Source of the DNA: Streptacidiphilus anmyonensis
Lineage (GTDB): Bacteria > Actinomycetota > Actinomycetes > Streptomycetales > Streptomycetaceae
DNA: 64,000 nt
Assembly (NCBI RefSeq): GCF_000787855.1
Contig: NZ_BBPQ01000001.1
Location: 1 to 64,000 of the forward strand
Direction of reading: 5' to 3'
Shown: positions 1-64,000 of the stretch, one piece after another
Layout: each line of letters starts with the position of its first letter
How positions within the stretch are numbered: position 1 is the first letter of the stretch
Made by a program: the position numbers and the translations under genes
The notes under the pieces: model-generated
Databases searched by the model: none
Told to the model about the DNA's origin: nothing
The model's input: only the letters and a program-made list of their open reading frames with translations

Positions 1-56
1 ACCGGGTTGCGCGGCCTGCGGAGCGGGCCTGTGCCCGTCGGCTGAGCCTCCGGGCG

Positions 57-1442
57 TCATCCGAGGACGCCCGCGCGACTCGGCTCCCGGACGCCCAGCG
101 GCACGTCCGGCGCGTCCTCGTCGCCCGGCCTCGGCCCGGCCGGGCTCCAGCCGTGCCGCCGCACCGCACGGACCAGCGCGGTCACCATCGTCGGGTCGAA
201 CTGGGTGCCCGAGCACCGCTCCAGCTCCGTGACCGCCTCGTCCACCGGTCGAGCCCGCCGGTAGGAACGGGTGGACGTCATCGAGTCGAAGGCGTCCGCG
301 ACCGCGATGACCCGGGCAAACTCGGGGATCTGATCGCCCGCCAGCCCGGACGGGTAGCCGCGCCCGTCCATCCGCTCGTGGTGGTGCAGGATGCCCTCCC
401 GGGCCTCCCCGAGGAAGCCGATCCCGCGCACCATCTCGTGCCCGAACGTCGGGTGCAGCTGCACCGCTTCGTGCTCGTCGTCCGTGAGCGGACCGTTCTT
501 GCGCAGCACGCGCGTCGGCACGCCGAGCTTGCCGATGTCGTGGAGCACGCCGGCGATCCTCAGCGAGGCGACCCGCTCCTCCGCCATCCGCAGCTCACGC
601 GCGATCAGCACCGATGCCCGGCTGACCCGCTCACTGTGCCCACGGGTGTACTCGTCCTTGATCTCCACCGCCTGCACCAGCGCGCTGACCGTCGCCTGGT
701 GCGCGGCCTCCTCCTGCTGGAACTGGGCGAAGACCCACGAGGACACGGTCAGCGGCAGCAGCACCAGCACAGCCGAGAAGACGCCGTAGCGGCCCTGCCA
801 CAGCACCGCCATCATCAACCCGATCAGCCCGTACCCGAGACAGGGCACCAGCGAGCGCAGCAGCACGCCGCCCCACACCGTGCGCGGATCGGCCCGCTCC
901 GCGGTGATCCTGATCCCCGCCGCGAGCACGCCGGAGACCACGCAGAAGGCCAGCGCCGCCGCCACTGTCGGCCCCAGCACGGCCGGGAACTGATGCCGCG
1001 CCAGCTCTGCGGGCCCGTCGAGTCCACGGAAGACGCCGGCGGCAGCGCAGGTCGCGAGCGCGAGCTGGGCCGCGTTCCACAGCCGCCGCAGGGCTCGCGG
1101 CGGCGCTGCGGGCGCGAGGACCGCGCCCAGCACCGGCACGAGCGCGGCCGACCCCGGCCGCAGCAGGGCCGCGGCGGCGAGCAGCACCGGAAAGAACGCC
1201 GCCCAGCGCGCGGTCGTCTCCCCGGCGACAGCGCGGGCCGTCGGCCCGGCGACCGCCCCCGCCCGAGTCTGACGCCGCACCAGCCACTCGCACGCGCAGT
1301 GCAGCGCGGCCAGGACCGCGACCCGACTCCAGGGGCCCGTGCCCACCCCGCAGGCTGTCACGCACGCCAACGCCCCGACGATCACCGCCCCCGCGTAGGC
1401 CCGCCCCCCACGCGCCAGGGGCTGCCCGCCCGCCTCCGCCAC
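57..1442 (-). CDS. Membrane-anchored HD-GYP domain phosphodiesterase
   Basis: Predicted 461-residue protein. The N-terminal half (about residues 15-240) has several hydrophobic membrane segments. The C-terminal half is an HD-GYP domain: H269, the HD pair at 301-302 inside HDIGK, the HHHERMDGRGYP signature around 353-364, and ADAFD near 382. HD-GYP proteins hydrolyse cyclic di-GMP or related nucleotides using a metal centre, here facing the cytoplasm. The GTG start follows a GGAG-type ribosome binding site. It lies about 300 bases downstream of rsrA on the same strand and probably has its own promoter. The GYP motif is intact, so catalytic activity is likely; the exact substrate is inferred from family only. 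Confidence 0.9.
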   Translation of the reverse strand: MAEAGGQPLARGGRAYAGAVIVGALACVTACGVGTGPWSRVAVLAALHCACEWLVRRQTRAGAVAGPTARAVAGETTARWAAFFPVLLAAAALLRPGSAALVPVLGAVLAPAAPPRALRRLWNAAQLALATCAAAGVFRGLDGPAELARHQFPAVLGPTVAAALAFCVVSGVLAAGIRITAERADPRTVWGGVLLRSLVPCLGYGLIGLMMAVLWQGRYGVFSAVLVLLPLTVSSWVFAQFQQEEAAHQATVSALVQAVEIKDEYTRGHSERVSRASVLIARELRMAEERVASLRIAGVLHDIGKLGVPTRVLRKNGPLTDDEHEAVQLHPTFGHEMVRGIGFLGEAREGILHHHERMDGRGYPSGLAGDQIPEFARVIAVADAFDSMTSTRSYRRARPVDEAVTELERCSGTQFDPTMVTALVRAVRRHGWSPAGPRPGDEDAPDVPLGVREPSRAGVLG

Positions 1443-1748
1443 CGACTCCGCTCCGCTTTCGCCATGGTCCCCAGGCCCAGCCTCAGTTCATCGCACAGCG
1501 ACCGCACAGCAGCGGGCGTTCCACGAAAAACTCCACGATCGGGTGACTGCTTACCCAGGCCCACGGTCTTGATGCGGCCAGGACAGCACGATTTCTTCAC
1601 AGGCGCGGTTTCAAACGTCCGGTGCGTCAAATCTTGGAAACGGCAAGCCACATGGCGCCGAAAAAGCACAACGGTCCACGTCGGAGGGCCAGAGGGCCGC
1701 TCTCCGCGGCCCGGTCCCGTACGTGTCGTGCCCGTCCTGCGGTCGGGC
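1443..1748. other. Intergenic region without a supported gene
   Basis: About 300 bases between rsrA and the HD-GYP gene. Short reading frames exist on both strands but none has a convincing ribosome binding site plus protein-like composition. It must hold the HD-GYP promoter; a TTGACG at about 1623-1628 (minus strand) could be a -35 box, but I see no matching -10. Confidence 0.5.
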
Positions 1749-2060
1749 CTACTCGGCCGCGGGGGCGGCCGTGTGCTCCGAGAGGAGGTCGCCCTCGACC
1801 GGGAGTCCGGCGCGGATGCGCTCGATGCGGGCCATGACCTTGCCGCGCAGGTCCGCGGGGGCGGTGTCGCAGCCGCAGCTGCGCTTCACCAGCGCCTTGA
1901 TCGCCTGCTCCAGCCCGTACTTCTCCAGGCACGGGCTGCACTCGTCGAGATGCTCACGCAGCTTCGCGCACTCCGCGGCGCCCATCTCGTTGTCGAGGTA
2001 CTCGTACAAGTGGTCGAGCACGTCCTCGCACGGAGTGTCGTGGTGGTTGCCGCAGCTCAT
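1749..2060 (-). CDS. rsrA: Anti-sigma factor RsrA (zinc-binding, redox-sensitive)
   Basis: Predicted 103-residue ZAS-family anti-sigma factor. In this family, zinc bound through HxxxCxxC holds the protein in a SigR-binding form, and disulfide stress releases SigR. The residues match the family: C3, H7, C11, C31, H37, C41 and C44, with a further cysteine pair at 62 and 64 (spaced CGC rather than adjacent). The ATG overlaps the sigR stop codon (ATGA), which indicates translational coupling and stoichiometric production. It is transcribed with sigR from the SigR-type promoter at 2883-2909 and probably from an upstream constitutive promoter. The cytoplasmic redox-switch role rests on well-established family knowledge. 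Confidence 0.96.
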
Positions 2061-2830
2061 GAGTCCGCGCCTTTCCGGTCATCCCCCGTGCCAGTACCGG
2101 CCGGGACCAGCCCGCGCTCACGGGCGTAGTCCTCCAGCAGGGACCGCAGCTGGCGGCGCCCGCGGTGCAGTCGGGACATCACCGTACCGATGGGTGTCCC
2201 CATGATGTCGGCAATCTCCTTGTACGCGAAGCCCTCGACGTCGGCGAGATACACGGCGATCCGGAACTCCTCCGGGATCGCCTGCAGGGCTTCCTTCACG
2301 TCGCTGTCCGGGAGGTGGTCCAGCGCCTGCGCCTCCGCCGACCGCAGGCCCGTCGACATGTGCGACTCGGCCCGCGCCAACTGCCAGTCCTCGATCTCGT
2401 CCGCACCGGTGCGCTGCGGCTCGCGCTGCTTCTTCCGGTAGGAGTTGATGAAGGTGTTCGTCAGGATGCGGTAGAGCCAGGCCTTGAGGTTGGTGCCCTC
2501 ACGGAACTGGTGGAAGGAGGCGAACGCCTTGACGAAGGTCTCCTGCAGCAGATCCTCGGCGTCCGCCGGGTTGCGGGTCATCCGCAGGGCGGCCGAGTAG
2601 AGCTGGTCCAGGTAGCCCAGAGCGTCCCGCTCGAAGCGCTGTGCGCGCTCCGTCTCGGTCTCCTCGGTGTCCTTCTCGGCGACCGGACCCACCTCCTCAG
2701 CGATGCCGTGCGTGCTCGCCATGGAGACTATCTGGCTCTGCGCGGAATCGCCCGCGACAGGCCAGTCGGCCCAGGCGAGGAACGACTGGGCGTTCTCCTC
2801 CGGACGGGCGGGGCATGCTGCTGGAACCAT
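2057..2830 (-). CDS. sigR: ECF sigma factor SigR
   Basis: Group IV (ECF) sigma factor for the thiol-oxidative stress regulon. Region 2 ([20 protein letters not shown], then FINSYRKK) and region 4 ([20 protein letters not shown], then the MSRLHRGR helix) are intact. Two starts are plausible. ATG 2830 has a GGAAGG ribosome binding site and gives 257 residues, matching a long SigR' isoform. ATG 2722 gives 221 residues, close to the short isoform of about 227 residues known in S. coelicolor. An ATG at 2905 is open too but lies inside the promoter, so it cannot be used on that transcript. The gene overlaps rsrA by four bases. Confidence 0.95.
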
Positions 2831-2882
2831 GAGCTGCCTTCCACTGACGCGTGCGATCTGACTCGATCCTGTCAGTGGGCTC

Positions 2883-2909
2883 AACCAGTGCGTCCATCCG
2901 TACATTCCC
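2883..2909 (-). promoter_or_regulatory. SigR-type promoter of sigR-rsrA
   Basis: On the minus strand GGGAAT (2909-2904) is followed by exactly 18 bases and GTT (2885-2883), the known SigR consensus. Transcription would start near 2876, just upstream of the ribosome binding site for ATG 2830. This is the expected positive autoregulatory promoter. Confidence 0.85.
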
Positions 2910-2968
2910 GTTCACGACGTCCCCGCGTCCACGTGATCGGGCCGGTGCCCTCGAGTGCTCAGAACTGC

Positions 2969-3733
2969 TCAGAAGAGCGTCTCCACGATCTCCTCCGGCT
3001 CGACCCGTTCCAGGAGCTCGGGTCCATTGTTGCGGAAATTGCCGACCGCGGCACCGACAGGACGCAACTCCATCAGGCCGGGCGTGGGCGGAGCCAGCAG
3101 CGCCTGCAGTTCGTCCGCGTCGGTGAGCGAGCGGTCCAGCCAGTCGTCCCAGCGGTCGCGCGGCAGGACGAGCGGCATCCGCGGATGCACTCCCGCCAGC
3201 TCCGGCTCGGCGGCGGTCGTGATGACCGTGCAGGTGGTGAGCCATGCCGCCGGGTCGTCCTCGGGGATGTTCCGGTCCCGCCAGAACTCGTAGAGCCCGG
3301 CGAAGGCCATCTCCGCGCCGTCCTTCGGGGTCACGAAGTACGGCTGCTTCCTCGGCGCGCCCCTGCGGCCCGGCTCCTTCTCCGCGGTGTGCCACTCGAA
3401 ATAGCCGTCGGCCGGGAGCAGACAGCGCCGCGTCGTGAACGCGCGACGGTAGGCGGGCTTCTCGTGGATCGTCTCGGCGCGCGCGTTGAACATCTTCACG
3501 CCCACGCCCGGGTCCTTCGCCCAGTTCGGGACCAGGCCCCAGCGCAGCGCCCGAAGCTGCCGCACCGGGTCGGGTCCCAGCTCCCGGACGGGGCGCTCCA
3601 GCACCGCGTACACGTCCTTGGTCGGCGCCACGTTGTAGTCGGCCGGCAGCGTCTCCTGGGCGTCCCAGCTCCTCACTTCGAAGAGCTCGACCAGGTCCTC
3701 GGGCTTCCGACTCGACGCATACCGACCGCACAT
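2969..3733 (-). CDS. SRAP-domain DNA-abasic-site crosslinking protein (YedK/HMCES family)
   Basis: SOS-response-associated peptidase family protein. Members form a covalent thiazolidine link between the N-terminal cysteine and abasic sites in single-stranded DNA. That chemistry requires Cys at position 2 after Met removal, so the start must be ATG 3733 (MCGRYA) and not the GTG nine bases upstream. The ATG is preceded by an AAGGTGGA-type binding site. Other conserved elements are YNVAPT, WGLVP, NARAET, GYFEW and HPRMP, which supply the active-site Asn, Glu and His. Length about 254 residues, usual for the family. It is read separately from the convergently spaced sigR unit. Confidence 0.95.
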   Translation of the reverse strand: MCGRYASSRKPEDLVELFEVRSWDAQETLPADYNVAPTKDVYAVLERPVRELGPDPVRQLRALRWGLVPNWAKDPGVGVKMFNARAETIHEKPAYRRAFTTRRCLLPADGYFEWHTAEKEPGRRGAPRKQPYFVTPKDGAEMAFAGLYEFWRDRNIPEDDPAAWLTTCTVITTAAEPELAGVHPRMPLVLPRDRWDDWLDRSLTDADELQALLAPPTPGLMELRPVGAAVGNFRNNGPELLERVEPEEIVETLF

Positions 3734-3907
3734 GAGTTCCACCTTGCCAGCTCACCGCTCAGGCCGGGGCGGGATCCGCCGGGCCCACCCGATCTCCGCC
3801 GGGTCCCGTCGCGGCCGAACCGCGACGTGGCTCTCCGGCGTCCACCTGTGCGAGGCTGCACGCCTCGTCCGACGACAGCGGGAACCGGGAAGCAGGGGCA
3901 CAACGAC

Positions 3908-4618
3908 ATGGAGGCGCACAGCATCAGCCAGGTCTGGGACCAGGTGACCGGCACCCAGACCGCGCCGAGCTCCGCCGTGGTCTGGGCCATGGCCGCGGTC
4001 GCGCTGCTGGCGGTCGGATGGCGGGCCGTGTGGCAGCTCACCCGCAACGTGGTGACCATCGCCCACGAGGGCGGGCACGCCCTGATCGCGCTGCTGATGC
4101 GCCGCCGTCTGCACGGCATCCGCCTGCACTCGGACACCAGCGGTCTGACCGTCTCCTCCGGCAAGCCCTACGGCCCCGGCATGGTGCTCACCGCCGCCGC
4201 CGGCTACGTCGCCCCCTCCCTGCTCGGTCTCGGCGGTGCGTGGCTCCTCTCGGCCGGCCACACCACCGCGCTGCTGTGGGCGGTCGTGGCGCTCCTGCTC
4301 GGCGTGCTGATCGAGGTACGCAACGCCTTCGGTGTGTTGACCGTGCTCACAACCGGCGCGCTCTGTTTCTCCGTCTCCTGGTTCGGCGGCCCGGAGCTCC
4401 AGGGCGCCTTCGCCTATCTCAGCGTCTTCTTCCTGCTGCTCGGCGGCGTCCGGCCGGTGATCGAGCTGCAGAGCAAGCGCGCCCGCCGCCAGGCCCGCGA
4501 CTCCGACGCCGACCAGCTGGCCCGCCTCACCCGCCTGCCCGGGATCCTCTGGGTCGGCCTCTTCCTGGTGGTCTCCCTCGGCTCCCTGGCCCTCGGCGCC
4601 CGCTGGCTCCTCCCGTAG
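3908..4618 (+). CDS. M50-family integral membrane metallopeptidase
   Basis: 236-residue membrane protein with the zinc motif HEGGH (about residue 51) following a first membrane segment, and four or five further hydrophobic segments. This matches the M50B peptidase family, in which the two His and the Glu of HExxH sit within or next to the membrane. The start is ATG 3908, with a GGAAGCAGGGG stretch upstream; a much longer open frame in the same phase is antisense shadow of sigR and the SRAP gene. A short hairpin (CGAGGC, five bases, GCCTCG at 3851-3867) lies in the leader. The natural substrate is unknown; site-2 protease-like intramembrane proteolysis is inferred from family. Confidence 0.85.
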   Translation: MEAHSISQVWDQVTGTQTAPSSAVVWAMAAVALLAVGWRAVWQLTRNVVTIAHEGGHALIALLMRRRLHGIRLHSDTSGLTVSSGKPYGPGMVLTAAAGYVAPSLLGLGGAWLLSAGHTTALLWAVVALLLGVLIEVRNAFGVLTVLTTGALCFSVSWFGGPELQGAFAYLSVFFLLLGGVRPVIELQSKRARRQARDSDADQLARLTRLPGILWVGLFLVVSLGSLALGARWLLP

Positions 4619-4802
4619 CAGGCCCACCGTGCCTGGGCCGGACCGTTCCGCGGTCGGTTCCCGTCGGCTCCCGCCGGCTCCGCCGTCGGTTCGTCGACAC
4701 GGTTCCGTGGCCGGTTCCGTCGTCGGTCTCGTGGTCGGCCGTGTGCTCGGTCTCGTGCTCGGTTCCGAAGTCGCCGTTCCGAGCCCCAACCGGTTCGGGG
4801 CC

Positions 4803-4808
4803 TAAGCT
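4803..4808 (+). promoter_or_regulatory. Putative -10 element, leaderless aroA
   Basis: TAAGCT lies eight bases before ATG 4817, and no Shine-Dalgarno sequence is visible, which suggests a leaderless aroA-rsgA transcript. Confidence 0.45.
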
Positions 4809-4816
4809 GTGTGCTC

Positions 4817-6172
4817 ATGACCGAGCTGCACTGGCCCGCCCCGACCGCGTCCGATCCCGTGGACGCGGTGGTCACCGTGCCCGGCTCCAAGTCCGCGACC
4901 AACCGCGCCCTGGTGCTGGCCGCCCTCGCCGCCCAGCCCGGCTACGTCAGGCGCCCGCTGCGCAGCCGCGACAGCCTGCTGATGGCCGAGGGCCTGCGCG
5001 CGCTCGGCGTCGGCGTCGAGGACACCCTCAACTCCAGCAGCGGCGTCGGCGGGGGCGGTGAGGCGTGGCGGGTGCTTCCCGCCCCGCTCGGCGGACCGGC
5101 CGCCATCGACGTGGGCAACGCGGGCACGGTCATGCGGTTCCTGCCTCCGGTCGCCGCACTCGCCGACGGCCCGGTCCACTTCGACGGCGACCCGCGCTCG
5201 CACGAGCGCCCGCTCGGCGGCGTCATCGAGGCGCTGCGCGCCCTCGGCGCCCGCATCGAGGACGGCGGCCGCGGCGCGCTGCCGATGACCGTCCACGGCA
5301 CCGGCGGCCTGGTCGGCGGCGCGGTCACGGTCGACGCCTCGAGCTCCTCGCAGTTCGTCAGCGCCCTGCTGCTCTCCGGAGCCCGCTTCCAGCACGGCGT
5401 CGAGGTGCGGCACGTGGGCGCCCCGGTCCCTTCGCTGCCCCACATCCGGATGACCGTGGAGATGCTCCGCGCCGCCGGGGCCCAGGTCGACGCGCCCGAG
5501 GACGGCGGCGAGCCGGACGTCTGGCGCGTCGCACCCGGCGCCCTGCTCGGCCGGGACGTGGTGGTCGAGCCCGACCTCTCCAACGCCGCTCCGTTCCTGG
5601 CCGCCGCCCTGGTCACCGGCGGCACCGTCACCGTCCGCGACTGGCCCGCGCGCACCAGCCAGCCGGGTGACGAGCTGCGGGACCTGTTCACACGGATGGG
5701 CGGCGCTTGCGAGTTCACAGCTGACGGCCTGCGCTTCACCGGAACCGGCCGCATCCACGGCATCGACGCGGACCTGCACGCCGTCGGCGAGCTGACCCCC
5801 GTGGTCGCCGCCGTCGCCCTGCTCGCCGACTCCCCCTCCACGCTGCGCGGCATCGCGCACCTGCGCCTGCACGAGACGGACCGGCTGGCCGCCCTCGCCC
5901 GCGAGTTCAACGCCCTCGGCGGCGACGTCACCGAGACCGAGGACGGCCTGCGCATCGCGCCGCGACCGCTGCACGGCGGCGTCTTCCACACCTACGAGGA
6001 CCACCGCCTGGCCACCGCCGCGGCCGTGATCGGCCTGGCCGTCCCCGGTGTCGAGGTGGAGAACATCGCCACCACCGCGAAGACCCTGCCCGACTTCCCC
6101 GACCTGTGGGCCGAACTGCTCGGGTCGAAGGAAGACCCGTTGCCGACCGCCACCACGGGCGGGAAGGGCTAG
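4817..6172 (+). CDS. aroA: 3-phosphoshikimate 1-carboxyvinyltransferase (EPSP synthase)
   Basis: Catalyses phosphoenolpyruvate plus shikimate 3-phosphate to EPSP, the sixth step of the shikimate pathway. The 451-residue sequence carries PGSKSATNR at 22-30 (substrate Lys and Ser), [32 protein letters not shown] and LHETDRL, all landmarks of the two-domain inside-out barrel. An in-frame GTG two codons earlier (4811) is an alternative start. It is followed after 10 bases by rsgA, an aroA-rsgA arrangement common in actinobacteria. The upstream 190 bases contain irregular CGGTTCCG-like repeats but no gene. Confidence 0.97.
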
Positions 6173-6182
6173 GGCCACCGCC

Positions 6183-7214
6183 ATGCGCCGCTACGGCAAG
6201 GACCCCGACGAGGACGACATCCGCCAGCGCCCCTCCCGGCGCGGATCCCGCCCGCGCACACGGATCCGGCCCACCCACGAGGACGCCGCCGAGGGCATGG
6301 TGCTCACCGTCGACCGCGGCCGGTTCACCTGCCTGGTCGACGAAGGCACCAAGCGCGAGCGTGAGATCGCCGCCATGAAGGCCCGCGAACTGGGCCGCAA
6401 GGGCGTCGTCGTGGGCGACCGCGTCGCCCTCGTCGGCGACCTCACCGGCGAGGCGGGCTCCCTCGCCCGCATCGTGCGCGTCGAGGAGCGCGACTCCGTG
6501 CTCCGGCGGACCGCCGACGACGACGATCCCTACGAGCGCATCGTCGTCGCCAACGCGGACCAGCTGGCCATCGTCACCGCCCTGGCCGACCCCGAGCCCC
6601 GCCCGCGCCTGATCGACCGCTGCCTGGTCGCCGCCTACGACGCAGGCATGGAGCCGCTGCTGGTGCTGACCAAATCCGACCTCGCCGGCCCCGAGTCGCT
6701 GCTGGAGACGTACGCGCCGCTGGGTGTCCAGCATGTCGTCACCAGCCGCGACACCCTCGCCTCCGAGGGCGCGGAAGCCGTCCGCGAGCTCCTGCGCGGC
6801 CTCTCCACGGTCTTCATCGGCCACAGCGGCGTCGGCAAGACCACCCTGGTGAACGCGCTCGTCCCGGACCGCCAGCGGCAGACCGGCCAGGTGAACGCGG
6901 TCACCGGCCGCGGCCGGCACACCACGACCTCCGCGCTGGCGCTGCGGCTGCCCGCGGCGAAGGGCCAGGAGTCCGGCTGGGTCATCGACACCCCCGGATT
7001 CCGCAGCTTCGGCCTCTCCCACATCGAGCCGTCCCGCGTGATCCTCGCCTTCCCGGACCTCGAGCCGGGCACGGTCGACTGCCCACGCGCCTGCTCCCAC
7101 GACGAGCCCGACTGCGCCCTCGACGCCTGGGTCGCCGAAGGCCACGCCGACCCGGCCCGCCTCTACTCGCTGCGCCGTCTCCTCTCCGCCCGCGAGGCCC
7201 ACGAAGGCGACTGA
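6183..7214 (+). CDS. rsgA: Ribosome small subunit-dependent GTPase RsgA
   Basis: Circularly permuted GTPase that helps late 30S subunit maturation. Motif order shows the permutation: G4 TKSD (163-166) comes before G1 GHSGVGKT (213-220) and G3 DTPG (269-272). An OB-fold-like N-terminal region (about 35-110) comes first. The C-terminal zinc knuckle uses C300, C304, H306 and C311. The N-terminus has a basic, Arg-rich stretch, typical of actinobacterial members. 343 residues. The start ATG is only 10 bases after aroA, so the two are probably co-transcribed. Confidence 0.96.
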   Translation: MRRYGKDPDEDDIRQRPSRRGSRPRTRIRPTHEDAAEGMVLTVDRGRFTCLVDEGTKREREIAAMKARELGRKGVVVGDRVALVGDLTGEAGSLARIVRVEERDSVLRRTADDDDPYERIVVANADQLAIVTALADPEPRPRLIDRCLVAAYDAGMEPLLVLTKSDLAGPESLLETYAPLGVQHVVTSRDTLASEGAEAVRELLRGLSTVFIGHSGVGKTTLVNALVPDRQRQTGQVNAVTGRGRHTTTSALALRLPAAKGQESGWVIDTPGFRSFGLSHIEPSRVILAFPDLEPGTVDCPRACSHDEPDCALDAWVAEGHADPARLYSLRRLLSAREAHEGD

Positions 7215-7310
7215 CCTCGGCTTTCGCGGGTGTTGAACCGCCTCGAGATGCCGAAGCCCGGGTCCGCGTCGATCATGGTGAGAAGTGATCGTCGGTCCCG
7301 GGAGGACGCT

Positions 7311-7634
7311 GTGGCCTGGCTACTGGTGATCGTCGCGGGACTCCTGGAGACGGGATTCGCCGTCTGCCTGAAGCTCAGTCACGGCTTCACCCAGATCTGG
7401 CCCACCGTCGGCTTCGCCGCCTTCGCGCTCGGCAGCTTCGGCCTGCTGACCCTCTCCCTGAAATCCCTCGAGGTCGGCCCTGCCTACGCCGTGTGGACCG
7501 GGATCGGCGCCGCCGGGACCGCGATCGTCGGGATGGTCTGGCTGGGCGAGGCCGTCTCCGTGCTCAAGCTGGTCTCCATCTCGCTCGTCCTGGCCGGCGT
7601 GATCGGCCTCCAGCTCAGCGGCGGCGCCCACTGA
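7311..7634 (+). CDS. Small multidrug resistance (SMR) family transporter
   Basis: 107-residue protein with four membrane helices, the usual SMR size. The conserved membrane Glu is E13 in the first helix (GLLETGF), and the W-x-G-I-G-A and G-E motifs (AVWTGIGAAG, WLGEAVS) follow. The GTG at 7311 was chosen because GGGAGG sits five bases before it and because the upstream extension of the open frame is not hydrophobic. The sequence looks closer to the SugE/Gdx type (guanidinium export) than to EmrE, but this cannot be settled by eye. SMR proteins can act as homo- or heterodimers; no partner gene is adjacent. Confidence 0.9.
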   Translation: MAWLLVIVAGLLETGFAVCLKLSHGFTQIWPTVGFAAFALGSFGLLTLSLKSLEVGPAYAVWTGIGAAGTAIVGMVWLGEAVSVLKLVSISLVLAGVIGLQLSGGAH

Positions 7635-7818
7635 CCGGATCGGCGCTCCACCGATCGGGTCGACGCCCGCCGCCCGGCGAACGTTTCCCGCCGCCCGACG
7701 CCCGACGCCCGCTGCCCGCCGCCCGCCGAACTTCTCCCGATTCGTCCTTCTCCGGCTTTCTCCTCCTCCGACGCGCGGCACGGGGTGGACGACGCTGGCC
7801 CGGACCGGTCGAGATCGT

Positions 7819-7824
7819 TACTGT
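7819..7824 (+). promoter_or_regulatory. Putative -10 element, leaderless hisN
   Basis: TACTGT ends seven bases before ATG 7832, the geometry of a leaderless transcript. A GAGG also lies in this gap, so a leadered transcript cannot be excluded. Confidence 0.4.
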
Positions 7825-7831
7825 TCGAGGC

Positions 7832-8626
7832 ATGGCCGACTACTCCGACGATCTGCGCCTTGCCCACGTCCTCGCGGACCACGCCGACTCGGTGACCCTC
7901 GACCGCTTCCGCGCGCTCGACCTCGCCGTCGAGACCAAACCGGACCTCACCCCGGTCAGCGACGCGGACAAGGCCGTCGAGGACCTGCTCCGCAGCGACC
8001 TGTCCCGCGCCCGGCCACGCGACACCGTCCTCGGCGAGGAGTTCGGCACCACCACGGGCCAGAGCCCCCGCCGCTGGGTGATCGACCCCATCGACGGCAC
8101 CAAGAACTTCATCCGCGGCGTCCCGGTCTGGGCGACCCTCATCGCGTTGATGGAGGCCGGTCCGGGCGGTGAGCAGCCGGTCGTCGGCCTGGTCTCCGCG
8201 CCCGCACTCGGCCGCCGCTGGTGGGCCGCCCGCGGTACCGGCGCGTTCACAGGGCGCAGCCTCACCCGCGCCAGCCGCATCCGCGTCTCGGAGGTCTCCC
8301 GCCTCGAGGACGCCTCGTTCTCCTACTCCTCGCTCACCGGCTGGGAGGAGCGCGGCAAGCTCGACGCCTTCCTCGACCTCACCCGGGCCTGCTGGCGCAC
8401 CCGCGCCTACGGCGACTTCTGGTCGTACATGATGGTCGCCGAGGGCGCGGTCGACATCGCCGCCGAGCCCGAGCTGAGCCTTTGGGACATGGCCGCCAAC
8501 TGCGTCATCGTCGAGGAGGCGGGCGGCCGCTTCACCGGCCTCGACGGCATCCCCGGCGTCCGCAGCGGCAACGCCGTCGCCAGCAACGGCCTGCTGCACG
8601 GTGAGGCACTCCACCGCTTGGGCTGA
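7832..8626 (+). CDS. hisN: Histidinol-phosphatase (inositol monophosphatase family)
   Basis: 264-residue magnesium-dependent phosphatase. The metal-binding motifs are GEE (68-70), DPIDGT (85-90) and the C-terminal LWDMAA. This family includes inositol monophosphatases, FBPases and the actinobacterial HisN that removes phosphate from L-histidinol phosphate. The HisN call rests on overall similarity to the actinobacterial type and on the usual neighbourhood near aroA-rsgA. The 200 bases upstream carry a low-complexity CGCCCG-rich stretch (about 7660-7725) and no gene. Confidence 0.85.
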   Translation: MADYSDDLRLAHVLADHADSVTLDRFRALDLAVETKPDLTPVSDADKAVEDLLRSDLSRARPRDTVLGEEFGTTTGQSPRRWVIDPIDGTKNFIRGVPVWATLIALMEAGPGGEQPVVGLVSAPALGRRWWAARGTGAFTGRSLTRASRIRVSEVSRLEDASFSYSSLTGWEERGKLDAFLDLTRACWRTRAYGDFWSYMMVAEGAVDIAAEPELSLWDMAANCVIVEEAGGRFTGLDGIPGVRSGNAVASNGLLHGEALHRLG

Positions 8627-8787
8627 GGCACATCTCTGACTGCGCGTGCCTGATCGTCCGCTCGTCCGCTCGCGTGCCCGCCTGCCCGCGCCGGCCGGGA
8701 CGCCGGTCACTGACCGCGCGCTTACACGAGCGGACGGTACGCTGACGTTCCGTCCTGTCCCCCTTTCCTTGCCGCGAGGACCGCCGA

Positions 8788-9471
8788 ATGTCGTGGATCA
8801 GCGACCACCTGCTCTCGCTCAATGGCACGCTGGTGCTGATCGCCGTCTTCCTGCTCCCCGCTCTGGAGTCCTCGGTCTTCCTCGGGTTCCTGATCCCGGG
8901 TGAGACCGCCGTGGTGATCGGCGGCGTCACCGCCTACAACGGCCACACCCAGCTGTGGGCGGTGCTGCTCGTGGCGATCCTCGGCGCGGTGATCGGTGAC
9001 GGGATCGGCTACGCGGTCGGCAAGCGCTGGGGCGACACGCTCCTCGCCCGGCTGCCGGAACGCCTGATCAAGCCCGCCAGCATCCGGCAGAGCAAGGAGC
9101 TGATCCGACGCCTCGGAGGCAAGGCCGTCTTCGCCGGCCGCTTCGCCGCGGCCCTGCGCGCGCTCGTCCCCGGCCTGTGCGGCGTCTCCGAGATGCCCTA
9201 CCGCACCTTCGCACGATGGAACCTGCTCGGCGGCGCGGTCTGGGCCACGGGCTTCGTCCTCCTCGGCTACTTCGCCGGCGCCGGCTGGCACCGGGTCGAG
9301 CACTACGCGTCGGTGGCGAGTTGGATCGCGGTCGGCGTCGGCGCCGTCGCCGTCGTCGGCCTCGTCCTCCTCAAGCGCCGCGCGGAGAAGAAGGCCGAAG
9401 CCTGGCTGGACGGGGCGGGAGCTGAGGCCGAGGCGGGAGCTGGGGCCGAGGCAGAGAACTCTGCCGTCTGA
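8788..9471 (+). CDS. DedA/VTT-domain membrane protein
   Basis: 227-residue membrane protein of the DedA family. Members are proposed to be undecaprenyl phosphate or phospholipid translocases/scramblases. The conserved stretch FLIPGETAVVIGG appears in the first third. The re-entrant region FAGRFAAALRALVPGLCG carries the key Arg residues. At least four membrane segments are visible. The C-terminus is an Ala/Glu-rich repeat (GAEAEAGAGAEAE), probably disordered. ATG 8788 lies 16 bases after a weak GAGGA. It is followed after 70 bases by the Fur-family gene; shared transcription is possible but not shown. Confidence 0.92.
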   Translation: MSWISDHLLSLNGTLVLIAVFLLPALESSVFLGFLIPGETAVVIGGVTAYNGHTQLWAVLLVAILGAVIGDGIGYAVGKRWGDTLLARLPERLIKPASIRQSKELIRRLGGKAVFAGRFAAALRALVPGLCGVSEMPYRTFARWNLLGGAVWATGFVLLGYFAGAGWHRVEHYASVASWIAVGVGAVAVVGLVLLKRRAEKKAEAWLDGAGAEAEAGAGAEAENSAV

Positions 9472-9487
9472 GGCGCCTGATCCAGAA

Positions 9488-9502
9488 TTGGATCTTGTCC
9501 AA
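9488..9502. promoter_or_regulatory. Inverted repeat, candidate operator of the Fur-family gene
   Basis: TTGGA (9488-9492), five bases, then TCCAA (9498-9502) form an inverted repeat 38 bases before the Fur-family start. A -10-like TACCCT (9528-9533) follows, seven bases before the ATG. Placement suggests autoregulation. Confidence 0.4.
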
Positions 9503-9527
9503 AACCGAACGCTCTCCGGCCCCCTGC

Positions 9528-9533
9528 TACCCT
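9528..9533 (+). promoter_or_regulatory. Putative -10 element, leaderless Fur-family gene
   Basis: TACCCT lies exactly seven bases before ATG 9541, and there is no Shine-Dalgarno sequence in between. Confidence 0.45.
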
Positions 9534-9540
9534 CTCCCCT

Positions 9541-9957
9541 ATGAGTGACCTGCTGGAACGGCTTCGCGATCGCGGATGGCGACTCACCGCGCAACGACGG
9601 GTCGTCGCACAGGTCCTGGACGGCGACCACGTCCACTACACCGCCGACGAGATCCACGCCCTCGCGGTGAACCTGCTTCCCGAGATCAGCCGGGCGACGG
9701 TCTACAACACGCTCGGCGAACTCGTCTCCCTCGGCGAGGTGTTGGAAGTCTCCACGGACGGCCGCGCCAAGCGGTACGACCCCAACGCCCGCCACGCCCA
9801 CCAGCACCTCGTCTGCGATGCCTGCGGCACGATCCGCGACGTCCACCCCGCGGGCGACCCCCTCGGCTCGCTTCCGGCCACCGAGCGCTACGGCTTCACC
9901 ATCTCCGGCGTCGAGGTCACCTATCGCGGCCTCTGCCCCGACTGCGGCACGGCGTAG
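9541..9957 (+). CDS. Fur-family metal- or peroxide-responsive repressor
   Basis: 138-residue Fur-superfamily regulator. A winged helix occupies residues 1-80, with recognition helix ISRATVYNTLGEL. A dimerisation and metal domain follows. Structural zinc is expected from CDAC (92-95) and CPDC (132-135). A regulatory metal site is suggested by H30, H32, HAHQH (85-89) and H102. Motifs alone do not show whether it is Fur, Zur, Nur or PerR/CatR. No catalase or metal-uptake gene is adjacent, so its targets are probably elsewhere. Confidence 0.92.
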   Translation: MSDLLERLRDRGWRLTAQRRVVAQVLDGDHVHYTADEIHALAVNLLPEISRATVYNTLGELVSLGEVLEVSTDGRAKRYDPNARHAHQHLVCDACGTIRDVHPAGDPLGSLPATERYGFTISGVEVTYRGLCPDCGTA

Positions 9958-10103
9958 CAGGGCCCTGGCGAGGGCGGCGCTCACCGCTGCGGCCGCTGCG
10001 GCCCCTTGGGCTATCAGGGCCGCTGGGCTCGTCGGGCCGCTGGGCCGGTCGCGCTGGTGCGGCGGCCGGGGCCGGTGGAACCGTCGCGCCGCCCGTTCCC
10101 GCG

Positions 10104-12191
10104 TTACGCGGAGAGCTCAGCGCTCAGCGCTTCCAGCAGTCGCTCCGCCCGCTCCGTGACGCTGACGGGCCCGAGCTCCGCCGCCCGGACGCACCAGACC
10201 CGCGCCTCCCGCAGCTCGCCACGACGTGCCGCGACCAGCGCGAGCCGAAGCGCGGCCCGACCGTGCCCGGCCTCCGCCGCGACGGTGTACCAGCGCAGCG
10301 CCTCGGACTCGCCGCCCTCGCGGGCCAGCAGCAGGCCGAGGTTGAACGCGCCGCTACGGCTGCCGCCCTCGGCGGCGGCCCGGTACCAACGCTCCGCCTC
10401 CTCGGTCTCGCCGCGCTCCGCCGCCCGGACGCCGATGCGCACCTGAGCACGGCCGTGTCCGGCTTCGGCGGCCTTGCGGTACCACCGCTCCGGGTCCTCA
10501 CCGCGCCCGCCGGTCTCGTCCTCGTACCGCTCCAACAGCACCGCGAGACGGAACGCACCCTCGACCGAGCCACCCTCGGCGGCCTGGCGGTACCGCGCCG
10601 CAGCCGCGGCCAGATCGCCGCGCCGCTCCTTCGCGACGCCGAGCTGCAACGCAGCATCCGCGTGGCCCTCGGCAGCCGCGCGGGCGTACCACTCCTGCGC
10701 CGAGTGCAGTTCGCCGCGCTCCGCGTGCAGGATGCCGAGGTTGTAGGCGGCGTCGACGGAACCCGCCTCGGCCGCCTTGCAGAACCACGGCTCCGCGCCC
10801 GGCGTGTCGCCCCGCTGCAGCAGCATCACCGCCAGCGCGTTGCTCGCCTCACGGTGTCCCGCGTACGCCGCGCGCCGGTACCACTGCTCGGCCATCGCTT
10901 CCTGGCCACGGGCCGCCGCCATCAGGCCGAGGTTGAAGGCCCCGTTGTGGTCTCCGGCGTCGAGGGCGGAGCGGTACCACTGCTGCGCCATCTCCGTCTC
11001 GCCCCACTCGTCGTGGAGTGCGCCGAGCGCGTTGGCGGCGGTGCCGTCGCCGGCCTCGGCGGCCTCACGCCACCAGTCGGCGGCGCCGACCGCGTCGCCC
11101 TGGTCACGCAGCAGGAAGCCCAGCGCGCAGGCCGCGCGTGCCTCGCCCGCCTGGGCCGCCTGCCGGTACCAGCGCGCCGCCTCCTCGCGTTCGCCGCGCG
11201 CCTCGAGCAGGTGGCCGAGGCGCAGTGAGGCCGCCGTGTGGCTGCGCGCCGCTGCCTGCCGGTACCACGGCTCGGCCCCTGCGGAATCTCTGGCGCCTTC
11301 GCGCAACCGCCCGAGCCGGTAGGCCGCCTCCCGGTGGCCGACCTCGGCGGCCGTGCGGAACCACCGCTCGGCGCGGGCCGTGTCGCGGCGGTGCTCCAGC
11401 AGGTCGCCGAGGGCGTAGGCGCCACCGGTGTGTCCTTGCTCCGCCGCCTGAAGCAGCCAGTACTCAGCGGCGGGCTCGTCGCCGCGGTCGCGCAGATGCA
11501 GTCCGAGGGCGTGCGCGGCGGGCGCGCTGCCGGCGACGGCGGCTTCGCGCCACCATGTACCCGCCTCGTCGCGGTGTCCGCGCTGGTGCAGCAGCACACC
11601 GAGGTTGTTGGCACCGGCCCGCAGTCCGGCCGCGGCCGCGCGGCGGAGGTAGGGCTCGGCTGCCTCCAGGTCCCCCCGGCGCAGCAGCAGGGCGCCCAGC
11701 AGGCTGGCCGCCCCGGCGTCGCCGGCTTCGGCGGCCTCGCGGTAACGCTGCTCCAGCGCCTCCCGCTCGCGCGCCGCCAGCACCTCTTCGAAGCTCTCCG
11801 CGCCCGCCGCGCTCTCCCCGCCGAACGATGCCTCGCCCGCGGCGACGGGATCGAGGTCGCAGCCGACGGCCCCGCCGTCGATCGCCTCCTCGTCGATCGC
11901 CGCGTGGCCGGCCGTCACCCCGTCGAGCCTGGAGCCCGCGAATGTCGCCGCGGTGGGGGGCGCCCCGGCATCGGCCGGGGCGCCGTCCGGTCTCATGCCT
12001 TCGGGCTGCACCGGATCGACAAGCACGTGGTCGGGTTGCGCAGGGTCGCGATGGCCAGGAGCGGGAAGCGGCGAGTCGAGGAGCACCTGAGCGGGCAGAG
12101 CCGTGCCGTTCGACTGGGCATCCTGGACGCGCTGCGAAGGCAGCCGCCCCGCCTGCTCGGCCCCTGTCGGGCCTCCAGCCATTACCGACAT
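10104..12191 (-). CDS. Sel1/TPR-like repeat protein with 17 repeats
   Basis: About 695 residues if started at ATG 12191, which has GGGAG five bases upstream. A longer open frame to 12449 lacks such a site. The first 140 residues are low-complexity and acidic. The rest is a solenoid of about 17 units of roughly 36 residues with the pattern A-x-x-LG-x-L-L-x-x-RG-D-x-x-x-A-x-x-WYR-x-AA-x-AG-H. This helical repeat is expected to bind proteins and has no catalytic motif. It stands alone: the Fur-family gene is convergent and a tRNA gene lies upstream on the same strand. Function unknown; conserved in streptomycetes as far as I recognise it. Confidence 0.85.
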   Translation of the reverse strand: MSVMAGGPTGAEQAGRLPSQRVQDAQSNGTALPAQVLLDSPLPAPGHRDPAQPDHVLVDPVQPEGMRPDGAPADAGAPPTAATFAGSRLDGVTAGHAAIDEEAIDGGAVGCDLDPVAAGEASFGGESAAGAESFEEVLAAREREALEQRYREAAEAGDAGAASLLGALLLRRGDLEAAEPYLRRAAAAGLRAGANNLGVLLHQRGHRDEAGTWWREAAVAGSAPAAHALGLHLRDRGDEPAAEYWLLQAAEQGHTGGAYALGDLLEHRRDTARAERWFRTAAEVGHREAAYRLGRLREGARDSAGAEPWYRQAAARSHTAASLRLGHLLEARGEREEAARWYRQAAQAGEARAACALGFLLRDQGDAVGAADWWREAAEAGDGTAANALGALHDEWGETEMAQQWYRSALDAGDHNGAFNLGLMAAARGQEAMAEQWYRRAAYAGHREASNALAVMLLQRGDTPGAEPWFCKAAEAGSVDAAYNLGILHAERGELHSAQEWYARAAAEGHADAALQLGVAKERRGDLAAAAARYRQAAEGGSVEGAFRLAVLLERYEDETGGRGEDPERWYRKAAEAGHGRAQVRIGVRAAERGETEEAERWYRAAAEGGSRSGAFNLGLLLAREGGESEALRWYTVAAEAGHGRAALRLALVAARRGELREARVWCVRAAELGPVSVTERAERLLEALSAELSA

Positions 12192-12525
12192 GTCGACTCC
12201 CGCGTCCGCCGGGGATGCGGGCACCCCTGGTACGCAATCGCCCCTGTGGAGCTCATCGTCGCACCATCCGCAACCCGCGTACACCTGGTATACCGCAGCT
12301 TGTGAGGGTACTTCAGCGCTTTGTCGATATCGCGACACATCTACCGTGCGACACCTGTGCGAGTGCCCGCCCCCAGCCTGGCTCCGACCTCCCGCGACCC
12401 CCATCTTCCCCTGCGGAGAGTCGATAAGACTGCCCGTCAGATTCCGCACCCGTTCGGCAGAGCCCCGCGCGTGTCGGCGCGTCCGGGGGGCGGTGTCGAG
12501 CGTGAGCAGAACATCTCCGACATGC

Positions 12526-12557
12526 GACAGGCCCGGTGCGTGTGCACCGGGCCTGTC
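12526..12557 (-). terminator. Terminator downstream of tRNA-fMet copy 1
   Basis: Perfect 14-bp stem (12526-12539 with 12544-12557) with loop GTGT, a few bases past the tRNA 3' end. There is no strong T-run, as is common in streptomycetes. Confidence 0.75.
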
Positions 12558-12562
12558 TTCAG

Positions 12563-12636
12563 TAGCGGGGACAGGATTTGAACCTGCGACCTCTGGGTTA
12601 TGAGCCCAGCGAGCTACCGAGCTGCTCCACCCCGCG
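12563..12636 (-). tRNA. Initiator tRNA-fMet (CAT), copy 1
   Basis: Complete 74-nt cloverleaf read on the minus strand. The acceptor strand starts CGCGGGG, and the anticodon stem is CTGGG/CCCAG with loop CTCATAA. The T-arm is GCAGG-TTCAAAT-CCTGT and the discriminator is A. Two features mark an initiator: three consecutive G-C pairs below the anticodon loop and an unpaired position 1 (C1 opposite U72). CCA is not encoded. It is nearly identical to copy 2 about 590 bases away. Confidence 0.95.
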
Positions 12637-12649
12637 TCGTTGTGCTTCT

Positions 12650-12679
12650 ACTCTACGACGGCACGGCCGATCAGAGCAA
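12650..12679 (-). promoter_or_regulatory. Putative promoter of tRNA-fMet copy 1
   Basis: On the minus strand TTGCTC (12679-12674), 18 bases and TAGAGT (12655-12650) end 13 bases before the tRNA, a plausible housekeeping sigma promoter. Confidence 0.55.
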
Positions 12680-13115
12680 ATCGATATAACCAGCGGTGAG
12701 GCTCCAGGCCTGCGTCAGCAGTATCGGTCGATCTTTAGCGGAGGCCTGAGGCTCCCAAAGTCGTTCGACGGTCCATCGCGGCAGCTGGCAGGCCCCGCCA
12801 TATGGAGCCACTCGACGCCCTGACGGAACTCGCACGGCTGGCGCAACTGGGTCACGACTGTCCGGCCACCTGTCCGGGTGGTCGGCGCTGAGGAGTGGAT
12901 TCGAATCCGTCACGGCCTCCGATTCGGGCAAAGGTTCCGGGGAACGGTGACGGCAGTCCCGAGGCCGGGTGGGATCGGGATCTTCGTCGACATCGGCCCT
13001 CCCTGACGACTTCGCCCAGCGGAAGGCCGACTGGCGGCCGGACTGGCCCAGAACGTGCCGGTGGTCACTGCTGACGGAGCGACCGAACCGACAAGCAGCT
13101 CTCGAACGTGACGAC
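12656..13115. other. Gene-free spacer between the two tRNA-fMet genes
   Basis: About 460 bases with visibly lower GC than its surroundings and no reading frame showing the GC-rich third positions of neighbouring genes. The minus-strand frame at 12671-12931 resembles nothing I recognise. It may be a scar of a lost element. Confidence 0.5.
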
Positions 13116-13151
13116 GACGAAGGCCCGGTGCGTATGCACCGGGCCTTCGTC
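13116..13151 (-). terminator. Terminator downstream of tRNA-fMet copy 2
   Basis: Perfect 16-bp stem (13116-13131 with 13136-13151) and loop GTAT. It is almost the same hairpin as behind copy 1, so the terminator was duplicated with the tRNA. Confidence 0.78.
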
Positions 13152-13156
13152 TTGAG

Positions 13157-13230
13157 TAGCGGGGACAGGATTTGAACCTGCGACCTCTGGGTTATGAGCC
13201 CAGCGAGCTACCGAGCTGCTCCACCCCGCG
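13157..13230 (-). tRNA. Initiator tRNA-fMet (CAT), copy 2
   Basis: 74-nt sequence matching copy 1, including the C1 opposite U72 mismatch and the three G-C pairs under the anticodon loop. It sits 40 bases downstream of the truncated UPF0182 gene on the same strand. A TATGGT (13249-13244) with TTGAGG 19 bases further upstream is a possible promoter, overlapping the end of that gene. Confidence 0.95.
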
Positions 13231-13270
13231 TCGTTGTGTCTCAACCATAGCACGTGCTCAGAGCAGTCCC

Positions 13271-14134
13271 TCAACCGAGATAACGGACCAGCAGCGGGTA
13301 GACCCCGCCCACCAGGCCCGAGCAGACCACCAGCAGCCCGAGCCCCGTCAGGGCCGGCAGCCAGCGGTGACGCAGAGGAACGGTCAGGAAGAGCACCGCG
13401 CAGATAAGCGCGACCCAGCACAGCAGCGACTTGGCCTGGAGCCAGGCGCCGAGCTCGCGGGGGCCCAGTTCGCCGGCCCGGCCGACGATCTCGAACCGGT
13501 CCAGCCAGTACGCCGCCGCCTTCAGCCCCAGCAGCACGGCGCACAGCACCGACAACTGCGCCCGCGCCGCGGCGGTGCTCCGTCTGCGCCGGTCCTGAAG
13601 TTGCAGCCCGCCGTACAGGTAGTGCACCGCGCCTGCGGCCGCCAACGAGGCGACCATCGCCGCGAAACCGAAGTCGACCAGGAAGCGGTACCAGGGGACC
13701 GTGGTCAGGTAGAAGCCCGAAGGCCGGTGCAGGATCGGATCCCGCACGCCCCATTCGGCGCCGCGCACCGTCTCCTGCCACAGCTCCGCGTGCGTGGCCG
13801 CGGCGGCGCCCGCGAGCACCCCCGGCACGCCGGCGACAGTCGCCAGCAGCACCGGTTTGCGCCCCGCGACAAGCTGACGGCACGGGTCCAGGCTCACCTG
13901 CTCGGGTGACATCACGCTCAACGGCTGGCGCAACCGGTGCGCGAGCCAGCAATTGCCACCCACCAGCAGCGCCATGACGGAGCCGAAGACCAGGAACAGG
14001 CTGAACTGCGCCCAGGTCGGTGCGACGAGCACCGCCAGGGCACCCAGCATCAGGCCAGCCGAGATCGCCGAGGCCAACGGCAGCACGCGCGGACGGCGCC
14101 GCGTCGGGCCGGGCGTCGGCATCTGGAATACCAA
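13271..14134 (-). CDS. UPF0182 family membrane protein, truncated after the N-terminal membrane domain
   Basis: 287 residues that follow the start of UPF0182 proteins closely: MVFQMP N-terminus, NCWLAHRLRQPLS, PWYRFLVDFGFAAMV, HYLYGG, LSVLCAVLLGLKAAAYWLDR and the GGVYPLLV ending. About seven membrane segments are visible. Full-length members are much longer (around 900 or more residues), with a large extracytoplasmic part after this point. Here a TGA follows RYLG directly and the tRNA-fMet gene begins 40 bases later, so that part is absent and not merely frameshifted. Codon usage remains normal and no internal stop is present, so the remnant may still be made. Function unknown even for full-length members. 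Confidence 0.85.
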   Translation of the reverse strand: MVFQMPTPGPTRRRPRVLPLASAISAGLMLGALAVLVAPTWAQFSLFLVFGSVMALLVGGNCWLAHRLRQPLSVMSPEQVSLDPCRQLVAGRKPVLLATVAGVPGVLAGAAAATHAELWQETVRGAEWGVRDPILHRPSGFYLTTVPWYRFLVDFGFAAMVASLAAAGAVHYLYGGLQLQDRRRRSTAAARAQLSVLCAVLLGLKAAAYWLDRFEIVGRAGELGPRELGAWLQAKSLLCWVALICAVLFLTVPLRHRWLPALTGLGLLVVCSGLVGGVYPLLVRYLG

Positions 14135-14228
14135 GGCGGGTCCTCGGGGAACTCGTCGTCGACTGGGCAGGTCGGCCCTGCCCCGGCGGGGTTCCAGGGA
14201 CCGCTAGTCCAACTCCGACGACGATTAT

Positions 14229-14257
14229 TTGAGTTCCCGCTTACATGTGAGGATATG
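14229..14257 (+). promoter_or_regulatory. Possible promoter of the PPA1309-family gene
   Basis: TTGAGT (14229-14234) followed after 17 bases by GATATG (14252-14257), just before the start at 14262. The -10 match is weak. Confidence 0.3.
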
Positions 14258-14261
14258 GAGC

Positions 14262-14801
14262 ATGTCCGACGCCACACCCCCCGCCGCCCGCCCGCTGACC
14301 CGCGCCGCACTCGAGATCGACGAGTACGTCGCCGGCCTCGGCTGGGACCAGCCCGCCCGCCTCTTCGCCCTGGTGGACACGGGCAAGCTCCTGGCGAACG
14401 AACCCGCCCTGGCCCGTCAGCTCGGCCTGGAGCCCGGAGCCGAAGGCGAGCTGACCCCGATCGAGCAGGAAGAGCTCCCTCGCGACGCCAAGCTCGACGA
14501 GTTCCTGGGCACCATCGCCTGGCCGGACGCCGTCGCCGGCTGCGCCCTGGTCGTCGAGCGGCTGATCCTCCCGCCCTCCGCCGAGTCGCAGCTGCCCAAG
14601 GGCAAGAGCGAGCGCGAACTGACGGCCTTCGTGGCGAGCCACCCGGAGCGCCAGGAGGTCAGGATGACGGTCGCCGTGCTGCGCGACGGCACTCGCGAGT
14701 CCGCGCTGCGCCTGCGCGAAAAGGACTCCTCCCGTGAGGTCCTCACCGGTCCGGACCTAGTCCCCGGCCTCGCCGACGCGCTGCTGACCACGTTCAGCTG
14801 A
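14262..14801 (+). CDS. PPA1309-family conserved protein
   Basis: 179-residue cytoplasmic protein of unknown function, recognised as the PPA1309 family that actinobacteria carry beside UPF0182. Recognisable stretches are ALEIDEYVAGLGWDQPARLF, LFALVDT, TPIEQEELP, LGTIAWPDAVAGCALVVERL, EVRMTVAVLRDG and the LREKDS region. The start is ATG 14262 with GGAG four bases before it. It is divergent from the truncated UPF0182 gene, and the shared 127-base gap must hold both promoters. No catalytic motif is visible. Confidence 0.85.
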   Translation: MSDATPPAARPLTRAALEIDEYVAGLGWDQPARLFALVDTGKLLANEPALARQLGLEPGAEGELTPIEQEELPRDAKLDEFLGTIAWPDAVAGCALVVERLILPPSAESQLPKGKSERELTAFVASHPERQEVRMTVAVLRDGTRESALRLREKDSSREVLTGPDLVPGLADALLTTFS

Positions 14802-14823
14802 CCGTACGGGCGGCCCTGGCGAG

Positions 14824-14842
14824 TCGGCCCTGGTCGGGCCGA
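14824..14842. terminator. Weak hairpin after the PPA1309-family gene
   Basis: TCGGCCC, five bases, GGGCCGA. It lies 23 bases past the stop codon in a convergent gap and could terminate either gene. Confidence 0.35.
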
Positions 14843-14947
14843 CCGACCCGGGGCCGACCCGAGCGTCCGCCCTGGTCTCCGACCGCCTGCCGGCCGCCCG
14901 CGCCCGCCTGGCCGCCTGGCCTCTTGGCCTGCTGGGCCTCTTGCCTC

Positions 14948-14983
14948 CTGGCCTGTCTGGCCTGTCTGGCCTGTCTGGCCTGG
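14948..14983. repeat. 9-bp tandem repeat CTGGCCTGT, about four copies
   Basis: Three perfect copies plus one partial copy in the convergent gap between the PPA1309-family gene and the PDZ protease gene; low-complexity and likely length-variable. Confidence 0.7.
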
Positions 14984-15003
14984 GCCTACTCGGTCTACTC
15001 AGC

Positions 15004-16095
15004 TTACTTGGTCGTGCAGGAGGGCAGCGCCGAGGTGTTGCCCGAGCGGATCTCCGAGAGGGCCTGGAGCGCCCCCTTGAGGCTGGTCTCCTTGACGAGG
15101 GTGAGGCCCTTGGGCGTGGAGGCGGCAGCCTCGGCGCAGTTGTCGGCCGGGGTGAAGAAGTACTGCGCCCCGGCGTCACGGGCCGCGATCAGCTTCATGC
15201 TGATGCCGCCGATCGGCCCGACGTTTCCGTCGGCGTCGATGGTGCCGGTGCCAGCGATGAACTTGCCGCCGGTCAGGTTGGTGCCGTCGAGCTTGTCCAC
15301 GATGCCCAGCGCGAACATCAGGCCGGCGCTCGGCCCGCCGACGTCACCGAGGTTGATCTGCACGTCGAACGGGAAGGTGTGCTCGACGTCCGGCTGGATG
15401 CCCACCATCGCCTTGCCGGTGTCCGGGTTCTTCGCGGTGGTGATCGTCACCTTCTGCTCGACGGCGGCCTGCTGGGCCGGCGTCTGGGTGACGTCCGAGG
15501 TCTTCGCCTTGGGGATCACCGTGAAGACCACGTCCTGGCCCGGCTGGTGCTTGGTGACCAGCGTGGAGACCTGCTGCGGGTCGGTGACTGGCGTGCCGTC
15601 CACGGCCACGATCACGTCGCCGGCGTGCAGCTTGCCGACCGAGGGGCTGCCCTCCACGACCGCGGCGACCACGACCTCGGCCTTGACCGGGTACCCCAGG
15701 CTGCTGAGCGCGGCGGCCTTGGCGCTGTCCTGCGAGGCGGAGAACTCCTCGGCGTTCTGCTGCTGGGCCTGCTGCTCGGTCTGGTTGTCGGGGTAGAGCG
15801 TGCTGTGCGGCACGATCGCCATGTCGCTCTTGACCCAGCCGATCAGCGCGGAGACCAGGCTCGGCTGGTAGTCCGCGCTGCTGACCTCGACCGTGGTCAT
15901 GTTCAGGTTGCCGGTCGTCGGAAAGGTCTGGTGACCGGTGATGACGATGACCGGCTTGCCGTTCTGCTCGCCGAGCGTGTTGTAGGTCGGCCCGGGGCTC
16001 ATCTCGGCATAGGGCGCCGGCACCACGAGGGCGACGCAGAAGAGCGCTATGAGCATCAACGTGGCGGCGAGCATCGTCGCGGAGCGGCGTGGCAT
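15004..16095 (-). CDS. Membrane-anchored PDZ / Lon-like serine protease (YlbL family)
   Basis: 363 residues: one N-terminal membrane anchor (7-27), an extracellular region, a PDZ domain (about 140-200) and a Lon-like S16 protease domain (about 225-340). The Ser-Lys dyad is visible as S256 in GGPSAG and K301 in GGISMK. Relatives in Bacillus (YlbL) cleave or regulate membrane and cell-division proteins. The start ATG has no Shine-Dalgarno sequence, but TACTGT lies six bases upstream, so it is probably leaderless. It ends in a convergent gap. Confidence 0.93.
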   Translation of the reverse strand: MPRRSATMLAATLMLIALFCVALVVPAPYAEMSPGPTYNTLGEQNGKPVIVITGHQTFPTTGNLNMTTVEVSSADYQPSLVSALIGWVKSDMAIVPHSTLYPDNQTEQQAQQQNAEEFSASQDSAKAAALSSLGYPVKAEVVVAAVVEGSPSVGKLHAGDVIVAVDGTPVTDPQQVSTLVTKHQPGQDVVFTVIPKAKTSDVTQTPAQQAAVEQKVTITTAKNPDTGKAMVGIQPDVEHTFPFDVQINLGDVGGPSAGLMFALGIVDKLDGTNLTGGKFIAGTGTIDADGNVGPIGGISMKLIAARDAGAQYFFTPADNCAEAAASTPKGLTLVKETSLKGALQALSEIRSGNTSALPSCTTK

Positions 16096-16101
16096 GGCAC
16101 G

Positions 16102-16107
16102 ACAGTA
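16102..16107 (-). promoter_or_regulatory. Putative -10 element, leaderless PDZ protease gene
   Basis: TACTGT on the minus strand, six bases before ATG 16095. Confidence 0.45.
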
Positions 16108-16137
16108 CGGGACGCGCGCGCAGTCGCGCCCGGCGGA

Positions 16138-16305
16138 CTAGGCTTCCGGCCGACCGGTCGTGCGCTCCATGGCCTCGCGGAACCGCTCGTAGCCCTGGAC
16201 CGAGTCCCGGTCGCCCGTCGTACGGGTTCGGGAGGACCAGGTCACCCAGAGTCCGGCGAACACGCCACCCACCAACGGGATGATCCACCAGGCGAGCACA
16301 CCCAT
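16138..16305 (-). CDS. Small conserved membrane protein (55 residues)
   Basis: MGVLAWWIIPLVGGVFAGLW forms one membrane helix, followed by a basic segment with the sequence TTGDRDSVQGYERFREAME. I recognise this pattern from other streptomycetes but know no function. The start is ATG 16305, because GGGAG stands six bases before it; the open frame also allows an ATG at 16323. It sits upstream of the PDZ protease gene on the same strand, 42 bases away. Confidence 0.75.
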   Translation of the reverse strand: MGVLAWWIIPLVGGVFAGLWVTWSSRTRTTGDRDSVQGYERFREAMERTTGRPEA

Positions 16306-16329
16306 GTCGTTCTCCCAGATCATCGTGAT

Positions 16330-16350
16330 ATCAGCAGACTAGTGGCTGAT
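16330..16350. promoter_or_regulatory. Inverted repeat upstream of the small membrane protein gene
   Basis: ATCAGC, nine bases containing ACTAGT, then GCTGAT. It lies 25-45 bases before the start and could be an operator. Confidence 0.3.
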
Positions 16351-16499
16351 CGGCACAACGATCACCGGGCCATGCCGGTCACGCACCCGATCCATACCCG
16401 TGCGACGAGTGGTCGAGACAGTTTCCGGCGTCCCGGCCGCGTCGGGCCGGTGTGCGCGCGGGGTGGCAGGGGTTGCTCCGGGCGGGTTGCAGCGACCGC

Positions 16500-16943
16500 T
16501 CAGCAGGCGGCGACCCACTCCTCGGCGCCGTCGACGAAGCGCTGGTGCTTCCAGATCGGCACCTCGTGCTTGAGGGTGTCGATCAGGCGCCGACATGCCT
16601 CGAAGGCCTCACCACGGTGTGCACAGGAGACGGCCACGATCACCGCGACGTCGTTGATCTCCAGCAGTCCGACCCGGTGCACGGCGGCGAGCGCGAGGAC
16701 GGGGAAGTCCGCACAGACCTTCTCGGCGACCCGGCGAAGCTCGGCCTCGGCGGTCGGGTGCGCGCTGTACTCCAGGGCGGTGACGCCCTTGCCGCCGTCG
16801 TGGTTGCGGACGGTGCCGATGAACACGTCGGTTCCGCCGGCGGCGTCGTGCTGCACCGCGGCACAGACCTCGTCGAGCGACAGCGCGGTCTCGCGCAGCG
16901 CGAGCAGGCGGATCGGGTCGTCGGCCGTCGTGTTGGGGCTCAT
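16500..16943 (-). CDS. moaE: Molybdopterin synthase catalytic subunit MoaE
   Basis: 147-residue MoaE, the large subunit that adds sulfur from MoaD thiocarboxylate to precursor Z (cPMP) to make molybdopterin. Typical sequence: GTDVFIGTVRNHDGG near the N-terminus, ALEYSAHPTAE, HRVGLLEINDVAVIVAVSCAHR, EACRRLIDTLKHEVPIWK (with the catalytic Lys of the KxxxPIWK stretch) and EWVAAC at the end. ATG 16943 has GGAGG only two bases upstream; ATG 16952 is the alternative. No moaD is adjacent. MoeZ, which activates MoaD-like carriers, lies 31 kb away in this window. Confidence 0.93.
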   Translation of the reverse strand: MSPNTTADDPIRLLALRETALSLDEVCAAVQHDAAGGTDVFIGTVRNHDGGKGVTALEYSAHPTAEAELRRVAEKVCADFPVLALAAVHRVGLLEINDVAVIVAVSCAHRGEAFEACRRLIDTLKHEVPIWKHQRFVDGAEEWVAAC

Positions 16944-17057
16944 GGCCTCCATGATGACGGATCCGAGACGCGTCTCAAGCATCGATTCCGCATCGTGACA
17001 TTCAACTTCCATTGTTGGCCCGGCTGTCTGGCGCTCGCACGCCGCAGGCGCTCACCC

Positions 17058-18215
17058 TCAGACGCGCCTCCGCTTGCGGGCCCGACGCACCAGCGCCGCC
17101 GTGCCCACCAGGGCGACCGTGGCTCCGGCCGCACCGAGGCTGGTCGCGGCGTCCTTGCCGCTCAGGCGGCGGCCGGCCACCGCGTGGTTCCCGGAGACCT
17201 GGGCCAGCAGCTCCGCCAGCACGTCCTCGTTGCTGTGACGCGGCCGCCAACCCGCCTCGTGCAGCCTGCTCCCCGAGACCACCCAGGGATACATCGTGTA
17301 GGCCAGATCGCCCGCCGGCGCCGGAGTCAGACCGAGCCGGTGCAGGCGGGCCGCCGTCCCCAGCGCGAGCGAGGCGGGCAGTTCCATCCGGCGGATGCCG
17401 GTGATCTGCTCGACCTCCTCCTGCTCCAGCCAGCCGTCGCAGCCCACGGTGACCTCGCCCTCGACGAAGCCGAGCGCGGCGTACTCCAGGGCGGTGGTCA
17501 GGTCGTCGACATGACAGAACTGCCAGCAGGGCCGGGAGCCCGCGACCACAAGCAGACGCGGCGCCTCGAAGTGCCGGGTCAGCACCGTGTCCACCCCCGG
17601 CCCGACGAGCACCGCCGGACGCAGCACCGTCACCGAGAGCCCCGGATGGACATGCGGCGCCCTGCGGGCGAGGCGCTCGATCTCCAGCAGGTCACCCACG
17701 AGAGTGGCCTCTTCGGTGGCGCGAAGCGGCGCGTCCTCGGCCATGGGGACCTCGTTGTCGGCCAGGGCCCCGTAGACCATGGCCGAGGTGCACAGCACCA
17801 CCCGGTGCACTCCCGCGGCCGCCGCTGCCGTGATCACGGTCTGGGTGCCCCGCACGTTGTAGGCCGACCGCGCCTTGGGATCCGACTCCATCCCGAGGTC
17901 GAGTGCCAGGTGAACCACCACGTCCACCCCGGCCAGCCGCTCGGCCACAGCCGGGTCCCGGACGTCGAGGACCCGCCACTGGACGCCCTTGGCCTCGCCG
18001 CGACGCTCGTCGATCGCCAGCACCCGCCGCACCCCCTGGGCCTCGGCCAGGCGGCGGACCAGCCGCTCGCCCATGCCGGAGGCCGCGCCGGTGACGGCCA
18101 CGACCAAGGGCGGTCCTGTGTACTCGGCACGGTCCACCTCGGCCTCCTCCGTACCCGCCGGACCCACCTGGTCACCGGTCAGCCGAGAGCGAACGTCCGA
18201 AGGCGGGGAACTCAC
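17058..18215 (-). CDS. NAD(P)-dependent SDR/epimerase-like protein with C-terminal membrane anchor
   Basis: 385-residue extended short-chain dehydrogenase/epimerase-type protein. The nucleotide motif TGAASGMG is at about 42-49, a DVRD acidic loop follows, and STSAMVYG-like CTSAMVYG supplies the active-site region. The usual YxxxK is not evident, so catalysis is uncertain. The C-terminus (about 355-375) is hydrophobic, followed by RRARKRRRV, consistent with a tail anchor. The GTG start has GGAGG seven bases upstream. It is divergent from the DUF2342 gene, with an inverted repeat between them. Confidence 0.82.
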   Translation of the reverse strand: MSSPPSDVRSRLTGDQVGPAGTEEAEVDRAEYTGPPLVVAVTGAASGMGERLVRRLAEAQGVRRVLAIDERRGEAKGVQWRVLDVRDPAVAERLAGVDVVVHLALDLGMESDPKARSAYNVRGTQTVITAAAAAGVHRVVLCTSAMVYGALADNEVPMAEDAPLRATEEATLVGDLLEIERLARRAPHVHPGLSVTVLRPAVLVGPGVDTVLTRHFEAPRLLVVAGSRPCWQFCHVDDLTTALEYAALGFVEGEVTVGCDGWLEQEEVEQITGIRRMELPASLALGTAARLHRLGLTPAPAGDLAYTMYPWVVSGSRLHEAGWRPRHSNEDVLAELLAQVSGNHAVAGRRLSGKDAATSLGAAGATVALVGTAALVRRARKRRRV

Positions 18216-18244
18216 CGGCTATCCTCCACGGTTAGTTTTGATGC

Positions 18245-18263
18245 GTACGTAAGTGTCACGTAC
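18245..18263. promoter_or_regulatory. Inverted repeat in divergent promoter region
   Basis: GTACGT (18245-18250), seven bases, ACGTAC (18258-18263). It is centred between the divergent SDR and DUF2342 genes, an operator candidate. Confidence 0.4.
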
Positions 18264-18349
18264 CGGTCCATCCTGCCCGAGGCCAGGGCATGGCGGTGCA
18301 CCCGGCACCCGCCGTGTTCCGGCGCCGGCCTATCAGATCGAGGCGACTC

Positions 18350-20011
18350 GTGAGCGACATCCCCTTCGGCTTCGGCCTTCCCCCCGAGGAGCCCGAGGAG
18401 GGCAAGGAGGGGAAGCAGGGCGGCTCCGGCAGCCAGGGCGGCTCCGGCGGCCACAACGACAAGGGCGCCGGCGGTGGCGGCGGCTCCGACAGCGGCGACA
18501 GCGGGAGCTCGGGGAGCGGCTCCGGCAGTGGCGGTCAGGGCGGCAACCCGTTCGGTTTCGGTTTCCCCGGTTTCCCCGGCCTGCCCGGCGGTCCGGGCGG
18601 CTCCGGCGACGCCGGTGACAACCCCTTCGCCGCCCTCTTCGGCGGTCTGAGCCAGAACGACCTGGGCGCGGCGTTCCAGCAGCTCGGCCAGATGCTCTCC
18701 TTCGACGGCGGGCCGGTCAACTGGGAGCTCGCCAAGAACATCGCCCGCCAGGCGGTTGTGCAGGGCACGGGCGAGGAGGGCTCCAAGGAGCGCTCCGTCG
18801 CGGAGTCGGAGCGATCCGCCGTGTCCGAGTCGATGCGCCTCGCCGAGCTCTGGTTGGACTCCGTGACGGCGCTGCCCGCCGGTGCGGCCGCCGCCGTCGC
18901 GTGGAGCCGCGCCGAGTGGATCGAGGCCACCCTGCCGACCTGGCAGCAACTGGTGGACCCGGTCGCCGAGCGGGTCGGCTCGGCGATGGGCAGCGTGGTC
19001 CCCGAGGAGATGCAGGCCATGGCCGGCCCGCTGCTCGGCGTGATGCGCAGCATGGGCGGTGCCATGTTCGGCACCCAGATCGGCCAGGCGCTCGGCGCCC
19101 TGGCGGCCGAGGTGCTCGGCTCCAGCGACGTCGGCCTGCCGCTGGGCCCGGCCGGCAAGGCCGCGCTGCTGCCGCAGAACATCGAGCTCTTCGGTGAGGG
19201 GCTGTCCGTGCCCGCCGACGAGGTCCGCCTGTACCTCGCCCTGCGCGAGGCCGCCCACCAGCGCCTCTTCGCCCACGTGCCGTGGCTGCGCCAGCACCTC
19301 TTCGGGACCGTCGAGGCATACGCGCGCGGCATCAAGGTCGACACCGCCCGCCTGGAGGATCTGGTCGGCCAGGTCGACCCGACCAACCCCGAGTCGCTGC
19401 AGGAGGCTCTGGGCGGCGGTCTGTTCCAGCCCGAGGACACCCCCGAGCAGAAGGCCGCGCTGGCCCGGCTGGAGACCGCCCTCGCCCTCGTCGAGGGGTG
19501 GGTGGACGCCGTCGTCCACGCGGCCGCGTCCCCGCACCTTCCGCACGCCGCGGCCCTCCGCGAGACCCTGCGCCGCCGCCGCGCGACGGGCGGCCCGGCC
19601 GAGCAGACCTTCGCCACCCTGGTCGGTCTGGAGCTGCGCCCGCGCCGTCTCCGCGACGCCTCCCGCCTGTGGGCCTCACTGGCCGACGCCCGTGGCACCG
19701 ACGGCCGCGACGCCCTCTGGGGCCACCCGGACATGCTGCCGACCGCGGCCGACCTGGACGACCCGGACGGCTTCGTCCACGGTGCCGCCACCCCGGATCT
19801 CGCCGATGGTGGCATCGACTTCTCCAAGCTGGACGAGATGCTCAACGAGGCTGCCGGGCGACGCCCCGGCGCCCCCGGCGCCGAAAAGGGCCCCGACGAC
19901 GGCTCCGACAAGGACGGGCCTGCGGGCGAAGGCCAGTCGGCCGACGAGACCGGCGAAGGAAAGCCGGGCAACGGTGACGAGGACGAGGGAAAGCCGGGTA
20001 CCGAGCAGTGA
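18350..20011 (+). CDS. DUF2342 / zinc-dependent metalloprotease-like protein
   Basis: 553 residues. Residues 1-85 are Gly/Ser/acid-rich and disordered. The folded part contains the helical DUF2342 domain. REAAHQRLF (299-307) occupies the place of the metal motif that gives the family its metalloprotease name; it is not a canonical HExxH. The C-terminus is again acidic and low-complexity. The GTG at 18350 was chosen for its GAGG site; an ATG 60 bases upstream is open but poor. The stop overlaps the next GTG (GTGA), coupling it to the NUDIX gene. Biochemical function unproven. Confidence 0.82.
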   Translation: MSDIPFGFGLPPEEPEEGKEGKQGGSGSQGGSGGHNDKGAGGGGGSDSGDSGSSGSGSGSGGQGGNPFGFGFPGFPGLPGGPGGSGDAGDNPFAALFGGLSQNDLGAAFQQLGQMLSFDGGPVNWELAKNIARQAVVQGTGEEGSKERSVAESERSAVSESMRLAELWLDSVTALPAGAAAAVAWSRAEWIEATLPTWQQLVDPVAERVGSAMGSVVPEEMQAMAGPLLGVMRSMGGAMFGTQIGQALGALAAEVLGSSDVGLPLGPAGKAALLPQNIELFGEGLSVPADEVRLYLALREAAHQRLFAHVPWLRQHLFGTVEAYARGIKVDTARLEDLVGQVDPTNPESLQEALGGGLFQPEDTPEQKAALARLETALALVEGWVDAVVHAAASPHLPHAAALRETLRRRRATGGPAEQTFATLVGLELRPRRLRDASRLWASLADARGTDGRDALWGHPDMLPTAADLDDPDGFVHGAATPDLADGGIDFSKLDEMLNEAAGRRPGAPGAEKGPDDGSDKDGPAGEGQSADETGEGKPGNGDEDEGKPGTEQ

Positions 20012-20592
20012 TCTCGCGCCCCGAGACGATTTCCCTGTCCGCCCTCCACGCCGACGCCGTGCGGACGCTGAGCGCCTGGAAGGCGCCCGACCCCGAGCAG
20101 GACCTGCTGCGGCACGACTACCTGGCGCACCTGGACGCCCGGGTCGACGGGGTCTGGCGCAGCTGCCGTCCCGCCCACATCACCGCGAGCGCCCTGGTCG
20201 TCGACGCGGAGAACAGGCGGGTGCTGCTCACCCTGCACCCGAAGGTCGGCCGCTGGCTCCAGCTCGGCGGTCACTGCGAGCCGGAGGACCCGACCCTGGC
20301 CGAGGCCGCCCTGCGCGAGGCCCGCGAGGAGTCCGGCATCGTCGACGGCCTGACCCTGATCGGGGAGGGGCCCGCCAAGCTGGACCGCCATGCGGTTCGC
20401 TGCGCCGGCAAGGACCAGCCGGAGAACACCCATCTGGACGTCCAGTACCTGGTCCTCGCCCCGACCGACGCGGTGGCCCGGATCAGCGAGGAGTCCCTGG
20501 ACCTGCGCTGGTTCCCGTGGGACGGGCTGCCTGTGGACACCGACGCCTCGGTTCGGCGGCTGACCGAGCTGGCCGGACTCGCGCTGCGCTGA
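20008..20592 (+). CDS. NUDIX hydrolase
   Basis: 194-residue protein with a complete Nudix box beginning GGHCEPED and ending REAREESGI (G-x5-E-x7-REUxEExGU), which binds divalent metal and hydrolyses nucleoside diphosphate-linked substrates. An N-terminal helical extension of about 60 residues comes before the fold. The GTG start overlaps the TGA of the upstream metalloprotease-like gene by four bases, so the pair is translationally coupled. The substrate cannot be deduced from the sequence. Confidence 0.92.
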   Translation: MISRPETISLSALHADAVRTLSAWKAPDPEQDLLRHDYLAHLDARVDGVWRSCRPAHITASALVVDAENRRVLLTLHPKVGRWLQLGGHCEPEDPTLAEAALREAREESGIVDGLTLIGEGPAKLDRHAVRCAGKDQPENTHLDVQYLVLAPTDAVARISEESLDLRWFPWDGLPVDTDASVRRLTELAGLALR

Positions 20593-20744
20593 GCCGGCTG
20601 GGGGCGCTGGCGGCGGACCGGGTCGGGTGATGCCGGGCCGCCGACGTGCGCCGGCATGAGGGGCGCCGGGATCAGGTTCGCCGGGCGGCGGCGCAACGGC
20701 CGGAAGGCCGCCCGACGCGCCCCGTCTGCTCGATGTGCGCGGCC

Positions 20745-21362
20745 TCAGTGGCTCTCGCGCTGAGAGGGCAGCCGGGCGGCGACGACTCCCTCGAGGTAGC
20801 CTCGCGCCCGTTCGGTGCGGGGGTAGGCGTCGAGCAGGGCCCAGAACCGGCTCCCGTGGTCCGGCTCCAGGAGGTGGGCGAGCTCGTGCAGCAGCACGTA
20901 GTCGACCACGTATTCGGGCATCCCCTGCAGCCGGTGCGAGAGGCGTATCGTCCCCTCCGAAGGAGTGCAGGAGCCCCAGCGGGTGTTCTGGTTGGTGACC
21001 CAACGGACGCTCCGGGGCTTCGCCCGGCCACCCAGGTACTTCCTGGACAGCTCACAGGCGCGCGCCGCGAGCTCGTCGTCACCGCGGATCTGCCGGCTCT
21101 CCCGGGCGTCGAGCCGATCCAGCATCCGTTCCACCCAGCGCTTCTCCTCGGCCGCGGACATGCGGGCGGGGATCAGCACAATGGTTCGTCCGTCCTCGCG
21201 ATAGGCGGACACCGTGCGGCTGCGGCGGGCGCTTCTGCGCACCTCGACGTTCTGCGCCGACAACCTGCTCTGGGTTGGTGCCAGAGCAGGCCTGCGCGGC
21301 GCAGCAGGACGGTGCTCCGGTCCAGCAGCCACGCCGGAGACGCTACCTGCCAGGACCGACAA
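20745..21362 (-). CDS. YgjP-like (DUF45) zinc metallopeptidase
   Basis: Up to 205 residues. The conserved core is RTVSAYREDGRTIVLIPARMS, then TRWGSC, then the zinc motif HELAH followed by a distant H in the DHGSRFW segment. This arrangement (TRWGSCS...HELxH...H...FW) defines the YgjP/SprT-like DUF45 peptidases. The exact start is uncertain: the longest frame begins at a TTG, and the first 40 residues look poorly conserved. It is convergent with the NUDIX gene and divergent from the ThiF-like gene. Confidence 0.85.
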   Translation of the reverse strand: MSVLAGSVSGVAAGPEHRPAAPRRPALAPTQSRLSAQNVEVRRSARRSRTVSAYREDGRTIVLIPARMSAAEEKRWVERMLDRLDARESRQIRGDDELAARACELSRKYLGGRAKPRSVRWVTNQNTRWGSCTPSEGTIRLSHRLQGMPEYVVDYVLLHELAHLLEPDHGSRFWALLDAYPRTERARGYLEGVVAARLPSQRESH

Positions 21363-21480
21363 AAGTCCCCACCCCTTGGCTGAATTTCTCCCTTCGGGTG
21401 GTCATCGCCACCGCGGGAATAGTGCTGATTCGCGACAAACCCGGACCAACTCACGCGGGAATTGAGCGATCATCAGACCA

Positions 21481-21500
21481 TATCCACAGCCCTGTGGATA
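21481..21500. promoter_or_regulatory. Palindrome resembling a pair of inverted DnaA boxes
   Basis: TATCCACAG, two bases, CTGTGGATA: perfect 9-bp arms. TGTGGATAA on the + strand (21493-21501) is the complement of the consensus DnaA box TTATCCACA. It lies in an AT-richer stretch 80 bases before the ThiF-like gene. Confidence 0.55.
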
Positions 21501-21581
21501 ACTTTGCGCACGTTTTCCGCCCCGGGTGCATGCTGAGCCCGTCAGATCCGGCAGGACCCACCGCTCGGAACGGAGACGTCG

Positions 21582-22628
21582 ATGCGCCCCTGTCTCAAGC
21601 CCGCTCTGCACCGTGCCTGGCGCGACCGGGAGACACTGCAGTTCGGCCTAGGCGCCGGGCACGGCGGCACGGTGGCGACCGCACCCGACGAGGCGCGGTT
21701 CCTGGACCTGCTGGACGGCACGCGGGAGCTGGCCGCGCTGCCCGGCGAGGCTGCTCGCCTGGGCATCGGCCCGGAGCGCGTGGGCGAACTGCTGGAGGAG
21801 CTGCTCGCCTGCAACGCCCTCGACGACAGCGCCGCCCATCGGCCGCTGCTGGCCCTGCCGCCCGAGGAACGGGCGCGGCTCGCACCGGATCTGGCCGCGC
21901 TCTCGCTCGCCCGGCCCGGTCCGGGTGCCGCTCCCGCAGCCCTGCTCGCCCGCCGGGAGGCCCGGGTCGAGGTCCGCGGGGCCGGGCGGGTCGGGGCGGC
22001 GGTCGCCTCGCTGCTCGCCGCAGCCGGGGTGGGTCGGGTCCGCGTGCGGGACGCGGGCCGTGTCCGGCCCGAGGACGCCTCGCCGGCGGGGCTGCGCCCC
22101 GACGACGCCGGTCGGTTGCGCACCGACGCGGCAAAGGCCGCCGTCCGCCGCGCCGCGCCCTGGCGGCCGGACGAGACGGCCGCCGCCCAGGGGCTTCCGG
22201 ATCTCGTCGTGGTGGCGCCGCGCGGGCTGCCCGATCCGGAGCACGGGCAGGCGCTGGTGCAGGCCGGGCTCCCCCACCTGTACGCGGGTGTGGTGGAGAC
22301 GACCGGTTCGGTGGGGCCGCTGGTCCTGCCAGGCAGCAGCCCGTGCGGGCGCTGCCTGTCCTGCCGACGCGCCGAGGAGGATCCGAGCTGGCCCCTGCTC
22401 CTGGCCCAGCACTGCAGCGGCCGCGCCGCGCCGGGCGCCTGCGATGCGACCCTGGCGGCCACGGTCGCGTCCACCGCGGCGCTGCACGCGCTGATCTACC
22501 TGGACGGCGCGGCACCGCCTAGCCTGGGCGGGTGGGTCGACATCTCCATGGTCGACGGCTCGATGCGCCGCCGCCCCCTGGATCCGCACCCCGATTGCGG
22601 CTGCTGCTGGCAGCCCGGGGCACAATGA
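21582..22628 (+). CDS. ThiF/E1-like protein with TOMM-type N-terminal domain
   Basis: 348 residues. The first 90 residues (QFGLGAGHGGTV, FLDLLDGTREL, LLEELLACNALDD) look like the winged-helix peptide-binding region at the start of TOMM/bacteriocin cyclodehydratase ThiF-type proteins. Next comes an E1-like Rossmann segment with a degenerate glycine loop (GAGRVGAAVASLLAAAGVGR). Zinc-type cysteines are CGRCLSC and CGCC at the end. ATG 21582 has GGAG seven bases before it. No YcaO, dehydrogenase or precursor-peptide gene is adjacent, so a RiPP role is uncertain. Its TGA overlaps an ATG (22625), but the next gene probably starts further on. Confidence 0.75.
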   Translation: MRPCLKPALHRAWRDRETLQFGLGAGHGGTVATAPDEARFLDLLDGTRELAALPGEAARLGIGPERVGELLEELLACNALDDSAAHRPLLALPPEERARLAPDLAALSLARPGPGAAPAALLARREARVEVRGAGRVGAAVASLLAAAGVGRVRVRDAGRVRPEDASPAGLRPDDAGRLRTDAAKAAVRRAAPWRPDETAAAQGLPDLVVVAPRGLPDPEHGQALVQAGLPHLYAGVVETTGSVGPLVLPGSSPCGRCLSCRRAEEDPSWPLLLAQHCSGRAAPGACDATLAATVASTAALHALIYLDGAAPPSLGGWVDISMVDGSMRRRPLDPHPDCGCCWQPGAQ

Positions 22629-22717
22629 GCTCAGCCGCACGCACCACACACGCACCGGACGAGGATCCGCCCGGGCTCGATCGGCCCGAAGCGCGTCCAC
22701 GGAGCAGGGAGGCATCC

Positions 22718-24061
22718 GTGAGCGATCTTCCACGCAAGGCAGTGACCCGCACGGCGAAACTCGCTGCCCTGCCGCTGGGGATAGCCGGACGCGCCACTCT
22801 CGGTCTGGGCAAGCGCATCGGCGGCCGGCCGGCCGACGAGGTGGCGGCCGAACTCCAGCAGCGCACCGCCGACCAGCTGTTCAAGGTGCTCGGCGAACTC
22901 AAGGGCGGAGCCATGAAGTTCGGGCAGGCGCTGTCCGTCTTCGAGGCCGCCCTGCCGGAGGAGGTGGCGGGCCCGTACCGGGCGGCGCTCACCAAGCTCC
23001 AGGAGGCCGCGCCGCCGATGCCCGCCGCCTCCGTGCACAGTGCTCTGGCGGAGCGGCTCGGCCCCGACTGGCGGGAGCTCTTCGCCTCGTTCGAGGACAA
23101 GCCGGCCGCGGCCGCCTCGATCGGCCAGGTCCACCGGGCGGTCTGGCACGACGGGCGCGAGGTGGCCGTCAAGGTGCAGTACCCGGGCGCGGGCGACGCC
23201 CTGCTCTCGGATCTCACCCAGCTGAGCCGGGTGGCCAGGCTGATCGGTCCGCTGATCCCGGGCCTGGACGTCAAGCCGCTGATCGCGGAGCTGCGCAACC
23301 GCATCACCGAGGAGCTCGACTACGAGCTGGAGGCCGAGTCCCAGTCGGTGCACGCCGAGGAGTTCGCGGACGACCCGGAGATCCGGGTCCCGGCGGTGGT
23401 CCACTACGCCGACCAGGTCCTGGTCACCGAGTGGATGGAGGGCGTCCCGCTCTCGGAGGTGATCGCCTCCGGGACCCAGGAGCAGCGGGACCGGGCAGGC
23501 AGGCTGCTGGCTCGCTTCCTGTTCGCCGCCCCGGCGCGCACCGGGCTGCTCCACGCGGATCCGCACCCTGGCAACTTCCGTCTGCTGGTCGACGACGGCC
23601 CGGCGGAGGGCTGGCAGTTGGGCGTCCTCGACTTCGGCACGGTCGACCGCCTGCCCGAAGGGCTGCCGCTGCCGATAGGGACGGCACTTCGCATGGCGCT
23701 CCAGGGCGACGCCAACGGGGTTCTGGAGATGCTGCGGCAGGAGGGCTTCGTCAAGCCCACCATCGAGCTGGACGCTGACGCGGTGCTGGACTACGTACTG
23801 CCGATCATCGAGCCGGCGGCCGTCGACGAGTTCCGGTTCACCCGCAGCTGGATGCGGGCCCAGGCGGCCCGGATCGGCGATCCTCGTTCGCCCGCCTACG
23901 CTCTGGGGCGTCAGCTCAACCTGCCCCCGTCGTACCTGCTGATCCACCGAGTGACGCTCAGCACCATCGGTGTGCTGTGTCAGCTGGACGCCACCGCTCC
24001 CTTCCGCGACGAGTTGCTCGCATGGCTGCCGGGCTTCGCGGACGAGGAGGCCATCGCCTGA
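22718..24061 (+). CDS. ABC1/UbiB-family atypical kinase
   Basis: 447 residues starting at GTG 22718, chosen for GGGAGG five bases upstream; ATG 22625, overlapping the previous stop, is the alternative. Family motifs are all present: KFGQ (67-70) of the KxGQ extension, the Ala-rich nucleotide loop AAASIGQVH (131-139), VKVQ lysine (151-154), EELDYE, HADPHPGNF and DFG. ABC1 proteins are ATPases or kinases linked to quinone and lipid metabolism in bacteria. It follows the ThiF-like gene closely and probably shares its transcript. Confidence 0.93.
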   Translation: MSDLPRKAVTRTAKLAALPLGIAGRATLGLGKRIGGRPADEVAAELQQRTADQLFKVLGELKGGAMKFGQALSVFEAALPEEVAGPYRAALTKLQEAAPPMPAASVHSALAERLGPDWRELFASFEDKPAAAASIGQVHRAVWHDGREVAVKVQYPGAGDALLSDLTQLSRVARLIGPLIPGLDVKPLIAELRNRITEELDYELEAESQSVHAEEFADDPEIRVPAVVHYADQVLVTEWMEGVPLSEVIASGTQEQRDRAGRLLARFLFAAPARTGLLHADPHPGNFRLLVDDGPAEGWQLGVLDFGTVDRLPEGLPLPIGTALRMALQGDANGVLEMLRQEGFVKPTIELDADAVLDYVLPIIEPAAVDEFRFTRSWMRAQAARIGDPRSPAYALGRQLNLPPSYLLIHRVTLSTIGVLCQLDATAPFRDELLAWLPGFADEEAIA

Positions 24062-24099
24062 GGCTCTTCCGGTCGGCTGCGGCCGCCCGGGAAGCCCTC

Positions 24100-24129
24100 G
24101 GGCCCGCCTCCCCCTGGGGAGACGGGCCC
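24100..24129 (+). terminator. Terminator after the ABC1 kinase gene
   Basis: Stem GGGCCCG-CTCCCC paired with GGGGAG-CGGGCCC, one internal mismatch and a two-base turn, 38 bases past the stop. It may serve the convergent small gene too. Confidence 0.65.
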
Positions 24130-24211
24130 GATCACTGTCGATACGGATCCACGTACGGTGTCGCCTGTTCGGTCCTGCTGTTCAGCACTGCCGTGCTGAC
24201 GGATCGTCGGC

Positions 24212-24532
24212 TCAGAGGACGACGGCGGCGAGCGCGCGCCGGGCGCGCAGCGAGGCGCGCTCGGCGCGGCGCCTCAACTGCAGCGCGCGCAGCAATCGTT
24301 CGCGCTCGGCCTCCTGCAGTCGCTCTTGCATGTGGACACGGGCCAGGGCTTCGGGCATGAGTTGCATGGTGAGGGTCCTGTTCTGGGAAGTCTCGGTGTG
24401 CTGTGCGGGGCGGGGACGTGCGTCGGCGGGACGGTTCATCGAAGGGACCTGCTTGTCGTCGAGGGGGTTCGGATCGATCACCGGATCGGCGATCTCGCGG
24501 ATTGAGCTGCGCAGCGCGCTTACGGCGGTCAC
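24212..24532 (-). CDS. Small Arg/Glu-rich helical protein coupled to wblC
   Basis: 106 residues if read from GTG 24532, which overlaps the wblC TGA by four bases (GTGA). A shorter form from ATG 24367 (MQLMPEALARVHMQERL...) covers the part that looks conserved in streptomycetes. That C-terminal part is a charged amphipathic helix rich in Arg, Glu, Ala and Leu, a possible coiled coil or nucleic-acid contact. No known domain. Overlap with wblC implies co-expression under translation stress. Function unknown. Confidence 0.7.
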   Translation of the reverse strand: MTAVSALRSSIREIADPVIDPNPLDDKQVPSMNRPADARPRPAQHTETSQNRTLTMQLMPEALARVHMQERLQEAERERLLRALQLRRRAERASLRARRALAAVVL

Positions 24533-24804
24533 GCCAGGACCTCGGACTTGCGCGGGCGACCACGCGGCCGCTTCCGGGCCACGACGACACCCTGGACGAA
24601 GAGCTCGCCGCCCCAGACCCCCCAGGGCTCCCGGCGCTCGAGCGCACCGGTCAGGCAGGCGTCCTTCACGGGGCAGGTGCCGCAGAGGGACTTGGCGTAC
24701 TCCACGTCCGCGGGGGTCTCGGCGAAGAAGACCTCGGGGTCGAGAGAGCGGCAGGGGATCGGGACGCCGAGCGTGTCGGCCTCCTCGAACGCGGTGAGCT
24801 GCAT
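24529..24804 (-). CDS. wblC: WhiB-family regulator WblC (WhiB7 orthologue)
   Basis: 91-residue Wbl protein. Four iron-sulfur ligands are C18, C41, C44 and C50; the G(V/I)WGG turn is at 62-66; the C-terminus RKRPRGRPRK carries an AT-hook. The AT-hook plus EPWGVWGGE is diagnostic of WblC/WhiB7, which binds the primary sigma factor and activates intrinsic antibiotic-resistance genes. ATG 24804 has GGAGG eight bases upstream; an in-frame GTG at 24888 lacks a ribosome binding site. Upstream lie an attenuator hairpin and reading frames, as known for this family. The stop overlaps the next gene. Confidence 0.93.
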   Translation of the reverse strand: MQLTAFEEADTLGVPIPCRSLDPEVFFAETPADVEYAKSLCGTCPVKDACLTGALERREPWGVWGGELFVQGVVVARKRPRGRPRKSEVLA

Positions 24805-24949
24805 CAGGGAAACCTCCGGGGGGTGGGAGTCATCGAAGTGGTCGGCCTTGGCTGCGGACGGGGCGTGCGGGGTGGTCACCGGTGACACGGTCGCGTCGTC
24901 TTCCTGTCTGAGTCGGTGTGCTCGATTGGGTTCTGTTGTGCGCCTGTGG

Positions 24950-24992
24950 GCAAACAGAAGGGCCGCGGATCCCGATTCGGGTTCCGCGGCCC
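24950..24992 (-). terminator. Attenuator-type intrinsic terminator in the wblC leader
   Basis: On the minus strand a 10-bp stem (24983-24992 with 24960-24969), one mismatch and a further 4-bp stem with loop of three bases are followed by TTCTGTTT. It ends about 145 bases before the wblC ATG and directly after a 134-codon frame. Confidence 0.8.
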
Positions 24993-25002
24993 TGGAAAGC
25001 CG

Positions 25003-25021
25003 ACCTGATGCAGGCTCAGGT
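25003..25021 (-). promoter_or_regulatory. Hairpin over the stop codon of the upstream frame
   Basis: ACCTGA, seven bases, TCAGGT; the TGA stop (25018-25016) of the 134-codon frame is inside one arm. A second pairing, CCCTGG (minus strand, at 25037-25032) with CCAGGG (24995-24990), would invade the base of the attenuator stem and could be an antiterminator. Confidence 0.45.
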
Positions 25022-25420
25022 TCGATCTATCCCAGGGTCGGGTCCGCGGAGGGCCCGGATCGTCATCGCCGCTGCGGCGATCTTCTGCGTGTGGAGCTGG
25101 TGCTGCTGGGACTGCTGCTTCTCGGAGGCTCCGGCACCCGCCGCGTCGCCATAACCGCCCGGGGCGGCCATGATCGCTACGGGTGCCGACAGCGGTCGCT
25201 CGAGACGACGGGCATCCCACGCGCCGAAGCCATTGCCGGCCAGGGCGGCAGCGGTGGCACCCAGGACGGCGACCTCGGAGACGACGCGCACCGGAGTGGC
25301 GACGACACGGGCACCGGCAAGGGACAGACCACTGGCCTTGACACAGGGCAGGGCGGCGTTGCGCATGCCGAAGTCGGCGGCGGTCACCGTCTGGCCAGCC
25401 AGTTTCGTCATCCTGGTCAC
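25016..25420 (-). CDS. 134-residue hydrophobic-patch protein in the wblC leader
   Basis: GTG 25420 has GGGAGG eight bases upstream, and the codons show the strong GC bias at third positions seen in real genes here. The protein has Ala/Val-rich stretches (GARVVATPVRVVSEVAVLGATAAALAG is the longest region, about residues 36-62) and a Gln/His-rich patch (KQQSQQHQLHTQK). It resembles no family I know. The stop is 24 bases before the wblC attenuator hairpin, and the start overlaps the stop of a 21-codon frame. It may be an independent gene, or a long upstream frame through which translation controls wblC. Confidence 0.6.
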   Translation of the reverse strand: MTRMTKLAGQTVTAADFGMRNAALPCVKASGLSLAGARVVATPVRVVSEVAVLGATAAALAGNGFGAWDARRLERPLSAPVAIMAAPGGYGDAAGAGASEKQQSQQHQLHTQKIAAAAMTIRALRGPDPGIDRT

Positions 25421-25482
25421 AATGTCCGCCTCCCTTCGGCGCGCTCGGGGTCCGCTGGTGTCGCGGACCCGCAGGTGGTCAC
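25417..25482 (-). CDS. Putative 21-residue upstream ORF in the wblC leader
   Basis: GTG 25482 preceded by GAGAGAA; 21 codons, with the TGA overlapping the next GTG (GTGA). A hairpin (25448-25455 with 25463-25470, 8 bp) lies within it. A four-codon frame (ATG 25493, MREK) overlaps its start in turn. Too short for composition tests. Confidence 0.35.
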   Translation of the reverse strand: MTTCGSATPADPERAEGRRTL

Positions 25483-25594
25483 TTCTCTCTCATAGCTTGC
25501 AGGACAGCCCGGGAGCTGTACAGCACGCAGCAGTAACGCCCGCTGCAGGTTGTGCCTGAGTGGGCTCGGCCTCGTTTCCTCGACCGTGCTCGGC

Positions 25595-25633
25595 ACGCTA
25601 GTAGGGTCCGCACTGCGCGCGCAAACTATTTTT
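25595..25633 (-). promoter_or_regulatory. WblC/WhiB7-type promoter candidate for the wblC leader
   Basis: Minus strand: an AT-rich block AAAAATAG (covering the uvrD2 stop codon), then TTGCGC (25624-25619), 18 bases and TAGCGT (25600-25595). An AT-rich element directly upstream of the -35 is the known signature of WhiB7-activated promoters. Confidence 0.5.
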
Positions 25634-27971
25634 CCGGCGAGTCTTCAGCCGACATCTCCGCGGGCGTCGGCTCGCCCCAGAGGTCCGAGATGTCCGCCTG
25701 ATCGCCCTGCTCGGACGCGCCCTCGGGCCGGTCCCCCGAACGCGGATCGGGCAGCACCTCGCCCCCGGCCGGATCGGCCCCGGCGCACAAGGACAGCACC
25801 GCCTCGCCGTACTTGTCCAGCTTGGCGCGGCCCACCCCGGAGATCTGACCGAGCTCCGGGAGCGAGCCCGGCTGCTGCTCGGCGATGGCGATGAGCGTGG
25901 CATCGGTGAAGACGCAGTAGCCCGGCAGACCCTGCTCCCGGGCCGTGCGGCCGCGCCAGTCCCGCAGTCGCTCGTACAGGGCCTCGTCCAGCGAGGACGG
26001 GCAGTCCTCGCAGCGGCGCAGCTTGCGTTCGACGGCCTCGGTGAGCACCCGGCCGCAGACCCGGCACTTGATCGGCGAGCGGCTCCGCGCGGCACGACCA
26101 CCCTGTGCGCCCTGCCCGCCCGCGCCACTGCGGCCACCACCAGCGGCACGCAGCGAGGAGCCGGGCCGCAGGCCGTCGAGGAAACGGGAGGGGCTGCGCG
26201 AGGCACGACCACCCGGCGAACGGGACAGCGCCCAGGACAGCCCCAGGTGCACCCGGGCCCGGGTGACGCCGACGTACAGCAGCCGCCGCTCCTCCTCGAC
26301 CTGCTCGTCGGTCTTGGCGTACGTGATCGGCATCATCCCCTCGGTCAGGCCGACCAGGAACACGGCGTCCCACTCCAGACCCTTGGCGGAGTGGAGGGAC
26401 GCAAGGGTGACGCCCTCGACGGCCGGGGCGTGCTGGGCGGCCGCACGGGCGTCGAGCTCGGCGACGTAGGCCGCGAGGTTGGCCGGCTGCTGCGCGGCGT
26501 GCTGCGCCGCCTCGAACTCCTCGGCCAGCCGAACCAAAGCGGCAAGCGACTCCCAGCGCTCGCGCACCGCCCCCGAGCCCGCAGGCGGCTGGGCGGTGAA
26601 GCCCCGCGTGGACAGCACGGCACGCACCTGGTCGGCCAGCCGCTCGGGCGTCTCCTCCAGCAGCGGGTCGACCGGGCCGCCGCCCGCGCGGGCGGCGCCG
26701 CGCAGCAGCAGGCCGGCTTCGCGGACCTCGGGGCGCTCGAAGAAGCGCTCCGCACCGCGCAGCTGGTACGGGACACCCTGGTCGGCCAGGGCCTGCTCGT
26801 AGACCTCGGACTGCGCGTTGACCCGGAACAGGACCGCGATCTCGCTGGCGCGCACGCCCGAGTCGAGCAGGGCCCGGATCCGCCTGGCCGTGCCCTCGGC
26901 CTCGGCAGGCTCGTCCGAATACTCCAGATAGACCGGCTCCGGGCCGGTGTCGCGCTGGGAGACCAGCTCCAAGCGGTGTTGCGCGGCCTGACCGCGCGCC
27001 TGCGCCAGCAGGCCGTTGGCGAGATGCACGACCTGCGGGGTGGAGCGGTAGTCCCGGACCAGCTTGATCACGGTCGCGTCCGGGTGCCGGGTACGGAAAC
27101 CCAGCAGGTACTCCGGTGTGGCCCCGGTGAACGAGTAGATCGTCTGGCTGGCGTCGCCGACCACGCACAGGCTGGAGCGCGGGCCGAGCCACAGGTCCAG
27201 CAAGCGCTGCTGGAGCGGCGACACGTCCTGGTACTCGTCGACCACGAAGTGCTGGTACTGGGCACGGACCTGCTCGGCGACCTCGGGCCGATCGTCGAGC
27301 ACGCCGACCGCCAGCAGCAGCACGTCCTCGAAGTCGATCACGCCGCGGTCGCGCTTCAGCTCCTCGTAGACCTTGTAGACCTGGCGGATCTCGGCCGGGT
27401 CCCGGGGCGTCTCGCGGCCGGACTTGGCGGCGGCCGCCGGGTAGTCCTCCGGCACGGTCTGGGTGACCTTGGCCCACTCGATCTCGGCGGTCAGATCGCG
27501 CAGCTCGGTGCGCTCCAACCGGATCCGGCAGCGCCCCGCCGCCTCGGCCACCAACTGCACCTTGCGCTCCAGCAGCCGCGGCAGCTCGCCGCCGACCACG
27601 CGCGGCCAGAAGTACTGCAGCTGGCGCAGGGCGGCCGCGTGGAAGGTGCGGGCCTGCACGCCCTCCACGCCGAGCTGGCGCAGCCGACCGCGCATCTCCC
27701 CGGCAGCGCGCGCCGTGAACGTCACCGCGAGGACGCGCTGCGGCTGCATCACGCCGCTGCGCACGCCGTAGGCGATCCGGTGGGTGATGGCCCGGGTCTT
27801 GCCCGTGCCCGCGCCCGCGAGGACGCAGACGGGCCCTTGCAGCGCCGTGGCGACGGCCCGCTGCTCCGGGTCGAGCCCGGCGAGCACGGCGTCGGCGTCG
27901 CGGCGCCCGCCCGGGTCGGCTTCGTGGGAACCGGGGAAGGACGGCAGCGTGCCGGGGAGCTCTACCTGCAT
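25626..27971 (-). CDS. uvrD2: Superfamily 1 DNA helicase UvrD2 with HRDC domain
   Basis: 781 residues from ATG 27971 (GAGAGG nine bases upstream; a TTG at 28001 is also open). SF1A helicase motifs are clear: Q motif LDPEQRAVA, Walker A GAGTGKT, DEYQDVSPLQQ, VGDASQTIYSF, YRSTPQVV, LHSAKGLEW and VGVTRARVHL. The C-terminus has a CxxC...CxxC segment and an HRDC-like domain (DALYERLRDWR-type start, GVGRAKLDKYG). This architecture is the actinobacterial UvrD2 type, an ATP-dependent 3'-5' helicase for DNA repair. It is divergent from mycoredoxin, and its end overlaps the wblC promoter candidate. Confidence 0.93.
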   Translation of the reverse strand: MQVELPGTLPSFPGSHEADPGGRRDADAVLAGLDPEQRAVATALQGPVCVLAGAGTGKTRAITHRIAYGVRSGVMQPQRVLAVTFTARAAGEMRGRLRQLGVEGVQARTFHAAALRQLQYFWPRVVGGELPRLLERKVQLVAEAAGRCRIRLERTELRDLTAEIEWAKVTQTVPEDYPAAAAKSGRETPRDPAEIRQVYKVYEELKRDRGVIDFEDVLLLAVGVLDDRPEVAEQVRAQYQHFVVDEYQDVSPLQQRLLDLWLGPRSSLCVVGDASQTIYSFTGATPEYLLGFRTRHPDATVIKLVRDYRSTPQVVHLANGLLAQARGQAAQHRLELVSQRDTGPEPVYLEYSDEPAEAEGTARRIRALLDSGVRASEIAVLFRVNAQSEVYEQALADQGVPYQLRGAERFFERPEVREAGLLLRGAARAGGGPVDPLLEETPERLADQVRAVLSTRGFTAQPPAGSGAVRERWESLAALVRLAEEFEAAQHAAQQPANLAAYVAELDARAAAQHAPAVEGVTLASLHSAKGLEWDAVFLVGLTEGMMPITYAKTDEQVEEERRLLYVGVTRARVHLGLSWALSRSPGGRASRSPSRFLDGLRPGSSLRAAGGGRSGAGGQGAQGGRAARSRSPIKCRVCGRVLTEAVERKLRRCEDCPSSLDEALYERLRDWRGRTAREQGLPGYCVFTDATLIAIAEQQPGSLPELGQISGVGRAKLDKYGEAVLSLCAGADPAGGEVLPDPRSGDRPEGASEQGDQADISDLWGEPTPAEMSAEDSPEK

Positions 27972-28067
27972 GCCGCCCATCCTCTCAAGCCGCAGCGACA
28001 ACCCGGGCCACGTTGTCCACAGGACCGGTCAGCTGATACGACGGACCGGCCCGGACGAGGGACGCGG

Positions 28068-28093
28068 GGAATGCGCCCCCGTGCGACCGTGTT
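28068..28093 (+). promoter_or_regulatory. SigR-type promoter of mycoredoxin
   Basis: GGAAT (28068-28072; GGGGAAT including upstream bases), exactly 18 bases, GTT (28091-28093). Transcription would start near 28100, about 45 bases before the mycoredoxin ATG. Confidence 0.85.
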
Positions 28094-28144
28094 GGGCCTA
28101 CCGGCATGGAAACGCCGGGACAGACCCCAAGAGGAGCGATACGG

Positions 28145-28396
28145 ATGTCCGCCAAAGTCACGATGTACAGCACGACCTGGTGCGGGTACTGCCAGCGGCT
28201 GAAGTCGCAGCTGACCCGCGAGGGCATCGAGTACACCGAGATCAACATCGAGCAGGACCCGGCGTCCGCCGCCTTCGTGGAGAAGGTCAACAACGGCAAC
28301 CAGACGGTGCCGACGGTGCTGGCGGTCTCCTCCGCCGGCGCGGAGACGGTGATGACCAACCCGTCCCTCGCACAGGTCAAGGCCGCGCTGGCCTGA
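28145..28396 (+). CDS. mrx1: Mycoredoxin (glutaredoxin-like, CxxC)
   Basis: 83-residue thioredoxin-fold protein with active site C13-G-Y-C16 and the cis-Pro loop QTVPTV. Mycoredoxins use mycothiol as the electron donor to reduce protein-mycothiol mixed disulfides. The start is ATG 28145 with GAGGAG about eight bases upstream; the longer frame from 28106 lies largely in the leader. A perfect SigR promoter match places it in the thiol-stress regulon with sigR and moeZ. Confidence 0.93.
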   Translation: MSAKVTMYSTTWCGYCQRLKSQLTREGIEYTEINIEQDPASAAFVEKVNNGNQTVPTVLAVSSAGAETVMTNPSLAQVKAALA

Positions 28397-28411
28397 CCTC
28401 GGCCGCCCTCC

Positions 28412-28443
28412 GACCGGCCCCGGGCTCTCGCCCGGGGCCGGTC
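28412..28443 (+). terminator. Terminator after mycoredoxin
   Basis: Perfect 14-bp stem (28412-28425 with 28430-28443), loop TCTC, followed by a short T-containing tail; 16 bases past the stop and also correctly placed for the convergent GntR gene. Confidence 0.8.
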
Positions 28444-28520
28444 GTCTTGCATCCGCCCATCCCTGTGCCTCCGTCGTCTGTGCCTCCGTGCCTGCTCGTC
28501 TCTGCGTCCCCGCGCCCGCA

Positions 28521-29342
28521 TCATCGCTGCGTCTGAGCGGGGACCCGGCCTGGGGGCGCGGCGAGCTCCGCGGAGCCGAGCGAGTAGACCAGCCGGTTGC
28601 GGTCGGCGCAGTACCGGGTCTCGGTGACCCGCACCGGACCGGCCTGGGTCAGGCCCGTGCGCAACTGGACCAGCAGCGGCACACCCGGACCCGCCTGGAA
28701 CCACCTCGCTTCGTCGGGGTTCGGCATCCGGGCGCACAACTCGTCGACGCAGCCGGTCTCGACATGGCCGGCCTCGGCGAGCGCGGCCTCGTCGCCGCCG
28801 GGCACCGGGTCCGGATCCATGAGCGCGGTCGCTGCGGCGAGCCGGACCGGATAGTGGCTCTCCTCGACCGACCACGGTTCACCGTCCAGATAGCGCAGCA
28901 CCCGCCGCAGCACCACGGCCTCCCCCGGAGCGAGCCGGAGGCGTTCGGTGATGTCAGTGGCGGCCCGTACGATCAGCATCTGAAAGTCTGACGTCAATTT
29001 CCGACCAGCCGCCTGCGCTTCTTCCGCATATACGGAAGAAGCCGCACCAAGGGGGGTTCCTGGAACGGCGACGGTCGGTGCACGATAGGCGTGGTGATCG
29101 ACGACGGTGTGGTCCTTCAGATAGGTCCCTTTTCCCTGGACGCGGACCAGAAGCCCTTCATTGACGAGAACATCAACAGCAAGTCGGACAGTATTACGAG
29201 CAACCCCGTACTGGGTTTCCAACTCGCCCTCCACCGGCAGCGGCATGCCGCCCTGCCACTCCCCGTCCATGATCCGGCGCCGCAGATCCGCGGCCAGCCG
29301 CTGATATTTCGGGGCCTGGCCCACCCCTCGGGAAATGTTCAC
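28521..29342 (-). CDS. GntR-family regulator (HutC/UTRA type)
   Basis: 273 residues: an N-terminal winged helix (KYQRLAADLRRRIMDGEW, NTVRLAVDVLVNEGLLVRVQ, GKGTYL) and a C-terminal UTRA effector domain (about 120-260, including LRRVLRYLDGEPWSVEESHYP). UTRA domains bind small ligands such as sugars, amino acids or aliphatics; the ligand is not predictable here. The start GTG has TACATT six bases upstream and no ribosome binding site, suggesting a leaderless message; GTG 29324 is an alternative. It is divergent from the ATPase gene at 29471. Confidence 0.92.
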   Translation of the reverse strand: MNISRGVGQAPKYQRLAADLRRRIMDGEWQGGMPLPVEGELETQYGVARNTVRLAVDVLVNEGLLVRVQGKGTYLKDHTVVDHHAYRAPTVAVPGTPLGAASSVYAEEAQAAGRKLTSDFQMLIVRAATDITERLRLAPGEAVVLRRVLRYLDGEPWSVEESHYPVRLAAATALMDPDPVPGGDEAALAEAGHVETGCVDELCARMPNPDEARWFQAGPGVPLLVQLRTGLTQAGPVRVTETRYCADRNRLVYSLGSAELAAPPGRVPAQTQR

Positions 29343-29348
29343 CCCGAG

Positions 29349-29354
29349 AATGTA
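29349..29354 (-). promoter_or_regulatory. Putative -10 element, leaderless GntR gene
   Basis: TACATT on the minus strand, six bases before the GTG start. Confidence 0.4.
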
Positions 29355-29470
29355 GCCATTGCACTTGCGCGGGCTCAGGGAAACGAGCCAACATCGGTCA
29401 AGGCTGGCTCAATCCGGATTATCCCAACTACTTGCGCGCCCTCATGATCCTGCCCCTGGAGGCATGAACG

Positions 29471-29974
29471 ATGAACGACCGGAGAGCCTGGGCGGCTGTC
29501 GCCTCCTTCCCGCCTCACCCGCGCAATGTCCGGCATGCCCGCCGGATCACGCGCACAGCTCTGGCGGCCTGGGGCGCGGCCGATCTCGTCGACAGCGCCG
29601 AGATGATCGTCTCCGAACTGGTCACCAACGCGATGCGGTACGGGAGCGGCCCGGTCGACCTCACACTGGCCCTGACCGATGCGGGGCTCCGTGTCTCCGT
29701 GACGGACGAGGGCACGGCGCTGCCGTCGGCCCGCGAGGCCGGGGAGGACGCGCTGGGCGGCCGTGGCCTGCAGATCGTCCGACTGCTGGCCGAAAGCTGG
29801 GACGTCGTCGTCCGTCTCACCGGTAAGACGGTCACCTGCGTCCTCGCCCTCGACCCCAAGCGCGTCGAGGACGCCGTCACCGAGCATGCGACAGGGCGGC
29901 CCGCAGCGGCGCCGTCCGGCGGAAGCGCGGGAGTCACTCCGGCCATCACGCTTTCGAGCGAAGCGGGCGCGTGA
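29471..29974 (+). CDS. Anti-sigma-factor-type ATP-binding protein (RsbW-like HATPase)
   Basis: 167 residues with a GHKL/HATPase_c_2 fold: N box ELVTNAMRYG, G1-like VTDEG and GGRGLQIVRLLAESWDV. Streptomycetes carry many such single-domain serine-kinase-like proteins that may bind anti-anti-sigma or sigma factors. The last 35 residues are Ala/Ser-rich and disordered. ATG 29471 has GGAGG nine bases upstream. No anti-anti-sigma gene is next to it; a PP2C phosphatase that could act in the same kind of pathway lies 4.5 kb away. Such a link is speculative. Confidence 0.88.
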   Translation: MNDRRAWAAVASFPPHPRNVRHARRITRTALAAWGAADLVDSAEMIVSELVTNAMRYGSGPVDLTLALTDAGLRVSVTDEGTALPSAREAGEDALGGRGLQIVRLLAESWDVVVRLTGKTVTCVLALDPKRVEDAVTEHATGRPAAAPSGGSAGVTPAITLSSEAGA

Positions 29975-30580
29975 CCCCGACTCCGGGCGCGCGCCCCTCC
30001 CCTGAAGCGGGCGCGGACGGCCACGCCGGCCCGGGGTGAGCAGGGAGGCACGGGTCGGACCAGCGGGCTCGCGGCGGCTCCCTCCCGGCCTGGGGCCCGG
30101 CGGCGGCCCAGGACGGGCCCAGGACGGGGCATGGGCCGTGATCGGAGGCGAGGAACGCCAGTGCGGACCGGGGCGGGGCCCGGGGCAGGACTCCGAAGCG
30201 ACGGGCTCGGGTCTGAGCCGGAAACGAAGGCGCTCGGGCGCCGCCCACCCAGGGCGAGCGACCCCGGAGCGCGCACCAGGGCGGCAGGCCGAGTGACGGC
30301 CCAGGTCGGGAGCTCAGGTGGGCGTCCCAAGCCAGGCGCTCGGATGAGGACCCGAGTCGCGGAACCCCGAGCGCCGACCACGGCGGGTCCCCGACAGGCG
30401 TCCCCGGTGAAGGCCCCGAACGACGGCCCAGGACGGGACGCGGCTGGTCCCCCGCGCATCCCTCCCCCGACCGCCGCCGCCTCACCGCGCTGCCGTGGCG
30501 GGGCATTGGCGGGGCGGGGCATTGGCGGGGCGGAACGGGGCGCGGGTCGGCGCCGGCTTTGGGCTTCGGGCTTCGGCCCG
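29975..30580. other. 600-base gene-free, repeat-rich region
   Basis: Extremely GC-rich, with reshuffled motifs such as CGGCCCAGGACGGG and GACCCCGAG and two perfect tandem copies of a 16-mer (GGGGCATTGGCGGGGC, 30500-30531). Open frames cross it on both strands, but none has a ribosome binding site or a recognisable product. Confidence 0.55.
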
Positions 30581-31525
30581 CTACCGGGTCGGCTCGGGGA
30601 GAGGGCCGCCGTACCAGAGTTCGACGAGGCGGCGGGCGATGGAGATGCCCGACGGCGGGAGGGTGGTCCCGGCGGCCATGCCGGCGGCGAGGTCCTCGCG
30701 GGAGAACCAGCGGGCCTCGTCGAGTTCCTCGCCGTCGACGCGGATGTCCGCGCCGCCGTCGCGAGGGTCGACCTTGGCGGTGAAGCCGAGCATCAGGCTG
30801 GCCGGGAAGGGCCAGGGCTGGGACGCGACGTACTCGACCGTGTCGAGGTCGACGCGGACGCCGGCCTCCTCCGCGACCTCGCGGGCCACCGCCTGCTCCA
30901 GGGACTCGCCGGGCTCGACGAAGCCGGCCAGGGTGGAGTAGCGGCCCTCGGGCCACAGCGCCTGGCGGCCCAGCAGGGCGCGGTCCTGCTCGTCGGTGAC
31001 GAGCATGATGACCGCGCCGTCGGTGCGCGGGTAGTGCTCGCGCGCGCAGGACGTGCAGCGGCGCACGTGCCCGGCCGCCGCCACGACGGTCGCGTGGCCG
31101 CACTTGGAGCAGAAGCGGTGCGAGCTGTGCCAGTTCTCCAGCGCCACGGCGTGGACGAGCAGGCCGGCGTCGCGGGCGCCGAGCAGGCCGCCGACCTCCC
31201 GCAGGCCGGCCGGGCGCTCGGGGCCGTCGAGGCGGCCGGGCAGTTGCGCGCAGGCCACGGCGAAGTACGCGACGCCGTCGTCGTCGCAGCCGAGGAAGAA
31301 GCGCTCGCCCTCGTCGGGGGCGTCGAAGGTGCTGAGCAGCACCAGGTCCGTGCCGCTCTCGGTGTCGACGACAAAGGCCTTGCCCTCGGAGACCGCGAGC
31401 ACCCGGGTGCTCGGGTGGCTCCAGGCCGCGGCGAGCCACGGCTCGTCGAAGCGGCGTTCGGCGGCGCGGTCCACGCCTGCCCGTGCGAGCGGCAGTGTGC
31501 GGACGAATTGCTGCTGAACCGTCAC
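30581..31525 (-). CDS. nudC: NAD(+) diphosphatase NudC
   Basis: 314 residues from GTG 31525, with GGGGGAG six bases upstream. An N-terminal domain is followed by a zinc ribbon (FCSKCG...CTSC), a Nudix box (GFVEPGESL...REVAEEAGV) and the NADH-pyrophosphatase signature SQPWPFPAS. NudC hydrolyses NAD(H) to NMN(H) and AMP and removes NAD caps from RNA. The gene is 17 bases downstream of the dipeptidase gene, so they form an operon. A 15-bp palindrome covers the start codon. Confidence 0.95.
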   Translation of the reverse strand: MTVQQQFVRTLPLARAGVDRAAERRFDEPWLAAAWSHPSTRVLAVSEGKAFVVDTESGTDLVLLSTFDAPDEGERFFLGCDDDGVAYFAVACAQLPGRLDGPERPAGLREVGGLLGARDAGLLVHAVALENWHSSHRFCSKCGHATVVAAAGHVRRCTSCAREHYPRTDGAVIMLVTDEQDRALLGRQALWPEGRYSTLAGFVEPGESLEQAVAREVAEEAGVRVDLDTVEYVASQPWPFPASLMLGFTAKVDPRDGGADIRVDGEELDEARWFSREDLAAGMAAGTTLPPSGISIARRLVELWYGGPLPEPTR

Positions 31526-31530
31526 GGTTC
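31516..31530. promoter_or_regulatory. Palindrome over the nudC start codon
   Basis: GAACCGT, one base, ACGGTTC: perfect 7-bp arms with the GTG start in the centre. Confidence 0.4.
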
Positions 31531-31542
31531 GCTCCCCCTTGG

Positions 31543-32988
31543 TCAGTTGTCCGCAGACACGGTGTCGGATCCGTCGCCGGACCGGTCCCAGCCGGTGGCG
31601 AGCTCCGACCAGAGGTAGGCGGAGGTCTCCACTCCCTTGGCCAGCAGGTCCAGCTCGACCTTCTCGTTGATCGAGTGCCAGCCGTCGGAGGGCACCGAGA
31701 TGCCCAGGAAGAGCACGGGCGCGCCGAGCACGTCCTGAAGGTCGGCGGCCGGTCCGGAGCCACCCTCGCGGGTGAAAAGGATCTTCTGCTCGAAGGCCCG
31801 TCCCATCGCCCGGGTGAGCGACTGGAGGGCCGGGTGGTCGAGCGGCGTCAGGCACGGGCGGGTGACCCCGCGAAAAGCGATCTCGTGGCGGATACCCGGC
31901 GTCACCTGGCTCGCGACCCAGTCGGCGACCGCTTGCTGCACCTTCTCGGCGTCCTGGCCGGCCACCAGCCGGAAGGAGAGCTTGACGTGGGCCTCGGCCG
32001 GGACGATGGTCTTGCCGCCAGGGCCGGTGTAGCCGCCCCAGATCCCGTTGACCTCGGCGGTCGGGCGGGCCCAGATGCGCTCGAGCGTGGTGAAGCCCGC
32101 CTCGCCCTGGGTGCCACGGGACTTGGCGACGCCCAGCCACGCCTCCTCGTCGAACGGCAGCTCGGCGAAGAGCTCCCGCTCGCGCTCGGTCAGCTCCAGC
32201 ACGCCGTCGTAGAAGCCGGGCACGGCGACCCTGCGGTCGGCGTCGTGCAGGGCGGCGACGAGCCGTGCGGCCTCGTCGGCGGGGTTGGGGACGGCGCCGC
32301 CGAACGAGCCGGAGTGGATGTCGGTGTCCGGACCGTAGAGGCTGATCTCGGCGTCGGCCACGCCGCGCATGCCGGTGCAGACGGTTGGTGTGGAGGCGGC
32401 CCACATGCCCGTGTCCGAGACGATCACCACATCGGCGGCCAGCCTCTCGGCCTGACGGCGGACCAGGTCGAGGAAGTTCGTGGAGCCCGACTCCTCCTCG
32501 CCCTCGATCAGCAGCTTGAGGTTGACGGCCGGAGCGGTGCGGCCGGTCGCCGCGAGATGCGCGCGCACGCCGAGCGTGTGGAAGAAGACCTGACCCTTGT
32601 CGTCCGCCGCTCCGCGCGCGTACATCCGGTCGCCGACGATCGTCGGCTCGAAGGGCTCGGTGGCCCAGCCGTCCTCGCGGGCGGCGGGCTGGACGTCGTG
32701 GTGGCCGTAGACGAGGACGGTCGGAGCCCCGGCGTCGCCCGAGGGCCACTCCGCGAAGACGGCGGGCAGGCCGTCGTTCTCCGTCTCCCAGACCTCCGCG
32801 ACCGGGAAGCCGGTCTCCTGGAGCTTGGCCGTCAGCCACTCCGCGGACCTGCGGACGTCCCCCGTCCGGCCCGGGTCGGCGGAGACGGAGGGGATGCGCA
32901 GCCACTCGGCGAGATCGTCGAGGAAGGCGGGGCGGTGCTGGTCGATGTAGGCGCGGACGACGCTGTCCGGGGCTTCGGCAGAGCTCAT
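31543..32988 (-). CDS. M20-family dipeptidase
   Basis: 481 residues of the M20/CNDP-type zinc peptidases. Metal and catalytic residues are visible in order: YGHHDVQP (His and catalytic Asp), GAADDKG (bridging Asp), EGEEESGS (Glu general base), SDTGM (Asp) and WHSINE (C-terminal His). A lid/dimerisation domain interrupts the catalytic domain at about 205-330. Cytoplasmic, no signal peptide. The exact substrate (dipeptide or N-acyl amino acid) is unknown. It is followed closely by nudC. A 270-base divergent gap to the EEP gene has no further gene. Confidence 0.93.
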   Translation of the reverse strand: MSSAEAPDSVVRAYIDQHRPAFLDDLAEWLRIPSVSADPGRTGDVRRSAEWLTAKLQETGFPVAEVWETENDGLPAVFAEWPSGDAGAPTVLVYGHHDVQPAAREDGWATEPFEPTIVGDRMYARGAADDKGQVFFHTLGVRAHLAATGRTAPAVNLKLLIEGEEESGSTNFLDLVRRQAERLAADVVIVSDTGMWAASTPTVCTGMRGVADAEISLYGPDTDIHSGSFGGAVPNPADEAARLVAALHDADRRVAVPGFYDGVLELTERERELFAELPFDEEAWLGVAKSRGTQGEAGFTTLERIWARPTAEVNGIWGGYTGPGGKTIVPAEAHVKLSFRLVAGQDAEKVQQAVADWVASQVTPGIRHEIAFRGVTRPCLTPLDHPALQSLTRAMGRAFEQKILFTREGGSGPAADLQDVLGAPVLFLGISVPSDGWHSINEKVELDLLAKGVETSAYLWSELATGWDRSGDGSDTVSADN

Positions 32989-33249
32989 GGCACGACTCTA
33001 GTTCGAAGCCGCGCCCACCCGGCAAGCGCGTTTGATCACAGCGCCGCCCAGGGAGCGCGAGAGGACGCAGGACACACCCCGGCACGCGCCCGTATCGCGC
33101 CGCCCACGCCAACGGCGTCCGAGCGGTGCACGCCCGCACGCCCACCACGCCCGCACGCCGGAGCGCCCGTGCGCCGTGCACGACCGGGGAGTGCGCCGGC
33201 GCGGCTGCCGAACCACCCCCGCCGTTCCTACGACCCAGCCCGACTGGCG

Positions 33250-33255
33250 TAGGTT
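33250..33255 (+). promoter_or_regulatory. Putative -10 element, leaderless EEP gene
   Basis: TAGGTT, six bases before GTG 33262, without a Shine-Dalgarno sequence. Confidence 0.45.
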
Positions 33256-33261
33256 CGTCCC

Positions 33262-34239
33262 GTGAGCCAGCTGCGCGTCGCGACCTTCAACCTCCTGCAC
33301 GGCCAGCCCATGGACCGTGCGGGCAGACCGCTTTCGGCGATTTCGGCGCTTTCGGCGGTTTCGGCCGAGCACGGACCGGGCGAGGCGCCGGAGACGCCGC
33401 TCGCGGACGCCATCGCCGCTCTCGACGCGGACGTGCTCGCACTCCAGGAGGTCGACCGGTTCCAGGAACGCTCCGGGCGGGTCGACCAGGCCGCCGTCGG
33501 CGCGAAGGCCCTGGGCGCCCGGGACTACCGCTTCGCCGCCGCCGTGGTGGGCCGCCCGGCTCCCGTCGCCGGTTGGGTGCACGCACCCGACGCGACCACG
33601 CTCCGTGTCTACGGCCCCGACGACGCGGGACGCGACGCCGACCAGCCCGCCTACGGGACCGCGCTGCTCACCCGCCTGCCCGTGCTGCACTGGCGGGCCC
33701 GGCGCTTTCCCGCGGCGCCGTTCGGACTGCCGCTGCGGGTGGCCGGACGTCGCGGGCTCACCCCCGTCCCGGACGAGCCGCGCGCGGCGCTGGCGGCCGT
33801 GCTGGACGGGCCCGCCGGCCCGTTCACGGTGGTCGCGGCCCATCTGTCCTTCGTGCCCGGCTGGAACATGGGCCAGCTGGCCGGCATGCGCCGGTGGATC
33901 GCCGACCTGCCGCTGCCCTATCTGCTGCTCGGCGACTTCAACCTGATCGGTCCGGTCCCCCGCACGGTGCTGGGCGGCGCCGCCGTGATGGACCGCGGCC
34001 GCCTGCCGCTGCGACCGCGGCCCCGACATCCACGCCGCGCCGCGTCGACGCGCGGACTGCTGCAGGGTTGGCACGATCTGGCGCGCACCCCCACCTACCC
34101 CGCGCACCGGCCCGCCGTGCAGTTCGACCACGTGCTGGCGGTCGGCGTGCCACGGACCGCGGTGCAGCACATCGAGACGCCGACGACGGGGGTCTCCGAC
34201 CACCGGCCGCTCCTGGTGGAGCTGTCGCTCCGGGGTTGA
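33262..34239 (+). CDS. Endonuclease/exonuclease/phosphatase (EEP) family hydrolase
   Basis: 325 residues with EEP-fold landmarks: FNLLHG, the metal-binding Glu in LALQEVD, AAHLSF, GDFN and the C-terminal SDHRPL. The family ranges from DNases to phospholipid and inositol phosphatases, and the substrate cannot be assigned by eye. An unusual ISALSAVSA insertion encoded by a TTTCGGC(G)-type repeat lies at residues 24-35. No signal peptide. It stands alone between the dipeptidase and phosphatase genes. Confidence 0.88.
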   Translation: MSQLRVATFNLLHGQPMDRAGRPLSAISALSAVSAEHGPGEAPETPLADAIAALDADVLALQEVDRFQERSGRVDQAAVGAKALGARDYRFAAAVVGRPAPVAGWVHAPDATTLRVYGPDDAGRDADQPAYGTALLTRLPVLHWRARRFPAAPFGLPLRVAGRRGLTPVPDEPRAALAAVLDGPAGPFTVVAAHLSFVPGWNMGQLAGMRRWIADLPLPYLLLGDFNLIGPVPRTVLGGAAVMDRGRLPLRPRPRHPRRAASTRGLLQGWHDLARTPTYPAHRPAVQFDHVLAVGVPRTAVQHIETPTTGVSDHRPLLVELSLRG

Positions 34240-34337
34240 CGGCCCGGGGTCGAAGGATGGGGTCGGTCGCTCCGGGGTCGAGGCTGGGGTCGGTCGCTCC
34301 CGGGTTGAACACCGGGTTGACGGCCCGGGGTCGAAGG
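34231..34337. repeat. Interleaved direct repeats behind the EEP gene
   Basis: A block of about 24 bases (GGGTTGACGGCCCGGGGTCG plus AAGG) occurs at about 34233-34256 and 34314-34337. Between them a GGGGTCGGTCGCTCC unit occurs twice (34259-34273, 34286-34300). The first copy starts inside the last codons of the gene. Confidence 0.7.
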
Positions 34338-34437
34338 CCCGGGAGACTGCCCTGCGAACCGACGCGCCGTGCAGGCGGGTGACGTCACCCGGCCACGCCA
34401 TCCTCTGCGGCGCGCCCGCTGCTCCGCGCTGCTCCCG

Positions 34438-35652
34438 TTACTCCCGGGAGTCCCTCCGGTCCAGGAGCGGGAGCTGGTCGGCCTGCGTGGTGGAGACGCG
34501 GGGGTGGACGACGGAGTGGTTCGGGGCGACCGCGCCGGTCGTGGGGAGCGGCGTGTACTGGAGCAGGAGCATCGCCGCGTCGTCCCCGAGCTGGTGACCG
34601 ACGTGGCGGCGGACGTCCTCGTGGATCCGGTCCAGGACCAGGGCCGGGGCGTCCGCCGTCGCGCAGTCGGGCACGCGCTCGGCGAGGGGGTAGAAGACGC
34701 CCCAGCTGTTGCGGGCCTCGATGACGCCGTCGGTGTAGAGCAGGAGTCGGTCGTCCTCCTGGAGCGGCAGGCGCAGGACCGGCGGGTGCACGTCCTCCGG
34801 CTCCAGGACGCCCAGCGGGGGGACGTTGGACGGCGGGTCGAGGAAACGCACGGGGGTGCCCCGCCGCAGCAGCAGCGGTGCGGGGTGGCCGCAGTTGACG
34901 ATCTCGACGACCGCGTCGGCCCCGACGCCGACCAGGACCAGGGTCACGAACTCCTCGTCGCTGCCCTCGTGCTCGGCGCCGTTCTCGTGCAGGGCCCGCC
35001 CGAGGCTGTCGGCGAGCCAGGCGGCGACCTTGTCCAGGGCCTGCTCCTGGTGCGCGGCCTCACGGAACGCGCCGAGGATCGCCGCCGCGGTCTCGACCGC
35101 GGCGAGGCCCTTACCCCGGACGTCGCCGATGACGGCGCGGACCCCGTACCGGGTCTGCACCACCTCGTAGAGGTCGCCGCCGATGCGGGCGTGGGCGGCG
35201 GCGGCCGCGTAGTGGACGGCGGCGCGGACCGGGCCGATGCGCTCGGGAATGGAGCGCAGCAGGATGCGCTGGGCCACCTCGGACACCAGCCGGGCGTCGG
35301 CCAGGGCGCGCTCCTGCCGGTTGCGCAGCATGACGCTGGCCGCGCCGATCGCGCTGATCAGCACGATCGCGAGGACGCTGGCGGTGTGGACGGACGCGGA
35401 CATGGTCCGGTCCTCCGCGGCGATGACGAAGGACTCCCCGATGGCCACTCCGCCCACGATGAGCGGGAACCAGACGTTGCTGCTGACGACCGCGGCCAGC
35501 GCCGGACCGGCCGAGAGGGCCGGCTCGAAGGTGACGTCGGGGTTGTTGCTCGCGCGGTCCAGCACGAACACCAGGGCGACGCCGAGGAAGGGCAGCAACA
35601 GCACCCAACGGCCCCTGCGGCTGAGCTGGCGGAACCTTCCGGCGGCAGTCAA
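34438..35652 (-). CDS. Membrane-bound PP2C/SpoIIE-type serine phosphatase
   Basis: About 404 residues from TTG 35652, chosen for GGAGAG six bases upstream; a longer frame to 35943 has an implausible N-terminus. Three or four membrane segments (about 15-110) come before a SpoIIE/PP2C domain with ARIGGDLYEV, VIGDVRGKG, CGHPAPLLL, LLLYTDGVIEARN and GDDAAMLLLQY, the metal-binding aspartates of PPM phosphatases. Such proteins dephosphorylate anti-anti-sigma factors in partner-switching circuits. A linker helix (RNRQERALADARLVSEVAQR) joins membrane and catalytic parts. Confidence 0.88.
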   Translation of the reverse strand: MTAAGRFRQLSRRGRWVLLLPFLGVALVFVLDRASNNPDVTFEPALSAGPALAAVVSSNVWFPLIVGGVAIGESFVIAAEDRTMSASVHTASVLAIVLISAIGAASVMLRNRQERALADARLVSEVAQRILLRSIPERIGPVRAAVHYAAAAAHARIGGDLYEVVQTRYGVRAVIGDVRGKGLAAVETAAAILGAFREAAHQEQALDKVAAWLADSLGRALHENGAEHEGSDEEFVTLVLVGVGADAVVEIVNCGHPAPLLLRRGTPVRFLDPPSNVPPLGVLEPEDVHPPVLRLPLQEDDRLLLYTDGVIEARNSWGVFYPLAERVPDCATADAPALVLDRIHEDVRRHVGHQLGDDAAMLLLQYTPLPTTGAVAPNHSVVHPRVSTTQADQLPLLDRRDSRE

Positions 35653-35863
35653 CGTCGTCTCTCCTGCGGGCACTGTGCAACGAGGTGCAGCGAGGGTGCG
35701 TGAGCGGTGCGTGGGTGAGCGAGCGGGCGGCCCCGAGGGCCGGCGGGCCCGAGGGCGTCCGACCGCGATCCCGACCGCGGCCAGAAAAAGTTCAACGTTG
35801 GATCGAAGTTGACTGGTTAACGTCCCCACATTAGGCGCGAATTGGACAGGCTGCACAGCCCTT

Positions 35864-38800
35864 TCACGAAGCCCCTGTCGTCGCTCCCTGGGCGCGCTCC
35901 CCATTCGGAGTAACGCCGTCCAGCAGCGTCTCCAGCCCGGCACGGTCCGGAAGCCCCTCGGGTCTCACGACTGTTCCGCTACGAACATACAGAAACGCCG
36001 CAGACACGCGGGACAGTTCCACCCCCTCGCGCTCGGCCCAGGCCAAGCGGTAGACGGCCAGCTGCAGCGGGTCGGCCGTCTCGCGGTGGTTGGTCTTCCA
36101 GTCCACGACCTCGAAGCCTGTCCCCGTGCGGTAGACGGCATCGATCCGGCCACGGATCACCCGGCCGCCGAGCGTCAGCTGGAACGGCTCCTCGATCCGG
36201 TACGGGGTGCGCGCGGCGTACTCGCTGCGCAGGAATGCCTCTTTCAGCCGGGCCAGGTCACGCTCGTCCTCGATGCCGGAGTCGTCCAGGCCCGGCAGTT
36301 CGTCCTCGCCCAGAAGCAGCAGCGGCTCGACGGCCAGCCGCGACTCGACCCAGGCGTGGAAGCGGGTGCCGCGCCGGGCGGCGGGCTGCGGAGGGCGGGG
36401 CATCGGCCGCGCCAGTTCGCGGGCGAAGCCGTCCGGATCGGCGGCGACACGCAGCAACTGGGAGGCGGAGAGCGAGGCGGGCAACGGGACGTCCCGCACC
36501 CGGGAGCGGGCACGCAGCAACTCGGCGGAGAGCAGTTCCAGATCGCGGTCCCAGGACGCGACGAGCCGCCGCTCCTCCCCGGTCTCCGGCGCGGGGGACG
36601 CGTCCCCGCGCGGCCCGGCCAGCACGCGCGCACCCGCGTTCCGGCGCGCGGCCTGGGCCGCCGCGTCCAGCGGCAGCGGCCAGACGTGCTCGACCGTCTC
36701 GTCCAGCGCCGGGTTCTGCTCGTCCTCGGCGGGCGGCTCGGCCCAGTGCTCGATCTCGACTCCGGACTCGGGGCGCTGCTCGCCGAACTCGCGCAGGGCC
36801 GTCAGGAACTCCGACGGTCCGCGTGGCCGCTTCTGCGTGGGCCCCCACCAGTGGCCGGAGGCGTAGAGCCGCGCACGCGGGCGGGTGAAGGCGACGTAGC
36901 CGAGGCGCAGCTCCTCGGTGGCGGCGTGCTCCTTCATCGCGGCTTCGAACGCCTTGAGCCCGGCCGAGGTCCAGGCCGGATCGGCGGGCAGCGCGGACGC
37001 GTCACCGCGCAGGGCGTGCGGAAGCACTTCGGGACGCGAGGTCCACCGCTCGCGCCCGGTGCCGCTCGGGAACGCGCCCTTGACCAGGCCGGGAACGAAC
37101 ACGACGTCCCACTCCAAGCCCTTGGACTTGTGCGCGGTGAGCACCTTCACGGTGTCCTCGCCGCTCGGCAGGTTGTTGTCCAGTCCGCGGTCGTACTCCT
37201 GGGCGGTGCGAAGGAAACCGAGGAAGGCGCCGAGGGACGGGTCGCCGTCCAGGTCGGCGAAGCCGGCCGCGACGTCGAGGAAGGCGGAGAGGGTCTCCCG
37301 ACGGCGTGCGGCGAGGGCGTGCGGGGAGGCCGCGAGCTCCACCTCCAGGCCCGTCACGGTCAGGACCCGGTGCAACACGTCCATCAGCGGCTCGGCCAGC
37401 GCCCGCCGCAGCTCGCGGATCTCGGCCGCCAGCCGCTGGAACCGGGTGGCGGCCTCGGCGGAGAACGGCAGCTCCGCCTCGCCCGCCTGCCCCGGGTAGA
37501 GGAAGGACTCCAGCGCGTCGGCCAGCGAGACGATCTCCGTCGGATCGGCCTCGGCGACCGCCTGCTCCAGCTTGTCCTGCCGCCCGTCGTCCCCGGCGGC
37601 GACGCGGACCAGATCCCGGGCGCGGCGGCCCAGGAGGGCGAGGTCGCGCGGCCCGATCCGCCAGCGCGGACCGGTGAGCAGCCGCACCAGCGCCGCGTTG
37701 GCCGTCGGGTCCTGCAGCACCTCGCAGGTGGCGACCAGGTCGGCGATCTCCGGCAGATGCAGCAGGCCGGACAGGCCGACGACCTCGACCGGCACGTCCC
37801 GGGCCACCAGGGCGGCGTGCACGTCGGGAAAGAGCTCCCGCCCGGCGCGGCACAGCACGGCGATCCGGCCCGGCGGCGTCCCGGTGCGCACCAGGTGGGC
37901 GATGCTGTCGGCGACCCAGGCGACCTCGGCCTCGTGCGTCTCCAGCAGCGCGCACCGCAGCCCGCCCGCCAGCTCCTCGCCCGGCGCGGGGCGCAGCGCG
38001 GCGACGCCCTCGTGCATCGCGCGCAAGGGCGTCGCGAGGTCGTTGGCGAAGGCCAGCAGCCGACCACCGGAGCGCCGGTTCTCGCTGAGCGAGAACCGCG
38101 CGGCGGGCGGGCCTTCGCCGCCGCCGTTGTCGCTGTCGCTGTCGGCGGGACGGTCGGAGTCCGCACCACGGAAGTGGTGCGGGAACTCGTCCAGGTTGGC
38201 CACGGAGGCGCCGCGCCAGCCGTAGATCGCCTGGCAGGGGTCGCCGACGGCGGTGACGGGGTGGCCGGTGCCGTCGCCGAACAGGCCGGCGAGCATGAGC
38301 CGCTGGGCGACGGAGGTGTCCTGGTACTCGTCCAGCAGCACGACGGCGAACTGCTCGCGCAGCAGCGCGCCGACCTCCGGCCTGGTCTGGGCGAGCCGGG
38401 CGCAGGCGGCGATCTGGTCGCCGAAGTCCATCAACTGCGCCTCGCGCTTGCGGGCGCGGTAGCGGACCACGAGCTCGGTCAGCTCGCGGCGGGCCTCCGC
38501 CGCGACCGGCACCGCGCGCAGGGCCTCGTTGCTGAGCTTGACCCCGTTCAGGGAGGACAGCAGGGCGGTGTCGTGCGCGGCGAGGGCCTCGGGGGCGACG
38601 AGGTGCTCGGCCAGTTCGCCGTCGAGCTTCACCAGCTTGGCGATGAGCGACGAGACGCCGTCCTTCAGCCCCGGATAAGGCCCCGGCGCCTGCCGCAGGA
38701 CCCGGGCGGCGAGCTGGAAGCGGGTGGCGTCGGCGAGCAGCCGGACGTCGGGCTCCAGCCCGATGCGCAGCCCGTGGTCCTTGAGCAACCGCCCCGCGAA

Positions 38801-39175
38801 GGCGTGATAGGTCGAGATCTCCGGCTCGCCGAGGCCACCCTCGGTGTCGCTCACGGCGCCCTCGCCGGCCCGGACCGGGACACGCTCGGCCGCGGCACCG
38901 ACCCCGGCGCGCAGCAGCGCCTTGCGGACGCGCTCGGAGAGCTCCGCGGCAGCCTTGTTGGTGAAGGTCAGGCCGAGCACCTGCTCCGGCCGGACCTGAC
39001 CGGTGCCGACCAGCCACACCACACGAGCGGCCATCACCGTCGTCTTGCCCGACCCCGCGCCCGCGACGATCACCGCAGGGTCGAGCGGCGCGGTGATCGC
39101 GCGCAGCTGCTCCTCGGTGAACGGAATCCCGAGGAGCTCCTTGAGCTCCTCGGGACTGGTCAGACGGCCTGGCAT
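35864..39175 (-). CDS. adnB: AdnB-like helicase-nuclease subunit
   Basis: About 1103 residues from ATG 39175. SF1 helicase motifs: FTEEQLRAI, Walker A GAGSGKT, DEYQDTSVAQ, VGDPCQAIYGWRG, ENRRSGGRLL, TAHKSKGLEWD and VAFTRPRARLY. The C-terminus is a RecB-type nuclease domain with RGRIDAVY and VVDWKTN. With adnA upstream this forms the actinobacterial AdnAB complex, which resects double-strand breaks. The start lacks a ribosome binding site, and TACCGT stands seven bases upstream, so part of its expression may be leaderless. Unusually, a small reading frame lies between adnA and adnB. Confidence 0.93.
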   Translation of the reverse strand: MPGRLTSPEELKELLGIPFTEEQLRAITAPLDPAVIVAGAGSGKTTVMAARVVWLVGTGQVRPEQVLGLTFTNKAAAELSERVRKALLRAGVGAAAERVPVRAGEGAVSDTEGGLGEPEISTYHAFAGRLLKDHGLRIGLEPDVRLLADATRFQLAARVLRQAPGPYPGLKDGVSSLIAKLVKLDGELAEHLVAPEALAAHDTALLSSLNGVKLSNEALRAVPVAAEARRELTELVVRYRARKREAQLMDFGDQIAACARLAQTRPEVGALLREQFAVVLLDEYQDTSVAQRLMLAGLFGDGTGHPVTAVGDPCQAIYGWRGASVANLDEFPHHFRGADSDRPADSDSDNGGGEGPPAARFSLSENRRSGGRLLAFANDLATPLRAMHEGVAALRPAPGEELAGGLRCALLETHEAEVAWVADSIAHLVRTGTPPGRIAVLCRAGRELFPDVHAALVARDVPVEVVGLSGLLHLPEIADLVATCEVLQDPTANAALVRLLTGPRWRIGPRDLALLGRRARDLVRVAAGDDGRQDKLEQAVAEADPTEIVSLADALESFLYPGQAGEAELPFSAEAATRFQRLAAEIRELRRALAEPLMDVLHRVLTVTGLEVELAASPHALAARRRETLSAFLDVAAGFADLDGDPSLGAFLGFLRTAQEYDRGLDNNLPSGEDTVKVLTAHKSKGLEWDVVFVPGLVKGAFPSGTGRERWTSRPEVLPHALRGDASALPADPAWTSAGLKAFEAAMKEHAATEELRLGYVAFTRPRARLYASGHWWGPTQKRPRGPSEFLTALREFGEQRPESGVEIEHWAEPPAEDEQNPALDETVEHVWPLPLDAAAQAARRNAGARVLAGPRGDASPAPETGEERRLVASWDRDLELLSAELLRARSRVRDVPLPASLSASQLLRVAADPDGFARELARPMPRPPQPAARRGTRFHAWVESRLAVEPLLLLGEDELPGLDDSGIEDERDLARLKEAFLRSEYAARTPYRIEEPFQLTLGGRVIRGRIDAVYRTGTGFEVVDWKTNHRETADPLQLAVYRLAWAEREGVELSRVSAAFLYVRSGTVVRPEGLPDRAGLETLLDGVTPNGERAQGATTGAS

Positions 39176-39182
39176 GGGTGCC

Positions 39183-39188
39183 ACGGTA
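39183..39188 (-). promoter_or_regulatory. Putative -10 element before adnB
   Basis: TACCGT on the minus strand, seven bases before ATG 39175, suggesting an internal leaderless promoter in the adnAB unit. Confidence 0.4.
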
Positions 39189-39290
39189 GCGCGGGCGTCC
39201 GACAGCGCCGCTCCAGCGCTGCGGACGCGCGCCGGTGCGCACGCCCGTACCCGAACCCCGATGCGCGCCGGCGCGCTCCGGGACGCCGGG

Positions 39291-39476
39291 TCACATACCG
39301 GGAATGGCGGCGACCTGCGACGCCGGCGGCGGCGTGATGTCCACCGGGCGGTTGAAGTGGTCGAAGCGCATGACGCCGCCGGAGCTGCCGCTCTTGGTCA
39401 TCGAGACGAGGTAAGGCGTCGAGGTGTCGGAGATGAGGATCACCGAACCGTCGGGAGCGGTCAGCGCGTCGTTCAT
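39291..39476 (-). pseudogene. 61-codon relic resembling the end of an LppX-type lipoprotein
   Basis: The frame encodes MNDALTAPDGSVIL... and ends in MRFDHFNRPVDITPPPASQV plus AAIPGM. The closing segment (F-D-x-F-x-x-P-V-D-I-T-x-P-P-A-S) looks like the C-terminus of LppX/LprAFG-type streptomycete lipoproteins, but signal peptide, lipobox and most of the domain are missing. Third positions are GC-rich, as in a true former gene. It lies between adnA and adnB, read in the same direction. No clear ribosome binding site. It could be a small expressed protein, but a gene fragment is the simpler reading. Confidence 0.5.
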
Positions 39477-39524
39477 GGGCGCACGTGGTCCTGCGCACAG
39501 CCTCGCGGCCCCCTGCGGGTCCGC

Positions 39525-42500
39525 CTACTCGACCACCTGACGCCCCTCGGGGCGGGCCGAGCAGCTGGCGTGGAAGGAGCAGTGTCCGCACTGGTCGCCG
39601 GTCGTCGGGACGAACCGTTCGCGCAGGACCCGATCCGCCGCCTCGGCCAGCAGGCCCTCGATCCACTGCGGGCCTGCCGGGCTCTCCGCAAGGCCCGGCT
39701 GGTGCTGCACCTTCGGGGCGTCGGCGACCGCCTTCGACTCAGGCTGGCGCAGTTGCACCAACTCTGCGCCGCCCGGCTCGGGGCGGGATCCGTCGAAGAC
39801 GTCGTCCACCGCGCCCTCGCGGACCGCGAGCTGGTAGACGCCGAGCTGCGGATGCTCCTCGACCTGGGCCTTGGTGGGCACGTTCCGCCCGGTCTTGAAG
39901 TCGACGACGTAGGCGGCGCCCGTCGTGCTCTCCCGCTCGACGCGGTCCATCGTGCCGCGGATGCGCACGGCATAGGGGCCCGCCTTGAGCTCCACGTCGA
40001 ACGGCTGCTCGGTGGCCACGGGAAGCCGTCCCCGCTCCGTGCTGTGCCAGGCCAGGAACCGCTCCAGCGCGGCGCGCGCCTCGCCCTTCTCCTGCTCGGA
40101 CTTCCACGGCGCGTCGAAGGCGAGCGCGTCCCAGACGCGGTCCAGACGGGCCATCAGCACGTCCAAGTCCGCCGGGGTGCGGCCCGCGCCGACCTCCTCG
40201 GCGAGGACGTGCACGACGTTGCCGAATCCCTGCGCCCCGCTGGACACCTCCTGCGCCCGGACCTCGCGCCCGAGGAACCACTGGAGCGCACAGGCGTTCA
40301 CCGACTCCAACGCGCTGCCGGACAGCTCGACCGGCCGGGCCGGGTCCCGCACGGGGATCTCGTTCTCCGTCACATCGGCCATTCCCCACCAGCGGTGCGG
40401 GTTCGCCGCTGGGACGAGCGGCAGGCCGTCCTCGTCCGCCAGCGCGGCCAGCCGGGCGAGCCGCTCGGCGGCGGCCTCGCGCAGCTGCGGCGACGCGGCC
40501 AGGTCGACGCTGGTCGCCCGCAGCTCCGCGACCAGCGCGGCGACGGACAGGGCGCGGCGCGGCCGCTGGGTCACGTCCTCGACCCGGACGTCGGGGACAC
40601 GCGTGCCGTCCGGGCGCTCGCGGTACAGCTCGCGCAGGAAGCGGGAGGGCTCGTCGCCATCCTCGGCCGCCGCCTGGACGGCGGTGACGACCAGCCGCTC
40701 CTTGGCCCGAGTCGCCGCGACGTAGAAGAGACGACGCTCCTCGGACAGGAGCGCGCTCTGCGGCATCGGCTCCGCGATCCCGTCCACGCCGATCCGGTCC
40801 GCCTCCAGCAGCGAGCCGCGGCGCCGCAGGTCGGGCCAGAGCCCCTCCTGCACCCCCGCGACCACGACCAACCGCCACTCCAGACCCTTCGAGCGGTGGG
40901 CGGTCATCAGCCGGACGGCGTCCGCACGGACGGCCCGACCGGAGAGGGTGTCGGCGGCGATGTCCTGCTGCTGGACCTCGGCGAGGAAGTTCAGCGCGCC
41001 GCGCGGGCCGCCCGCCCGCAGTTCGGCGCGGGCCGCCGTCTCGAAGAGCGCGCACAGCGCGTCGAGGTCCCGGTCGGCGTTGCGCCCCGACGCGCCGCCA
41101 CGCAGGGCCGCGCGCTCCAGTCGCTCACGCCACGGGCTGCTCGCCTCCCACAGCGTCCACAGCGTGTCCTCGGCGGTGGCGCCGCCGAGGAGCAGGTCCT
41201 GCGCCTTGCGCAGCAGCAGCCCCAGCTCACGCGCGCGGCGGGCCACGGGGCCGGCGAGCAGCACCAGCCGCTCGGGCTCCGCGAGCGCCTCCCGGATCAG
41301 CTCCCCGGCGGCGCGGACGGCACGCCGCACCTCCGCGGGCACCTCCCGCAGGGCGGCGCGCTCCTCCTCCCTGAGCGCCCGACCGAGCTGGCGCAGGTCC
41401 GCCCCGTCCAGCCCGCCGAGCGGCCCGGTCAGCAGCTGTTCGGCGACCTCGACGGTCAGCGGCTCCTCGGCGTCGAGCACGGCGGACCGGAACCGCAGGT
41501 CGCCGACGTGCGGGCTGCCTTCGGCGGAATCCGGCTCGTCCGACCCGCCAGGCCCATCCGACCCGCCAGGCCCATCGGTCATGTCGGGCGCTTCGAGTGG
41601 TTCCTGGCTATCGAGTGCTTCCCGGGCGTCCAGGGGATCCGGGGCGTTCGGTGTCCGGGAGGCGGGGCCGAGCGACTCGTCCTGGGGACCGGGCTGGGAC
41701 GGGATGGGGTGGTCGTTCTCGCGCTGCGCCATGAGGCGGCGGGAGCGGGCGGCCGCGAGGGCGCAGACGCGCAGGGCGGTGAGGAGCGGTGCGACGGCGG
41801 GTTCGGCGTGCAGGGGAAGGTCGTCGCCGTCGAGCTCGACCGGGACGCCGGCCGAGGTGAGGGCGCGGCGCAGGCCGGGGAGCGAGCGGGATCCGGCGCG
41901 GACCAGAACGGCCATGCCCGACCAGGGGACCTGCTGCTCCAGATGGGCACGACGGAGCAGGTCGGCGATGTTGTCGAGCTCGGCGCCAGGGGTGGGGAAG
42001 GTGAGTACCTCGACGGAACCGCCCTCCCGCGCCGGGATGAGGTCGCGGTGCGCCGCCAGCGCCGCGGCAGGGAGGCGTCCGGAGGGCAGGCGCTCGGCCA
42101 GGACCCGGCTGGAGGCAAGCAGCCGACGCCCGGCCCGGCGCGAGACGCGCAGCACCCGGATCGGCGCGGGACGGCCGTCGGCCTGCGGGAAGTCGTGCGG
42201 GAAGTCGAGGATGCCGTTCACGTCCGCGCCCCGGAAGGCGTAGATCGACTGGTCCGGGTCTCCGACGGCGATCAGCTCCCGACCGCCGCCGGCCAGTGCG
42301 CGCAGCAGCCGGACCTGGGACGGATCCGTGTCCTGGTACTCGTCGACGAAGACGACCTTGAACGTCCGGCGCAGCTGCTCGCCGACCTCCGGACGCTCCG
42401 CCAGCAGCACCGCGCGGTGCACCAGCTCGGCGTAGTCGAGCAGGTCCTGGCCGTCCAGCACGTCCAGGTACTCCGCGAGGAAGCGCGCGGCCGCCTGCCA

Positions 42501-43145
42501 GTCGGGGCGACCGACGCTGGTGGCGAAGCGGGCCAGCTCGGTCTCGCCCAGGCCCAGCTCCCGGGCGCGCGCGAGCACGGCCCGGACCTCGTCCGCGAAG
42601 CCGCGCGTGGTGAGGGCGGCCCGCAGCTCCGTGGGCCACCCCGGACCGCCGGCCGCGCCGGCGGTCGCGTCCTCCGCGCCGCCCGTCAGCAGCTCGCGTA
42701 CCAGGACGTCCTGCTCGGGACCGGAGAGCAGGCGCAGCGGCTCGGCATAGAGGTCCGGCTCCTGATGGGCGCGGAGCAGCGCGTAGCAGAAGGAGTGGAA
42801 CGTCGTGGCCTGCGGCACGGCCATGCTTCCGCCTGGCCCGTTCGGACCGCTCAGGCGGTTCGGGCCGTTCACCCGGGCGGTGATCCGGTCGCGCAGTTCC
42901 ACAGCCGCCTTGCGGCTGAAAGTGAGGACCAGGATCTCCTCCGCCGGGACGCCCTGCGCGATCCTGGCGGCGACCGCCTCCACCAGCGTCGTGGTCTTGC
43001 CCGTGCCAGGACCGGCCAGCACCAGCAGCGGCCCGCCCCGGTGGTCCACCACCGCCTGCTGGTACGCGTCGAGCGCAGGCGGCACCGCAGGCGCGACCGG
43101 CTCACGCACCAGGCGGTAGGCGCCGGCGGGCAGGGAGGTGGTCAT
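39525..43145 (-). CDS. adnA: AdnA-like helicase-nuclease subunit
   Basis: 1206 residues. N-terminal motor: LDAYQQAVVDH, Walker A GPGTGKTTTL, FSRKAAVELRDRI, VFVDEYQDTDPSQ, VGDPDQSIYAFRG, TAHRSKGLEW and VAATRAKERLVV. The C-terminal nuclease has the AAYVVDFKTGR motif. Cysteines (CALQWFLGREV, then CGHCSFHASC) suggest an AddB-like iron-sulfur cluster that staples the nuclease. It precedes adnB, and the proteins are expected to form a heterodimer. A long acidic, Pro/Ser/Gly-rich linker (about 470-540, with repeated GGSDGPGGSDEPD) interrupts the motor. ATG 43145 has no strong ribosome binding site. Confidence 0.93.
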   Translation of the reverse strand: MTTSLPAGAYRLVREPVAPAVPPALDAYQQAVVDHRGGPLLVLAGPGTGKTTTLVEAVAARIAQGVPAEEILVLTFSRKAAVELRDRITARVNGPNRLSGPNGPGGSMAVPQATTFHSFCYALLRAHQEPDLYAEPLRLLSGPEQDVLVRELLTGGAEDATAGAAGGPGWPTELRAALTTRGFADEVRAVLARARELGLGETELARFATSVGRPDWQAAARFLAEYLDVLDGQDLLDYAELVHRAVLLAERPEVGEQLRRTFKVVFVDEYQDTDPSQVRLLRALAGGGRELIAVGDPDQSIYAFRGADVNGILDFPHDFPQADGRPAPIRVLRVSRRAGRRLLASSRVLAERLPSGRLPAAALAAHRDLIPAREGGSVEVLTFPTPGAELDNIADLLRRAHLEQQVPWSGMAVLVRAGSRSLPGLRRALTSAGVPVELDGDDLPLHAEPAVAPLLTALRVCALAAARSRRLMAQRENDHPIPSQPGPQDESLGPASRTPNAPDPLDAREALDSQEPLEAPDMTDGPGGSDGPGGSDEPDSAEGSPHVGDLRFRSAVLDAEEPLTVEVAEQLLTGPLGGLDGADLRQLGRALREEERAALREVPAEVRRAVRAAGELIREALAEPERLVLLAGPVARRARELGLLLRKAQDLLLGGATAEDTLWTLWEASSPWRERLERAALRGGASGRNADRDLDALCALFETAARAELRAGGPRGALNFLAEVQQQDIAADTLSGRAVRADAVRLMTAHRSKGLEWRLVVVAGVQEGLWPDLRRRGSLLEADRIGVDGIAEPMPQSALLSEERRLFYVAATRAKERLVVTAVQAAAEDGDEPSRFLRELYRERPDGTRVPDVRVEDVTQRPRRALSVAALVAELRATSVDLAASPQLREAAAERLARLAALADEDGLPLVPAANPHRWWGMADVTENEIPVRDPARPVELSGSALESVNACALQWFLGREVRAQEVSSGAQGFGNVVHVLAEEVGAGRTPADLDVLMARLDRVWDALAFDAPWKSEQEKGEARAALERFLAWHSTERGRLPVATEQPFDVELKAGPYAVRIRGTMDRVERESTTGAAYVVDFKTGRNVPTKAQVEEHPQLGVYQLAVREGAVDDVFDGSRPEPGGAELVQLRQPESKAVADAPKVQHQPGLAESPAGPQWIEGLLAEAADRVLRERFVPTTGDQCGHCSFHASCSARPEGRQVVE

Positions 43146-43310
43146 GGGCAGATCCAGGAACGAAGCAAGCGAGGCGGCACACGAGGACGGGGTGCGCCTC
43201 AGGCACTCCGTCCGGTAGCGAGCCTACGATCCTGCCCCGACAGCCCCGCTGCTGTCCCCCGAATCGCCGGATCCGTGGGATACGCCACGTCCCGCGCGTA
43301 CCGTGCGGCC

Positions 43311-43352
43311 GGTCGCCGGTCGCCGGTCGCCGGTCGCCGGTCGCCGGTCGCC
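43311..43352. repeat. Tandem heptamer GGTCGCC, six perfect copies
   Basis: 42 bases of perfect 7-bp tandem repeat in the gap between adnA and the alkyltransferase-like gene; probably prone to copy-number change. Confidence 0.95.
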
Positions 43353-43387
43353 GGGAGGCCACATATCAACCCGGCTCGGGCGTGGGC

Positions 43388-43735
43388 TCAGCGCGAGTGC
43401 CCGTCCCAGCGGGCACGGCGCAGGTCGACGCGGGGCATGTGCTGGCCGGCCACCTCGCGCAGCGGGGTGCCCTCGACCCGGTACTGCTCCAGCGCGCTCA
43501 GCTCGTGGCCCGGCAGCAGCCGCCCGTCCGCCCGGATCACCCGCCACCACGGCACGGCTCCGCCGTAGAGCGCCATCACCCGTCCGACCTGGCGCGGACC
43601 GCCCTCGCCGAGGTACTCGGCGACGTCGCCGTAGGTCATCACCCGTCCAGTCGGAATGCCCTCCGCCACGTCGAGGACGCGCTCGGCGTACTGCGGAAGC
43701 TCCGACTCTGCCGCCCCTTCGTTCACACCGGGCAT
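43388..43735 (-). CDS. Alkyltransferase-like (ATL) protein, non-catalytic MGMT fold
   Basis: 115 residues with the DNA-binding half of O6-alkylguanine-DNA alkyltransferases: RVMTYGDVAEYLG, RQVGRVMA and VPWWRVIRADG. In true MGMT the signature is PCHRV; here P62 is followed by W63, so the alkyl-acceptor Cys is replaced by Trp, as in ATL proteins. These bind O6-alkylguanine lesions and hand them to nucleotide excision repair. It is read in the same direction as adnAB and 240 bases upstream, so the genes cluster by repair function. Confidence 0.92.
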   Translation of the reverse strand: MPGVNEGAAESELPQYAERVLDVAEGIPTGRVMTYGDVAEYLGEGGPRQVGRVMALYGGAVPWWRVIRADGRLLPGHELSALEQYRVEGTPLREVAGQHMPRVDLRRARWDGHSR

Positions 43736-43966
43736 TCTGTCGCACGGCTACGACAATGCGTGCGGAAGCGCGACACCCTGGGGGTATGACGGACGGGAAC
43801 ATCCTCGCTCACCCAGCCGGGGGAATGTAGCATCCGCCGAGGGTCGGCACGGGGACACCTCACCGCCGCGCGCTCGATCCGACCATGCCACCCTTGAATG
43901 ACCTGAAGGGGCCCTGATGAAGGGACGACGGCGGGCGGACGACAGACAGAAGGCACACGGGGAGCG

Positions 43967-46903
43967 ATGACCGGACCGAGGGCCACGAGCGCGGCGGATT
44001 CTGCCGACGCGCCCCGACGCATGCCCGCATCCGACCCCGGTGCGGCGGCGGACGCCTCCGAGCCGCCCGAGGCCGCTTCCCCGGCGCAGCCCGCCGAGCA
44101 GAGCCGCCCCGAGACGGGAACGGAATCCGCAGCGGCGTCCCCGGACGGGTCCGGGTCAGGAGCAGGAGCCAAGCATGATCGCGGGTCGGAGCAGGCGGGC
44201 CGGAAGACCGCGCCGGTCGATCTGGTGAAGCGTTCCTCCGGCCCGGTCGCACCCGCCACGGAAGCGAGCGGCGACAGCCCCGCGGGCGACGCGGCCGACA
44301 CCGCGAACGCACCCGACACGGCGAAGGCGGCGGCGAGCACCGCCCCGGCGGACATCGCAGGAGCAGCCCGGACCGACGACGCGGAAGCGTCCGGGGCGGA
44401 CGGCGCTGGTGACGGGTTCGACGGACCCGGGCCGGACGACGTGAGCGTCGCGGTCAACGAGCCGCTGCTGCCCGCTCGGGCGCACCGGCCCTCCGATCTG
44501 CTGCGATTCCTGCTCGGGCTGTTCGGCATCGCGGCCGTGCTGGTCCTGGCCAGCATCGCCCAGTCGACGACGAGCGGCCTGACCGTCGACATCAACTCCG
44601 GCGCCAACCGGCTGCCCAGCTTCCTGGTCACGCTGACCAGCTTCTTCTCCACCGCCGCCGTCCTGATCGTGCCGGTCGCCTTCGCCGTCGAGCGGCTGAT
44701 CAAACGCGACGGGCTGCGGGTGGCCGACGGCGTGCTCGCCGCCGTGCTGGCCCACGGCATCTCGCTCGGGGTGGACCTGTGGGTCCTCAAGGCCGCGCCA
44801 GCGCCCGTCTACGGCGCGCTGGTGGTCACCCACAACGGCACCGCCTCGGATCCGGTGCACGGCTATCTGACCCCGGTCATCGCGTACATGACCGCCGTCG
44901 GCATGTCGAGTCGACCACGCTGGCGGGTCGCGCTCTGGCTGGTCGTGCTGCTCGACAGCCTCTCCGAGCTGGTGGGCGGGAACACCACCCCGCTGTCGAT
45001 CGCGATCACCATCCTGCTCGGCCTGACCGTGGCCTACGGCACCCTCTACGCCGTCGGCAGCCCCAACGTCCGGCCGACCGGCGAACACCTGCTGGCAGGC
45101 CTGCGCAAGGTCGGCTTCGACCCGATCACCGCGCACCGCTCCCCGGACGGCCCGGAAGGCACCCGTCGCTACCTCGTCGTCCAGCAGGTCGGCCCGCCGC
45201 TCGACGTCCATGTCATCGACCGCGAGCAGCAGGCCTCCGGCTTCTTCTACCGGCTCTGGCGGCGGCTGCGGCTGCGCGCGGTGGCCACCCGTTCCAGCCC
45301 GCAGTCGCTCAGGCAAGCCCTGGAGCAGGAAGCCCTGATCGCCTACGCCGCCAACGCGGCCGGGGCCCGCTCCCCGCATCTGATCGCGACCTCCGAGCTG
45401 GGCCCGGACGCGGTGATCCTCGTCTACGAGCGGGTCGAGGGGCGCGCATTCGCGGACCTGGCCGACGAGGAGATCACGGACAAGATCCTCTCCGACGCCT
45501 GGAGCTCCGTCCGGATCCTGCACGACCGCCGCATCGCACACCGGCAGCTCACCTCCAGGGCGCTGCTGGTCACCGAGGACGGCGGCACCTGCCTGGTCAA
45601 CCTCGCCGGCGGGGACATCGCCGCCGGCGACCTGGCGCTGCGCATGGACGTCGCCCAACTGCTCACCACGATCGCCCTGCGGGTCGGCCCCGAGCGGGCG
45701 GTCGCCTCCGCCACGGAGGTGCTGGGCACCTCCCGTACCGCGGCGGCGCTGCCGATGCTCCAGCCGGTCGGGCTGAGCCGTTCCACCCGCCAGGACCTGA
45801 AGGCGTACCACCGCCAGGCCAAGGCCGCGGTCCAGGCGGAGCGGGACGTGAAGATCGCCGCAGGGGTCAAGGTCGAGGAGGCCCTGGAGGCCCACCCGGA
45901 CCCGTCGGACCTGCTCTCGCTCATCCGCGAGCAGATCCTCGCCCTGGTGCCGCAGGCTCCGGTCGAGCCCGCCAAGCTGGAGCGGCTCAAGCCGAAGACC
46001 CTGATCAGCCTCGTCGCGGGCGCCTTCGCCGCGTACCTGCTGGTGGGCCAGCTCACCAACAACCCGTTGACCAAGCTGGCCCACGCGCAGTGGGGCTGGA
46101 TCCTGATCGCGGTGGGCGCCTCGATCGCGAGCTACGTCGGTGCGACCATGAGCCTCGCGGGGTTCGTGCCCGAGCAGCTGCCGTTCTGGCGAACCTTCGC
46201 CGCCCAGGTGGCGGGCTCCTTCGTGAAGCTGGTCGCCCCGGCGGCGGTCGGCGGCGTCGCGCTGAACGCGCGCTTCCTGCAGCGTTGCGGCGTGCGCCCC
46301 GGTCAGGCCGTCGCCAGCGTGGGCGCCTCGCAGCTGGTCGGCCTGGCCATGCACATCCTGCTGCTCCTCGGCTTCGGCTTCATCGCCGGGACCGCCAACA
46401 GCTCGGACGTGCCGTCGGCGCGCACGGTGATCACGGTGCTGCTGGTGGCGGCGGTCGTGGTGCTGATCGTCACCGCGATCCCGCCGCTGCGGCGCTGGGT
46501 GTTCCAGCAGCTGCGGACGCTCTTCATCGGCGTGATCCCGCGCATGCTGGACCTGCTGCGCACCCCGTCCAAGCTGGCCACGGGCTTCGGCGGGATCATC
46601 CTGGTGTCGATCGCCTTCATCGCCTGCCTCTACACCTGCGTGCTCGCCTTCGGCGGCACGGCGGGCTTCGCCGCGATCGCCGTGGTCTACCTGGCCGGGA
46701 ACGCGGCCGGGTCCGCCGTCCCCGTGCCGGGCGGCATCGGCACCATCGACGCCGCCCTGATCCTGCTGCTCAGCTCGGCCGCGGGCGTGCCGGGCGCGAT
46801 CGCCGGACCGGCGGTGCTGATGTTCCGCCTGCTGACGTTCTGGCTGCCGGTCCTGCCGGGCTGGGGTTGCTTCAGCTACCTGCAGCGACGCGGCGCTCTG
46901 TAA
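43967..46903 (+). CDS. Large membrane protein: pseudokinase-like domain plus LPG-synthase-type flippase domain
   Basis: 978 residues. Residues 1-160 are acidic and Pro/Ala-rich. Seven or so membrane segments follow (about 180-380). A cytoplasmic domain (about 380-650) looks like a protein kinase fold but has HRQL and TSRALLV where HRD and LKxxN would be, and VNLAGGD for DFG. The C-terminal 330 residues are an LPG_synthase_TM (UPF0104/MprF flippase-like) region, ending VPVPGGIGTIDAALILLLSS. ATG 43967 follows GGGGAG closely. The substrate is probably a lipid-linked compound; not established. It is convergent with moeZ. Confidence 0.85.
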   Translation: MTGPRATSAADSADAPRRMPASDPGAAADASEPPEAASPAQPAEQSRPETGTESAAASPDGSGSGAGAKHDRGSEQAGRKTAPVDLVKRSSGPVAPATEASGDSPAGDAADTANAPDTAKAAASTAPADIAGAARTDDAEASGADGAGDGFDGPGPDDVSVAVNEPLLPARAHRPSDLLRFLLGLFGIAAVLVLASIAQSTTSGLTVDINSGANRLPSFLVTLTSFFSTAAVLIVPVAFAVERLIKRDGLRVADGVLAAVLAHGISLGVDLWVLKAAPAPVYGALVVTHNGTASDPVHGYLTPVIAYMTAVGMSSRPRWRVALWLVVLLDSLSELVGGNTTPLSIAITILLGLTVAYGTLYAVGSPNVRPTGEHLLAGLRKVGFDPITAHRSPDGPEGTRRYLVVQQVGPPLDVHVIDREQQASGFFYRLWRRLRLRAVATRSSPQSLRQALEQEALIAYAANAAGARSPHLIATSELGPDAVILVYERVEGRAFADLADEEITDKILSDAWSSVRILHDRRIAHRQLTSRALLVTEDGGTCLVNLAGGDIAAGDLALRMDVAQLLTTIALRVGPERAVASATEVLGTSRTAAALPMLQPVGLSRSTRQDLKAYHRQAKAAVQAERDVKIAAGVKVEEALEAHPDPSDLLSLIREQILALVPQAPVEPAKLERLKPKTLISLVAGAFAAYLLVGQLTNNPLTKLAHAQWGWILIAVGASIASYVGATMSLAGFVPEQLPFWRTFAAQVAGSFVKLVAPAAVGGVALNARFLQRCGVRPGQAVASVGASQLVGLAMHILLLLGFGFIAGTANSSDVPSARTVITVLLVAAVVVLIVTAIPPLRRWVFQQLRTLFIGVIPRMLDLLRTPSKLATGFGGIILVSIAFIACLYTCVLAFGGTAGFAAIAVVYLAGNAAGSAVPVPGGIGTIDAALILLLSSAAGVPGAIAGPAVLMFRLLTFWLPVLPGWGCFSYLQRRGAL

Positions 46904-46964
46904 GGCGCTGTCACGAGGCGGGCCGCGCGGCGCGCGCCGCAGGACGCTGCGAGAGGTGCACGAC

Positions 46965-47000
46965 GGGGAGCCCCCGAACCCTGCGGTTCGGGGGCTCCCC
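46965..47000. terminator. Bidirectional terminator between convergent genes
   Basis: Perfect 16-bp stem (46965-46980 with 46985-47000), loop CTGC, 61 bases after the flippase-like gene and 30 bases after moeZ. Confidence 0.85.
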
Positions 47001-47030
47001 TTCGGTCTGTGCGTTGAGCCGGGGCGCGCC

Positions 47031-48209
47031 TCAGTAGACGGGCTTCTCGGGCTCGATCTGGTTGACCCAGCCGATCACGCCGCCGCCGACGTGGACCGCG
47101 TCGGCGAAGCCGGCCGCGTGCAGGACGGCCAGGACCTCGGCGGAGCGGACGCCGGTCTTGCAGTGCAGGACGATCTTCTTGTCCTGCGGCATCTTCTCGA
47201 GCGCGTTGCCGAGCAGGAACTCGTTCTTCGGGATCAGCGTCGCGCCAGGGATGCTGACGATCTCGTACTCGGCCGGCTCGCGGACGTCGATGAGGAAGAT
47301 GTCCTCCTCGGTGTCCTGCCACTCCTTGAGCTGCTTCGGCGTGATGGTGTTGCCCGCGGCGGCCTCCTGGGCCTCCTCGGAGACGGCGCCGCAGAAGGCC
47401 TCGTAGTCGATCAGGTCGGTGACCGTGGGGTTCTCGCCGCACAGCGCGCAGTTCGGGTCCTTGCGGACCTTGACCTGGCGGTACGTCATCTCCAGGGCGT
47501 CGTAGATCATCAGACGGCCGACCAGCGGCTCGCCGATGCCGGCCAGCAGCTTGATGGCCTCGTTGACCTGGATCGAACCGATGGACGCGCAGAGCACGCC
47601 CAGGACGCCGCCCTCGGCGCAGGAGGGGACCATGCCCGGCGGCGGGGCCTCCGGGTAGAGGCAGCGGTAGCAGGGGCCGTGCTCGGCCCAGAAGACCGAG
47701 GCCTGACCGTCGAAGCGGTAGATGGAACCCCACACGTACGGCTTGCCCAGCAGCACGGCCGCGTCATTGACCAGGTAACGGGTCGCGAAGTTGTCCGTGC
47801 CGTCCACGATCAGGTCGTAGTCGGCGAAGATCTCCTTGACGTTGTCGACGTCGAGGCGCTCCTCGTGGAGGATCACGTTGACGTAGGGGTTGATCTCCTT
47901 GACCGAGTCGCGGGCGGACTCGGCCTTGGAGCGGCCCACGTCGGACTGGCCGTGGATGATCTGGCGCTGCAGGTTGGACTCGTCGACGGTGTCGAACTCG
48001 ACGATGCCGAGGGTGCCGACGCCGGCCGCGGCCAGGTACATCAGTGCGGGCGAGCCCAGGCCACCGGCGCCCACACAGAGCACCTTGCTGTTCTTCAACC
48101 GCTTCTGCCCGTCCATCCCGACATCCGGGATGATCAGGTGGCGGGAGTACCTGCGGACCTCGTCCACGGTGAGCTCGGCTGCGGGCTCGACCAGGGGTGG
48201 CAGCGACAC
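47031..48209 (-). CDS. moeZ: Adenylyltransferase/sulfurtransferase MoeZ
   Basis: 392 residues: an E1-like ThiF/MoeB domain and a C-terminal rhodanese domain. Nucleotide loop GAGGLGS (48-54). Zinc cysteines C180, C183, C254 and C257. PSCAEGGVLG holds C197. The rhodanese active loop is CKTGVRS with C350. MoeZ adenylates and thiolates sulfur-carrier proteins for molybdopterin, thiamine, cysteine and other sulfur pathways. The GTG start has GGAG six bases upstream. A SigR-type promoter lies 40 bases upstream, tying sulfur transfer to thiol stress. Confidence 0.95.
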   Translation of the reverse strand: MSLPPLVEPAAELTVDEVRRYSRHLIIPDVGMDGQKRLKNSKVLCVGAGGLGSPALMYLAAAGVGTLGIVEFDTVDESNLQRQIIHGQSDVGRSKAESARDSVKEINPYVNVILHEERLDVDNVKEIFADYDLIVDGTDNFATRYLVNDAAVLLGKPYVWGSIYRFDGQASVFWAEHGPCYRCLYPEAPPPGMVPSCAEGGVLGVLCASIGSIQVNEAIKLLAGIGEPLVGRLMIYDALEMTYRQVKVRKDPNCALCGENPTVTDLIDYEAFCGAVSEEAQEAAAGNTITPKQLKEWQDTEEDIFLIDVREPAEYEIVSIPGATLIPKNEFLLGNALEKMPQDKKIVLHCKTGVRSAEVLAVLHAAGFADAVHVGGGVIGWVNQIEPEKPVY

Positions 48210-48250
48210 GGGGGACTCCGGTGGTGGTCAGGCGATGTGTTTCCCTGGCC

Positions 48251-48276
48251 AACAGTGCCACGCGCGCGACTATTCC
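48251..48276 (-). promoter_or_regulatory. SigR-type promoter of moeZ
   Basis: Minus strand GGAAT (48276-48272), exactly 18 bases, GTT (48253-48251). Predicted start near 48244, about 35 bases before the moeZ GTG. Confidence 0.82.
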
Positions 48277-48408
48277 GACGCCCCTGGTCCAATGTGCGAG
48301 ACATCTGATGAGACGGTTGTGAGACGGGTCGCCCTGTCCGCACGTCGACGGGCGACCGCACCGCCACGAACGCACCGCCACGAACGACCGCAGCGAGGGA
48401 CGGCGGCC

Positions 48409-49320
48409 TCAGACGCGGCAGGCCGTCTCCATCCAGATGTCGGCCAGGGACTCCTCCAGCGGCACGCGGGGGCGCCAGCCCAGGCGCTCGCGCGCCGTGC
48501 GGATGTCCGCCTGGCGCCACAGCACCTCCAGCGGGCGGTCGGCGGCGTCGGCGCCCGAGATCGGCCCCCGCGTCTCCTCCATCAGGCGCCCCTCGAAGCC
48601 CGAGGCGCGCACCAGCAGCCCCGCCGCGTCGCGCATGCGCACCCCGGCGCCCCCGCCGATGTTGATCACGCCCGTCGCGGCCGACACGGCGGCGGACTGG
48701 ACGGCGCGCGCCACGTCCCGGACGTCGACGAAGTCTCGGAATGCGGACAGATCGGCGGTACGGACGTGGGACTCGCCTCGCTCCAGGGCGCGCCGCAACC
48801 CCTCGGAGAGGCGTCCGAACAGCGATCCGGCCGGGACACCCGGACCCACCACGTCGAAGATGCGCAGCACGACCGCGTCGAGGCCGGAGGAGAGGGCGAG
48901 CTCCGTCCCCGCCAGTTTGGTGACCCCGTACGGCCCGAGCGGACGCGGCTCGGCGGTCTCGGCCGTGGCCGTCCCGATCGGGACCGGCCCGTACTCGGCG
49001 GCGGAACCGACATGCACGAGACGGGCCGGGTCGTGGCTGCGCCGGATCGCCTCACAGACCGTGGCGACGGCCTGGGTGTTGGCCCGTACCAGGTCGCGTG
49101 GGCTGCCGTAGGTGGCGCCCGCACAGTTGACCACCACCCGCGGCATCACGGCGTCGAGGAACCGCGCCAGCGCGCCGGGACTGCCGGCGGCGAGGTCGAA
49201 ACGGATGTCCGCCGAGTCGCGCCGGCCGAGCACGGTGACCTGGAGCTCCGGGTCGGCGAAGAGTCGATCGGCGACGCGACGGCCGATGAAGCCGTCGGCG
49301 CCCAGCAGCAGCACCCTCAT
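48409..49320 (-). CDS. NAD-dependent epimerase/dehydratase
   Basis: 303 residues: an extended SDR with GADGFIGRR (nucleotide loop), a GATYG segment, VHVGSAAEYG and YGVTK (catalytic Tyr and Lys), then FRDFVDVRDVARA, the sugar-nucleotide epimerase pattern. The start is ATG 49320, with AAGGA nine bases upstream; the open frame continues further without support. It follows the membrane protein and PelF-like glycosyltransferase genes on the same strand but after a 395-base gap. A sugar-nucleotide substrate for surface polysaccharide is a reasonable inference. Confidence 0.9.
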   Translation of the reverse strand: MRVLLLGADGFIGRRVADRLFADPELQVTVLGRRDSADIRFDLAAGSPGALARFLDAVMPRVVVNCAGATYGSPRDLVRANTQAVATVCEAIRRSHDPARLVHVGSAAEYGPVPIGTATAETAEPRPLGPYGVTKLAGTELALSSGLDAVVLRIFDVVGPGVPAGSLFGRLSEGLRRALERGESHVRTADLSAFRDFVDVRDVARAVQSAAVSAATGVINIGGGAGVRMRDAAGLLVRASGFEGRLMEETRGPISGADAADRPLEVLWRQADIRTARERLGWRPRVPLEESLADIWMETACRV

Positions 49321-49715
49321 CAGGTGGGTCCTTCCGTACGTAGTGCGGTCACGAAGTGCGGTCGTTACTCGGTTGGGGTGGTGCTCCGGTCCAGGACCGG
49401 AGTCGCGCCACCGGCCCCGCACCGTCGGCTCACGGGCCATCGGCCCCGCCGTCGGCACTGGCCTCGGCCTCGGCCTCACGCGAGCGTCACCAAGCGGCAG
49501 TGGAGGCACACAGGCTGTGTGCCACGTGCCGCGTGCCGCGTGCCGTCGGGCGATCGACGGGTTCGGAAGCCCCGGCCCGGCCAGCTTCCCGGCCGGGCCC
49601 TCCGCGCCCCCGTGAGCGCGGAGAACCCGACTGCCGGTCAGGCCCGCCCGGCCCCAGGGTCAACGGCGTGGGGCCTGGGGCGTGGGCCGGGCCGCGGGGC
49701 GGGGAGGGCATCGGC
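49321..49715. other. Gene-free gap between membrane protein and epimerase genes
   Basis: Nearly 400 bases without a supported frame. A short GTGCCGC tandem repeat (about three copies, 49519-49543) and GC-rich low-complexity sequence are the only features. The epimerase promoter must lie here. Confidence 0.5.
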
Positions 49716-50879
49716 CTACGGCCCCGGCTCCCCCTCGCCATGGTCGGCGGTCGCAAGACGGTGGCTGGTCGGGCTGAGCGCGGCGATCCACGCGTACGGC
49801 AGGAGTGCCGCTGCCGACAGTGCGCAGGCCCAGGTGATGAGGTCGGGATGCGGCGGTGTCACGCGGGCCAGCGCGACGCAGCCGCAGGCCGAGGCGAGGG
49901 CGGCGAGGGCGCCCGGGGTCCGCCCACCGTGCCGCAGCAGCAGTGCGAGCAGCAGCGCTGCTCCAGCGCCGCACTGGGCGGCCCAGACGGCTCCCTGGCT
50001 CGCCCACACCGTATGGGCCGAGGAGGCCGCGTGGGCGACGTGGGCGACGGTGGCCTGGGCCGCCGCGCCGTGACCGCCTGCCGCGCCGGGCAAGGCCAGC
50101 GCGGCCGCCGTCAGTCCGGCCAGGACGCTCAGGTGCACCAGCAGGACGGCCGGCAGGACCGGCCGCATCCGGGCTCGGAACTCACGGGACGAGCGGGACC
50201 GCACGTGGCCCGAGCCCAGGTGGCGGTACCAGCGGGCGCACCATTCGGCCACGCCCGTGCCGACGGTCAGCGCGAGCTGTGGTGGACCGGTGCCCTGGGC
50301 GAGGGCGAGCAGTCCGCCCACGCCCAGCGCGAGCAGGATGCGCTCCGGCAACGGAAGGCCGCGTCCGAGCGTCAGGCCCACGGCGGCGGCGAACACCGCC
50401 ACCTGTTCCCCGAGCGGGACCGGCAGGCTCAGCGCCGACAGGCCCCACAGGAGCAGCGCCACGGCCGCCGACGCGGCCCCGGCCGCAAGGGCGGGGCGGG
50501 CGCGGCGCCGCCACTCGCCCTCGGCCGGCGGGGGCTCGGTCGCCCGACGGGGCACCCGGGCATGGAGCTCCTCGGCCAGCGAGAAGACGTCGCCGTGCCG
50601 GTAGCGCCCGGCGGTCTGCGGCCCGATGCCGGATCGCTCCAGCACCTCGGCGATGTCCAGCGGATCGACCGCGTCGGCGAACAGCTCCTGATGGCGTTCC
50701 ATCAGGGCCTGGACCGGGTCGGCGGGCCGCGGACGGACCGGGGGCACGGAACGGGCGGGCCGGGGCTGCCCGGCGTGACGGGCCGGGCCCGAGGCGGACC
50801 GCGAAGCACCGGCGTGCTGTCCGGCCGCGCCGCCGTGGCGCGGCGTATGGCCGCCGCGCGAGGCGTGACGAGGCGTCAT
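49716..50879 (-). CDS. Integral membrane protein with basic N-terminal domain
   Basis: 387 residues. The first 50 are low-complexity and basic. Residues 50-110 (ADPVQALMERHQELFADAVDPLDIAEVLE, then GIGPQTAGRYRHGDVFSLAEEL) form a small helical domain. The remaining part has about eight membrane segments. No family recognised. The ATG overlaps the stop codon of the upstream glycosyltransferase (ATGA), so the two are co-translated. The role is probably linked to the product of that glycosyltransferase, perhaps in export or anchoring; this is inference from position only. Confidence 0.8.
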   Translation of the reverse strand: MTPRHASRGGHTPRHGGAAGQHAGASRSASGPARHAGQPRPARSVPPVRPRPADPVQALMERHQELFADAVDPLDIAEVLERSGIGPQTAGRYRHGDVFSLAEELHARVPRRATEPPPAEGEWRRRARPALAAGAASAAVALLLWGLSALSLPVPLGEQVAVFAAAVGLTLGRGLPLPERILLALGVGGLLALAQGTGPPQLALTVGTGVAEWCARWYRHLGSGHVRSRSSREFRARMRPVLPAVLLVHLSVLAGLTAAALALPGAAGGHGAAAQATVAHVAHAASSAHTVWASQGAVWAAQCGAGAALLLALLLRHGGRTPGALAALASACGCVALARVTPPHPDLITWACALSAAALLPYAWIAALSPTSHRLATADHGEGEPGP

Positions 50880-52342
50880 TGTGCGGGCACCCCTTTCGGG
50901 AACGCGCCGACCCAGTACTCGGCGGGGCGCGCGAAGGGCTGACCGGTCCGCTCGGGCGCGGGGGCGGGCAGCTCGGCGGCGAGCTCGAGATAGAGCGCGC
51001 GGAAGGCGTCGACGGCCGGCTCCACGGCGTACAGCTCCTGGGCGCGCAGGCGCCCGGCGTGACCGAGGCGCTCCCGACGCTCCTCGTCCCCGAGCAGGGC
51101 CGTGCAGGCGGCAGCCAGCGGCGCCGGCTCGCCGACGGGGACGAGCAGGCCCGTCGGGCCCAGGACCTCCCGGGCGGCGCCCGCGTCGGAGGCCACCACC
51201 GGGCGTCCGCTGAGCTGAGCCTGGGCCAGCAGCTGTGGGCGCACACCGGCGCTGCCCGAGAACACCAGGACGTTGGCGTGCTCGTAGACCGAGCGCAGCC
51301 GCGAGGGACGGCCGTCGAAGGAGACGGCGTCGTCGGCCTCGGCCTTGCTGCCGAGGAGACGACGGGCAAGCCCTCGGCAGTGCTCCTCGTAGGCCGAAGC
51401 GCCGGCCGTGGCCTCGCCGTGCACGCGCAGCAGGGCGGTCGGCATCTCGTCGCGGACCAGGGCGAAGGCCCTGATCATGGCCTCCAGCCCGCCGCAGGGC
51501 TCTATCGGTCCGAGCCAGGCCAGGGTGGGCCGCTCCGGCTCCGCCCCGACGGGCGGCTCCTCCGCGAGCGGCGTGGCCTCGAAGACGACGCGGACGCGCT
51601 CACGTGGCGCGCCGCAGTACTCCTGCCAGCGCTGGTCGAAGGCGCTGCCCGGTGTGATCACGCCGGCCTGGGCGTACCCCTCCTGCGCCAGCCGACGGTG
51701 GAAGGCCAACAGCAGCGAGCGCACCGGCCAGCGGTAGCGGGAGGCGCGGTAGCCGCGGTAGCGCTCACGCAGGTGCAGGCTGTGCTCGGTCAGCAGCAGC
51801 GGCAGACCGAGCCTGCGCTTGGCCACCAGGCCCGCCAGCACGGAGGACGGCCCGTCGACGGCATGGCAGACGTCGACGCCGGCCAGCTCCCCCCGCGCGC
51901 CGTACCAGGGCAGGGAGAGCGGCCGGAGCGCGCGTTCCAGGAGATCGGCGGCGACGAGGGCGTCCTGCACCAGCGGGAGGCCCGCGTCCCCGGGCCCGGC
52001 GGCGACGGCGGCTGCCGGCGAGCCGAACCAACTGCTCTCCAGGGTCCGCAGGGCCGCGCCGGAACGCAGCAGCGAGGGCAGGCCCCCGCCACGCGCCTCG
52101 TCGACCAGCGAGTTCAGGGCCGCGGCGAAGCCGCACGCGGCGCGGGGCTCGACCAGGGAGGTGATGAGCTCCCCGTAGGCGGCGAGGGCCCGGCGTCTGC
52201 GCGCGGCGACGGGCGGGGCGGAGCGCGGCCGGTCGGCGGCCGCCGGGGAGAGCCGGACGAACTCGTGCTCGGGCAGGGACGCGACCAGCCGGTCGCTCCA
52301 CGCAACGGAGGACGTACTCTCGGTGACCAGTGCGATGCGCAT
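50876..52342 (-). CDS. PelF-like GT4 glycosyltransferase
   Basis: 488 residues from ATG 52342, with GGAGG four bases upstream. N-terminal half: DUF3492-like PelF region with MRIALVTES, DVCHAVDGPSSVLAGLVAKR, LPLLLTEHSLHLRERYR and GVITPGS. C-terminal half: a GT-B GT4 domain with WLGPIEPCGGLEAMIRAFALV, LRVHGEA, ANVLVFSGSAGVRPQLLAQA and GRPVVASDAGAAREVLG. PelF uses UDP-sugars to build Pel-type exopolysaccharide. No PelG or other pel gene is present, so it belongs to a different, probably surface-glycan, pathway. Its stop overlaps the following membrane protein start. Confidence 0.88.
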   Translation of the reverse strand: MRIALVTESTSSVAWSDRLVASLPEHEFVRLSPAAADRPRSAPPVAARRRRALAAYGELITSLVEPRAACGFAAALNSLVDEARGGGLPSLLRSGAALRTLESSWFGSPAAAVAAGPGDAGLPLVQDALVAADLLERALRPLSLPWYGARGELAGVDVCHAVDGPSSVLAGLVAKRRLGLPLLLTEHSLHLRERYRGYRASRYRWPVRSLLLAFHRRLAQEGYAQAGVITPGSAFDQRWQEYCGAPRERVRVVFEATPLAEEPPVGAEPERPTLAWLGPIEPCGGLEAMIRAFALVRDEMPTALLRVHGEATAGASAYEEHCRGLARRLLGSKAEADDAVSFDGRPSRLRSVYEHANVLVFSGSAGVRPQLLAQAQLSGRPVVASDAGAAREVLGPTGLLVPVGEPAPLAAACTALLGDEERRERLGHAGRLRAQELYAVEPAVDAFRALYLELAAELPAPAPERTGQPFARPAEYWVGAFPKGVPAQ

Positions 52343-52789
52343 GGGACCTCCGTCCGGAACATGACGACGCGGAACATGACGACGACAACGGCGGAGGACC
52401 ACGCACACACGGCCGTGAAGCGGCCGGTCAGACCGCGGACTCCCCCACGAGCACTCGCCGACCGCGGTTAACCCCGACGCGGGGACGCGTGTTCGGCCGA
52501 CGGCACGAAACTACGTCCCACCACCGACACCCAGTCGGCCATCCGGCGCCCTACCACCCGAAGGAGTGAAGCACCACGCAGCACCCACAACCCACGGGAG
52601 TGCGAGGGGCGACAGCCGAAGACCCCGCGCCGTGGGAGCACGCCCCCGGCGGAGGGTCCACCCGGCCCGGCCACGGCATCTCCGCGACCCGGGGAGCACT
52701 CCCCGCCGGGCACAGCGGTCGGCACACAAGACAGGAGCAGGGACGCGGGCACGAGCCACACCGTCCCGACCCGCGCGGCCACCGGCAGG

Positions 52790-52869
52790 CCGGTAGCGGT
52801 CCAGGCCAGTAGCGGTCCAGGCCAGTAGCAGTCCAGGCCAGTAGCAGTCCAGGCCGGTGGCGGTCCAGG
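52790..52869. repeat. 16-bp tandem repeat, five copies
   Basis: Five consecutive copies of CCRGTRGCRGTCCAGG with one to three substitutions between copies; no spacers. Confidence 0.93.
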
Positions 52870-52906
52870 CCGGACCCGGGGACGAGACCGCACCATCCGG
52901 ACCCGC

Positions 52907-53036
52907 GCAGCCCAGGCCCGACCCGCTGCAGCCCAGGCCCGGCCCGTTGCAGCCCAGGCCCGGCCCGTTGCAGCCCCTGCCCGACCCGCTGCAGCCCAGG
53001 CCGCGGGCCGCCTGTTGCAGCCCAGGCCAGGGCCGG
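52907..53036. repeat. 21-bp tandem repeat, about six copies
   Basis: Units of GCAGCCCAGGCCCGGCCCGTT-like sequence (four of exactly 21 bases, one of 26, one partial). The array runs to within a few bases of the hydrolase stop codon. Confidence 0.9.
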
Positions 53037-53042
53037 CCGGTG

Positions 53043-53978
53043 CTACCGGGCCCGGCCGTCGAGCTCCGCCAGGAAGTCCTCGACGCGGGCGGCGACCAGG
53101 GCCGGGAACTCCATCATCGCGACGTGCCCCGCGTGGGGCAGGACCATGAGCCGCGAGTCGGCGAAGGCGCGGCTGGCGCGGCGCGCCATGCGGTAGCCGA
53201 CGAGCTTGTCCTTCAGTCCGTAGACGAGCAGGGTCGGCGCGGTGACCTGCTCCGCCTGGCGCCAGAGCGAGTGCTCGCCACGCTCTGTGTAGGCGCGGAC
53301 GATGCCGCGGGCGCTGCGGGAGAGGACGTCGAGGGCGTAGGGGAGCTGAGCCCGGCGCCGGTACTCGCTGACCATCAGCGCACGGCGCTCGGGCGGGATG
53401 CTGCCGGGGTCGCCGTAGCAGAGCTCCAGCAGAGCCTGGGTCTGGAACTCGAACGATCCGCCGCGCGACGCGCGGCGGATGACGCCGGACGCGCCGGGGA
53501 GCGCGAGCAGGCCCGTCGGCCAGGCGGTGGTCTGCGGCGGGAGCTCGGGGAGGGCCGGGGAGATGAGGGTGAGGCTGCGGACCAGGTCGGGCCGCGTCGC
53601 GGCGAGGCGGGTGGCGACCGCGCCGCCGAGGGAGTTGCCGAAGAGGTGGACGGGGCCGCGGCCGCTGCGTTCGAGGTGGTCGACGACCGCGCGGGTGTGC
53701 GCGTCGAGGGAGAGGTCGCCGTCGTCCGGCGGCGGGGACTGGCCGAATCCGGGCAGGTCGACCGCGTGACCGTCGACGGTGGCGGCCAGTTCGGCCATCA
53801 GCGGTTCCCAGTTGCGGGTGGACCCGCCGAGGCCGTGGACGAACAGCGCGGTCGGCAGTCCGGACCGGCGCGGCGGCTGCGCCTCGGCGTACAGCGGACT
53901 GCCGGGCGCCTGCACCGGGTACAGGGCGTCGCCTCCCGTGGTGGTCTCGGCCTCGAATGTCTCGCGCAGTCCACTCAT
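53043..53978 (-). CDS. Alpha/beta-fold hydrolase
   Basis: 311 residues. Oxyanion segment VHGLGGSTRNW, nucleophile elbow GNSLGG, an acid in LVYGLKDKLV and His in LPHAGHVAMME complete the catalytic triad. A lid-like helical region is at about 150-230. No signal peptide. ATG 53978 was chosen: TAGCAT stands seven bases upstream and there is no ribosome binding site, so the message is probably leaderless, while the longer open frame is antisense shadow. Substrate unknown. Confidence 0.9.
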   Translation of the reverse strand: MSGLRETFEAETTTGGDALYPVQAPGSPLYAEAQPPRRSGLPTALFVHGLGGSTRNWEPLMAELAATVDGHAVDLPGFGQSPPPDDGDLSLDAHTRAVVDHLERSGRGPVHLFGNSLGGAVATRLAATRPDLVRSLTLISPALPELPPQTTAWPTGLLALPGASGVIRRASRGGSFEFQTQALLELCYGDPGSIPPERRALMVSEYRRRAQLPYALDVLSRSARGIVRAYTERGEHSLWRQAEQVTAPTLLVYGLKDKLVGYRMARRASRAFADSRLMVLPHAGHVAMMEFPALVAARVEDFLAELDGRAR

Positions 53979-53985
53979 GGGGACG

Positions 53986-53991
53986 ATGCTA
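53986..53991 (-). promoter_or_regulatory. Putative -10 element, leaderless hydrolase gene
   Basis: TAGCAT on the minus strand, seven bases before ATG 53978. Confidence 0.45.
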
Positions 53992-54057
53992 AGAGGGCGG
54001 TGTCGTGACGGCACCGGAAGCCTTACGCGGACCGAACAGACGTCAGGGAGGCCACCC

Positions 54058-54258
54058 ATGTCCGAGGTCAACGACGCCGCGCTCGACTCCCTGGACGACG
54101 CGGAGGCGGACGAGCGGCCGGAGGTCGAGGCCGACGGTGAGAACGGTGACGAGGAGCCCAAGAGCCTCACTCAGGAGGATGTCGCCCTGGAATCGCCCGA
54201 AGCGGACACCGCCGAACAGAAGGTCGAGGTCCGAATCGACGAAGACGAGTACCGGTGA
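54058..54258 (+). CDS. Small acidic protein, 66 residues
   Basis: Highly acidic, with Glu and Asp making up over a third of residues, and no hydrophobic core, so probably disordered. ATG 54058 has GGGAGG six bases upstream, an optimal site that supports it as a real gene. No recognised family. It is divergent from the hydrolase and about 150 bases before the TetR gene in the same direction. Confidence 0.7.
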   Translation: MSEVNDAALDSLDDAEADERPEVEADGENGDEEPKSLTQEDVALESPEADTAEQKVEVRIDEDEYR

Positions 54259-54295
54259 CGGGATCCTTGTGGAATCCTCACAAGCCTGGGCCGGG

Positions 54296-54338
54296 ACTTT
54301 CGGGTCCGGACCTGCAGTACCAGGCATTACCCGAAAGT
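54296..54338. promoter_or_regulatory. 10-bp inverted repeat before the TetR gene
   Basis: ACTTTCGGGT (54296-54305), 23 bases, ACCCGAAAGT (54329-54338). A -10-like TAGGAT (54338-54343) abuts the right arm. Operator or hairpin for the TetR-family gene. Confidence 0.55.
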
Positions 54339-54404
54339 AGGATGGCCGCAGGCGCCGGGATGACGGACGGCGCCTGTTCGACCAGACGCTGAGTGAGGAG
54401 CACC

Positions 54405-55046
54405 GTGACGGCAATCCAGGACACGGCCGAGCGCCCGCGCGGCACTCGCCTGCCGCGCAGTGCCCGCCGCAACCAGCTGCTGGGCGCCGCGCAGGAGGTC
54501 TTCGTCGCGCAGGGCTACCACGCCGCGGCGATGGACGACATCGCCGAGCGTGCCGGCGTCAGCAAGCCGGTGCTGTACCAGCACTTCCCGGGCAAGCTGG
54601 AGCTCTACCTCGCGCTGCTGGACAAGCACTGCGAGGCCCTCGTCGACGCGATCCGCTCCGCGCTCGAGTCGACCACGGACAACAAGAGCCGCGTGCTGGC
54701 CACCACCGAGGCGTACTTCGCCTACGTCTCCTCGGAGTCGGGCGCGTTCCGCCTGGTCTTCGAATCGGACCTGACCAACGAGGAGGCGGTCCGCGAGCGC
54801 GTCGAGCGCGTCACCCGCGACACGGCCACCCTCGTCAGCAAGGTGATCGCCGAGGACACCGACCTCCCGGAGGAGGAGTCCATGCTCCTCGCCGTCGGCG
54901 TCTGCGGCCTGTGCCAGATCACCGCGCGCTTCTGGCTCGCCCAGGGCGAGACCATCCCGCAGGAGGAGGCGGTGCGGCTGGTCTCCGGCCTGTCGTGGCG
55001 CGGCCTGAAGGGCTTCCCGCTGCACGGCGGGGACGCGGCGCACTGA
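54405..55046 (+). CDS. TetR-family transcriptional regulator
   Basis: 213 residues: N-terminal helix-turn-helix (RRNQLLGAAQEVFVAQGYHA, then MDDIAERAGVSKPVLYQHFPGKLELY) and an all-helical ligand domain. The GTG at 54405 follows GAGGAG by a few bases. Downstream after 125 bases is DUF3107, then, on the other strand, a ferritin-like protein, and next a DEAD-box helicase, a conserved actinobacterial neighbourhood. Ligand unknown. Autoregulation through the inverted repeat upstream is likely. Confidence 0.93.
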   Translation: MTAIQDTAERPRGTRLPRSARRNQLLGAAQEVFVAQGYHAAAMDDIAERAGVSKPVLYQHFPGKLELYLALLDKHCEALVDAIRSALESTTDNKSRVLATTEAYFAYVSSESGAFRLVFESDLTNEEAVRERVERVTRDTATLVSKVIAEDTDLPEEESMLLAVGVCGLCQITARFWLAQGETIPQEEAVRLVSGLSWRGLKGFPLHGGDAAH

Positions 55047-55171
55047 TCGCCCCCTCCCTCGACCGGCCCCGCTCGTCGGCCCGTGGCCGTATGGTGGGGC
55101 CGTACGGCACGTGGCCGGTCGGCCGCGTGTGAACGACGAACGCCTGTGATGGGCCCGGAGGGACGAAAGCC

Positions 55172-55396
55172 GTGGAGGTCAAGATCGGCGTGCAGAACGC
55201 GGCTCGGGAGATCGTTCTCGAGAGCACGCAGACTGCCGACGAGGTCGAGAGCGCTGTCGCCGCTGCGGTGGACGGCGGCAAGCTGCTGAAGCTGACGGAC
55301 GAGCACGGCCGCAAGATCCTGGTCCCGGCCGACCGCCTGGCCTACGTGGAGATCGGCGAGCCGACCCGACAGAAGGTCGGTTTCGGCACGCTCTGA
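55172..55396 (+). CDS. DUF3107 family protein
   Basis: 74-residue protein: MEVKIGVQNAAREIVLES at the start, a helical middle (TADEVESAVAAAVDGG), and ILVPADRLAYVEIGE at the end. These stretches match the DUF3107 family of small actinobacterial proteins of unknown function. GTG 55172 has GGAGGGA about eight bases upstream. It is followed at once by a strong terminator. Confidence 0.92.
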   Translation: MEVKIGVQNAAREIVLESTQTADEVESAVAAAVDGGKLLKLTDEHGRKILVPADRLAYVEIGEPTRQKVGFGTL

Positions 55397-55428
55397 GGCC
55401 ACCTCGCTCTGAGGCGACCGCAACACCG

Positions 55429-55473
55429 GGAACGCCCCGTTCCCCCCGGTCATCGGGGGGAACGGGGCGTTCC
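55429..55473 (+). terminator. Strong terminator after DUF3107
   Basis: Perfect 20-bp stem (55429-55448 with 55454-55473) and loop GTCAT, 33 bases after the stop codon. Confidence 0.85.
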
Positions 55474-55579
55474 GCGTGTCCTGGTATGTCCCGGCCTCGT
55501 TGTGGGTAGGGCTTTCTCGACCGCGTCCACAAGAAGCGCACAGAGAAGCCCGCACCACACCTGCCGGGAGGCCGTGACC

Positions 55580-55852
55580 ATGACCGTCGAGCTGATCGCC
55601 TTCGCGATCGCCGGACTGGCCGTCGGGCTGGGTGCCGTGCTGCTGCTGGGGGACCTGTTCCCGGCGCCTCGGCCGGTGACAGTGCTCACGGGGCTCTGCT
55701 CCGCGCTGCTGCTGGGCGGGGTGGCCCACATCGCGTTCGGCGACGGCCACCCGGTGGAGACGACGGTCTGCGCGATCCTCGGCTCGGTCGCGATGGTCTC
55801 GCTGCTGGCCCGCCCGGACCAGCGGTCAACGCACCACCCCCGGCACGCCTGA
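55580..55852 (+). CDS. Small membrane protein, 90 residues
   Basis: Three hydrophobic segments (about 3-25, 32-50, 58-75) of a small integral membrane protein, with a short basic tail. ATG 55580 lies eight bases after GGGAGG; a GTG two codons earlier is possible. No family recognised, though the composition and ribosome binding site support a real gene. It ends in a convergent gap with the ferritin-like gene. Confidence 0.72.
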   Translation: MTVELIAFAIAGLAVGLGAVLLLGDLFPAPRPVTVLTGLCSALLLGGVAHIAFGDGHPVETTVCAILGSVAMVSLLARPDQRSTHHPRHA

Positions 55853-56066
55853 CCGCCACCCGCCGGACGCCCTGGCGACGGAACGACCCGAACCGGGCAC
55901 CAGGCCGGGCGAAGGCTCCGGGCCCGCCTGGGCCGCAGGGCCCAAGCTCAGGACGCCAAGCCACGCAGCTCGGGCCCACGGCCCGGCGCAGGCACCGGAC
56001 GCGCCTCAGGCCCCCGGATCCGGCCGGGCCATAGGCCGTGACTCAGAACGCGACTCAGGCTGCGAC

Positions 56067-56831
56067 TCAGGACGCGAGGCCCAGGGCCGCCATGCGGCGG
56101 GTGTGCGCCTCGGTGATCCGGTTGAACATCTTGCCGACCTCGACCAGGTCGAAGCCGCGCACCTCGGTACCGCCGATCAGCAGGTTGGACAGCGCGTCGC
56201 GCTCCGCGACGACCCGCTGGGCCTGGCTCAGCGCCTCGCCCATGAGCCGTCGGCCCCACAGGGCCAGCCGTCCCCCGATGCGCGGGTCCGCGGCGATCGC
56301 CTCGCGGACCTTGCCGACCGCGAACTCGGCGTGCCCGGTGTCCGCCATCACGCCGAGCACGAGCTCACGCGTGTCGTCGTCGAGCCGGACCGCGACCTCG
56401 CGGTAGAAGTCCGCGGCGATGGAGTCGCCGACGTACGCCTTGACCAGGCCCTCCTCCCAGTCGGCCGGGGCCGTCATGCGGTGGAAGGACTCCAGCGCCT
56501 CGGCGAAGGGCTGCATCGCCTCGGCGGGGTTCTCGCCGATCCCGGCGAGCCGCTCGCTGAGGACGCGGTAGTGGCCGAACTCGGCGGCCGCCATGCCCGC
56601 CAGCGCCGCCTTGTCCTCCAGGCTGGGGGCGAGCTTGGCGTCCTCGGCCAGCCGCTCGAAGGCACTGAGCTCGCCGTAGGCGAGTGCGCCGAGCAGGTCG
56701 ACCACCGCAGCGCGGTACTGCGGGTCGGCCGAGCACTGCGCCCAGTCCCCGATCGACGGGTACGCCTCGGCCGCTGCGCCGGCCGTCTGCTCGTCCGTCT
56801 CGTCCTGCTTGCCTGCCTCAGGGGTCTCCAT
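56067..56831 (-). CDS. Ferritin-like fold protein (MiaE-like)
   Basis: 254 residues from ATG 56831. The central part is a four-helix ferritin-like domain with Glu/His pairs typical of di-iron sites: YGELSAFERL, AAAEFGHYRVL (E-x-x-H), and MADTGHAEFAV later. The family is the actinobacterial MiaE_2 type beside DUF3107 and the DEAD-box helicase; true MiaE hydroxylates tRNA, but this role is not shown here. TAAGGT is seven bases upstream of ATG 56831 with no ribosome binding site. Confidence 0.88.
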   Translation of the reverse strand: METPEAGKQDETDEQTAGAAAEAYPSIGDWAQCSADPQYRAAVVDLLGALAYGELSAFERLAEDAKLAPSLEDKAALAGMAAAEFGHYRVLSERLAGIGENPAEAMQPFAEALESFHRMTAPADWEEGLVKAYVGDSIAADFYREVAVRLDDDTRELVLGVMADTGHAEFAVGKVREAIAADPRIGGRLALWGRRLMGEALSQAQRVVAERDALSNLLIGGTEVRGFDLVEVGKMFNRITEAHTRRMAALGLAS

Positions 56832-56838
56832 ACGCCGC

Positions 56839-56844
56839 ACCTTA
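56839..56844 (-). promoter_or_regulatory. Putative -10 element, leaderless ferritin-like gene
   Basis: TAAGGT on the minus strand, seven bases before ATG 56831. Confidence 0.45.
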
Positions 56845-56849
56845 GTGGC

Positions 56850-57305
56850 CTTCGGAGGGCACTTGACGCACGAAACCGGGCAGGAACGAGCCCGATGTCG
56901 CCCGCGTCACATGTTCGATCTTCGACTTGACGGTATGGTGGTAGCGAGGCCCGATGTATTTCACGACCATCACGGACGTGATTGAACACCGCGCCTCACG
57001 CACGCGGATGCCCGGTCGGTTGCACGATCGGCTCCGACCGACCCCGCAAGTGGCCGAGCGAGGGCCGCCGCAGACCGCGCCATCGCGGTCCCGCGCCGGG
57101 CCTCCCATGCAGTGCCGCTCACTGCGCCCCGTCGAGTCCGCTCCCCGCGGACACGTCCTGGACGAGCACGTCCTCGGACAGTTAAACGACGTGCCGGCGC
57201 GTGAGGTGGCCGCGAGGCAACCGGTTGCGGTCAGTGTGCCCGTCCCATGACGGGTGCCCGGCCGCCCCGCGCATCGGCCGCACCACATCCGGAAGAGGCA
57301 CAGCC
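56850..57305. other. Long leader/promoter region before the DEAD-box helicase
   Basis: About 450 bases without a supported gene. A TTGACG at 56927-56932 and a TATGGT at 56934-56939 (+ strand) are promoter-like but not properly spaced with each other. A long 5' leader would fit the known autoregulation of DEAD-box helicase genes. Confidence 0.4.
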
Positions 57306-59981
57306 CTGACTACGTTCCGTGAACTCGGGATCCTTCCCGAGACCGCAGAGGCCCTCGAGGCCGTTGGCATCATCACTCCCTTCCCGATCCAGGAGATGAC
57401 CCTCCCGGTCGCCATGACCGGCCACGACGTCATCGGCCAGGCCAAGACCGGCACCGGCAAGACCCTGGGCTTCGGGCTCCCCATCATCGACTCCGTCCGT
57501 GTCGCCGCCGACGTGGACGCCGGCCGCCTCACCGCGGCCGAGCTGCCGACCGCGCCGCAGGCGCTGGTCGTCGTCCCGACGCGCGAGCTGTGCACCCAGG
57601 TCACCAACGACCTGCTGGTCGCCGGCAAGGTCCGCAACGTGCGCGTCCTGTCCATCTACGGCGGTCGCGGCTACGAGACCCAGATCGAGGCGCTGGAGCG
57701 CGGCGTCGACGTCATCGTCGGCACCCCGGGCCGTCTGCTGGACCTGGCCCGCCAGAAGAAGCTCGACCTGTCCGCCGTGCGCACGCTCGTGCTCGACGAG
57801 GCCGACGAGATGCTCGACCTGGGCTTCCTGCCCGACGTCGAGAAGATCATCGACCTGCTCCCGGCGCAGCGGCAGACCATGCTGTTCTCGGCGACGATGC
57901 CGGGCGCGGTCATCAGCCTCGCCCGCCGCTACATGAACCGCCCGACCCACATCCGCGCCACCCAGCCGGACGACCAGGGCGCGACGGTCGCGAACACCTC
58001 GCAGCACATCTACCGTGCGCACTCGCTCGACAAGGTCGAGATGATCGCGCGCATCCTGCAGGCCGAGGGCCGCAACCTGGCGATGATCTTCTGTCGCACC
58101 AAGCGGACCACCGCCGACGTCGCCGAGCAGCTGACCAAGCGCGGCTTCGCGGCCGGCGCGGTCCACGGCGACCTCGGCCAGGGTGCGCGCGAGCAGGCGC
58201 TGCGCGCGTTCCGCAACGGCAAGGTCGACATCCTGGTCTGCACCGACGTCGCCGCCCGCGGCATCGACGTCGAGGGCGTCACGCACGTCATCAACTACCA
58301 GTGCCCCGAGGAAGAGAAGACCTACCTGCACCGCATCGGCCGCACCGGCCGCGCGGGCGCGTCGGGCACCGCCGTCACGCTGGTCGACTGGGACGACATC
58401 CCGCGTTGGCAGCTGATCAACAAGGCGCTGGAGCTGTCGTTCAACGACCCCGAGGAGACGTACTCGTCCTCGGCCCACCTGTACGAGCAGCTGAACATCG
58501 CCCCCGGCACGAAGGGCGTGCTGCCCCGCGCGGAGCGCACCCGTGCCGGTCTCGACGCCGAGGAGATCGAGGACCTGGGCGAGCCCGGTGGCGGTCGTCG
58601 CCGTGGCGCGTCCGCGTCCAAGCCCGCGGGCCGCGGCGAGGGCCGCACCCGGGACCGCGACCGTGACCGCGACGCCGAGCAGGACAGCGAGCGTCCGACC
58701 GGGCGCCGCGAGCGCGACCGCAAGCGTCGCCGCACGCGCGGCGGCCAGGACGCACCTGACGCGGCGGCTTCGGCCGTGACCGAGGGTCAGGCAGCCCCGG
58801 CTGCGCAGCCCGCGCTCGACGAGGCCGCGGAGTCCCTGGACGCGCCCGCGCGCCGTCGTCGTCGCCGCACCCGCAGCGGGGACCAGGCCGAGGTCGCGGC
58901 GGAGGCCGTGGTCGAGGCCGCCGAGGCCGTGGTAGCCGCAGCGGCCGAGTCGATCGTCGAGGCCGCGCCGAGCGTGACGGAGGAGGCTCCGGCTCCGCGC
59001 AAGCGCACCCGGACCGCCAAGAAGACCGTCACCACCGACGCGGCCGAGACCGCCGAGGCCGTCGACACCCTTGAGGTCGTCGAGACTCCGGTCGCCGTCG
59101 AGGAGGCCCCGGCCCCGCGCAAGCGGACGCGTGCGACGCAGAAGACTGTGGCCGAGGCTCCCGTCGTCGAGACCCCGGTGGTCGAGACGGCCGAGACCGC
59201 GGCTCCGGCCCCGGTCGAGGAGGCGCCCGCACCGCGCAAGCGCACCCGCGCCACCAAGAAGGCCGTCGTCGCCGAGGCACCCGCTGCCGTCGTCGCCGAG
59301 GCCGTCGCGCCCGTCGCCGAGGAGACGCCGGCCCCGCGCCGCCGCACCCGCGCGGCCAAGGCCACGGCCGAGGTCGCACCGGAAGCACCCGCCACCGCCG
59401 AGGCCCCCGCCACGGAGGAGGCTCCGGCCCCGCGCAAGCGCACCCGGACCGCCAAGAAGACCGTCACCCCGACGCGGCCGAGACCGCCGAGGCCGTCTGA
59501 GGTCGTCAAGGCTCCGGTCGCCGTCGAGAAGACCCCGGCCCCGGCCTCGGTCGAGCCGGTGGCCGCCGTTGCGGGCGTCGCGCCGCGCAAGCGCCGCCGG
59601 GCGACGTCGGGCGTGACCGACGCCGCCGCCAAGGCCGCAGGGCAGATCGCCCCCCAGGCCGAGGAGGAGGCGCCGGCACCGGTCGAGTCTCCGACGCTCC
59701 CCGCGCCGCGCAAGCGTCGTCGGGCGACGTCGGGCGTGACCGACGCGAGTGCCAGGGCTGCCGAGCGGGTCAGCGTCGCCGCCACCAGGCCCGCCGAGGC
59801 CGAGGTGCCCGCGCAGCGTGGTGAGGCGACGCCGATCGCCGCCGAGGAGGAGCCTCCGAAGCGCAAGCGCCGCAGCGTCCGCCTCGCCGAGGCTGCAGCC
59901 GCGTCCGCCGCGGCGGAGGCGGCCGAGGCCGCGGCGCCCAAGCGCGCCCGCACCAGCAGCCGGGCTCGCACCCGCTCCTGA
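57306..59981 (+). CDS. DEAD-box RNA helicase with long basic Ala/Pro-rich tail
   Basis: About 891 residues if started at CTG 57306, seven bases after AGAGG. Core (1-400): Q motif TTFRELGILPETAEAL...PFPIQ, AKTGTGKT (46-53), PTRELC, TPGRLL, DEAD, SAT, the CTDVAARGIDV segment and HRIGRTGR. The tail (400-891) consists of repeats of EEAPAPRKRTR-x-x-KK and RKRRRATSGVTDA, strongly basic, disordered and likely RNA-binding. Upstream in-frame GTG codons (57201, 57234) lack ribosome binding sites. One tail repeat is out of phase because of two compensating deletions. Likely role: ribosome assembly or mRNA turnover. Confidence 0.9.
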   Translation: MTTFRELGILPETAEALEAVGIITPFPIQEMTLPVAMTGHDVIGQAKTGTGKTLGFGLPIIDSVRVAADVDAGRLTAAELPTAPQALVVVPTRELCTQVTNDLLVAGKVRNVRVLSIYGGRGYETQIEALERGVDVIVGTPGRLLDLARQKKLDLSAVRTLVLDEADEMLDLGFLPDVEKIIDLLPAQRQTMLFSATMPGAVISLARRYMNRPTHIRATQPDDQGATVANTSQHIYRAHSLDKVEMIARILQAEGRNLAMIFCRTKRTTADVAEQLTKRGFAAGAVHGDLGQGAREQALRAFRNGKVDILVCTDVAARGIDVEGVTHVINYQCPEEEKTYLHRIGRTGRAGASGTAVTLVDWDDIPRWQLINKALELSFNDPEETYSSSAHLYEQLNIAPGTKGVLPRAERTRAGLDAEEIEDLGEPGGGRRRGASASKPAGRGEGRTRDRDRDRDAEQDSERPTGRRERDRKRRRTRGGQDAPDAAASAVTEGQAAPAAQPALDEAAESLDAPARRRRRRTRSGDQAEVAAEAVVEAAEAVVAAAAESIVEAAPSVTEEAPAPRKRTRTAKKTVTTDAAETAEAVDTLEVVETPVAVEEAPAPRKRTRATQKTVAEAPVVETPVVETAETAAPAPVEEAPAPRKRTRATKKAVVAEAPAAVVAEAVAPVAEETPAPRRRTRAAKATAEVAPEAPATAEAPATEEAPAPRKRTRTAKKTVTPTRPRPPRPSEVVKAPVAVEKTPAPASVEPVAAVAGVAPRKRRRATSGVTDAAAKAAGQIAPQAEEEAPAPVESPTLPAPRKRRRATSGVTDASARAAERVSVAATRPAEAEVPAQRGEATPIAAEEEPPKRKRRSVRLAEAAAASAAAEAAEAAAPKRARTSSRARTRS

Positions 59982-60025
59982 GCGGTCCGGGACACCTGAG
60001 GCCCACACAGCCTCGAGCGCAGGCA

Positions 60026-60075
60026 GCCGACGGCGCGGCGGGAACCCCTGGCGGGGTTCCCGCCGCGCCGTCGGC
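60026..60075 (+). terminator. Strong terminator after the DEAD-box helicase
   Basis: Perfect 23-bp stem (60026-60048 with 60053-60075) and loop TGGC, 45 bases after the stop codon. Confidence 0.88.
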
Positions 60076-60180
60076 ATGTCGAGGGACGGCAACGCCGCAG
60101 GAGCGCGGAACGACACCTCACGGACATCTCCCCTGGCTAGGCTCGACCTCGCATGCCGCACCGCCAGGAGGTTCCGCCTT

Positions 60181-61065
60181 ATGAGCACACCGCCGTTCCT
60201 CACGTTGCCCGCCTGTGCGCGGAGCGTCCGCCTTCGCACCGCGCGGGGCGAGTTCGCAGCCCTGCACGCCGTGCCCGAGGGGCGGCCGGCGACGGCGTTC
60301 GCGCTGCTGGTGCCCGGATTCACCGGCAGCAAGGAGGACTTCGTCGCGCTGCTGGAACCGCTGGCCGAGGACGGGTTCGAGGTGCTCGCCATCGACCAGC
60401 GGGGGCAGTACGAGACGGGCGGGCCCGACGAGGTCGCCGCGTACGCGCTGGAGGAGTTCAGCCTCGACCTGCTCGCCGTCACGGCGGAACTGCGTGAGCG
60501 GGCCGCCGCGCGCCCCCTGCACCTGGTCGCGCACTCCTTCGCGGGGTACGTCGCGCGGGACGCCGTGCTGCGGGCGACCGGGGCGCCGCTGCCGTGGGCC
60601 TCTCTCACGCTGCTGAGCACGGGACCGGCGGCCATCGGACGCGGCGAGACCGAGCGGGCGAAGCTGCTGCTGGCCGCCCTTCCGGCGATGACGCTGGAGG
60701 AGATCTGGCAGGCGATGCAGGAGATGGACGAGGCGAGCGGCGCGAAGGTCCGACTGGAGCCGGACATCGCGGACTTCATGCACCGGCGCTGGCTGGCGAA
60801 CGTCCCCGGTGCGCTGGCGGCGATGGCGCAGCAGCTGATCTCCGAGCCGGACCGGGTGGACGAGCTGGCGAAGACGGCGCTGCCGAAGCTGGTCCTCTCC
60901 GGGGAGACGGACTACGCCTGGCCGGTGGAGCTTCAGGCGCAGATGGCGCTGAGGCTCTCCGCCGAGCACATCGTCGTGCCCGGCGCCGGTCACTCGCCGA
61001 ACGCGGAGCGGCCCGCGGGGACGGCGGTCTCGCTGTCCGCCTTCTGGACCAACGCCGTCGCCTGA
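60181..61065 (+). CDS. Alpha/beta-fold hydrolase
   Basis: 294 residues: oxyanion region VPGFTGSKEDF, nucleophile elbow AHSFAG, an Asp in LSGETDYAWP, and His in PGAGHSPNAE complete a hydrolase triad. ATG 60181 has AGGAGG nine bases upstream; the long open frame further upstream is shadow of the helicase. A -10-like TAGGCT (60138-60143) would give a short leader. Substrate unknown. A small conserved gene follows in the same direction. Confidence 0.9.
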   Translation: MSTPPFLTLPACARSVRLRTARGEFAALHAVPEGRPATAFALLVPGFTGSKEDFVALLEPLAEDGFEVLAIDQRGQYETGGPDEVAAYALEEFSLDLLAVTAELRERAAARPLHLVAHSFAGYVARDAVLRATGAPLPWASLTLLSTGPAAIGRGETERAKLLLAALPAMTLEEIWQAMQEMDEASGAKVRLEPDIADFMHRRWLANVPGALAAMAQQLISEPDRVDELAKTALPKLVLSGETDYAWPVELQAQMALRLSAEHIVVPGAGHSPNAERPAGTAVSLSAFWTNAVA

Positions 61066-61174
61066 CGTGGCGTCAGGGCGATGGCCTGCGGCGATACGCA
61101 GGTTTAACGGCACGCTAACCGCGGTGCAGCAGGAGCGGCCCACGATGGAACCAGCCAGCAGAAGGGAGAAGTCC

Positions 61175-61327
61175 ATGCGCTTCGAGATCTTCCGCCTCGA
61201 CGAGAACGGAACGGCGGTCGGGGACAGCCAGATCGCCGAGGCCGAGGCGGTCCGGTCCATTGTCGAGCACGCTGCCGCGACGGGTGACCGCGTCTACATC
61301 CGGCCGCTCGGGAACGCCACCGTCTGA
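61175..61327 (+). CDS. Small conserved protein, 50 residues
   Basis: MRFEIFRLDENGTAVGDSQI followed by a helical segment (AEAEAVRSIVEHAAATG) and DRVYIRPLGNATV: a compact alpha/beta mini-protein. ATG 61175 lies six bases after GGGAG. I recognise similar small proteins in streptomycetes but know of no function. It lies about 110 bases behind the hydrolase. Confidence 0.75.
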   Translation: MRFEIFRLDENGTAVGDSQIAEAEAVRSIVEHAAATGDRVYIRPLGNATV

Positions 61328-61445
61328 CCCCGCCGGCGCCTCTCGCCCGTCCTCGTCCGTCCTTGGTCCGTCCCTCGAAAGTGGCGTCCCCCGCACGGGT
61401 GATCGTCCTTGACGGACCGGGCGGGAGAGAGGACCGTGTTCGTCT

Positions 61446-62084
61446 ATGAGGGGCGAGCCCAGTTGCCCTAGGTGCGGGGGCCGAGTCCGCGCCCCGGGGT
61501 TGTTCACCGACACGTGGCAGTGCGACAGGCACGGGACGGTCTATCCCCTGCAGCCGATCGTCCCGCCCAGCGTCGAGGCGCTGGGCGTCGCTGTCGCCAG
61601 GGCCGAGGTGCCCGTCTGGCTGCCCTGGCCGCTGCCGGTGGGCTGGCTCTTCACGGGTATCGCGCACGCTGGTGACGATGTGTCGGGGACGCGGGCGACG
61701 GCGGTCGCCTGCTCGGGCCCCGGTCCGCTGGGCGGGCCGGGAGAGCTGCTGCTGATCGCCGAGGAGCTCGGCGTGGGTCTCGGCGCGCGCTACGCCGGGC
61801 TGCCCGGGCCCGATCCGGGCGACGCGATCGCGGTGAACCGCCCCCCGCACGCGAAGGTCCTCGCGGCGGGGCGCCCCACGGCGCTGTGGCACGTCCCGGA
61901 CGCCCCGGACGACCGCGCGGTCTTCGTCGGGGAGGCCCGCGGCCTGTGGTTGTGGGCGGTGGTCTGGCCGGAACGCTCCGGCCTGCTGATGTACGACGAG
62001 CTCGTCCTCACGGATCTCCGCGACGCGGGGGCGGAACTGGAACTCCTCCCCTGCGGAGCCCTGTCCCCGCGGATCCTGAAGTAG
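61446..62084 (+). CDS. DUF6758 family zinc-ribbon protein
   Basis: 212 residues with an N-terminal zinc ribbon (CPRCGG...WQCDRHG) and a domain containing WLPWPLPVGWLFTGIAHAGDD, GPGPLGGPGELLLIAEELGVGLGARYAG and RPTALWHV. This matches the DUF6758 family of streptomycetes; function unknown. The + strand start is ATG 61446. A TTGACG (61409-61414) lies upstream, but the -10 is not clear. It is followed after 140 bases by the PHP gene. Confidence 0.85.
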   Translation: MRGEPSCPRCGGRVRAPGLFTDTWQCDRHGTVYPLQPIVPPSVEALGVAVARAEVPVWLPWPLPVGWLFTGIAHAGDDVSGTRATAVACSGPGPLGGPGELLLIAEELGVGLGARYAGLPGPDPGDAIAVNRPPHAKVLAAGRPTALWHVPDAPDDRAVFVGEARGLWLWAVVWPERSGLLMYDELVLTDLRDAGAELELLPCGALSPRILK

Positions 62085-62213
62085 TAGCGGGCGCCTCACG
62101 CAGCCGCCGCTTGTGGCCCCCGTGCAGCCACTGATGAACCGCTGAGGGACCGGTGAGGGATCCATGAGGGACCGCTGCGCGGACATCGCCCCCGGAGGGT
62201 TGCGGCGCTCCCC

Positions 62214-62219
62214 TACCCT
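62214..62219 (+). promoter_or_regulatory. Putative -10 element, leaderless PHP gene
   Basis: TACCCT, seven bases before ATG 62227, with no ribosome binding site; the same hexamer and spacing as before the Fur-family gene. Confidence 0.5.
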
Positions 62220-62226
62220 GGACGGC

Positions 62227-63075
62227 ATGCGCATCGATCTCCACGCACACAGCAACGCCTCCGACGGGACGGACTCCCCGGCCGAGCTCGTGCGCAACGC
62301 CGTCGCAGCCGGTCTGGACGTCGTGGCGCTGACCGACCACGACACCACCGCGGGCTGGACGGAGGCGGCCGAGGCGCTGCACGGGACGGCCTTGACGCTG
62401 GTGCCGGGCGCGGAGCTGTCGTGCCGGGTCGAGGGCATCTCGATGCACATGCTGGCCTATCTCTTCGACCCGGAGGAGCCGGCGTTCGCGCGGGAGCGCG
62501 AGCTGGTGCGGACGGACCGGGTGCGGCGGGCGCAGGCCATCGTCGAGCGGTGCCGCGCGCTGGGTGCGCGGATCACGTGGGAGCAGGTCGAGCGCATCGC
62601 GGGCCGTGGAGCGGTGGGGCGGCCGCACATCGCCTCGGCGCTGGTCGAGGCCGGCGTCGTGGCGGACGTCGACGCCGCGTTCACGAAGGAGTGGCTCGCC
62701 AACGGCGGGCGCGCGGACGTGCCCAAGCGGGAGACCGACCCGGCTGAGGCCATCGCCTTGGTGCGCGAGGCGGGCGGGGTGGCGGTGTTCGCGCACCCGG
62801 GTGCGTCCAAGCGGGGGCGCACGGTCTCCGAGGCCACGATCGCGGATCTTGCCGCGGCGGGCCTGACCGGGCTGGAGGTCGATCACATGGACCACGACGA
62901 GGAGACCCGCCTCCGGCTGCGCGGGCTCGCGGCCGAGCTGGGTCTGCTGACCACCGGTTCCTCGGACTACCACGGCAGCCGAAAGACCGTCAGCCTCGGT
63001 GCGAACACCACGGATCCCGCCGTGTACGAGGCCCTTGTCGGCCTCGCGACCGGGGCGAAGCCGATCACCGGCTGA
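62227..63075 (+). CDS. PHP-domain phosphoesterase
   Basis: 282 residues. Metal-binding PHP motifs in order: DLHAHSNASDG, LTDHDT, PGAELSC, a middle His (GRPHIA), FAHPG and the C-terminal GSSDYHG. Single-domain PHP proteins of this type act as phosphoesterases, for example on nucleoside 3',5'-bisphosphates or RNA ends (trpH/RNase AM type). ATG 62227 is chosen because the family begins M-R-I-D-L-H and because of the leaderless promoter geometry. Substrate not established. Confidence 0.92.
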   Translation: MRIDLHAHSNASDGTDSPAELVRNAVAAGLDVVALTDHDTTAGWTEAAEALHGTALTLVPGAELSCRVEGISMHMLAYLFDPEEPAFARERELVRTDRVRRAQAIVERCRALGARITWEQVERIAGRGAVGRPHIASALVEAGVVADVDAAFTKEWLANGGRADVPKRETDPAEAIALVREAGGVAVFAHPGASKRGRTVSEATIADLAAAGLTGLEVDHMDHDEETRLRLRGLAAELGLLTTGSSDYHGSRKTVSLGANTTDPAVYEALVGLATGAKPITG

Positions 63076-63214
63076 GCCGTGCCGACGTTCCCCGAGTCCT
63101 CCCCGAAATCCCCTCCGCCGGACCCACGGAAAACCTGCTAGCCTCTGGCGTCTCTCGACGGGCGCCGGGGATACGCGCCCGTCCTTCTCTTTTTTCTTCT
63201 CTCGGGGTGGGTAC

Positions 63215-63685
63215 GTGGCGATTCGCCGTGCAAAGCAGAAGCAGCAGGTCATCGAGAAGCTCTCGCAGGTCGCCCCGCCCGGGGAGACCTTCATGGCCTG
63301 TGTGCACGTGGAGACCGGGCCGAGCCCGTGGCTGAACGCGATCTTCGACGAGATCCCGGTCGTCGGCATGGTCGTCGCGTTCACGCGTCGGTTCTACTTC
63401 CTGACGCTGACCAACACCTCGATCGTCGTGAACTCCGCGAGCCGGTGGACCAACCGCCCCGGCGACGTCGTCGCGGTCTTCCCGCGTCAGGCCTTCCCGG
63501 CGAGCCGGATCAACCGCGCGACCGTGTGGAGCTCGATGTACGTCGAGATGACGCCGGGCGCCAAGCCCACGCGCCTCAACATCCACCGTTACTGGCGGGA
63601 CGAGCTGGACCAGCTCCTCGGCGCGCTGCCGCAGGCGCAGATCCCGGCGCAGGGCGGCGCCCCGACGGGTCAGCCGCAGTTCTGA
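63215..63685 (+). CDS. Conserved hypothetical protein, 156 residues
   Basis: The GTG at 63215 follows GGGGTGGG. The sequence starts with a basic helix (IRRAKQKQQVIEKL) and then contains GETFMACVHVETGPSPWLNA, VVGMVVAFTRRFYFLTLT and SIVVNSASRW, an alternating beta-rich pattern like a small PH-like or YdjM-type domain. The last 20 residues are Gln/Pro/Gly-rich. I know no function. It is convergent with the partial gene at the window end; a pyrimidine run (63182-63201) lies just upstream of the start. Confidence 0.75.
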   Translation: MAIRRAKQKQQVIEKLSQVAPPGETFMACVHVETGPSPWLNAIFDEIPVVGMVVAFTRRFYFLTLTNTSIVVNSASRWTNRPGDVVAVFPRQAFPASRINRATVWSSMYVEMTPGAKPTRLNIHRYWRDELDQLLGALPQAQIPAQGGAPTGQPQF

Positions 63686-63692
63686 TCCGACG

Positions 63693-64000
63693 TCACACGT
63701 CGCCGAGCGGTACGGACTTGCGCTCCTGGTCGCGCAGGTCCGTACCGTGGCGCAGCCACCGCTCCTGAAGCTCGGCGGCGCCGTGCACGCGCTTGTGGGC
63801 GGCCTCGTTCGGGGTCATCGGCAGCAGCGGCAGGAAACGGATCGGCTCGGCCGGCTCGGGGAGCTCCAAGTCCTCGACCAGGCCGCCCGGTTCGGCGACC
63901 AGGAACGACGTGAAGGGTGCGCCCGGCCAGAGCGGCTCGCCCAGGTCCAGCGAGGCGCCCGGCGCCACGACCAGCCCCTCCACCTGCGGCGCGGCCGCGA
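63693..64000 (-). CDS. Suppressor-of-fused-like protein, C-terminal part
   Basis: The visible part, about 102 codons, is open to the window edge, so the gene continues beyond it. It reads ...VEGLVVAPGASLDLGEPLWP, then GAPFTSFLVAEPGGL, FLPLLPMTPNEAAHKRVHGA and ERWLRHGTDLRD. The LLPMTxxExxxKxxxGxxxLxExW pattern matches bacterial suppressor-of-fused (SUFU) domain proteins, which are sometimes linked to toxin immunity. The N-terminal part is not in the window, so the call is tentative. Confidence 0.6.
   Translation of the reverse strand, partial: AAAPQVEGLVVAPGASLDLGEPLWPGAPFTSFLVAEPGGLVEDLELPEPAEPIRFLPLLPMTPNEAAHKRVHGAAELQERWLRHGTDLRDQERKSVPLGDV

Follow-up and report, generated by a model that had tools for sequence, protein, structure and literature searches.

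The minus strand of the window, i.e., the 64,000-nucleotide stretch of Streptacidiphilus anmyonensis DNA analysed here, encodes a WhiB7-type regulator, WblC, with uvrD2 lying upstream of it. The WblC protein combines a Whib domain with an AT hook, is 98% identical to that of S. melanogenes, and has an orthologue in all 14 Streptacidiphilus genomes searched, the window's own included (hereinafter, the 14 same-genus loci). The interval between uvrD2 and wblC (433-971 nt in 94 loci, measured to the matched part of WblC) displays one recurrent layout comprised of a promoter, an upstream open reading frame (uORF), a hairpin holding the stop codon of that frame, and a terminator. The features of this region in the window, with the basis for each in brackets, are:

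25595-25633, minus strand: WblC-type autoregulated promoter, AAAAAT-AGT-TTGCGC-18 nt-TAGCGT (sequence and pattern matches across loci)
25448-25470, minus strand: hairpin GGGTCCGC/GCGGACCC before the uORF ribosome-binding site, overlain by a 21-codon frame (stem counts)
25427-25441, minus strand: small CGCC..GGCG hairpin containing the uORF ribosome-binding site, GGGAGG at 25434-25429 (sequence)
25016-25420, minus strand: uORF of 134 codons, GTG start at 25420, TGA stop at 25016 (sequence and conservation)
25032-25050, minus strand: antiterminator 5' arm in the last uORF codons, TCCGCGG at 25050-25044 and CCCTGG at 25037-25032 (sequence, covariation, folding)
25004-25020, minus strand: hairpin holding the uORF stop codon, the tip of the nested antiterminator (sequence, covariation, folding)
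24983-24995, minus strand: antiterminator 3' arm CCAGGGCCGCGGA, which doubles as the base and 5' arm of the terminator (covariation, folding)
24952-24992, minus strand: intrinsic terminator GGGCCGCGGA..TCCGCGGCCC (24992-24960) followed by TTCTGTTT (sequence, folding)
24529-24888, minus strand: wblC, a WhiB7-type regulator of 119 amino acids (Pfam Whib 4.4e-16, AT_hook 0.0017)

A 106-codon minus-strand frame (24212-24532), with no Pfam match above the cut-off and no NCBIfam match up to an E-value of 1, overlaps the wblC stop codon by GTGA and could be translationally coupled to it. A known Rfam element was rejected as the identity of the leader, as a search of positions 24400-25750 recovered no match above the gathering score, the only one up to an E-value of 1 being sR49 (19 bits vs 50). 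Over the whole window Rfam detected two tRNAs only; the two tRNA genes, both on the minus strand (12563-12636 and 13157-13230), have equal scores and starts 594 bases apart.

The AT-rich block next to TTGCGC-N18-TAGCGT, which the initial annotation had offered as a WhiB7-type promoter, is indeed present: AAAAAT (25633-25628) runs into the UvrD2 stop codon TAG (25628-25626), such that the promoter overlaps the end of uvrD2, and is followed by the boxes TTGCGC (25624-25619) and TAGCGT (25600-25595) separated by 18 nt. The pattern recurs in the uvrD2-wblC interval of 149 of 175 loci, including 13 of the 14 same-genus ones, as opposed to 4 matches in 565,298 bases of neighbouring control sequence. 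The S. coelicolor WblC promoter consensus, as given in an excerpt of PMC7157823, is GAAAWY, 3 nt, TKGMNN, 16-19 nt, TANNNT; AAAAAT agrees with five of the six positions of GAAAWY in that version, identifying the promoter as one of the WhiB7 type. The predicted transcription start at ~25587 places the whole uORF inside a leader of ~700 nt. A generic promoter and terminator scan found no promoter, and its sole terminator-like match (24745-24732) falls inside wblC; because its patterns are fixed, the scan is blind to the leader promoter and terminator alike, and the evidence for both elements therefore rests on their conservation.

At the 3' end of the leader, the last codons of the uORF can pair with the base of the terminator, CCCTGG (25037-25032) with CCAGGG (24995-24990) and TCCGCGG (25050-25044) with CCGCGGA (24989-24983), with the stop-codon hairpin (CCTGA/TCAGG, 25020-25016/25008-25004) nested inside this antiterminator. 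The terminator CCGCGG starts 25-28 nt after the uORF stop in all 14 same-genus loci, and in 5/10 and 24/35 of the printed loci from other families of the order and other orders, respectively. Both pairings covary across 53 loci: the antiterminator arms have an energy of -13.0 with their own partners vs -10.3 with swapped ones and the stop hairpin -12.4 vs -9.2, with 0 of 20,000 permutations reaching either value, and the effect is also seen with the 33 other-order loci alone. Pair counts in an alignment of 36 rows, from which seven rows were omitted by eye and whose shuffles do not control relatedness, show 9 of 13 pairs changed on both sides vs 6.4 in shuffles (14 of 500 reach it), a covariation score of 0.245 vs 0.164 (0/500), and 31 both-side-changed cells vs 17 (0/500). 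The proposed register has 77.8% of its cells paired and slid versions at most 47.4%; the version slid by -3 attains 10 both-side-changed pairs and 27 such cells, yet is only 38.8% paired. These observations bear out the stop-codon hairpin and the CCCTGG/CCAGGG antiterminator pairing, both of which the initial annotation had proposed; the intrinsic terminator that it listed is likewise present in the sequence. In thermodynamic folds, the minimum for RNA lacking the terminator 3' arm is the antiterminator with the stop hairpin (-44.9) and that for the full length is the terminator (-57.1). Masking the footprint of a ribosome over the stop (-15 to +15) costs the truncated RNA only the stop hairpin and the upper helix, with the lower antiterminator helix persisting (-25.0), and lets the full-length RNA form the terminator (-40.9). 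Since the ribosome-free full-length minimum is itself the terminator, the order of synthesis must decide the outcome.

In 4 of the 14 same-genus loci (the window, L097, L098, and L100), CCCTGG has slid one base by two substitutions that turn Pro-Trp into Pro-Gly, i.e., the RNA motif and its pairing are kept and the peptide is changed. Departures from the motif are CCCATGG in L099 (pairing energy -10.2) and CCTTGG in L109. The antiterminator and stop-hairpin pairings could also explain the WSPPV or similar sequences with which many other-order uORFs end. The terminator stem has an internal A-A mismatch (24982, 24970, and counterparts) that is kept in many loci; in uORFs with the sequence TTCCGC, the antiterminator arm offers a U with which the first mismatched A can pair, a possible reason for its retention.

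A WhiB7/WblC product with a Whib domain and AT hook, a predicted translatable uORF between the promoter and wblC, an intrinsic terminator 3' of it, and a covarying pairing between the uORF and terminator together place the leader, as judged from sequence, in the known whiB7/wblC uORF-attenuator class, and it very probably functions as a uORF-dependent transcription attenuator. Ribosome-sensitive attenuation, which the initial annotation had taken as the mode of control, is the known regime of wblC/whiB7; published work describes both the uORF-based attenuation and the induction of the gene when cells meet antibiotics or are starved of amino acids (Lee, Lee and Roe 2022, Mol Microbiol 117:179, as relayed in excerpts of PMC11550727, PMC12121999, and PMC13393426). 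Relative to the S. coelicolor wblC leader, to the extent that it is described in excerpts of later papers (Lee 2022, via PMC11550727, PMC10727445, PMC12121999, and PMC13393426), no tested feature sets the window leader apart. The mycobacterial whiB7 leaders, as sketched in excerpts of PMC4128351, PMC10727445, and PMC13393426, likewise have a long leader, a uORF, and a stem-loop with a T-rich tail, with M. marinum and M. bovis whiB7 starting ~350 nt upstream. Their uORF is called small in the excerpted text of PMC4128351, whereas that of the window has 134 codons; the M. abscessus version is listed as a protein gene, MAB_3509c (PMC10727445, excerpt). The E. coli toiL uORF of topAI resembles these systems in that one uORF senses several antibiotic classes, but belongs to another gene system and taxon, and the uORFs are described as short ORFs in the excerpt of PMC12121999.

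The search for uORFs across loci was anchored on the terminator. As in the window, where GGGAGG lies 8 nt before the start, a uORF with a ribosome-binding site and terminator occurs in all 14 same-genus loci (median 123 codons, range 103-143). A uORF with a terminator was further recovered in 115/118 loci of other Streptomycetaceae (median 108, 88-163), 10/10 loci of other families of the order (median 143.5, 103-155), 35/44 loci of other orders (median 84, 23-125; some of these other-order frames may be mispicked), and 57/70 held-out loci of other orders, 55 of them with the usual stop-to-terminator gap (median 75, 59-188). The view that so long a frame is not the textbook arrangement did not hold: median lengths are 75-144 codons over the five sets (108-144 in those of this order and 75-84 in those of other orders), and a protein-sized uORF is the rule in the Streptomycetaceae and common in the other orders sampled.

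The window uORF encodes all 20 amino acids, with a single codon each for Cys (25345-25343), Trp (25219-25217), and Tyr (25153-25151). Judged against a multinomial Monte Carlo null drawn from length and pooled composition, in which descent is not modelled, such complete sets are in excess throughout: they are found in 13/14 same-genus uORFs (24% expected), 107/114 from other Streptomycetaceae (26%), 8/10 from other families of the order (31%; reached by 5 of 4000 simulations), and 15/33 from other orders (6%). The idea was derived from these four sets; in the held-out genomes, drawn afterwards from other orders, 27/55 uORFs are complete (10% expected; the highest of 4000 simulations gave 27%). 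In the Streptomycetaceae completeness is the same without the last 12 codons, which hold the antiterminator region, i.e., the set is already complete upstream of the arm. Dropping the last 15 codons leaves 9/114 complete in the other Streptomycetaceae and 10/14 in the same-genus loci, because a Trp located 13 codons before the end (105 cases in the 114 loci) is then lost; the one located five codons before the end is part of the arm itself. Ahead of the arm, every one of the 14 same-genus loci carries a single Trp, which occupies either of two positions in the alignment (10 vs 4 loci), a signature of turnover. More generally, a once-only residue lost at its column is present elsewhere in the frame in 3825/4145 cases, with Cys being at about chance (366/609). 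Once-only residues are better conserved than repeated ones in 8 of 9 amino acids, His excepted, in a test confounded by the inherently more recent origin of extra copies.

Based on these observations, we propose that the uORFs may have been selected as full-alphabet tripwires, with at least one codon for each amino acid lying upstream of the antiterminator arm, a reading to which we assign a probability of roughly 0.55. The support is weaker outside the Streptomycetaceae: upstream of the arm 26/87 other-order uORFs are complete (vs 5% expected), 32/88 are without Trp upstream of the last 11 codons, and Cys is missing in 10/55 of the held-out ones. In family f6, two Ala-rich frames (L200, 76 codons, and L202, 65 codons) are without W,Y or C,E,L, and the third locus is complete; these may fit the alanine-starvation role reported for mycobacteria if f6 is mycobacterial, which is a guess. 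In mycobacteria, Poulton's 2024 work is said to have found that uORF composition determines the sensing of amino-acid starvation.

The principal alternative is that the uORF is long only for codon sampling, as in antibiotic stalling, or for timing, and that the full set arises incidentally from length, composition, and shared ancestry. Long uORFs in every set examined and the established induction of wblC by antibiotics both accord with this, as does a null model that ignores descent. Moreover, most held-out loci come from families already sampled, and just 2 of the 8 from seven new families are complete, which weakens the full-alphabet reading and strengthens this rival. Against it, every set has more complete uORFs than length and composition would lead one to expect. 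The counts come from related sequences, and sampling one locus per family lowers completeness, yet still leaves an excess: over 26 families 9.4 are complete vs 3.4 expected (P ~0.0005), and 6.9 vs 2.3 (P 0.003) without the last 12 codons. Comparably sized stretches of other sequence are rarely complete, be they windows of the 28 long high-GC3 frames in this DNA (1.3% at 75 aa, 7.1% at 108 aa, 14.5% at 134 aa), uvrD2 tails of matched length (0-15%), or the held-out uORFs read in frame +1 or +2 (0/55 and 1/55). Furthermore, the uncommon residues are under-dispersed, with exactly one Tyr in 93/114 uORFs of other Streptomycetaceae and 42/55 held-out ones. We accordingly regard the by-product explanation as a tentative one that is distinctly less probable than selection for the full alphabet, though of appreciable weight.

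A second alternative, namely that the product of the 134-codon frame is a small protein with a function in trans and that the location of the frame in the leader is coincidental, bears on whether it is the peptide that is under selection. The frame was initially called coding-like, which stands insofar as it is maintained: it has no internal stop in the 14 loci (4-8 stops in frame +1, 0-3 in frame +2), and its indels are multiples of three in 25/25 cases vs 4/18 in the flanks, a count over ten non-independent pairs from five close genomes. It fails at the level of the product, for dN/dS is near 1: 0.78 in the five close genomes to 0.89 in all 14 same-genus loci, where wblC has 0.17-0.19 and the other frames of the uORF 0.94-1.08, and 0.95 over 4774 pairs from other Streptomycetaceae (wblC 0.13, frame +1 1.20), which is not below that of frame +2 (0.80). 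This near-neutral ratio is uneven: over alignment columns 1-25 it is as low as 0.36 in the close five, and over columns 100-150 it exceeds 1. A trans-acting protein would account for that N-terminal constraint, for the conserved frame, start, and ribosome-binding site, and for peptide positions shared family-wide (e.g., ERPt.A and mwAfRGpePW). However, the whole-frame ratio near 1 vs 0.13-0.19 in wblC, the variation in length from 103 to 143 codons within the genus, the absence of Pfam or NCBIfam matches at E-values up to 1, and the identity of the conserved C-terminal stretch with the antiterminator arm make this improbable, and we rejected it on the dN/dS values and the lack of a Pfam/NCBIfam match. 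Sequence comparison instead suggests that it is being read that is under selection, and the peptide product hardly so, save for the first 25 alignment columns.

The 5' part of the leader contains two further hairpins. As alignment of the 5' leader yielded a weak consensus fold, the one before the uORF ribosome-binding site was tested by stem counts: among the 118 of 128 loci with an anchor, 75% have a stem of at least 6 pairs just 5' of that site, compared to 17% of shuffles, which were single-base only, and the sequence of the stem is variable, with 67 distinct versions. The small CGCC..GGCG hairpin around the ribosome-binding site occurs in most of the Streptomycetaceae loci printed, with L027 and L072 as exceptions, and may tune uORF initiation. 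The initial annotation had instead viewed this part of the leader as a chain of coupled frames, and the 4-codon (25493-25479) and 21-codon (25482-25417) minus-strand frames that it listed, each overlapping the next start, do exist in the window. Their starts are not conserved: the 4-codon ATG is confined to the window among the 14 same-genus loci, the 21-codon start position is GTG or TTG in 6 and CTG in 8 of these (counted by eye), and of 26 further loci printed, 16 lack a start in the 21-codon reading frame. Likewise, the GTGA said to couple the 134-codon frame generalizes to NTGA at the uORF start in 108/128 Streptomycetaceae loci, but this follows from the second uORF codon beginning with A. 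Hence, although stop/start overlaps and NTGA are what a sensor of 4-, 21-, and 134-codon frames working in series would show, the unconserved starts, the variable-sequence hairpin occupying the 21-codon frame, and the simpler origin of NTGA render it highly implausible, and the chain was rejected as the design of the leader.

The single long uORF would then operate as follows. WblC, together with the primary sigma factor, would drive transcription from the promoter that overlaps the end of uvrD2, generating the leader of ~700 nt, and the 134-codon uORF would be translated. Ribosomes that run through to its stop would occlude the 5' arm of the antiterminator and melt the stop-codon hairpin, so that the terminator could form and transcription would stop short of wblC. 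An earlier stall, due to an antibiotic or uncharged tRNA, or a failure of initiation would allow the antiterminator hairpin to form and wblC to be transcribed, with the resulting WblC raising the activity of its own promoter. The suggestion that a protein-sized frame is the translation sensor is likely to be right. The classical trp and his attenuators have short leader peptides in which codons for a single amino acid abound. As in those systems, the position of the ribosome on the leader frame would select between terminator and antiterminator; unlike them, the frame here is protein-sized with all 20 amino acids. In the tripwire reading, any stall before the arm would leave the arm free, favouring the antiterminator and the production of WblC, and we lean slightly towards explaining the length of the uORF by a need to place codons for all 20 amino acids before the arm, so that a stall anywhere trips the switch.

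No statement of a length or completeness rule for whiB7/wblC uORFs was found in the literature records and paper excerpts searched. What appears to be new here, and may already be in print in Lee 2022, Poulton 2024, or PMC10122055, is that the residue set is kept complete while the peptide drifts, along with where in the frame it becomes complete; if it holds, the completeness rule would be a new property of a known kind of leader. Selection for the full alphabet, if true, would account for the protein-like size of these uORFs and for the drift of their sequence with the frame, arm, and residue set kept. In actinobacteria, whiB7/wblC is a major regulator, itself inducible, of intrinsic resistance to ribosome inhibitors. 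Under the full-alphabet reading, a single RNA switch would report on how well all tRNAs are charged as well as on the state of the ribosome, uniting induction by antibiotics with that by starvation, and the sequence of the uORF would predict for each species the amino acids that it is able or unable to sense.
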